From: Chlorobiaceae bacterium
Lineage (GTDB): Bacteria; Bacteroidota; Chlorobiia; Chlorobiales; Chlorobiaceae
Assembly: GCA_013334335.1 (NCBI GenBank)
Contig: JAAXXR010000001.1
Span: 1 to 33,687 of the forward strand
Length of the DNA stretch: 33,687 nucleotides
Direction of reading: 5' to 3'
The notes below the pieces were generated by a model that had not been told where the DNA came from, ran no database searches, and saw nothing but the letters and a program-made list of their open reading frames with translations. Below are positions 1-33,687 of the stretch, piece by piece. Numbering within the stretch: position 1 is the first letter of the stretch; each line of letters starts with the position of its first letter. The position numbers and the translations under genes were made by a program.

Positions 1-34
1 CTTCACTCTGGCGCCGTCGCCGTCTCAAGTGAAG
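1..34. repeat. Inverted repeat at the left edge
   Basis: CTTCACT at 1-7 is exactly complementary to AGTGAAG at 28-34, and GGCG/CGCC can pair inside the loop, giving a possible hairpin. No T-tract is visible. It could be the edge of a terminator or the end of a structured RNA cut by the window boundary. The rest of 35-189 holds no gene I can support. Confidence 0.3.
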
Positions 35-189
35 GCTCCTAATGTACCACCTCACCTGTCAACTTCCAAACACTATCTCGCTTTTTCCTCCTTTTTCTGG
101 TAAAAAAGACCGGAAATCGAGTTAACGGACGAATTGGACCGGAAAAACGGCGCTTTCCCTGTCCATTTCTTCCATCATGACTACCCGAA

Positions 190-216
190 AACGAAAGCGG
201 CGCCTTCCGGCGCCGC
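190..216 (-). terminator. Probable pyrG terminator
   Basis: GCGGCGCC (197-204) and GGCGCCGC (209-216) form a perfect 8-bp GC stem with a four-base loop. Read on the minus strand the loop is GGAA and the stem is followed by a T-rich stretch (TTTCGTTTTC). It lies 27 bases beyond the pyrG stop codon, where an intrinsic terminator is expected. Confidence 0.6.
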
Positions 217-243
217 ACATGAAAAACCCCCGATGCTCCCGCT

Positions 244-1941
244 TCAGCCCGCGTTCTCGAGCTCCTGTGCGCTCAGGCGAGGCATTTCCACGTCAAGTGA
301 AAGCTGCCGCTTGTCTGCCGCATACGCCTTGGCCGCATGCACGAACCCGCTGAACAGGGGATGCACCTTCTGCACCCTTGACTTCAGCTCCGGATGGAAC
401 TGCACGCCCATGAACCAGCGATGCTCCTTCAACTCGATGATCTCCACAAGGTCACCGTTCGGGGAGGTGCCGGAGAAGATCAATCCCTTCTCCTCGAAGA
501 TCTTCCGGTACTGGTTGTTGAACTCGTAACGATGGCGGTGGCGTTCGTTGATGAGGAATTTCCTGTAGACGTCATACGCCTTCGACTCCTCCCTGAGAAT
601 GCAGGGGTAGCTGCCGAGTCGCATGGTGCCGCCCTTCTCCTTGACCTTCTTCTGGTGCTCCATGAGGTCGATGACCGGAAAGCGGGTGCGCTTGTTGAAT
701 TCGGTCGAGTTGGCCTCCGGCATGCCGCAGACGTTCCTCGCGAACTCGATGGTGGCACACTGCATACCGAGGCAGATGCCGAAAAAGGGGATGTTGTTTT
801 CGCGGGCATACCTGATGAACTGCACCTTGCCCTCGATACCCCGGTCACCGAAACCGGGTGCGACAAGCAGGCCGCTGATACCATCGAGCGTCTTGGCAAA
901 ATTGAACGCAGGGTTCTCGGCATCCTCAGCCCTGAGCAGGCGGACCGAAACCTTGACGTCGTTGTTCGCCCCGGCATGCACGAACGCCTCGATAATGGAC
1001 TTGTAGGCGTCCGGATACTCGGTGTACTTGCCGCAGATGCCGATCGTGATCTCGCCGTCTTTCGGGTGCTTGACCTTTTCGCAGAACTCCCGCCAGTTCT
1101 CGAGATTGGGCTCCCTGAATTTCTTCAGCGCAAGCTTTTTCATGACCCGCAGGTCCAACTGCTCCTTGAGCAGGATGAGCGGGACTTCATAGATCGTCTC
1201 GCAGTCGTTCAACCCGATGACGTCCTGGTCGTGAACGTTGCAGAAATGGCCGACCTTGTTCTTGATCTCCTTCGACAGGGGCTTTTCACTCCTGCAGACC
1301 AGGATATCCGGCTGGATGCCGGTTTCGAGCAGCATCTTGACGCTGTGCTGGGTGGGCTTGGTCTTCAGTTCGCACGCCGCCCTGATATAGGGAACAAAGG
1401 TCAGATGGATGTTCAGGAGGTTGCGTTCGCCAAGCTCAAGCTTGAGCTGGCGCATCGCCTCAAGGAAGGGAAGCGACTCGATATCGCCGATCGTGCCGCC
1501 GATTTCGGTGATGAGCACATCGAGGTTGCCGTTCTTGGCAAGATCGTTCATCTTCTCCTTGATCTCGTCGATGACGTGGGGAACGACCTGTACGGTGCCG
1601 CCGAGGTACTCGCCCCGCCGCTCCTTGTCGATCACCGATTTGTAGACCCTGCCCATCGTCAGGTTCGAGGCCTGCGAGGTCGGCTCGTCAAGGAAGCGCT
1701 CGTAATGGCCAAGATCGAGATCGGTCTCTGCGCCGTCATCGGTCACGTAGACTTCGCCATGCTGGTATGGCGACATGGTGCCCGGATCGACGTTGATATA
1801 CGGATCGTACTTCTGGATGGCGACGCGCAATCCCCGGGACTTGAGGAGCATCCCGAGCGATGCGGAAAGGATGCCCTTCCCGAGTGAGGAGATCACCCCG
1901 CCGGTGACAAAAATATGCTTTACATTCTTCGGGCGCGCCAT
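244..1941 (-). CDS. pyrG: CTP synthase
   Basis: CTP synthase aminates UTP to CTP using ATP and ammonia from glutamine, the last step of de novo pyrimidine nucleotide synthesis. The 565-aa protein has the family's usual length and two domains. The N-terminal amidoligase (about 1-275) begins with the P-loop-like motif [12 protein letters not shown] at 12-23. The C-terminal class I glutamine amidotransferase domain has the nucleophile Cys390 in FFGICLGMQ and a late QFHPE motif supplying the catalytic His and Glu. The start ATG is followed at once by the conserved KHIFVTGG segment, so the start is secure. The gene is last in the minus-strand run, 52 bp after the CDGSH gene, and is followed by a GC hairpin. 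pyrF for the same pathway lies about 13 kb away in this window. Confidence 0.98.
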
Positions 1942-1993
1942 ACGTCAAATGATGATATTAAATAGGGAATAGCAAATCCTGTCAGGGAACACC

Positions 1994-2221
1994 TCAGTGT
2001 AATGATTTGTGGGCACCGTCGCAGAAGGGCATTTTTGCGGATTTTCCGCATCCGCAGATCGCCACCTTTCCTGCTTTTTCAATCTCGACCCGGAAAGGGG
2101 AGACGCCGCTGCCGGCATGGCTGCCGTCGCACCAGGGCCAGTTAGCCGACTTGCCGCACGCGCAGTAATACTTCACCCCTTGCTCTTCCTGGATGACGGC
2201 TGGCCTGTTTTCCTTCTGCAT
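1994..2221 (-). CDS. Small double-CDGSH iron-sulfur protein
   Basis: A 75-aa protein made almost entirely of two CDGSH zinc-finger-like motifs. Each has the 3Cys-1His set that binds a [2Fe-2S] cluster in this family: Cys20, Cys22, Cys31, His35 and Cys56, Cys58, Cys67, His71. Known CDGSH proteins (mitoNEET family) are redox-active cluster carriers; the role of short bacterial tandem forms is not settled. I start at the ATG at 2219-2221, which is preceded by AAGGAG seven bases upstream. The longer open frame reaching into gyrA is rejected because its extra residues are arginine/serine-rich shadow sequence. The gene lies 49 bp downstream of gyrA and may be cotranscribed with it. No membrane segment is visible, so it is probably cytosolic. 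Confidence 0.9.
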   Translation of the reverse strand: MQKENRPAVIQEEQGVKYYCACGKSANWPWCDGSHAGSGVSPFRVEIEKAGKVAICGCGKSAKMPFCDGAHKSLH

Positions 2222-2270
2222 GATCGCTCCTTCGTTAGAATAGTTGTGGTGACATCCCGACACGGACCGC

Positions 2271-4754
2271 TCAGAACATGCCGATCTGGCCGTCTTCGTC
2301 CTCGTTGAGAAGTTCCGACGCCGAATCGTCGTCGCTCTTCGGCACCCTGGCCGTCGCCGAGATCTTGTCGCCGGAGTCGAGCTTGATGAGCCTGACACCG
2401 GAGGTGTTTCTGCCAAGGAGGCGGATATCGGACACATGCTGGCGGATCACGATGCCATTGACCGTGATGATGATCAGATCGTCCTCGTCGTTCACATCGA
2501 GCAGCCCGACCAGGCTGCCGATCTTCTCGTGGGCCTTGATGGTGATCACGCCCCGGGCGCCCCGCTTGGTCATGCGGTACTCCTCAACCTTGCTGCGCTT
2601 GCCGTAGCCGTTATCGGTGACGGCGAGCAGTGACGTGTCATTCCGCTTGGAGGTAACCATCGAGATGCAGCGTTCGTCGTCGTCGAGGGTGATGCCTTTG
2701 ACGCCGACCGTATCGCGTCCCTGAGAACGGACCTCCGACTCCGGGAACCGGACAGCATATCCGGAGCTCTTGGCAAGAATGATCTGGTGGTCGCCATCAG
2801 TGAGACGGGCCTCGATCAGCTCGTCGCCCTCCTCGATCTTGATGGCTGCGATGCCGGTCCGTCGAGGATTGGAGTACTGCTGAAGGTCGGTTTTCTTGAC
2901 GATACCCCTGGCCGTCGCCATGATGATGTAGTGGGGATCGTCGAAGTTCCTGATGTTGATGTAGGTCTTGATCTTCTCGCCGGAGGGAAGTTCCATGATA
3001 TTGGCCAGCGAACGGCCCCGTGCAGAACGGCTCGCCTCCGGGATCTCGTACACCTTGAGCCAATGGCAGCGACCTGCGGTGGTGAAGAACAGGATGTAGT
3101 TGTGCGTGGAGGCGATGAACATGTGCTCCACGAAGTCGTCAAGTTTGGCCTGGGCGCCCGCGACACCCCTGCCACCGCGATGCTGGCGACGATAGCCTGA
3201 AACCGGAAAGCGCTTGATGAAACCGTCGTGCGTGATCGTGATGACCACATCCTCCTGTGCGATCATGTCCTCGATCGAAAAGTCGCCTTCATGTGGACGG
3301 AGCTCGGTGCGGCGCTCGTCGCCGTAGACCTCTCCGACCTTCAGGAGCTCGTCCTTGATGATCTGCATCTGTTTTGAGGGACTTGCGAGGATTGACTTGA
3401 GCTCTTCGATGAGGGCGAGGGTCTCCTTGTACTCGGCTTCGATCTTCTGGCGTTCCATGCCGGTCAGGCGCTGCAGGCGCATCTCAAGAATCGCCTTGGA
3501 CTGGATCTCGGTCAGCCCGAACCGCTCCATCAGCCGATCCTGTGCGGTCGGCGTGTCGGGAGACTGACGGATGGTGGTGATGACCTCGTCGAGGTTGTCG
3601 AGGCAGATCTTGAGTCCTTCGAGGATATGGGCGCGCTTTTCGGCAGCCCTGAGGTCGAACTGGGTGCGCCGCAGCACAATTTCGTTGCGGTGCTTGATAT
3701 AGTACTCCATCATCTCCTTGAGGTTCAGCACGCGTGGCACGCCGTCGACCAGTGCCAGCATGATCACCCCGAAGGTGTCCTGCATCGGAGTATGCTTGTA
3801 GAGATTGTTCAGCACCACCTTGGCCACCGCATCCCGCTTCAGCTCGATGACCAGACGCATACCATCGCGGTCCGACTCATCGCGGATGTCGGCGATGCCT
3901 TCGATCTTCTTGTCATGCACCAGCTCGACGATCTTTTCGATCAGACGAACCTTGTTGACCTGGTAGGGAAGCTCGGTGACGACGATCGATTCGCGGCCGT
4001 TCTTCTGGGTCACCTCAACCAGGGCCCTGGCGCGGATGATCACCTTGCCTCGTCCGGTCAGGTGCGCCTGGCGGACCCCCTCGTAGCCATAGATGATGCC
4101 TCCGGTGGGGAAGTCAGGTGCGGTGACCAGCTTCATCAGGTCGGTGATCTCGATCTCAGGATTCTCAATGATCGCGATGAGGCCGCTAATGATCTCCCGC
4201 ATGTTGTGCGGCGGAATATTGGTGGCCATGCCGACCGCGATACCCGATGCACCGTTGACCAGCAGGTTGGGGATCGCCGATGGCATCACCGTCGGCTCTT
4301 CGAGCGAATCGTCGAAGTTCAACGAAAAATCAACGGTCTCCTTGTCGAGATCCTTCAGCATCTCAGCCGCGATGGCCTTCATGCGGACCTCCGTATATCG
4401 CATGGCCGCAGGCGAGTCGCCGTCGACCGATCCGAAGTTTCCCTGTCCGTCGATCAGCGGATAGCGGAGCGAAAAGTCCTGCACCATCCGGACAAGGCTG
4501 TCATAGACGGCCGTGTCCCCATGGGGATGATATTTACCGAGCACCTCACCGACGATACGTGCAGACTTCTTGTGGGGCTTGCCGGCCTGGAGGCCGAGTT
4601 CGTGCATGCCGTACAGCACCCTGCGGTGCACCGGCTTGAGCCCGTCGCGAACATCGGGAAGCGCACGACTGACGATGACCGACATTGAATAATCGAGATA
4701 GGAATCCCGCATTTCCTCTTCAATGCTGATCGGCAATATTTTTTCGCGCTGCAT
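2271..4754 (-). CDS. gyrA: DNA gyrase subunit A
   Basis: GyrA is the DNA-cleaving and rejoining subunit of gyrase, which introduces negative supercoils together with GyrB. The 827-aa protein has the breakage-reunion domain, with catalytic Tyr120 in [10 protein letters not shown], and a C-terminal beta-pinwheel domain. The GyrA box at 524-530 (QHRGGRG) begins the pinwheel and separates true GyrA from ParC. The tail is acidic ([16 protein letters not shown]), as in many GyrAs where it tunes wrapping. In the quinolone-resistance region the position equivalent to E. coli Ser83 is Thr81 and that of Asp87 is Asp85. An AGGA lies about ten bases before the ATG. It is separated by 114 bp from rsfS upstream, so it probably has its own promoter, although I could not identify one. 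Confidence 0.97.
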
Positions 4755-4868
4755 AATTGACGTCCTGACTTTGAATTACCATTGAATGACAACGGCATAA
4801 TGTATGAAATAGCTGCTAAAAGGTAAAGCTCGGGACCATCCTGAAACAGGGGTGCACCTGGCTCTACG

Positions 4869-5306
4869 TCAAGGCTCCGGATCCACCTCCGGGGCGGTCG
4901 GCGACGGCTCGACGACACGGGTGACCGGAGCATCGGACCAGAGCGATTCGAGATCATAGAAACGGCGCTCGTCGGGCTGAAAGATATGGACGACCACATC
5001 GACATAATCGAGCAGGATCCAGTGCAACGTATTGAGACCTTCGATGTGCATCGGACGCTCTCCGTCCACCTTCAGCTCATCGACGATGTGTTCGGCGACA
5101 GCCTTGGCCTTGCGCTCGGAGTCGGCCGTGATAATCACAAAATAATCGGTGACGGTGGTCAGCCCGCGGAGATCGAGAATCTTGACGTCTTCGCCTTTCT
5201 TATCGAGCGACAATTCGGCAGCGCGCCTTGCCAGCAGCTCGCTATCAGACACTTCACGGGCCTCATGGGTGACAGGAACCTGTTGTTCCGGAATGGGCAT
5301 AAACAT
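4869..5306 (-). CDS. rsfS: Ribosome silencing factor RsfS
   Basis: RsfS (Iojap/DUF143 family) binds ribosomal protein uL14 on the large subunit and blocks joining with the small subunit during starvation. The conserved core is complete: [18 protein letters not shown], then [16 protein letters not shown], then the [22 protein letters not shown] region with the characteristic HIF and FYDLE. The C-terminus carries an extra acidic, proline-rich tail. The start is uncertain. I give the ATG at 5304-5306 (145 aa); an in-frame ATG lies two codons later, and the frame stays open upstream to TTG/ATG at 5357/5354. No strong ribosome site marks any of them. It sits 63 bp downstream of tsaB. Confidence 0.9.
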
Positions 5307-5369
5307 CCGTTTTAATGGTAAAAAATCCTTGCTGCGGGAACGGTTCCCGCGCATCAATATAAGAATGAT

Positions 5370-6050
5370 TCACTGTTTTTTCTGTAACGGAACAAAGATT
5401 TGACGATAGTCCGGAGAGGCCTCGGCGAGTGATGCGGCCCGCCCGTTCACCAGCACCTGTTCGGCCATATCCAGCAGGCTTGACGCCGTGAAAAACGTGG
5501 CGTCAAGGGCGCCAGAAGAGAGCTCTGAAGCCAGGGACTCGAGCCCGGAAAGATCCCTGACCGTAACGGAAAAATCGCCGGCGAAAGGTTTCAGACGGAC
5601 GACGAGCTCAGCAGCCATTTCACGGCCGTGCCCAATCTCCTCGAGAGCACAGGACGCTGCCGGCCGCAGGTATATCGCATAGAAATACTCCCCGGGGCGG
5701 GATGGAATAAGCGGAACAATGCAGGTTGCCTCGGTGCGGTTGCATGCTGCGGCGGCCATGGCGTGGAGCGTCGGGATCGGGACTAGCGGGCAGCCTGCCC
5801 CGTACGCGATCCCCTTGGCCGCAGACATGCCGATGCGAAGTGCCGTGAACGAACCAGGTCCGGCGGAGACCGCCACGCCGTCGAGCTCGGCCGGCACGAG
5901 CCCGGCATCACCCATGGCCTGCACGACCAGCGGCAGGATTGCCTCGGCCGCTTTCTGCCAATCCGTGCTTGCACGCTCGACAATCCTGTTTCCGTTTTTC
6001 ACCGCGACAGCGGCAAGCTGGTGCGTACACTCGATGGCAAGTAGGTTCAT
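5370..6050 (-). CDS. tsaB: tRNA threonylcarbamoyladenosine synthesis protein TsaB
   Basis: TsaB is the scaffold of the TsaB-TsaD-TsaE complex that makes the t6A modification at position 37 of ANN-decoding tRNAs. The 226-aa protein opens with the ASKHA-fold signature MNLLAIECTHQLAAVAV and carries the conserved segment GVAVSAGPGSFTALRIGMSAAKGIA, which is diagnostic for the family. I chose the ATG at 6050 because homology begins exactly there. An AAGGAG lies 14 bases upstream, which is somewhat far; the 15 extra residues of the longer frame look like noise. The partner tsaE lies just upstream. tsaD is not in this window. Confidence 0.94.
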   Translation of the reverse strand: MNLLAIECTHQLAAVAVKNGNRIVERASTDWQKAAEAILPLVVQAMGDAGLVPAELDGVAVSAGPGSFTALRIGMSAAKGIAYGAGCPLVPIPTLHAMAAAACNRTEATCIVPLIPSRPGEYFYAIYLRPAASCALEEIGHGREMAAELVVRLKPFAGDFSVTVRDLSGLESLASELSSGALDATFFTASSLLDMAEQVLVNGRAASLAEASPDYRQIFVPLQKKQ

Positions 6051-6072
6051 CGTTCTTTCAGTCTCTCCTTCC

Positions 6073-6092
6073 CCCCGGGTTGAAACCCGGGG
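6073..6092. repeat. Perfect hairpin between tsaE and tsaB
   Basis: CCCCGGGT (6073-6080) and ACCCGGGG (6085-6092) form a perfect 8-bp stem around a TGAA loop, about 20 bases upstream of the tsaB start. No T-tract follows on either strand, so it is not an obvious terminator. It may be an mRNA-processing or stability element within the tsaE-tsaB transcript, or a short dispersed repeat. On the minus strand the tsaB ribosome site AAGGAG follows within a few bases. Confidence 0.5.
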
Positions 6093-6159
6093 CAATTAAA
6101 TGTACGATGATTGTATTTCGTGTATTTCGGAGGGTCGACACCCGCTTGAAGACCTCCAG

Positions 6160-6594
6160 TCAACATGGCGTAATGGTAATCTTCCTCTGCCCCTCGCCGG
6201 TGATGCCGAGCGACACCCTTCGGGTATACCGCCGGTCATAGGAAGGGAACTTTTCTCCCCATTCGACGACCGAGATGAATGGCCCGGAAAGGTACTCTTC
6301 GAACCCTGTCGACTCAAGCTCCTTTTCAGATCCGAGACGGTAAAGATCGAAATGGTGCAGTTCGACCGGCTGTCCGCCCAGACTCCCCTCATAGATATTG
6401 AGCAGCGAAAAGGTGGGACTCGACAGTTGTTCATCGCAACAGAACACCTCCGTGATACCCCGCATGAACTCAGTCTTGCCCGCTCCGAGTGGCCCGGAGA
6501 GGCAAACGGCATCACCAGGCCGCAACCCGACGGCGAACCGTCGGGCATACTCGCGGGTCTGTTCGGCTGAGCTTGAAAGATACTCCCCCCTCAT
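6160..6594 (-). CDS. tsaE: tRNA t6A synthesis ATPase TsaE
   Basis: TsaE is the P-loop ATPase that drives turnover of the TsaB-TsaD complex in t6A tRNA modification. The 144-aa length is typical. The Walker A motif GPLGAGKT is at residues 34-41. It is followed by the family segments [13 protein letters not shown] and HHFDLYRL (about residue 78 onward), and then by VVEWGEKFP. The start ATG overlaps the stop codon of the upstream DUF1015 gene by four bases (ATGA, 6591-6594), a sign of translational coupling. tsaB follows 109 bp downstream, so two members of one enzyme complex probably share a transcript. Confidence 0.95.
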
Positions 6595-7880
6595 GCACTC
6601 CCCTCCAGGGAACGGAACACCAGTCCGGTCATGATTTTGGGATAGAACCAGGTCGATTTCTGGGGCATCACCTCGCCGGAACCAGCGACCTCGATGACAT
6701 CCTCAACCCTCGTGGGCTTGAGCACGATACCCAGCTGCACCGCGCCCGACCCGACCGCGTCGAAAACCTCCTGCTCGTTTTTCACATAGGCAAGGTTGCT
6801 CTCCCTGGCTGTCGCTTCCGGCGTAATCCCCAGTATCTGGCCGAGCACAAGATCGTGCAACACCACGACCGGCAGTTTCCCGAGCGGCCCGGACACCGGC
6901 GAGGAAAGCACATTCTCCGGCTTGCAGTCCAGCGTGATCCCCAGGATCAGGTTGGGGAGCACGATACCGTAGGCGACACACCGGGGGCACCCGGCGAGAA
7001 AATCGTCCAGAGCCTTACGGCCTGGAAGCTCCCATACGGTAAAGCAGCGATCGAGTTTCGAGACAAACGCGTGGGCGTCGAACTCCGGCAGGTTACGCAC
7101 CAATCGATGGATCGGCAGGATGAGCAGCCCTTCGTCATGGATATTCGACAGATAGGCAAGGATATAATTGTATGGTTCCTGTCCGGTATGGGCCGGGTTG
7201 GCGGCCGCACGCTCGTTGCGGTAGGCCACGCCAGTCTCGTAGCGATGATGTCCGTCGGCGATATAGACCTTGAGCCCGGCGAGCGTCGACTGGAACTGTC
7301 CCGTCAGCCCGGGATCGGTAATTCGCCACAAGCGGTTTCGCACCCCCTGGAACTCGGCATCAACAATCGGCTCATGCGTGCTGGCAAAGTTCCGGGCCAC
7401 CGTCTCGGCGCGCAAAGACTCGTCTGCGTACAGGCCGAAAATACTGCTGAGGTTTGCACTTGTCTTTCTGAACATGTTCAGCCGATCCGCCTTCGGCCCC
7501 GAAAGGGTCCGCTCATGGGGCAGCACCTGCCGCTCGGCGACATCGTAGAGGCGGAGCGCCGCAAAGAACCCCCATCGCGTATGCTCAATCCCCTGCTCGT
7601 CCGTGAAGGTCTGCGCACAGGGATAGATCGCCGGCTCGCCGTCCTCTTCCAGAACTCCTTCCGCAAGCCACTCATGGAGCCTTCCGGCAGCAGCAGCGTA
7701 GGGGTCGGCCTCCATAGGCAGCTCCATCCGGACAGCATTGTACGGGGATGCGTCATACAGCTTCTGCTGCACGACGGGCGGAATGGCGTCATACGGAGGA
7801 CAGATCAAACGGGAAGCTTCCCCGATGACCCCGGGTCCATAGACAATCCCTCTGAACGGCACGATTTCAGGCATGGGCAT
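6591..7880 (-). CDS. DUF1015 family protein
   Basis: A 429-aa protein of the DUF1015 family, recognisable from the N-terminal [10 protein letters not shown] and CPPYDAIPP motifs, NAVRMELP, and the central [12 protein letters not shown] motif with paired histidines that looks like an active site. I recall that a DUF1015 member from Thermotoga was reported as an ATP-dependent L-serine kinase; whether that applies here is an inference. No signal peptide or membrane segment is evident, so it is likely cytosolic. Met1 and Met3 are both possible starts. It lies 11 bp after scpA and overlaps tsaE by 4 bp, so the three genes are probably one operon. Confidence 0.88.
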
Positions 7881-7891
7881 TCATGGTTAAA

Positions 7892-8620
7892 TTATTCGAC
7901 AGGTTCTCGCTGTGAAATCCAGAAATCGTTGTAGCCATCCTTGACGACAACGACGATCCTCCTGTTCCGGCAGAGCTCGAGCACCGCGAGGAACGTCACC
8001 ACCATCACGATCACCTCACGGCAACCATCGAAAAGAGAGCTGAAGGAAACCTGCACCCGGCGACCCAGGCGCGCAAGGATCATTGCGGACTGCTGATCCA
8101 CCGTCACCGGTGCATCCGAAACGTTCTGCGTACGGATCTTGGGCATGTTGTCCATCACCGACTGATAGGCTTGCATCAGGTGATAGAGCGTCGGGCGGTT
8201 GACAGGCTCGTCCATCTCGTCGATCACCTCTGGCTCGAACTCCTCATAAAACCCGGCGGGAAACATCCTCGCCCTGCTGATTGCCATGAGTTCGAGCTCT
8301 TCGGAACCCTCCTTGATCCGTTTATACTCAAGCAGCCGCTGAACCAGCTCGGTACGGGGATCAAACTCGCCCTCTTCGACAGCCTCGGCGTCCTGGCGAG
8401 GCAACAGCATTCGCGCCTTGATGCTCATCAGCATCGAGGCCATATAGATGAATTCGGCCGCCACCTCAATGTTGAGGTTTTGCATGGCCCTGGTATAAGA
8501 AATGAAATCTCCGGTGATCTTCGAGATGGGAATGTTGTAGATGTCGAGCTCATCCCGCCTTATGAAAAAAAGGAGCAGGTCGAGTGGTCCTTCGAACTCT
8601 TCGAGACTGATTCGGAACAT
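7892..8620 (-). CDS. scpA: Segregation and condensation protein A
   Basis: ScpA is the kleisin subunit that bridges SMC heads and, with ScpB, forms the bacterial condensin that compacts and segregates chromosomes. The 242-aa protein starts with the family signature FEGPLDLLLFFIRRDELDIYNIPI and continues with EFIYMASMLMSIKARMLLP. It has a variable acidic middle and a C-terminal winged-helix region (VSFSSLFDGCREVIVMVVTFLAVLEL) that would contact the SMC head. The start is fixed by the MFRISLEEFEGPLD context. It is the first gene of the minus-strand run, divergent from the TPR gene across about 200 bp. scpB and smc are not in the window. Confidence 0.96.
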   Translation of the reverse strand: MFRISLEEFEGPLDLLLFFIRRDELDIYNIPISKITGDFISYTRAMQNLNIEVAAEFIYMASMLMSIKARMLLPRQDAEAVEEGEFDPRTELVQRLLEYKRIKEGSEELELMAISRARMFPAGFYEEFEPEVIDEMDEPVNRPTLYHLMQAYQSVMDNMPKIRTQNVSDAPVTVDQQSAMILARLGRRVQVSFSSLFDGCREVIVMVVTFLAVLELCRNRRIVVVVKDGYNDFWISQREPVE

Positions 8621-8750
8621 TCAGGCCCTGCGGATTAAAAGATTTTGGGGCATTGACCGGATCCCGGCCCGATACCGGCTACATTACCAGCGCTGCCGGT
8701 ACGGAAACATCATTTTTCAAGGTACAGACTTTCCGTTTAATTTTTTGAGC

Positions 8751-8760
8751 ACCGATCGGT
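8751..8760. promoter_or_regulatory. Palindrome in the scpA / TPR divergent spacer
   Basis: ACCGATCGGT is a perfect 10-bp palindrome flanked by T-rich sequence. A poor TTGAGC...TATCAT promoter-like pair with a 15-bp spacer surrounds it on the plus strand. It could be a repressor site for the TPR gene, but a 10-bp palindrome is weak evidence. Confidence 0.2.
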
Positions 8761-8822
8761 ATTTTTATCATGAAACCCGACGGCCATTCCCGGCCTTCCC
8801 GAATCCTCTAATGGCCCCCCCC

Positions 8823-9374
8823 ATGAAGCGCCTTGCGACCTCTTTCGCACTTGCCCTTGCAGGCCTTGCCCTTGCCGGTGACCCGTGCATTGCCGACTCC
8901 GCCAACTCCTGGTACAGTTCCGGGTTCACGATGCACCGGTCCGGAGAGCTGAAAGAAGCCGTACGGATGTACTCGAAAGCGATTGAAATCGACGCCCAAT
9001 TCGTCATGGCCTACCAGATGCGGGCTGCCGCCTGGCAGAGCATGCACAATTTTTCCAAGGCCATTGACGACTACACCACGGTCATCACCATCGGCGAACC
9101 TTCCTTCAGAGCTGTCGGATACCTGAACCGCGGCATCGTCAAGAACATGGAGGGACGCTACTCGGAAGCCATTCCAGATTTCGATCTGGCCATATCCATG
9201 GACAAGAAAATGGGTCCGGCATACTTTCATCGCGCAATCGCCCGGAGCAAGATGGGTGACACGACCGGCAACCTCGACGACTTCAGGCAGGCGGCGCGCC
9301 TCGGGGACCCCGAAGCGGAGCGAGTACTTGACCTGAGCACTCCCGGCTGGCGGCAAATCAGGCCTCCGCAATAG
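8823..9374 (+). CDS. Exported TPR-repeat protein
   Basis: A 183-aa protein with an N-terminal signal peptide (MKR, then the hydrophobic run LATSFALALAGLALA), so probably periplasmic. Four tetratricopeptide-like helical hairpins follow, at about 29-62, 63-96, 97-130 and 131-164. They show the usual spacing and residues such as EAVRMYSKAIEID and EAIPDFDLAISMD. TPR proteins are scaffolds for protein-protein contacts; no enzymatic motif is visible. I start at the ATG at 8823 because it gives a proper signal peptide; an ATG four codons upstream (8811) is also possible. The gene is monocistronic, divergent from scpA and convergent with glnB, and a shared terminator follows. Confidence 0.85.
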   Translation: MKRLATSFALALAGLALAGDPCIADSANSWYSSGFTMHRSGELKEAVRMYSKAIEIDAQFVMAYQMRAAAWQSMHNFSKAIDDYTTVITIGEPSFRAVGYLNRGIVKNMEGRYSEAIPDFDLAISMDKKMGPAYFHRAIARSKMGDTTGNLDDFRQAARLGDPEAERVLDLSTPGWRQIRPPQ

Positions 9375-9385
9375 CGACAGGCAAC

Positions 9386-9417
9386 AAAAAAAGGCAGGGA
9401 GCGACTCCTGCCTTTTT
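9386..9417. terminator. Bidirectional terminator between the TPR gene and glnB
   Basis: An A-tract, AGGCAGG, a short loop, CCTGCCT and a T-tract form an A/T-flanked stem that works on both strands. It lies 11 bases after the TPR stop codon (+) and 35 bases after the glnB stop (-). Both convergent genes end here, so it is a classic shared intrinsic terminator. Confidence 0.85.
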
Positions 9418-9452
9418 CTGTTTCGAGACCTTCCGGCTGACGCCGACGGTAA

Positions 9453-9797
9453 TCAGATAGCGCTGCCTCCGCGCTCGTTGGTTCTGATCCTGACGCATTC
9501 ATCCATCGTCGTGATGAAGATCTTGCCGTCGCCGATCGCTCCTCCAGCGCCATGCCTTGCGGATTTGACGATAGTATCGACCGTGATATCGACGAACTGA
9601 TCGTTTACAGCGATATCGAGACGGACTTTCGGAATCAGGTTCGGGGCTATTTTCTGGCCGCGGTAGAACTCAATGTCTTCCTGACGGCCATGACCGGTAA
9701 CCCTGCTCACGGTAATCCTCGTAATATCAGCCTGAATCAGTGCCTCGCGAACATGGTCGAGCCTGTCGGGCTGTATAATTGCGGTTATCAGTTTCAT
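9453..9797 (-). CDS. glnB: PII nitrogen regulatory protein with an altered T-loop
   Basis: PII proteins sense 2-oxoglutarate and ATP/ADP and, next to amtB, usually plug the ammonium channel when nitrogen is plentiful. The 114-aa protein has the PII fold motifs: MKLITAIIQPDRLDHVREAL at the start, GHGRQ (35-39, keeping the conserved Gln) and GDGKIFI (89-95), then RIRTNE. The T-loop is one residue shorter than in E. coli GlnB, and the uridylylated Tyr51 position is Ile50; the neighbouring Tyr45 is kept. The B-loop has extra residues (ARHGAGGAIGDGK). Uridylylation in the enteric manner is therefore unlikely. It starts 8 bp after the amtB stop, in one operon. It could equally be named glnK. Confidence 0.93.
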   Translation of the reverse strand: MKLITAIIQPDRLDHVREALIQADITRITVSRVTGHGRQEDIEFYRGQKIAPNLIPKVRLDIAVNDQFVDITVDTIVKSARHGAGGAIGDGKIFITTMDECVRIRTNERGGSAI

Positions 9798-9805
9798 GCT
9801 TCGTT

Positions 9806-11137
9806 TTAGTTAGGGTTGATAAGGCCGTATCCCTGCTCGCCGTGCATGCTGTGGTCGAGACCGGACATTTCATCATTCTCGCTGATGCGCAGACCGATGG
9901 TTTTTTCGACGATGAAGAGCAGAACCAGCGAAACTGCTGCCGCATAGACGATCGTGACACCGACCGCCGTAGCCTGGACGCCAAGCTGCTGCCAGACGGT
10001 CCAGCTGCCGCCAACCTTTGTCGCTGCGTCAGCCATCCAGGACGGACGGATGAAGAAGGTCAGGCAAATTGCTCCGACAATACCACCGATACCGTGCACA
10101 CCGAATGCGTCAAGGCTGTCGTCATATCCGAGCTTACCCTTCAGCATGATGGCAAGATAGCAGACAACCGCGGCAATAGCGCCAAGGGCAAAGGCTCCAA
10201 GAGGCTGTACGACACCTGCAGCAGGAGTGATTGCCACCAGGCCGGCGAGAATGCCCGATGCGACACCGAGGCTGGTCGCCTTGCCATGATGCAGAAACTC
10301 GACAACCATCCAGGTAAACGCTCCCGCGGCAGCGGCCATCTGGGTAACCGTCAGGGCTCGAGCCGTAGCAAGGTTGCTGGCGATGGCGCTGCCGGCGTTG
10401 AAGCCGAACCACCCAACCCACAGCAGACCAGCTCCCATGAGGGTCATGACCAGGTTGCTCGGATGCATGACATTTCTCGGATATCCCCTGCGGGCACCAA
10501 GATAAAGCGCCGCAACCAGAGCCGTCACGCCTGAAGAGATGTGGACGACCGTGCCGCCGGCGAAGTCGATAGCGCCCATGGCGCCGAGATTGAAGAGGAA
10601 ACCGTCAGCAGCCCATACCCAATGGCAGATCGGGCTGTACACCAGAATGCACCACAGGGCAATAAAGACAAGGTACCCCTTGAAATTCACCCGCTCGGCA
10701 AAAGCGCCGGCGATCAGCGCAGGGGTGATGATCGCGAACTTGCCCTGGAACATGGCGAAAACATATTCAGGGATCTGCGTGCTCATGATCGTGTCATCGA
10801 TACCCTGCAGCATGAAATACTTGCTGTCCCATCCGACAAGACCGCCCAGAATGCTGGGGCCGAAACTGAGGGAGTAACCGAGCATCGGCCAGAGAACACC
10901 GATGACCACCATGGCACCGAAACTGTGCATCATGGTTCCGATAACGTTTTTGGTTCGAACAAGGCCGCCATAGAACATGGCAAGACCGGGAACCATGAGC
11001 AGAACGAGCGCTGTGGACGTCAGCATCCATGAGGTCGTGCCGGTGTCGGTCACGACAGCCTCGGCAGCCCATCCTGTGCCGTGGACCATCATTGCTGCCA
11101 TAACCAGCAACAGTGACGCACTAAATTTTTTCAACAT
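9806..11137 (-). CDS. amtB: Ammonium transporter AmtB
   Basis: An Amt/Rh-family ammonium channel of the inner membrane. The 443-aa precursor has a signal peptide (MLKKFSASLLLVMAAMMVHGTGWAAEA), followed by about eleven membrane segments. The twin pore histidines are present as His199 in GGTVVHISSGV and His348 in FGVHGIGG. The family segment DFAGGTVVH is intact, and the C-terminal cytoplasmic tail (ENDEMSGLDHSMHGEQGYG) contains the GLDHxxHGE motif used in gating. It is the first gene of the amtB-glnB pair, read from a plausible sigma-70-type promoter about 60 bases upstream. No clear Shine-Dalgarno precedes the ATG. Confidence 0.97.
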   Translation of the reverse strand: MLKKFSASLLLVMAAMMVHGTGWAAEAVVTDTGTTSWMLTSTALVLLMVPGLAMFYGGLVRTKNVIGTMMHSFGAMVVIGVLWPMLGYSLSFGPSILGGLVGWDSKYFMLQGIDDTIMSTQIPEYVFAMFQGKFAIITPALIAGAFAERVNFKGYLVFIALWCILVYSPICHWVWAADGFLFNLGAMGAIDFAGGTVVHISSGVTALVAALYLGARRGYPRNVMHPSNLVMTLMGAGLLWVGWFGFNAGSAIASNLATARALTVTQMAAAAGAFTWMVVEFLHHGKATSLGVASGILAGLVAITPAAGVVQPLGAFALGAIAAVVCYLAIMLKGKLGYDDSLDAFGVHGIGGIVGAICLTFFIRPSWMADAATKVGGSWTVWQQLGVQATAVGVTIVYAAAVSLVLLFIVEKTIGLRISENDEMSGLDHSMHGEQGYGLINPN

Positions 11138-11191
11138 AACAAAAGAGTTTATTGTGAATGATGCCCCTTAATTATTAATGAACACGTCGGT

Positions 11192-11220
11192 ATGATAATT
11201 AATTTTTTAAGCCCTGACAA
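11192..11220 (-). promoter_or_regulatory. Candidate sigma-70-type promoter of amtB-glnB
   Basis: On the minus strand, TTGTCA (11220-11215) and TATCAT (11197-11192) each match the consensus hexamers at five of six positions and are 17 bp apart. They lie about 55-80 bases before the amtB start codon. No sigma-54 type -24/-12 pair was found in the same stretch. Transcription start is inferred, not shown. Confidence 0.4.
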
Positions 11221-11293
11221 GGGTTTTCACACTTTTCTTACTAAACAGTAGAATAATACCGAAATATCGACGGATTACGACGCATGCCTTCCA

Positions 11294-11321
11294 TGCCGCC
11301 CGTCGTGAATTATGGGCGGCA
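11294..11321. repeat. Inverted repeat upstream of amtB
   Basis: TGCCGCCC (11294-11301) pairs perfectly with GGGCGGCA (11314-11321) across a 12-base AT-rich loop. It lies upstream of the amtB promoter candidate and lacks a T-tract. It could be an operator for a nitrogen regulator or a hairpin in the leader of a transcript from the other direction; I cannot tell. Confidence 0.4.
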
Positions 11322-11627
11322 GCATCCGGAAATCGCTGTTGAGCGGGACGGTCCGGAATTTTATCCCGGTTATTTGTCGAAGAGGAAGGTGTTTGACTGG
11401 ACGAAGCCGGATAAAACCGGAAAAAGGCAGAAAAACAGGCGAAAAGCGCATTAAATCACGCTCTTTTCTCGTCAAGCAGGGCGTTTTTCATTTTGAAAAC
11501 CGCTATACATTAAGGTAAATTGTGATTAAATTAGCCAGTGGTTGGCTGATCGCTCTCGAGTAATTGGTGCCTTTGGTTATTCGATCGCGTCTCTTTCTGT
11601 CAAGGCACATGTTTCTACCGTCCTACA

Positions 11628-11900
11628 ATGAATATTTACATTGGCAATCTGCCGTACGGTGTTTCAGAAGACGACTTACGCGATGCGTTCTCTCAGTTCG
11701 GGCAGGTGCAAAGCGCCAACATCATCACTGACAAATTTTCAGGCCGCTCCAAAGGTTTCGGATTTGTCGACATGCCGAACGACAGCGAAGGCCGTGAAGC
11801 CATCGAATCCATGAACGACAAGGATTTCAAGGGCCGCACCATAAAGGTGAACGAAGCCAGGCCTCGTGAAGAGAGGCCGATGAGGAGAGAGCGCTACTGA
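11628..11900 (+). CDS. RRM-domain RNA-binding protein
   Basis: A 90-aa single RNA-recognition-motif protein. RNP2 (IYIGNL) is at 3-8 and RNP1 (RSKGFGFV) at 40-47, with the aromatic residues that stack on RNA bases. The tail is short and arginine/glutamate-rich (RPREERPMRRERY). Similar small bacterial RRM proteins in cyanobacteria and Bacteroidetes/Chlorobi are often cold-inducible and take the place of cold-shock chaperones; that role here is an inference. It stands alone, with a strong terminator 26 bases after the stop codon. Confidence 0.93.
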   Translation: MNIYIGNLPYGVSEDDLRDAFSQFGQVQSANIITDKFSGRSKGFGFVDMPNDSEGREAIESMNDKDFKGRTIKVNEARPREERPMRRERY

Positions 11901-11925
11901 GCGCCCCTGCTTCGATCAACGTTCA

Positions 11926-11961
11926 GACGGGCGGATCCGAAAGGAGTCGCCCGTTTTTTTT
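11926..11961 (+). terminator. Intrinsic terminator of the RRM gene
   Basis: ACGGGCG (11927-11933) pairs with CGCCCGT (11948-11954). An inner TCC-GAAA-GGA forms a capped helix, and eight T residues follow. This is a textbook rho-independent terminator for the plus-strand RRM gene. Confidence 0.9.
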
Positions 11962-11972
11962 CACCCGGAACA

Positions 11973-12914
11973 TCACTTCGCCTTTCCGATAAGGTCGGCA
12001 AGCGCATCATGCAGGTTCGTCCATGCAAAGGCGAAGCCGTGACCGCTCAGGAACCCGGGAACCACACGCTGCCCCTTCACGGCATATTCAGCACCTTCAC
12101 CCATGAGCAGTTGCACCGCCAGCTTCGGTACCGGAAAAAGTGACGGGCGATTCATCACGGCCCCCAGCGTTCCGGCAAAATCCTTCATGGTGACCGGCTG
12201 AGGCGCGACGGCGTTCACCGGCCCCCGGTATTCCGGATTGTCGAGTGCCTCGAGGATCACCCCGATCTCGTCGTCGATATGTATCCACGAGATGCACTGA
12301 TTGCCCGACCCGACCGGCCCCCCGATGAACAGGCTGAACGGGGTCATCATCTTCTGCAGCATCCCGCTCTGCGTGGAGAGCACGATACCCGTCCTGAGCA
12401 GGACCACCCTGATCCCAAGCTTTTCTGCCGGCAACGCCTCCATCTCCCAGTCATGGCAGATCTTCGCAAGAAAGTCGGTGCCCGCGGGCGCAGATTCAAC
12501 AAGCTCGCCGGTGTCGTCACAACGCTCGAAAGCACCGTAATAGCCGATCGCCGAAGAGGAGACAAATACCTCCGGTTTTTTCGATACCCCGGCCATTGCC
12601 GCAACGAGTGACCGGGTGCCCCTGATTCGGGAGTCATAGCAGGCCGCCTTGTGCTCCTCGGTCCATCGCGCGTCCAGCAAGGGCTTTCCTGCAAGATGGA
12701 TGACCGCATACGCGCCATCCAGGGAACGGGTCCATTCACCACCCTGCATATCCGAATCCCATCTGACGTATCCTGCCGCGCCAGGGATTTTCGCGGCGGC
12801 AGCTTCGGGAGAGCGGGCAAACACCACGACACTTCTGCCTGCATCGGTCAGCCTGCGGGCAAGTTCGCTTCCGATAATGCCTGTCGCTCCGGTGATGACG
12901 ATATGTCCTTGCAT
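11973..12914 (-). CDS. TIGR01777 family NAD(P)-dependent epimerase (SDR39U1-like)
   Basis: A 313-aa extended short-chain dehydrogenase/epimerase of the TIGR01777 (YfcH / SDR39U1) group. The Rossmann motif GATGIIG is at 9-15. Other family segments are HLAGKPLLDARWTEEHK, SSSAIGYYG (the YxxxK-like region is degenerate, as usual in this group), RTGIVLS, and the C-terminal DUF1731-type region ending GFAFAWTNLHDAL. The substrate of this group is unknown. I start at the ATG at 12914, where the nucleotide-binding strand begins; a 19-residue longer frame is less likely. It is a single gene, 199 bp downstream of glmS and separated from it by a terminator. Confidence 0.9.
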   Translation of the reverse strand: MQGHIVITGATGIIGSELARRLTDAGRSVVVFARSPEAAAAKIPGAAGYVRWDSDMQGGEWTRSLDGAYAVIHLAGKPLLDARWTEEHKAACYDSRIRGTRSLVAAMAGVSKKPEVFVSSSAIGYYGAFERCDDTGELVESAPAGTDFLAKICHDWEMEALPAEKLGIRVVLLRTGIVLSTQSGMLQKMMTPFSLFIGGPVGSGNQCISWIHIDDEIGVILEALDNPEYRGPVNAVAPQPVTMKDFAGTLGAVMNRPSLFPVPKLAVQLLMGEGAEYAVKGQRVVPGFLSGHGFAFAWTNLHDALADLIGKAK

Positions 12915-13042
12915 GAGCTCTCGGTTTATATGATGGGATAAACATGGCCTGACGGCATTTCGAACAATCAACCGGCAGCTTTGGCGAAATAATTCCCGTT
13001 ACCGGTCCAAGAACTGGAGAGAAGGGGATTGCGGTGTCTGCA

Positions 13043-13086
13043 CAAAAAAAAGAGGCTGCCTCATCGTATGGTGACGAGGCAGCCTC
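13043..13086 (-). terminator. Intrinsic terminator of glmS
   Basis: GAGGCTGCCTC (13052-13062) and GAGGCAGCCTC (13076-13086) form a perfect 11-bp stem. On the minus strand it is followed directly by eight T residues. It sits 27 bases after the glmS stop codon. Confidence 0.93.
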
Positions 13087-13113
13087 ACCAAACAGGTGCC
13101 ACACCGGAAGCGA

Positions 13114-14958
13114 TCACTCCACGGTCACCGACTTGGCGAGATTCCGGGGACGGTCGACGTTGCAGCCTCGCAGCGTGGCGATATGATAGGCAAGCAGCTG
13201 GAACGGGACGACCGTGAGCAGCGGCATGACCGGTCCCGATGCCTGCGGAATGTAGATGACATGCTCGGCAAGACGGCTGACCTCGCGGTCTCCCTCGCTG
13301 GCAATTGCGATCACGCGGCCCTTCCTGCTGCGCACCTCCTCGATATTGCTCAGGATCTTGGTATAGGTGTTGTCCCTGGTGGCGATGAAAAACACCGGCA
13401 TGTCCTCGTCGATGAGCGCGATCGGGCCATGCTTCATTTCGGCCGCCGGATATCCTTCAGCATGGATATAGGAGATCTCCTTCAATTTGAGGGCGCCTTC
13501 AAGGGCTACGGGGAAGTTGAAACCCCGGCCGAGGTAGAGCGCATTCTTTGCGTCCTTGAACTCGTTGGCGATCACCTTGATCGCGTCGTTCTGCTCGAGG
13601 ATGCGCGAAACCTTGTCCGGAACCTCGGCCAGTTCGCGGAGGTTCAGGCGGATCTCGTCATGCGAGATGGTGCGCCCCTTGCTCAGGGCCATCGCCAGCA
13701 TGAAGAGCACGATAACCTGGGCGGTAAAGGCCTTGGTCGACGCCACGCCGACCTCTGGACCTGCATGGGTGTACATGCCGCACAGTGTCTCGCGGGCGAT
13801 GGTTGATCCGACCACGTTGCAGATACCCATCACCATCGCCCCCTTCTCCTTGGCGAGCCGCAGCGCCGCCAGGGTGTCGGCTGTCTCTCCGGACTGCGAG
13901 ATGACGATCACGACATCATCTGAACTCACGATGGGGTTGCGGTACCTGAACTCCGATGCGTAATCGACCTCGACCGGAATGCGGGCGAACTCCTCGATCA
14001 GATACTCGCCGATGAGACCGGCGTGCCAGCTGGTGCCGCAGGCGCAGATCACGACCCGCTTGGCCTGCTTCAGACGATCGAGGTAGTCCTCGATACCTCC
14101 GAGCTGGACCCGTCCTTCATCGATCCGGACACGACCGCGCATCACATCGCGCATCACTTCCGGCTGCTCGAAGATCTCCTTGAGCATGAAGTGCTCATAT
14201 CCACCTTTTTCGATCTTTTCAAGGCTGAAGTCGAGCTCGGTCACCCGCTTTTCCTGCTCGACGTTCTCGATCGTCTTGACGGTATAGTTGTCGCGGGTGA
14301 TGACCGCCATCTCACCGTCGGAAAGGTAGACGACCTTGTTGGTGTGCTCGACGATCGGCGCGGCATCGGAAGCGATGAAAAACTCATTGTTGCCGATACC
14401 GATCACCAGCGGGCTGCCCTTGCGCGCCACCACGATCTTGTCGGGCTCGCGGGACGAAACGACGCAGATGCCGTAAGCCCCTTCGACGTGCCGGAGCGCC
14501 TGCCGGACAGCCGCCTCCAGTTCAAGCGACGGATCGGACTTCCAGATGCGGTCGATCAGATGCACGAGCACCTCGGAATCAGTGTCGCTGTTAAAGACAT
14601 ATCCCTGGGAGATCAGATCCTGCTTGAGCGTCGAGTAGTTCTCGACAATGCCATTGTGGATAAGGGCGATATCCCCCGTGACATTCATGTGGGGGTGGGC
14701 GTTGCGGTCGCTCGGGTCGCCGTGGGTGGCCCAGCGGGTATGGGCGATGCCTGCGGTCGCCCCGAGCATCACGGTGCCGGAAACGTTCAGCATCTCCTCG
14801 AGGTTCCCGACGCTGCCCTTGCGCTTGAACACCTGCATATCCCCGTTCAGCACCGCGATGCCCGCCGAATCATATCCTCGATATTCAAGACGCTTCAGGC
14901 CGTTCAACAGCAGCGGCGCCGCTTCACGGCGACCGATATACCCGACTATTCCACACAT
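13114..14958 (-). CDS. glmS: Glucosamine-6-phosphate synthase (isomerizing)
   Basis: GlmS makes glucosamine-6-phosphate from fructose-6-phosphate and glutamine, the entry to UDP-GlcNAc, peptidoglycan and LPS. The 614-aa protein has the N-terminal class II glutaminase domain, with nucleophile Cys2 exposed after Met removal (MCGIVGYIG), and RYRGYD-like LEYRGYDSAG. Two SIS sugar-isomerase domains follow, with CGTSWHAG and SQSGETADT in the first and the C-terminal LAKSVTVE ending. A GGAG lies three bases before the ATG. The gene follows pyrF by 96 bp and ends in a strong terminator. No glmS ribozyme-like leader fits in the short upstream gap. Confidence 0.98.
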   Translation of the reverse strand: MCGIVGYIGRREAAPLLLNGLKRLEYRGYDSAGIAVLNGDMQVFKRKGSVGNLEEMLNVSGTVMLGATAGIAHTRWATHGDPSDRNAHPHMNVTGDIALIHNGIVENYSTLKQDLISQGYVFNSDTDSEVLVHLIDRIWKSDPSLELEAAVRQALRHVEGAYGICVVSSREPDKIVVARKGSPLVIGIGNNEFFIASDAAPIVEHTNKVVYLSDGEMAVITRDNYTVKTIENVEQEKRVTELDFSLEKIEKGGYEHFMLKEIFEQPEVMRDVMRGRVRIDEGRVQLGGIEDYLDRLKQAKRVVICACGTSWHAGLIGEYLIEEFARIPVEVDYASEFRYRNPIVSSDDVVIVISQSGETADTLAALRLAKEKGAMVMGICNVVGSTIARETLCGMYTHAGPEVGVASTKAFTAQVIVLFMLAMALSKGRTISHDEIRLNLRELAEVPDKVSRILEQNDAIKVIANEFKDAKNALYLGRGFNFPVALEGALKLKEISYIHAEGYPAAEMKHGPIALIDEDMPVFFIATRDNTYTKILSNIEEVRSRKGRVIAIASEGDREVSRLAEHVIYIPQASGPVMPLLTVVPFQLLAYHIATLRGCNVDRPRNLAKSVTVE

Positions 14959-15054
14959 ATACTCCGTCCCTTGTTAATGATATTTATGTTGTACGCCATT
15001 GCCCATACATCCGGAAAGGCTCGGCGTGCGATATAGATTCTTTATAGATATACA

Positions 15055-15891
15055 TTATACAAAATCCGCCGACATTCCGCCCATCCCCTCATGCAGGTTT
15101 TTTGCTTCCCTCTCGACAGCCGCCTCGAACTCCTCGACCGAGCGGAACGCTCCTTCGGGAAAAATAAGTGCCCGGCTGACATTGACCACGGCGCTCTGTC
15201 GATCTGCATCTGCCCCCTGTGCCACGGCCTCCTGCATCGAACCGCCCTGGGCTCCCACGCCGGGGATCAGGAAAAAAAGGTCGGGGGCCTCCCGCCGCAA
15301 CTCACCGAGCAAGCCCGGCTTTGTCGCGCCGACGACGATTCCTGCGTTGCCGTTGCGCTGCCACTGCCGCACCCGGTCCAGCACTGCCCGGTAGACCGGC
15401 CGGCCGTCCTGCATTGCCACCTCTTCGAAATCCTTTGAGCCAGGGTTCGACGTCAGGCACAAGACAAAGACCAGTTTGTCGTCATACTCAAAGAAGGGCT
15501 CGAGCGAATCGAACCCCATGTACGGGGCCACGGTGATCGAATCGAACGGCCATGCCTCGAAGAAGGCTTTCGCATACTGGCGGCTGGTGTTTCCGATGTC
15601 CGCACGCTTGGCGTCGGCGATGCTGAGGCACTCCGGAGGCAGCGCGAAAAGGGTTTCTTCGAGATCCCTCATGCCCGGCATGCCGCGCGACTCGTAAAAT
15701 GCCGTATTCACCTTGTAGGCGACGGCATGGTCCCGTGTCGCCCTGATAACCGCCCGGTTGAACTCGAGCACCGGCCGGTTCATGGAGGTGAAGATCTCCG
15801 GAATTTTTACCGGGTCGCTGTCGAGACCGACGCAGAGCATCGATTTCAGTGTGGAGATCCGTTCGTTTGTCTTGTTTCTTGCTGAACTCAT
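15055..15891 (-). CDS. pyrF: Orotidine 5'-phosphate decarboxylase (type 2)
   Basis: PyrF decarboxylates OMP to UMP in pyrimidine synthesis. The 278-aa length and motifs match the longer 'subfamily 2' enzymes rather than the E. coli-like ones: MLCVGLDSDPVKIP near residue 18, FNRAVIRATRDHAVAYKVNTAFYE, and the catalytic Asp-Lys element in IADAKRADIGNT. The phosphate-binding end is GVGAQGG with a trailing VNVSRALIFP. It lies directly upstream of glmS on the same strand, so the two might be cotranscribed. The upstream spacer contains TTGACA on the correct strand, but I found no matching -10. Confidence 0.96.
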   Translation of the reverse strand: MSSARNKTNERISTLKSMLCVGLDSDPVKIPEIFTSMNRPVLEFNRAVIRATRDHAVAYKVNTAFYESRGMPGMRDLEETLFALPPECLSIADAKRADIGNTSRQYAKAFFEAWPFDSITVAPYMGFDSLEPFFEYDDKLVFVLCLTSNPGSKDFEEVAMQDGRPVYRAVLDRVRQWQRNGNAGIVVGATKPGLLGELRREAPDLFFLIPGVGAQGGSMQEAVAQGADADRQSAVVNVSRALIFPEGAFRSVEEFEAAVEREAKNLHEGMGGMSADFV

Positions 15892-16217
15892 GATGGTGCA
15901 AACTGTTTCGTCTGGAGCGTCGGAAAGAGGCTCTGTGTCAATACGTATTCAATTTTCAAATATAACCATAGAGCGCTTAAGCGCAGCCCTCTTTTATTGC
16001 GGCACCGTCCCGCGGCGCCGATACGGAAACCGACCTTTGAAACTATTAGACCGATGCGTACATTTATCGTTTGCGGTTATGTATCTTGTATATGGACGTG
16101 AACCCCGTCATTTTTTATACATGAAACAACATAATTCCGATCGGTTTTTTTAACCTGCGCTTGCAAGGGAGAACCGATGAACCACAGCAGCGTATTTATT
16201 AATCATGAGTGCTTTCG
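15892..16217. other. 326-bp divergent spacer between pyrF and ftsH
   Basis: AT-rich noncoding DNA that must hold the promoters of two essential genes reading away from each other. It contains a minus-strand TTGACA (15941-15936), the perfect palindrome GCGCTTAAGCGC (15973-15984), a T8 run at 16144-16151, and a possible small upstream reading frame before ftsH. Confidence 0.55.
15973..15984. promoter_or_regulatory. 12-bp palindrome in the pyrF-ftsH spacer
   Basis: GCGCTTAAGCGC is its own reverse complement. Its position between two divergent genes makes it a possible regulator-binding site. No other copy was noticed in the window. Confidence 0.3.
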
Positions 16218-18332
<2,115 letters not shown>

Positions 18333-18340
18333 TCCGGCAG

Positions 18341-18616
18341 ATGGAAAAGCGGGTTAATGCCAGGGTAGGCGGGCTGGTGCAGAGCGTAGGCTTCCGCATG
18401 TTCGTCGTGCGTGAGGCCTCCGCGAAAAACCTCTCCGGATGGACCCGAAACCTCCCCGATGGCACGGTCGAAATAGAAGCGCAGGGCGCCCCCGAGCTCG
18501 TGGACGAACTGCTCGGGAAGGTGCACCAAGGCCCATCGCGCGCCCGCGTCACGGCGGTCACCGTCCGTGAAGCCGACCTGGAGACAACGGAAGAAGGGTT
18601 CCGAATCCTGTACTGA
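18341..18616 (+). CDS. acyP: Acylphosphatase
   Basis: A 91-aa acylphosphatase, which hydrolyses carboxyl-phosphate bonds such as those of acetyl phosphate or carbamoyl phosphate. The catalytic pair is present: Arg19 in GLVQSVGFRMF and Asn37 in GWTRNLPDGTVEI. The rest follows the family (IEAQG, and RVTAVTVREAD near the end). It starts 8 bp after the ftsH stop codon and is probably cotranscribed with it. Length is normal, with no fusion. Confidence 0.95.
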   Translation: MEKRVNARVGGLVQSVGFRMFVVREASAKNLSGWTRNLPDGTVEIEAQGAPELVDELLGKVHQGPSRARVTAVTVREADLETTEEGFRILY

Positions 18617-18683
18617 ACGGAAAACCCGACGGTGCCGGGACAAGAGCGAAGGATCGATCGTGAGGATGCAGGGCAGGCAGGTG

Positions 18684-18757
<74 letters not shown>

Positions 18758-18772
18758 ATTGAAAAGGGCACT

Positions 18773-18800
18773 ATTATAACACATTTTCGACAGATAACAA
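18773..18800 (-). promoter_or_regulatory. Promoter of tRNA-Val
   Basis: On the minus strand TTGTTA (18800-18795), a 16-bp spacer, and a perfect TATAAT (18778-18773) preceded by TGT form an extended -10 promoter. It ends 15 bases before the mature tRNA 5' end, leaving a leader of about 8 nt, as is typical for tRNA genes. Confidence 0.7.
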
Positions 18801-18917
18801 ACGGAGGAACGTTTTTTGCGCATCTCCCGCCTGACGCCGCCTTGTAACCCGCCGTTAAAAAGCATAAATTCAGGCCGATGAATCCATAGCGTTTACGGCA
18901 ACTTCGTCCCGCTCATC

Positions 18918-20066
18918 ATGAAATCAATCGCTATCCTCGGCAGCACCGGCTCGATCGGTGTAAGCACGCTCGACGTCGTCAGGCAGCACCCCGACCGTTT
19001 TTCGGTCGCCGGCATGGCCGCAGGGAACAACATCGGCCTCCTTGTCGAGCAGATCAGGGAGTTCCGCCCCAGGGTAGTCTCGGTACGTGACGAGTCATCC
19101 GTAGAGGCCCTGCGTGACGCCCTTGGCAAAGAGTGCCCGGAGCTCCTCCACGGCACCGAAGGGGCGTGCGCCGTCGCCGCCGCCGAAGAGACGGAGCTGG
19201 TCATCTCCGCCATTGTCGGTGCCGCCGGTCTCGTGCCGACCGTCACGGCCATCAGGGCCGGTAAACATATCGGCCTCGCCAACAAGGAGACCATGGTGGT
19301 CGCCGGACGGCTCGTTTCGGACCTTGCCCGTCAGCACGGTGTCGAGATCATCCCGGTCGACAGCGAGCACTCGGCCATCTACCAGTCCCTGGCCGGGCAT
19401 CGTCACGAAGATGTGCTGCGCGTCATCCTCACTGCCTCCGGCGGACCGTTCCTGAACACCCCTGCGGAGGAGATCCGAAAGGTACTCCCCGAGCAGGCGC
19501 TCAAGCACCCCAAATGGAACATGGGAGCGAAGATCACCATCGACTCGGCAACCCTGATGAACAAGGGGCTCGAAGTGATCGAAGCCCACTGGCTGTTCGA
19601 CATGCCTGCCGACAGGATCGGCGTGGTGGTTCATCCACAGAGCATCATCCATTCGATGGTCGAATACATTGACGGGTGCGTCATGGCGCAGCTCGGCGTA
19701 CCGGACATGCGCGCGCCGATCGCCTATGCCATGGCGTGGCCGGAGCGGTGCCCGAGCGGCATCGATCGGCTCGACCTGGCCAAATCTGGCACGCTGACCT
19801 TCCAGGAGCCCGACACCGAAAGATTCCCGAGCCTGCGCCTTGCCTACGAGGCGCTCAAGGCCGCCAGGACCTACCCGGCGGTGCTCAATGCTGCCAATGA
19901 AATCGCCGTCGCGGCGTTCCTCGACGGCAGGATCGGATTCACGGGAATCCCGGAGCTCGTGGACCGGACCATGCAGGCCCATGTCGCCTGGGAACCGGTC
20001 GAGCTCGACGAGTACATCCAGGCCGACCAGTGGGCTCGAAAGACGGCCGGGAAGCTGATCGCATGA
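18918..20066 (+). CDS. dxr: 1-deoxy-D-xylulose 5-phosphate reductoisomerase
   Basis: Dxr (IspC) converts DXP to MEP with NADPH, the committed step of the MEP isoprenoid pathway that feeds bacteriochlorophyll tails, carotenoids and quinones. The 382-aa protein has the NADPH motif GSTGSIG (8-14) at the N-terminus. Metal ligands are in PVDSEHSA (Asp148, Glu150) and [10 protein letters not shown] (Glu219). The LTASGGPF loop and the C-terminal helical domain are intact. The start is fixed by the [14 protein letters not shown] context. It is followed by rseP after 79 bp, a gene order (dxr-rseP) common in many bacteria. Confidence 0.98.
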
Positions 20067-20086
20067 TCCCGGCGGAGAACAACTCC

Positions 20087-20114
20087 CTGCATGCTGCGCA
20101 GCGGCCGCATGCAG
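20087..20114 (+). repeat. Inverted repeat between dxr and rseP
   Basis: CTGCATGC (20087-20094) and GCATGCAG (20107-20114) pair perfectly across a 12-base GC-rich loop that begins with the overlapping palindrome GCTGCGCAGC. No T-tract follows. It may be an mRNA hairpin that lowers rseP expression relative to dxr, or a chance structure. Confidence 0.35.
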
Positions 20115-20145
20115 ACCCTAATGACTGCAACCGATACGAAACAAC

Positions 20146-21507
20146 ATGGATCTGATCAGCACGCTTTTCTATTTTATCGTCGCCATTTTCATCCTCGTCA
20201 CGGCGCACGAGTTCGGCCACTTCATCACCGCACGCATCTTCGGCATGAGGGTGGACCGCTTCTTCATCGGATTCGATTTTTTCGGCATCAAGCTCTGGCA
20301 GAAGAAGATCGGCGAAACCGAATACGGTATCGGGGCGTTCCCGATCGGGGGTTACGTCAAGATTGCCGGCATGGTCGACGAGAGCCTTGACACCGCCTAT
20401 GTGAGCGCCCCGGCCCAGCCGTGGGAGTTCAGGGCCAAGCCCGTCTGGCAGCGCCTCATCGTGCTGGCCGGCGGAGTCGGCATGAACATGGTCCTCGCCG
20501 CCGTCATCTTTGTCGGTATCACGGCCATTGTCGGCGAATCGCGAACCCCGCTGACCACCCCGGCATTCATCGAGCCAGGATCGGTCTTCTCCTCCATGGG
20601 GGTCAGGACCGGAGACCGCCTGGTATCCGTGAACGGACAGAAGCTCCTGTACTGGGAGGAGGCCATCGCCCCGGAACACCTCACCACCAGCAACCTCCGG
20701 TACACCATCGAGCGTGAAGGCCAGAACCTTACCGTCACGGCGCCCAGGGACATCATCACCCGCATCAACGACACCCGTACCCTCGGTATCCGACCGGTCA
20801 TGCCTCCGGTCGTCGACCAGGTCCTGAGCGGTGATCCCGCCGCCGCGGCCGGGATCAAACCGGGAGCGCTCATCACCGCCATCGACGGAAAGAACGTGAC
20901 CGACTGGACAGAAGTGGTCGACATCGTCTCGAAAAGCGCCGGTAAAAAAATCAAGCTCACCTGGCTGTACCTCCCGAACCCGGGTTCGGGCGAAGTGACC
21001 GCCGAGCTGATCCGCAGGAACGGCAAGAGCGTCACGACCGAGGTGGTCCCGAACAGCAAAGGCAAGATCGGCATCTCGCTGAAACAGACCATTCCCACCG
21101 AACGCCGCAAGCTCGGCATCGGCGAATCGGTTTCGAGCGGCCTTTCCCAGACCTGGAAAACGACCGTCATGACCGTACAGGGCTTCACGAAACTCTTCTC
21201 CGGCCAGGAGGACATCAGCAAATCGGTCGGCGGTCCCATCAAGATCGCACGCCTCGCCAACCAGAGCGCCGAGCAGGGCCCGATCAGCTTTGTCTACTTC
21301 GTCGCTGTGCTGTCGATCTCCCTGGCAGTCATCAACATCCTGCCGATACCGGCGCTCGACGGGGGGCAGTTCATGCTCAACGCCATCGAGGGGATCATGG
21401 GCAGGGAGATTCCGTTCGAGATCAAGATGCGCATCCAGCAGGTTGGCATGGCCCTCCTTCTGGCCATTTTCGCCTATTTCATGGTCAACGACATCATCAA
21501 CAAGTGA
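20146..21507 (+). CDS. rseP: Site-2 protease RseP
   Basis: RseP is an inner-membrane zinc protease (M50) that cleaves membrane-spanning anti-sigma factors and signal peptide remnants. The 453-aa protein has the zinc motif HEFGH at 21-25 in the first membrane segment and the second catalytic element [11 protein letters not shown] at 397-407. Between them are PDZ-like domains with [19 protein letters not shown] and [18 protein letters not shown], matching the two-PDZ layout of E. coli RseP at almost the same length. No clear ribosome site precedes the ATG. No rseA- or sigma-E-like gene is in the window, so its substrate here is unknown. Confidence 0.95.
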
Positions 21508-21528
21508 CCCGCCAGGCCGCGCACGACC

Positions 21529-22602
21529 ATGTTTGACAAGCTTCAGTCCATCAAGGACAAATACCAGACGCTCGAACAGCAGCTGTCCGACCCTGATGTG
21601 GTCTCCGACCAGCCGCGATACCGGAAACTGAACAAGGAGTACAGCGGTCTTAAGGAGATCGTGCAGGCTTACGACGCCTGGGTGAGCAACAGAACTCAGC
21701 TTGAACAAGCCGCCCTGATGGTGAAGGGCGAAGAGGACCCCGCGATGCGTGAACTGGCACAGGCCGAACTCGACGCCCTGCAGGCCCGCATGCCGGAACT
21801 CGAACAGGAGCTGAAGGTGCTTCTCTTGCCAAAGGATGAAGCTGACACCCGCAATGCCATCATCGAGGTCAGGGCAGGCACCGGGGGTGACGAGGCCACG
21901 CTCTTCGCAGCAGACCTCATGCGCATGTACCAGCGTTACGCCGAACGGCAAGGGTGGAGCTGCCAGCTCATCGAGGTCAGCGAAGGCTCTGTTCCCGGAA
22001 GCGTCAAGGAGGCCGTTCTTGAAATAGGCGGCCACGACGTCTACGGCATCCTGAAATTCGAAAGCGGCGTGCACCGGGTCCAGCGCGTCCCGGAAACCGA
22101 AACCCAGGGTCGCATCCACACCTCTGCCGCCAGCGTGGCCGTGCTTCCCGAGGCCGAAGAGGTAGATGTCGAAATCCGCAAGGAGGACCTGCGGATCGAT
22201 ACCTTCCGGAGCGGCGGCAAGGGAGGCCAGAATGTCAACAAGGTTGAAACAGCCGTCAGGATCACCCACATGCCGAGTGGTCTGGTCGTCGCCTGCCAGG
22301 AAGAGCGATCCCAACTCCAGAACCGGGAGCGGGCCATGAAAATGCTGCGGGCGAAACTCTACGACATCCAGATCGCCGAGCAGCAGAAACATCGCGCCGA
22401 CTTGCGGCGTTCGATGGTGACCACCGGCGACCGGAGCGCCAAGATCAGAACCTACAATTTCCCCCAGTCAAGGGTCACGGACCACCGCATCGGCTTTACG
22501 AGCCATGCCCTCCCGCAGATCATGCAGGGAGAGCTCGACAGCGTCATCCAGGCTCTGCGTCTGCACGACCAGGCCGAACGCCTGCAGGCGGAAACCGCCT
22601 GA
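21529..22602 (+). CDS. prfA: Peptide chain release factor 1
   Basis: RF1 recognises UAA and UAG stop codons and triggers peptide release. The 357-aa protein has the codon-reading P-x-T element as PET (188-190) and the catalytic GGQ at 232-234 ([20 protein letters not shown]). The PxT motif rather than SPF identifies RF1, not RF2. The N-terminal helical domain and the C-terminal [11 protein letters not shown] segment are typical. It begins 21 bp after rseP, so dxr-rseP-prfA may be one transcript. The usual partner prmC, which methylates the GGQ glutamine, does not follow here. Confidence 0.98.
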
Positions 22603-22810
22603 ATCGGGAGTCCTGACGGGCGCCGGACCCGAGCTGTTTGATGCTATTTTCACCATGCCATGAGGTCGACACCATGGAGCACTCAGGCAGACGCTGCAGC
22701 CCCGGACTCGAAACAGGTTTTCAGAGGAGCCCGAGAGTGTGTATATTTTTTACGGGATATAACCGCCAACGGCTTGACAGCACGCCGACAGAAATGGAGA
22801 GAATGCCAAC

Positions 22811-23419
22811 ATGGAAATGGAAGCCACAGGCAAAAGCCACGGTCAATGGGTGTTTCACGGCGAGTTCGACAGGACCGTCAACTACCTCTCGGACCAGAAG
22901 AAGATCCTCGGGTTCAACCCCTTCTGCCACAGTGTCGAGCCGTTGGGCGATGACGCTTACCGCTGGCTTTTCCGGGTAACCGACCCGCAGAACAACCCTT
23001 TCGACGTCGTCTTCAACGTAAAACAGGCAGACGAACTCCTGCTGGAGCTCCCCCAGGAGAACGAGGGCATCGATGTCGAAGAGCTGACCGAAGAGATGAT
23101 CAGTGAATATACCGTTGGACGAAAGATCACGTGGCGCCACCATCCGGTCGAGGAGAATCTGGAAAACCCGGAAAAGTACCTGTTTGAAGGCAAGGCTTCG
23201 GCAGACATGCTCTTCCTGCCGCTGGCCGGCAACAAAACCAGGGTCGATTTCGACCTGAGGATCGACGTGAAGTTCATACTCTATCCGGCATTCCGCATCA
23301 TCCCCGAACAGATCATCCGGGTGATGACCAACGCCGGCATGTCGCTCATCATGCAGACCGCGACCAACAAGATGTTCCAGAGCATTTCGAACGATTTCGG
23401 AACTGTCCGCCAGATGTGA
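22811..23419 (+). CDS. SRPBCC-like (DUF1997-like) protein
   Basis: A 202-aa protein without a signal peptide. The pattern resembles a START/SRPBCC lipid-binding fold: an N-terminal strand ([15 protein letters not shown]), an aspartate/glutamate-rich middle, alternating strands ([14 protein letters not shown]), and a long C-terminal helix ([27 protein letters not shown]). It looks like the DUF1997 proteins of phototrophs, but I am not certain of that assignment. The ATG at 22811 follows GGAGAGAATGCCAAC. The 208 bp upstream carry only weak promoter-like hexamers. It is followed 34 bp later by the potassium channel gene. Function is unknown. Confidence 0.75.
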
Positions 23420-23453
23420 CGGCCGTCCTGAACACCATGACCATCACTGCACA

Positions 23454-24476
23454 TTGACCAGGGAAGCACAACAGTTTTCAGCCTTACGGCTTTTTTCGGT
23501 TTCGCTCTTCAGCGTGGCACTGCTGATCGTGACCGGAACGGTTGGCTACATGTCCCTCGAGAAGATGTCGCTGCTCAACGCCGTCTACATGACCGTCATC
23601 ACCGTGGCGACCGTCGGGTTCAGCGAAGTTCATCCCCTCAGCGACGCAGGCAAGATGTTCACGATCGTTCTGATCATGAGCGGCACCGGCCTCTTTTTCT
23701 TCACCCTGACCAATATCGCCGTCTTTCTCCTGTCAGGCGAATGGCGCGAACACTGGGAACAACAACGCATCCAACGCATGCTCCGCAAGCTGAACGAACA
23801 TTTCATCGTCTGCGGCCACGGCCGCCTCGGCGGTAACGTTGCCGAGGAACTGAAAGCGAAAGGCATCCCGTTTGTCGTCATCGACAACACCATCGAACCG
23901 GTACTCAGGGCCCGCGATAACGGAGACCTGGCCATCAAGGGCAACGCCGCGGACGAAGCCGTCCTGGTCGACGCCGGCCTGCACCGGGCCAAAGGCCTCA
24001 TCGCAGCCGCCGGAAACGACTCCGAAAACGTCTTCATCGTGCTCACGGCAAGGAACCTCCGACCCGACCTCCACATCGTGGCAAGGGCAGACTGCGAGGA
24101 ATCGGAAAGCAAGCTGCTCCGGGCGGGCGCCGAAAAGGTGGTGATGCTTTACCGCTCAGCCGGCAAGCGCATGGCAAACCTCCTCATCGAACCCGAACTC
24201 GAAGAGTACCTCGACGAACTCAGCGACGCCAGCAACCTCAACCTCAGGATAGCCCAGTTCCTGATCAGCGAAAACTCCACCCTGGTCGGAAAATCTTTCC
24301 AGGAGGTCGACCTGTACAACAACCACAGGATCAACGTCGTCGGCTACAAGCTGCCCGGAGGCGAGTTGCACACCAGCCCCCGCCCGGCGGAAATCATCCA
24401 GAAAAAAGGCACCATCATCGCCATCGGCCAGGGTGGCGACCTTGAAATACTCAACCACCTGGCGGGAGATACCTAA
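23454..24476 (+). CDS. Two-TM potassium channel with RCK domains
   Basis: A 340-aa ion channel subunit of the MthK/Kch type in the cytoplasmic membrane. TM1 is at about 12-32, then a pore helix and filter TVGFS at 53-57, TM2 at about 69-93, and a coiled linker. The RCK-N (TrkA-N) Rossmann domain has GHGRLGGN at 121-128 and RCK-C covers about 265-335. The filter differs from the usual TVGYG by Phe and, more strikingly, Ser. The frame has no ATG before TM1; TTG at 23454 is the only start that keeps TM1, and the stop 36 bases upstream excludes extension. It probably gates K+ in response to ligands. Genes upstream and downstream are closely spaced (34 bp and 2 bp). Confidence 0.88.
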   Translation: MTREAQQFSALRLFSVSLFSVALLIVTGTVGYMSLEKMSLLNAVYMTVITVATVGFSEVHPLSDAGKMFTIVLIMSGTGLFFFTLTNIAVFLLSGEWREHWEQQRIQRMLRKLNEHFIVCGHGRLGGNVAEELKAKGIPFVVIDNTIEPVLRARDNGDLAIKGNAADEAVLVDAGLHRAKGLIAAAGNDSENVFIVLTARNLRPDLHIVARADCEESESKLLRAGAEKVVMLYRSAGKRMANLLIEPELEEYLDELSDASNLNLRIAQFLISENSTLVGKSFQEVDLYNNHRINVVGYKLPGGELHTSPRPAEIIQKKGTIIAIGQGGDLEILNHLAGDT

Positions 24477-24478
24477 CC

Positions 24479-24994
24479 ATGGATTTCCACGAACTCGTCA
24501 CTACGCGCAAAAGCTCGCGGGGTTACAACCCTTCGGCGCCGGTGCCACCTGATGTGCTCACCCGCATCCTCGACGCCGGACGGCTCGCCCCCTCCGCCAA
24601 GAATCTCCAGCCATGGAAGTTCCTCGTTATCACTTCTCCCGAAAAGCTTGACGAGGTGCGCGCGTGCTACGATCGGGAGTGGTTCCGGCAGGCCCCGCAG
24701 ATACTCATCGTCAAAGGCGACCGCAACGCCGCATGGGTACGACCGGCAGACAGCTGGAACTCGCTCGAAACCGACATGGCCATCGCCATGGACCACCTCG
24801 TGCTCGCCGCACACGCCGAGGGTGTCGCCACCTGCTGGATATCGGCTTTCGACTCCGTGCTGCTGCACAAGGTGCTCCAGCTCACCCCCGACGAAGAGAT
24901 CTTCGCCATCACCCCGCTCGGCTACGCCTCGCCCGACACCGAAACCAGGCCAAAAACCCGCAAGCCCCTCGATGAAGTCGTCGAGTACCGGTAA
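24479..24994 (+). CDS. Nitroreductase family protein
   Basis: A 171-aa FMN-dependent nitroreductase-like oxidoreductase. The N-terminal motif RKSSRGYNP and the APSAKNLQPWKF segment form the usual FMN phosphate and isoalloxazine contacts. TDMAIAMDHLVLAAHAEGVATCWI matches the dimer helix, and ITPLGYA is the late family signature. It is on the short side for the family. It starts 2 bp after the channel gene, so it is translated from the same mRNA. The substrate cannot be told; members reduce nitroaromatics, quinones or flavins. Confidence 0.92.
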   Translation: MDFHELVTTRKSSRGYNPSAPVPPDVLTRILDAGRLAPSAKNLQPWKFLVITSPEKLDEVRACYDREWFRQAPQILIVKGDRNAAWVRPADSWNSLETDMAIAMDHLVLAAHAEGVATCWISAFDSVLLHKVLQLTPDEEIFAITPLGYASPDTETRPKTRKPLDEVVEYR

Positions 24995-25019
24995 CGAACA
25001 ACACGAAACCGCCCAGCGA

Positions 25020-26075
25020 ATGCCCCGATACCTCCTCCATCTCCTGCTCGCAACGCTGATGTCGGCACTCTCGGTGACCAGCCAGGCCGCACCGAAAGGG
25101 GTGATCCCGATTTCGGCCTCGCCGGTCGACACCGACCGGTTGCCGAAGCCGACGATACGCATCGGCAAGGTAACCGTTCATCCCGACCTCGCCTACGCCA
25201 CGGTGCCCGGCTACCGTCCCCTGCTTCTCGACCTGTACCTCCCGGCTGGCACCGGCACCCGTCCGCTCGTCGTCTTCGTGCACGGCGGCAGCTGGACCGT
25301 TGGCAACAAGCGCGTGACCGGGCACTACGATAACTTTCCCGCAGTGCTCGCCGAGTTGGCCGCACGAGGTTTCGCTGTTGCTTCCGTCGACTATCGGCTG
25401 AGCGGTGAAGCGAAGTTCCCGGCAGCCCTGCATGACATCAAAGCCGCTATCCGGTTCCTGCGCGCGAACGCCGGCCGCTACGGCATCGACAGGAAACGTG
25501 TCGCGCTCTGGGGCGCCTCCGCAGGGGCACACCTGGCCGCGCTCGTTGCGCTCACCGGCGACGACCCTAAGTTCGAACCAGCCGACCGGAACGACCCCGC
25601 CCAGTCCGACCGTGTCCAGGGGTTCGCGGGATGGTACGGCCCGTACGACATGTCCAGGATGTTCAGTCAGGCCGCAGCATCGGCGCACGGGGCAGGGGCG
25701 GCGGGAACCCCACAAGCCGCTGCTGAGACCACTGGCCCGCTCAACTTCTTCGGCTGTACCCCGGAGGGCTGCCCACCGGGAATCATCGAAATGTCGAGCC
25801 CGGTCACCTGGATCGACCGCAACGACCCGACGGTCCTGCTCATCCACGGCACCGCGGACACGACCGTACCACCGGAGCAGTCCATCGAGTTCCACAACCG
25901 CCTCAAGTCTGCCGGCGTGAATGTCGACCTCATGCTCATCGACCGGGCCGGACACTCCTGGACCGGGTCCGACAACACCGAAACCGCCGCCGCTTCACGC
26001 CAGGCGCTCTCCGCCACTATCGACTGGCTGGAAAAGACCCTTGCCAGCCCAAACCCGAGGGGCCGGCACCGCTGA
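25020..26075 (+). CDS. Exported alpha/beta hydrolase (esterase-like)
   Basis: A 351-aa alpha/beta hydrolase of the hormone-sensitive-lipase / BD-FAE type. A signal peptide (MPRYLLHLLLATLMSALSVTSQAA) points to the periplasm. The oxyanion-hole motif HGGSW is at 88-92, the nucleophile Ser167 is in GASAG, Asp280 is in HGTADTTV, and His312 is in RAGHSW, so the triad is complete. An alanine/glycine-rich loop (about 216-236) and a CTPEGC pair of cysteines (246, 251), possibly a disulfide, lie between nucleophile and acid. The ATG at 25020 is chosen because it starts the signal peptide; the frame is open further upstream inside the nitroreductase gene. The natural ester is unknown. Confidence 0.92.
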   Translation: MPRYLLHLLLATLMSALSVTSQAAPKGVIPISASPVDTDRLPKPTIRIGKVTVHPDLAYATVPGYRPLLLDLYLPAGTGTRPLVVFVHGGSWTVGNKRVTGHYDNFPAVLAELAARGFAVASVDYRLSGEAKFPAALHDIKAAIRFLRANAGRYGIDRKRVALWGASAGAHLAALVALTGDDPKFEPADRNDPAQSDRVQGFAGWYGPYDMSRMFSQAAASAHGAGAAGTPQAAAETTGPLNFFGCTPEGCPPGIIEMSSPVTWIDRNDPTVLLIHGTADTTVPPEQSIEFHNRLKSAGVNVDLMLIDRAGHSWTGSDNTETAAASRQALSATIDWLEKTLASPNPRGRHR

Positions 26076-26124
26076 GGGCGGCATCGCCGCATGTTGCGAT
26101 GCTTCCTGAATGCCCGCGTCTTTC

Positions 26125-26133
26125 TGATATAAT
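26125..26133 (+). promoter_or_regulatory. Extended -10 promoter of the collar-protein gene
   Basis: TGATATAAT contains the TGn extension and a perfect TATAAT. A poor TTCCTG lies 19 bp upstream. It is the best -10 in the spacer and would give an mRNA leader of about 135 nt before the ATG at 26275. Confidence 0.45.
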
Positions 26134-26274
26134 ATTCGTAAGTTATAGATGCGCCATAAACCCACGGCAGGGAATCATGGCGCAAACCCGTACCAATGGT
26201 GGGATGCGCCCAGGTGTCCGATGAGCCCCCAGAGCCCCCGGACAGATTGTTTCATCAACCCTCAGGAGACAACC

Positions 26275-26544
26275 ATGGAAGGAACCCTCGCCCAGATCAT
26301 GCTGTTCGCAGGAAATTTCGCCCCGAAGGATTGGGCGTTCTGCGCCGGACAGATTCTGCAGATCAGCCAGAACCAGGCTCTCTTCGCCCTCCTCGGCACC
26401 ATGTACGGTGGCGACGGCATGCACACCTTCGCCCTGCCCGACCTGCGCGAAAAGGATGAACAGGGCAAACCGAGATTCGGCTACGAGCTGGGAAAACCGT
26501 CCGCCATCATCTGCGTCGCCGGCATGTTCCCGATGCGTGACTGA
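26275..26544 (+). CDS. Short tail-collar (microcystin-dependent-like) protein
   Basis: An 89-aa protein with the phage tail collar / MdpB signature: IMLFAGNFAPKDWAFCAGQ, then ISQNQALFALLGTMYGGDG and TFALPDLR. Full-length relatives are about 170-180 aa, with a His-rich central part before a C-terminal segment ending in a GIFPSRN-like motif. Here the protein goes from LPDLR through about fifteen residues directly to SAIICVAGMFPMRD, so it looks like a natural core-plus-tail short form rather than a broken gene. AGGAG precedes the ATG by 6 bases. It may be a phage-derived or extracellular fibre-like protein. A perfect 17-bp hairpin follows the stop codon. Confidence 0.85.
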   Translation: MEGTLAQIMLFAGNFAPKDWAFCAGQILQISQNQALFALLGTMYGGDGMHTFALPDLREKDEQGKPRFGYELGKPSAIICVAGMFPMRD

Positions 26545-26564
26545 CCAGTTGCCCGACCCGCAGT

Positions 26565-26603
26565 CGCCAGAGGGGGAGGCTTCTCCAGCCTCCCCCTCTG
26601 GCG
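26565..26603 (+). terminator. Perfect 17-bp hairpin after the collar-protein gene
   Basis: Positions 26565-26581 and 26587-26603 are exact reverse complements (starting CGCCAGAGGGGG) around a TCTCC loop. It begins 20 bases after the stop codon. There is no T-tract, so it is either a non-canonical terminator or a 3' stability structure. Confidence 0.6.
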
Positions 26604-26837
26604 GCACCACGTTGTCGTGAGCGCAACAACTCCTGTATCTCCTCCCGCGCTTCACGCTCAGGGGTCCTTCCATCCCGGTGTTACCGGGCCGGTGCTGTCC
26701 AATCCGCTCGTACGCCATACGGCAACCGGGTGTGCGGAACGCCTCGTCCGTTCAGCCACCGTCGGGCATCCCGATGTTCTTCGGTTGCATCAGGCTCAAT
26801 GCTTCGGGCTGGAATGTCAAATCACCTGGGGATCCGT
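26604..26837. other. Noncoding spacer between the collar-protein and endolysin genes
   Basis: About 230 bp with no believable gene. The frames that cross it have shadow-like composition and no recognisable motif. The flanking genes converge here, so it should contain 3' ends only. Confidence 0.5.
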
Positions 26838-27287
26838 TCATGCCATCCGCTCGAACAGCTCCCGCTCGGCCTCCCGACGCTTGACCAGCCCTTTCAGGAC
26901 CTTACCGCCTCCATAGATCCATTTGCCGAACTCTTTGGCGGCTCTGGTAGCGTCGCCTTTGTTGAGGTGCTTGAGAAGGGTGCTTTTACGGAGGTTCTGC
27001 GCTCCTGCATTGTAGGCGAAATCGACCAGGGCATCGAACTGGTTCTGGTTGACGGGAACGGTGACGTAGCGGGTGACGGCGTTTTCATACTCGCCAAGCG
27101 TGGCAAAGAGGAGATCGTTCGCCTGCTCTTTGGTGATGGGCGGGTCGGAAAGCCTGACGGCACGACCATCGGGGTAGCGGGTGGAGCCGTAGCCGATGGT
27201 TGGGATCCCGGCCGGGCAGCGATACGGGTAAGCCTTGAAGCTTTCGCTTTTCCTGATCAGTTCGAGGCAATTGTCTGATACCTTCAT
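26838..27287 (-). CDS. GH24 endolysin / phage-type lysozyme
   Basis: A 149-aa lysozyme of glycoside hydrolase family 24, which cuts the MurNAc-GlcNAc bond in peptidoglycan. The catalytic triad follows the phage pattern Glu-8aa-Asp/Cys-5aa-Thr, here Glu15, Cys24 and Thr30 (AGIPTIGYGS). Further family segments are NQFDALVDFAYNAG and KGLVKRREAERELF. There is no signal peptide or signal-arrest segment, so export would need a holin or a lysis event; no holin gene was recognised next to it. It is probably a phage remnant or domesticated lysin. The ribosome site is weak. Confidence 0.93.
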   Translation of the reverse strand: MKVSDNCLELIRKSESFKAYPYRCPAGIPTIGYGSTRYPDGRAVRLSDPPITKEQANDLLFATLGEYENAVTRYVTVPVNQNQFDALVDFAYNAGAQNLRKSTLLKHLNKGDATRAAKEFGKWIYGGGKVLKGLVKRREAERELFERMA

Positions 27288-27519
27288 CGTTCGTCAAGTT
27301 TGAGTTTCTGAACGTGGTTGATAACCCAAGAACCACATGACGCTGGCTGGAAGTTGCCGGAAATACCGGTTTCCCTGGAAGCGAAGCGGGAAGGGCCTCC
27401 CCTGGTTCGGGAGTGCCGGCCGCTTCAGCCGGTAATCCGCAGCATACAGCTCAATCGGTTCGGACAGTCCACGGGCAAAATCCGTGAACTCCCGCCCGCC
27501 CCCTTTCCGTCCGAGTCCA
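27288..27519. other. Noncoding spacer upstream of the endolysin
   Basis: About 230 bp between two minus-strand genes with no supported gene. It contains a short hairpin CCGGC-CGCTTCA-GCCGG near 27423-27440 and must carry either an endolysin promoter or the 3' end of the upstream pair. Confidence 0.4.
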
Positions 27520-27939
27520 TTATTGCGATCGGGCCCCTTTGGAAGCCCTCAGGAGGAAACAGCTGCGTCCCGAACGGTGTGCCCACTGGAAATCCGTCTC
27601 CGCTCCGGAGGGCATGGCGAATTCTGCGCAAAGCTCGTAGGTATCGGACGACCGTTTCGTGTACCCGTATGGCTTCCCGCTTTCCGGATCAGCGATATCG
27701 AGCACGAAACCAGGTGTCTTGCCAAGCGCGTCCAGACTCTCGGGCAGGGATTTGTTGGCGTCCGCGTAGGCATCGACCGCGGCAACGATGCGCTGCAGGT
27801 CCGCGATTCGTTGCCGGTCCAGTCTCAGGTCACGCTGCTCCTCAATGGGACCGAGAACGAACAGGCCCCTGGCGATCGCCGTAATCACGCAGAGCGATAC
27901 GATGACGGCGAGCAGGCGTCCGTTGCCACGTGCCATCAT
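27520..27939 (-). CDS. Pseudopilin-like membrane-anchored protein
   Basis: A 139-aa protein with one N-terminal membrane segment (about 9-28) and a soluble domain resembling the C-terminal part of type II secretion pseudopilins: LDRQRIADLQRIVAAVDAYADANKSLPESL, then DPESGKPYGY, then YELCAEFAM. No prepilin peptidase site (Gly before Phe-Thr-Leu-Glu) is visible, so it is unlikely to be assembled as a classical pilin. GGAGG lies seven bases before the ATG at 27939. The start overlaps the stop of the upstream DUF5671 gene by four bases (ATGA), so the two are translationally coupled. Similar pairs exist elsewhere to my knowledge, but their function is unknown. Confidence 0.75.
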   Translation of the reverse strand: MMARGNGRLLAVIVSLCVITAIARGLFVLGPIEEQRDLRLDRQRIADLQRIVAAVDAYADANKSLPESLDALGKTPGFVLDIADPESGKPYGYTKRSSDTYELCAEFAMPSGAETDFQWAHRSGRSCFLLRASKGARSQ

Positions 27940-28580
27940 GACGACACCTCCTCTCGACGCAAACCCCTGAGATAATAGATGAACACGGTTCCGGAGATCG
28001 CTCCGACCACAGACACCTTGAGCATGAACCGCACGGTCAGTTCGCCGCCAAGCAGATTGAAGATCAGAACCGAAAGGTCGCCGATGATGATCCCCGACGC
28101 AATGAACAGCGTCAGGTAGGTCAGCCATCTTCGAACCCCCGAAACACGGCCTGCAGGAGTGCTCAGCAGTTCGCGGGAAATTTTCGCCGACAGATACAGG
28201 AACACCGGAAACGCCACGATCAGGGACGCTACCGCGCTCCTGATCCGTGAGGCCACCAATTCCTGGAACAGGTTCGGCACGGCGGGATCAGGGAACGCCT
28301 GATCGATCAATACGAACAGGAGGTTCCCGAAATTGAACGCGCTGACATACAGGGTGGCGAAAAGCAGGAGGTAAAAAAACGCCTCCCTTGCCGAAAGATA
28401 CGGCTTCGGCTTTGGCACCGGAACGGGAAAATCGATGTCGGCATATTCCGCCAGGGCACGGTCAACCGGCTCCTGCTGCCATCCGGCCTGCAGGAGGGCC
28501 GCCCGGATACGATCACGCCCGATCCCGCTGGCCAGCGCCCTGTCGATAAAAACGGAAAGATCCGTGCCGCTTTTTTCCAT
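27936..28580 (-). CDS. DUF5671 multi-spanning membrane protein
   Basis: A 214-aa protein with a short N-terminal helical domain (DLSVFIDRALASGIGRDRIRAALLQAGW...VDRALAEY, UBA-like in pattern). It then has the DUF5671 membrane domain with four predicted segments at about 67-90, 112-131, 150-173 and 185-203. Family-like words include AFFYLLLFATLYVSAFNFG, ASLIVAFPVFLYLS and GELTVRFMLKV. The function of DUF5671 is unknown. It is coupled by a 4-bp overlap to the pseudopilin-like gene, suggesting that the products act together in the inner membrane. No strong ribosome site precedes the ATG. Confidence 0.82.
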   Translation of the reverse strand: MEKSGTDLSVFIDRALASGIGRDRIRAALLQAGWQQEPVDRALAEYADIDFPVPVPKPKPYLSAREAFFYLLLFATLYVSAFNFGNLLFVLIDQAFPDPAVPNLFQELVASRIRSAVASLIVAFPVFLYLSAKISRELLSTPAGRVSGVRRWLTYLTLFIASGIIIGDLSVLIFNLLGGELTVRFMLKVSVVGAISGTVFIYYLRGLRREEVSS

Positions 28581-28860
28581 GATCGTTCAAGGTCTGGGTT
28601 CATGTTATCCGCTCTTCACTCATCTTCGATGCGCCTGCTTGATACCTGCTGCCAATCTTTTGCTCACCGACACGCCGGACTTCCGATCGGCAAGCCGTTG
28701 CAGACGGTCACAAGCGATCCTCTTCGCTGCCGGGGCGTCCCCCAGGCCGCGAGTCTTCAAACGCGGCACTACTCCTCCGGCCTAAACTTCACCGGTTCGT
28801 CCATACCTGGCTGATCCGGCGCCAGTTCGGAGCGGAAATTCGGCAGACATTGTTCGTGAC
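28581..28860. other. 280-bp spacer, no gene seen
   Basis: No frame here has convincing coding character on either strand and no RNA gene was recognised. It separates two minus-strand membrane-protein genes and may hold the promoter of the DUF5671 pair. Confidence 0.4.
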
Positions 28861-29325
28861 TTACCGTTTGTCCGCCTTCGGAAGCGAAGTCAGCAACACC
28901 AGGTGCCGGACGAACAGCACGCTGATGAACAGGTCGATACCGCCGATCAGCAAAACGATTCGCGGGATATCATGGACGATCACGTAGTAGGTGATGATGC
29001 CGGCAAAAAGAGTTCGACCGACAGCATTCGCGAGCGGAATAAACCGCCGTCCCGCCGGATCGCCCGCAGCGTACAGGACAAAACAGCCGATCAGCACCAG
29101 ATCGATCCCGGCGGTGTTCACAAGCAGGGCGTAGACCCCGTCTGCAGGAACGACCGGGCCATGACCGCCGAGACGCAACGCGCTGTTCAGTGACCAGAAC
29201 AGCTCCAGATACTGTTTGAACAACCCTGGCACCATAAGTGGCGCGGCGAGCACTAAATTGAACAAACCCGAGAAGATCAGGACGCCCTTGAATCTTTCGA
29301 GATTTTTGTCGATGGCGGAACTCAT
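28861..29325 (-). CDS. Uncharacterised four-TM membrane protein
   Basis: A 154-aa integral membrane protein I do not recognise. Four hydrophobic segments are visible at about 14-35, 66-87, 99-116 and 122-147, with a polar first loop containing FKQYLELFWSLNSALRLGGHG. The C-terminus is short and basic. I start at the ATG at 29325 because GGAGGT ends five bases before it; a TTG/ATG further upstream would add four residues. No enzymatic or transport motif was seen. It lies alone between two long spacers. Confidence 0.7.
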   Translation of the reverse strand: MSSAIDKNLERFKGVLIFSGLFNLVLAAPLMVPGLFKQYLELFWSLNSALRLGGHGPVVPADGVYALLVNTAGIDLVLIGCFVLYAAGDPAGRRFIPLANAVGRTLFAGIITYYVIVHDIPRIVLLIGGIDLFISVLFVRHLVLLTSLPKADKR

Positions 29326-29712
29326 CCATACCTCCATTGCCTTGTCGGTTTCATGGCTTGAAGACTTACTGATCCGGCATGCATGGTGTTCAGCCTGTCA
29401 TGATTCGCCCCCCAGTCGCCAGCCAAAGGGAAGAGCAGGACAGGGCGCCCCCCTGATCCGGGATGAAGCCCATGCCGTTGCCCGACACGTGCATCGCTCG
29501 TCGAGCCAGGGTTGGAAGAGAGGGGAACAACGCAACAATCTCCGACGGAATGGAGAATCCGCTCCATACATGCCGTTTCTGTATCGTTCAACATAAGGTA
29601 CGGATGCAGGTTTTGCAATCGTCGCCTTCGGGCTTGGATGACCTGCGCTGGAGGGAGTGCCCATGCCCCCGGCAGGTACCGGGGGCAATGGCAGGAGAAG
29701 AAACGGTGGAGG
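29326..29712. other. 387-bp spacer between the sqr operon and the four-TM gene
   Basis: No gene is supported. The right end holds a strong GC hairpin (29664-29687). A 98-codon minus-strand open frame (29322-29618) covers most of it, but its composition does not look like a protein. The promoter of the four-TM gene should be near its left end. Confidence 0.45.
29664..29687 (-). terminator. GC hairpin at the end of the sqr operon
   Basis: TGCCCCCGG (29664-29672) and CCGGGGGCA (29679-29687) form a perfect 9-bp stem with a 6-base loop, extendable by imperfect pairing of flanking TGCC and GGCA. It starts 26 bases after the stop codon of the 52-aa gene. No T-tract follows, so it may end or protect the transcript. 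Confidence 0.5.
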
Positions 29713-29871
29713 TCAGGAGTGACCGCCGGCGACGATGCGGATCATCTTGAAGTTCAGGATGAAAAACCTGATGATCTGCCACGGCACGAACTTGCGCCAG
29801 AACAGCGTGGCCGAATCGGGCACCGGAGGGTAGGCTTCGTCGTAATAGGCCTTGATCTTGTAGTTACCCAT
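29713..29871 (-). CDS. 52-aa small protein downstream of sqr
   Basis: An ATG at 29871 opens a 52-residue frame ending TGA at 29713, starting 48 bp after the sqr stop codon and on the same strand. The N-terminal half is polar with tyrosines and prolines (KAYYDEAYPPVPDSA). The C-terminal half is hydrophobic, aromatic and basic (FWRKFVPWQIIRFFILNF, then KMIRIV), which fits a membrane-surface or tail-anchor helix. The low count of rare residues and clear polarity suggest a real protein. Its place in the sqr transcript suggests a role with SQR at the membrane, such as an anchor or accessory subunit; that is inference. No strong ribosome site was found. Confidence 0.75.
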   Translation of the reverse strand: MGNYKIKAYYDEAYPPVPDSATLFWRKFVPWQIIRFFILNFKMIRIVAGGHS

Positions 29872-29919
29872 GGTTCATGAGTTTTAGGTTGAAGTCAGTG
29901 TCTTGAATCCGGTTGCTTC

Positions 29920-31377
29920 CTACTCCGGAATGAGGTACCAGAACGGATACCCCTTCGCCTTGTGGAAGAAGAGGTAATGCAGGATGAACTTGAGCCAGTG
30001 ACCCGCAAGACCCGCTTCGCCGACCGAATAGGTCATGTCGCGGCCCCATTCAGGATACTTCTCCCAGTCAGGCACGATCGGGAAGATGGTCATCGAAGCA
30101 CCGAGGCCGTCGAAGGAGCCGAAGCCGCCGGAGACGATGCAGGCCGCGCCCATGCGGGCCATCGACGCCTTGTGGTGGTGCTCCTTGTGGCCGCCCTTGA
30201 TCTGCTCGGCGATGTTGAGGGCGACAATCTTGCCGATAACGCCGGAGGGCATGCCGGTACGGGGTGGGGTCGGAAAGATCTGGCGCCCGTTGGGGCTGGT
30301 CTGGGGCTTGGAAATCGGGTGCGGCGGCGCGAATGCGATGCCCGCAGCGTAGATGTTCTTATACAGCGGCGTCTGGTAGATCGTGGGCCAGTCGCCGGCT
30401 GCCCACTCGTCGAAGGGCTTTGCCGAGTAGTCCGCATCGACCTTCATGAACTTGTTCGGCAGGAACATCTTGTCGGTGATGTCGGCGCCACTCTTGTCGA
30501 AGGCCGTCAGACCGACGCCGGAGAAGGAGGGGATCAGCATGGAGAAATCGAACTCCTGTGTCTTCATTTCGCCGTCGAGGTTCTCGTAATGGACGAGGCC
30601 AGGCTCGACCTTGTAGATACCTGCACGGCGGATCCATTTGATGCCGTACTCGGCGAGCAGCGATTCGGTGAATACCTTGGTCGGCGTGATGTAGCCGCCG
30701 CGCTTGATGAAGGCTCCGGCCATGCCGAAGTCTCCGAGTTCGTATTCGTTCGATATCCAGGTGATTTCGGCCATCTTGCTGAGGCCGAGCTTGGAGATCT
30801 CGTAAGCCACATTCAGGATGTATTCGAACGCGGCGCCCTGGCAGGTGGCCATGGCGTGGCCCGTGCCGATGAGGAAGCGCTGCTTCTGGCCGTTCTGCAT
30901 CTTCCTGATGCTCTCCTGAAGCTGCTCCCAGGCATGGGCCGCGTGGCTGTAGGTGCAGACGGAAAGGGAGTTCTTGTCGGGGCCGAGCCCTTCGGTTGCC
31001 TCGAAGTTCAGCTTCGGACCGGTAGCATTGACCAGATAGTCGTAGTCGACGGTCTCGGTCTGCCCGGAGTACTGCTCGTCAGTGTACTCGATGGTCACAA
31101 ACCCCTTGTCGTGTTCGGCATCGCCGTCCGGATGGATGGAAACCGCCTTTGCCTGCTTGAAGATGATCCCCCAGCGGTCATAGACCTTCTGCAGCTTGAA
31201 ACGGACCTGATCGATGCTCATCTGTCCGACGCCGACCCAGATATTGGAGGGAATCCACTGGTAGTAGCTGTTCGGACTGACGACGACGACCTCGTGATGC
31301 TTGCCGAGCTTCTTCTTGAGAAACGAGGCACAGGTATGGCCTGCGACACCGGCACCTAAAACGACGACCTTTGCCAT
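29920..31377 (-). CDS. sqr: Sulfide:quinone oxidoreductase
   Basis: SQR oxidises sulfide to sulfane sulfur/polysulfide and passes the electrons to the membrane quinone pool, feeding photosynthetic electron transport. The 485-aa FAD protein starts with the dinucleotide motif VLGAGVAGH (6-14). Cysteines at 141 (SVCTYSH) and 179 (ATCQGAAFEY) align with the redox pair of known SQRs, and Cys413 (AACIVSGG) is a candidate for the third. The late region has PPRTGMPSGVIGKIVALNIAEQI, and the C-terminus ends in an aromatic, amphipathic segment (HWLKFILHYLFFHKAKGYPFW) suited to monotopic membrane binding. Chlorobaculum tepidum has three SQR homologues (CT0117, CT0876, CT1087); I cannot say which one this matches. 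A small-protein gene follows. Confidence 0.93.
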   Translation of the reverse strand: MAKVVVLGAGVAGHTCASFLKKKLGKHHEVVVVSPNSYYQWIPSNIWVGVGQMSIDQVRFKLQKVYDRWGIIFKQAKAVSIHPDGDAEHDKGFVTIEYTDEQYSGQTETVDYDYLVNATGPKLNFEATEGLGPDKNSLSVCTYSHAAHAWEQLQESIRKMQNGQKQRFLIGTGHAMATCQGAAFEYILNVAYEISKLGLSKMAEITWISNEYELGDFGMAGAFIKRGGYITPTKVFTESLLAEYGIKWIRRAGIYKVEPGLVHYENLDGEMKTQEFDFSMLIPSFSGVGLTAFDKSGADITDKMFLPNKFMKVDADYSAKPFDEWAAGDWPTIYQTPLYKNIYAAGIAFAPPHPISKPQTSPNGRQIFPTPPRTGMPSGVIGKIVALNIAEQIKGGHKEHHHKASMARMGAACIVSGGFGSFDGLGASMTIFPIVPDWEKYPEWGRDMTYSVGEAGLAGHWLKFILHYLFFHKAKGYPFWYLIPE

Positions 31378-31789
31378 AAGGGTTCAGGGTTTTCAATTGT
31401 GAATAACAGCAGAGTCCCGATTGCCGATCCCGATAAAGGTAATATACCCCTTAGGGCCATATGTTGGTGAAATCGAGGAGTGTCTGGCAAATAGGTGAAG
31501 CCATGAAACGTTCAGAAATGCAACCGCAACGGAATCCCGACCGTTGGTCGAGCCAGATAGGTGAACTTCAGGTCACGTGCGCCCTGCAGCGCCGACTTCA
31601 TTACTGGTAATATGCAACTTTTAAGCATAAGCTCACAACGATACGGGTGGGGGGTATCATTTTTTTTAAAAAATATGTCTTGCGCCATCGAACCGGAAAC
31701 AAGATCGGCCACATGAATTATCAGGCTGCCAGCACGGTTAGAACACATGAAGCTGCTCTATACCGCAACATCCACCATCGGGAGGAGCC
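31378..31789. other. 412-bp divergent regulatory spacer between sqr and the Get3d-like gene
   Basis: Noncoding and more AT-rich than its neighbours. It contains ATTAC-TG-GTAAT (near 31600-31611), TATGC-N9-GCATA (near 31612-31630), and an A/T run ATTTTTTTTAAAAAAT (near 31659-31674). On the sqr side TATATT (minus strand, about 31446-31441) is a possible -10 without a good -35. It must carry the promoters of both genes, and joint control by sulfide or light is possible. Confidence 0.5.
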
Positions 31790-32992
31790 ATGAGGAACAT
31801 CGTATTCACCGGCAAAGGCGGAGTCGGAAAGACCTCCATCGCTGCGGCAACCGCCGTACGAGCAGCGGCCATGGGGTACAAAACGCTGGTGATCTCAACC
31901 GATCCGGCGCACAGCCTGGGCGATTCGCTGGACATCGAACTGGGGCCGTCACCGGTGAAGATCACGGAAAACCTCTTCGGCCAGGAGGTGAGTGTCTACG
32001 GCGACCTGTCGCTCAACTGGGAGATCGTCCGTGAACATTTCGCGCACCTCATGGCAGTCCAGGGCATCCAGGGCATCTACGTCGAGGAGATGGGGGTGCT
32101 CCCCGGCATGGAGGAGCTCTTCTCGCTCTCCTACATCAAGCGCTACAACGAGTCGAACGAGTACGACCTGCTGGTGGTGGACTGCGCGCCAACCGGCGAG
32201 ACCCTGCGCCTGCTCTCCATACCCGAGACCTTCGGCTGGATGCTCAAGCTGATGCGTAACCTCGAAAAGTTCGTGGTCAAGCCGATGATCCGCCCGCTCT
32301 CGAAACGGATCGGACGACTGCACGATTTCGTGCCGGAGTCGGAGGTCTACGACCAGGTCGACCACCTTTTCTCGTCGATCGACGGCATTATCGAACTGCT
32401 GTCGGATGCGTCGAAAACGACGGTGCGCCTCGTCATGAATCCCGAAAAAATGGTGATCAAGGAGTCGATGCGGGCACTCACGTACCTGAACCTCTACAAT
32501 ATCACGGTCGACCAGATCATCATCAACCGTGTCTACATGGACGACGTCGACGGCCAGTACTTCAAGGGCTGGAAGGAGATCCAGAAAAAGTACATCGAAC
32601 AGATCGAGAGCTCGTTCGCGCCGATCCCGATCACCAAAGTCCCGATGTTCAGCTCGGAGGTGCTTGGCCTTGAGATGCTCAGGAAGGTAGGAGAGACGGT
32701 CTATGGTGATCGCAATCCGCTCGATATCTTCTACCACGAAGAGCATGTGGAGATCGTGAAGGCCGGTGAAGGCCACTACCAGATGAGGCTCCGCCTGCCG
32801 TTCGTGTCGGACAACCGCATGGAAGCGAACGTGTCCCAGATCGGCGACTCGATGACCGTGCGGATCGGCAACTATCAGAAAGGGGTGGTCCTGCCGGTCT
32901 TCCTGGCCGGAATGAGGGTCACCCATGCCGGCTACGAAGGAGCGTGGCTGGTCATCGAGTTCAGGAAGAAAGAGCCGACGACAGCGATATGA
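31790..32992 (+). CDS. Get3d-like ATPase (ArsA family) with alpha-crystallin domain
   Basis: A 400-aa ArsA/Get3-type ATPase. The deviant Walker A GKGGVGKT is at 8-15, the [12 protein letters not shown] switch I follows, and [13 protein letters not shown] is the switch II region. The last 85 or so residues ([20 protein letters not shown]...[15 protein letters not shown]) are beta-rich and match the alpha-crystallin/HSP20-like domain. That defines the Get3d subgroup described in cyanobacteria and plants. The CxxC zinc motif of eukaryotic Get3 is absent. A strong GGGAGGAG precedes the ATG. Get3 proteins bind hydrophobic tail segments; the client of Get3d is not established. No arsenite transporter (arsB) or arsR is next to it, so arsenic resistance is unlikely. 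Confidence 0.93.
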
Positions 32993-32995
32993 GCC

Positions 32996-33022
32996 GGATA
33001 TGCAACCCAGCAGCCCATATCC
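32996..33022 (+). repeat. Weak hairpin after the Get3d-like gene
   Basis: GGATATG (32996-33002) pairs with CATATCC (33016-33022) across a 13-base loop, just after the stop codon. No T-tract follows. It could be a weak terminator. Confidence 0.3.
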
Positions 33023-33131
33023 CGAGGATTCTGAGAAAAGGGGACACAAAGGATCACGGGACGATGGTTATCGACGGGAGAATTGAGGGGAATCCGTTCG
33101 TTACCTGATCAACGGCTAATCAGCAACGACC

Positions 33132-33687
33132 ATGAATACAGGTAAATTGTCCGGGGATGCAATCATGCTGATCCTGCTGACCCCGTACATCTACTTTATC
33201 ACCTACCTCACCGAAACCGGGTATTGCAGCTATTTCGGTATTCCCCCAGGCCTGATCTCGCTGAGTCCGGGCAACATCTCTTCGATAGCCGCAATCCTGG
33301 GCATCCTGTATGCGGGGATCCACATCCTTGACGCCATTCTGGACAAACTGCTTTTCCTCCTGGACCGTTCGACCGGACAGAGGATCCCCGGCCTGCACTA
33401 CCTGGCGAGTTCGAACATCCTGACCGGAGTGGTGCTGATGTTCATCGTCCTGTCGCTCGTCGACCCGGCGGATAATTCAACCCGAAGGCTTTTCCTGTTG
33501 ATTTCAGCGATCCTGCTGGTGGTCGCCATTGCGGTTTCCATCAGGAATACAACGGAGGGCAACGCACCAGAGAAAACGGATGGCGCGGATGCGGACTCGC
33601 CACCTGAAAAGCGCTCGCTGATCAGCAGGATGTTCGACAGGAAAGTCACCGCGCTCATTCTCATGACCGCCCTGGTCACCTTTCCCG
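33132..33687 (+). CDS. Uncharacterised membrane protein, cut by the right edge
   Basis: An open frame from ATG 33132 to the window end (185 codons, no stop). Hydrophobic segments are visible at about 8-26, 47-64, 94-110 and 119-136, and another begins near 172. A charged linker lies at about 138-165 (TEGNAPEKTDGADADSPPEKR). I do not recognise the family. It follows the Get3d-like gene by 139 bp with no clear terminator, so cotranscription is possible. No strong Shine-Dalgarno precedes the ATG; an ATG eleven codons later is an alternative. Confidence 0.7.
   Translation, partial: MNTGKLSGDAIMLILLTPYIYFITYLTETGYCSYFGIPPGLISLSPGNISSIAAILGILYAGIHILDAILDKLLFLLDRSTGQRIPGLHYLASSNILTGVVLMFIVLSLVDPADNSTRRLFLLISAILLVVAIAVSIRNTTEGNAPEKTDGADADSPPEKRSLISRMFDRKVTALILMTALVTFP

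Follow-up and report, generated by a model that had tools for sequence, protein, structure and literature searches.

A Conserved Small Protein Encoded Directly Downstream of sqr Is a Candidate Second Subunit of One Sulfide:Quinone Oxidoreductase Clade

Results

A 52-Codon Frame Follows sqr

The stretch of DNA analyzed here (hereafter, the window) comprises 33,687 nucleotides from a member of the Chlorobiaceae. On its minus strand, a gene for a sulfide:quinone oxidoreductase (SQR) is followed by an open reading frame of 52 codons (ATG start, TGA stop; translation MGNYKIKAYYDEAYPPVPDSATLFWRKFVPWQIIRFFILNFKMIRIVAGGHS), whose product we refer to as the companion; sqr ends at 29920 and the companion ATG lies at 29871, leaving a gap of 48 bp. 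The first-pass annotation had described this frame, its strand, and its distance from sqr, together with a 9-bp GC hairpin behind it, and all of these are borne out. The features of the locus are as follows.

31790–32992, plus strand: ArsA-type ATPase with an HSP20-like C-terminal domain, divergent from sqr
29920–31377, minus strand: sqr, 485-residue SQR by fold and three invariant cysteines, read here as type IV (SqrD)
29872–29919, minus strand: 48-nt spacer between sqr and the companion, with little structure (−2.3 kcal/mol)
29713–29871, minus strand: companion frame, 52 residues (dN/dS 0.063; conserved next to sqr)
29818–29847, minus strand: Tyr/Pro-rich stretch YYDEAYPPVP, companion residues 9–18, absent from 38-residue forms
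29728–29787, minus strand: predicted amphipathic helix with the conserved core, companion residues 29–48 (from the linked AF2 model, where it is helix 531–550 of the read-through, and from column frequencies in 137 pairs)
29664–29687, minus strand: GC hairpin 3′ of the companion (9 Watson-Crick pairs and one G-U pair)
28861–29337, minus strand: unnamed hydrophobic 158-residue protein without a Pfam match, downstream of the companion
27936–28580, minus strand: DUF5671 protein, following the 158-residue protein

SQR, usually regarded as an enzyme of one chain, is a main entry point for electrons from sulfide in many Bacteroidota as well as in Campylobacterota and the green and purple sulfur bacteria. 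In the literature that we searched, which covers the work on C. tepidum SQRs in part and where an earlier mention is possible, we found no described second subunit. Judged by its modeled fold and three invariant cysteines, the window sqr product is an SQR, with predicted sulfide:quinone activity: the closest structural matches of the model are the A. ferrooxidans and Aquifex SQRs (TM-score about 0.83–0.87 by target length), Cys141, Cys179, and Cys413 are invariant in 66 sequences, and a profile alignment places Cys413 opposite the C-terminal Cys of the A. ferrooxidans enzyme. A gene 89% identical to the window sqr is found at positions 112431–113885 of a 2,154,946-base genome (G003), a place that we take to be that of CT0117 in C. 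tepidum TLS. Because its orthologue sits where CT0117 should lie, we infer that the window SQR is an orthologue of CT0117 and of type IV (SqrD). CT0117 of Chlorobaculum tepidum is a type IV SQR, a constitutive SqrD that serves mainly for growth at 2–4 mM sulfide (PMC4584964).

The Companion Frame Is a Protein-Coding Gene under Purifying Selection

Among 16 distinct Chlorobaculum sequences, the companion has a dN/dS of 0.063 (the final 200 codons of the adjoining sqr give 0.082), and the value of near one that the first-pass annotation had named as contrary evidence is thus not what is found. Variable sites in these sequences fall at codon positions 1, 2, and 3 in 11, 4, and 38 cases, respectively, and none of the 16 contains an in-frame stop. 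A shorter, 38-residue form found beside a second SQR paralogue (see below) is likewise under purifying selection (pN/pS 0.125). That the frame arose by chance might be argued from its shortness, from the lack of a family match, and from the scarcity of Shine-Dalgarno-like sequences, which precede the companion in only 5 of 131 loci, but the low dN/dS, the concentration of variation at third positions, and the conservation between phyla lead us to reject this reading as next to impossible. The companion frame is a real protein-coding gene. The expectation that it would be too small for gene calling was half right: on three plasmids the homologous frame is an annotated CDS (NCBI pipeline), so it is not always missed, although it is nameless there ("hypothetical protein").

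The 80 nt 3′ of the companion stop have a folding energy of −34.4 kcal/mol (z −4.6) and include the hairpin, which is without a T run in the window's genome. Since in several to many relatives a hairpin at the same place is followed by a T run, as in an intrinsic terminator, the transcript carrying sqr and the companion probably ends just 3′ of the companion, and these hairpins suggest that the two genes are co-transcribed.

The two frames share phase in the window, as they would if the companion were a C-terminal extension of SQR made by stop readthrough or frameshifting. Over 104 distinct loci, however, the gap varies from 14 to 271 nt and falls in phase 0, 1, and 2 in 38, 23, and 43 cases, the companion has its own ATG, and in several genomes a dispersed repeat sits in the gap with both frames intact. 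This scatter of gap length and phase leads us to reject the extension, which we consider very improbable. The repeat itself is hairpin rich and about 100 nt long, and separates sqr from the companion in several Chlorobaculum genomes (in loci L008, L011, L014, L016, and L052; also G011:C1:71688–71792 and G012:C218:14979–15100); there are 19 copies in G012, 7 in G011, 2 in G003, and none in the window's genome.

The Companion Is Strictly Linked to One SQR Clade

Across 61 genomes (the window's own and its relatives), the companion and SQRs of this clade co-occur and adjoin, and those genomes of the set that are without this SQR clade are without a convincing companion. We also drew 394 genomes from the phylum and compared matches to a companion profile with matches to an SQR profile place by place. 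The companion is found directly 3′ of SQR on the same contig at 104 of 105 SQR places, with a median gap of 42 nt, the sole exception being a 498-base SQR fragment cut by the end of a contig, and it is present in all 96 SQR-bearing genomes. Companion matches not adjoining an SQR number 20 in this sample: five are copies at contig ends (contig ends checked: G206:C97, G172:C101, and G005:C145), one adjoins an SQR remnant (G349), and the others are either short or interrupted frames or weak matches with E-values of about 1e-4 and above, so that no convincing orphan companion was found in the 394 genomes.

A separate species-level scan, in which one genome was taken per species and the best 80 SQR loci were collected with peptide patterns characteristic of SQRs in this clade, gave the same picture with genomes partly shared with the first sample: every SQR locus with downstream DNA has a companion as judged by HMM, the DNA ending too early in L089 and L098 and being cut 16 residues into the companion in L052. 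Where SQR is duplicated (G026, G210, and G230), the companion follows the copies as well. The first-pass annotation had proposed to look for the frame in related sqr loci, and it is present beside sqr in essentially every one.

In eight genomes from the same genus or family (G001, G014, G018, G032, G263, G288, G309, and G324), some of them incomplete assemblies, no SQR of this clade was found and no companion either, and loss there appears to be joint for both genes. Some damaged SQR genes still have a companion, with internal stops in L120:1015–2469 and G206:C13:569–2020 and only a fragment left in L173 (G349).

Pairwise distances of SQR and companion correlate with r = 0.886 (permutation maximum 0.18), as would equally be expected of any vertically inherited gene pair. 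Taken together, the companion shows near-absolute co-occurrence, adjacency, and co-inheritance with SQR, and it is specific for this SQR clade.

The Family Extends to Other Phyla and to Divergent SQRs

Outside Bacteroidota/Chlorobiota, the sample consists of three companion-bearing plasmid records, from Thiodictyon (Gammaproteobacteria), Sulfurovum (Campylobacterota), and Marivivens (Alphaproteobacteria). In each, a companion homologue annotated as a hypothetical protein lies 3′ of an SQR that is only 52–58% identical to the window SQR, and the next gene is different each time. In Chlorobium-like genomes, a second SQR paralogue of roughly 42% identity is followed by its own 38-residue companion (e.g., G022:C1:96472–96573), and in several more families of Bacteroidota the companion lies behind divergent SQRs. 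The paralogue and its companion are found together at the following places.

L038–L044 and L175–L178, e.g., G022:C1:96472–98049: second SQR paralogue with 38-residue companion, Chlorobium-like genomes

SQR-like genes outside the clade have no companion nearby (0 of 11 genes in six genomes), nor was one found near the 28%-identical SQR of a Methylocella plasmid. Assignment to a known family was rejected: 39 companion members gave no significant match in Pfam or NCBIfam, named small-subunit families included, the companion had no significant match in PHROGs, and a profile of the 39 matched no PDB chain at E-values up to 10.

A Conserved Core Lies in a Predicted Amphipathic Helix

The companion has a core of the form Q-x-x-[RK]-F-x-x-[LI]-[NS]-x-[KR], which in the window corresponds to Q32-x-x-R35-F36-x-x-L39-N40-x-K42. 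In weighted column frequencies over 137 distinct SQR/companion pairs, Gln32 is invariant, Phe36 is found in 94%, Asn40 in 91%, Lys42 in 89% (otherwise Arg), and Leu39 in 89% (otherwise Ile), and no Cys is conserved. The N terminus is variable among the same pairs; a YxDExYPPxP stretch is kept there in most members and is missing from the 38-residue and some other short forms. Basic and aromatic in character, the predicted helix has a moderate amphipathic moment (0.27–0.40) and a mean Eisenberg hydrophobicity of 0.24–0.60, and contains the conserved Gln, Arg, Asn, and Lys residues; from its composition, it looks more like a membrane-surface helix than a clean transmembrane segment. Such conservation of Gln32, Phe36, Asn40, and Lys42 would suit specific contacts rather than lipid binding alone.

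Structural Models and Covariation

Because the two window genes happen to share phase, sqr and the companion could be modeled as one continuous chain, with in-frame stops read as Gly; this linked AF2 model is a modeling device and not a claim of readthrough. Companion helices are predicted at its residues 20–27 and 29–48. The SQR part has one C-terminal helix, at residues 460–474 when modeled alone and at 457–474 in the linked model, and AF2 confidence for SQR residues 451–460 and 461–470 changes from 59 and 71 (alone) to 79 and 80 (linked), while for residues 341–360 it changes from 90/85 to 76/73. The models thus lend weak support to docking of the companion near the SQR C-terminal helix. 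In Foldseek comparisons with type I SQR structures, the linked and SQR-only models differ by a TM-score of 0 to 0.02, a difference too small to assign the companion helix a position.

Mutual information was calculated for the 137 SQR/companion pairs (about 54 effective). SQR residues 411–485, which hold 14% of the variable columns, account for 25% of the top 100 pairs, and residues 121–240, with 24% of the variable columns, account for 37%; covariation does not single out the SQR C-terminal domain, and we derive no docking site from it.

Discussion

The strict linkage, together with the low dN/dS, supports the small SQR partner that the first-pass annotation had put forward, and a partner is the best explanation of these data, with the physical interaction predicted from sequence. 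In our judgment, the companion is probably an obligate small second subunit of the type IV (SqrD) SQR clade and its sister clade, with binding suggested by conservation and modeling. It would be made from the same transcript as SQR, and its C-terminal part would form a short basic, aromatic, amphipathic helix that, most likely, packs on the SQR C-terminal helix at the membrane surface and next to where the quinone enters. There, it may help to keep SQR on the membrane and may shape or stabilize access for the quinone.

Strict linkage and specificity for one clade would be equally well explained by a dedicated helper that contacts SQR only transiently without belonging to the working enzyme, whether as a small inhibitor or as a factor for folding, assembly, or stability, and the small size and variable N terminus of the companion are in keeping with such a role. 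This is the main rival to a subunit, and we consider it rather unlikely; stoichiometric co-expression from what would be one transcript, and a helix that appears to lie at the membrane surface, fit a subunit slightly better.

The probable shared transcription unit and the hydrophobic, basic helix would also suit a separate small membrane protein of a sulfide-oxidation operon, acting for instance in quinone, sulfur, or polysulfide handling and making no contact with SQR. Against this stand the specific invariant polar residues and the genomic distribution, no convincing companion being found apart from this SQR clade and none beside the other SQR-like genes of the same genomes. The absence of a conserved Cys speaks against it too: because there is none, the companion is not a persulfide carrier, and a role as a sulfur carrier was rejected on the same ground. 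We regard a separate pathway protein as improbable.

Most SQRs have two amphipathic helices in the C-terminal domain, the domain that binds quinone and membrane (PMC9666304). If the companion is a subunit, one possibility, which we put forward tentatively and with more doubt than confidence, is that the second C-terminal amphipathic helix, part of the same chain in type I SQRs, is here provided in trans by the companion. On that reading, type IV SQR would consist of two subunits and would rely on an overlooked protein for membrane docking and quinone access. The predicted companion helix resembles the C-terminal helices of the type I enzymes (A. ferrooxidans 3SZ0/3T31; Aquifex 3HYW) in being amphipathic, and may likewise lie near the quinone site, but it is the product of a separate gene, and no homology was detected in the PDB search.

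Small subunits of membrane redox enzymes are already known as a kind. CydX of cytochrome bd oxidase (PMC4325964, PMC6005532) is likewise a very small protein, mostly one helix, that is encoded with a membrane quinone enzyme, is linked to it across many genomes, and is hard to annotate. In contrast to CydX, the companion adjoins sqr rather than cydAB, and no sequence relation between the two was found; CydX is described as a single hydrophobic helix, whereas the companion helix has conserved Gln, Arg, Asn, and Lys residues and looks bound to the membrane surface; and the function of CydX has been tested, whereas the subunit role of the companion is predicted. YjlC, the modeled partner of the type II NADH dehydrogenase YjlD (PDB 9a63), may be a further parallel, likened here from the entry title as an accessory of a related monotopic flavin:quinone enzyme. 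The enzyme that the companion would partner is the type IV SQR, SqrD (CT0117; PMC4584964).

The companion adds a nameless, well-supported protein family that accompanies SQR in Chlorobiota, Bacteroidota, Campylobacterota, and two classes of Pseudomonadota. If one SQR clade does have such a strictly linked small partner, SqrD produced in its absence may be incomplete, and the ways in which type IV SQR should be expressed, purified, and assayed would change accordingly. Such a partner could also be tested as a reason why SQR types differ, and its sequence could serve to mark this clade in metagenomes.
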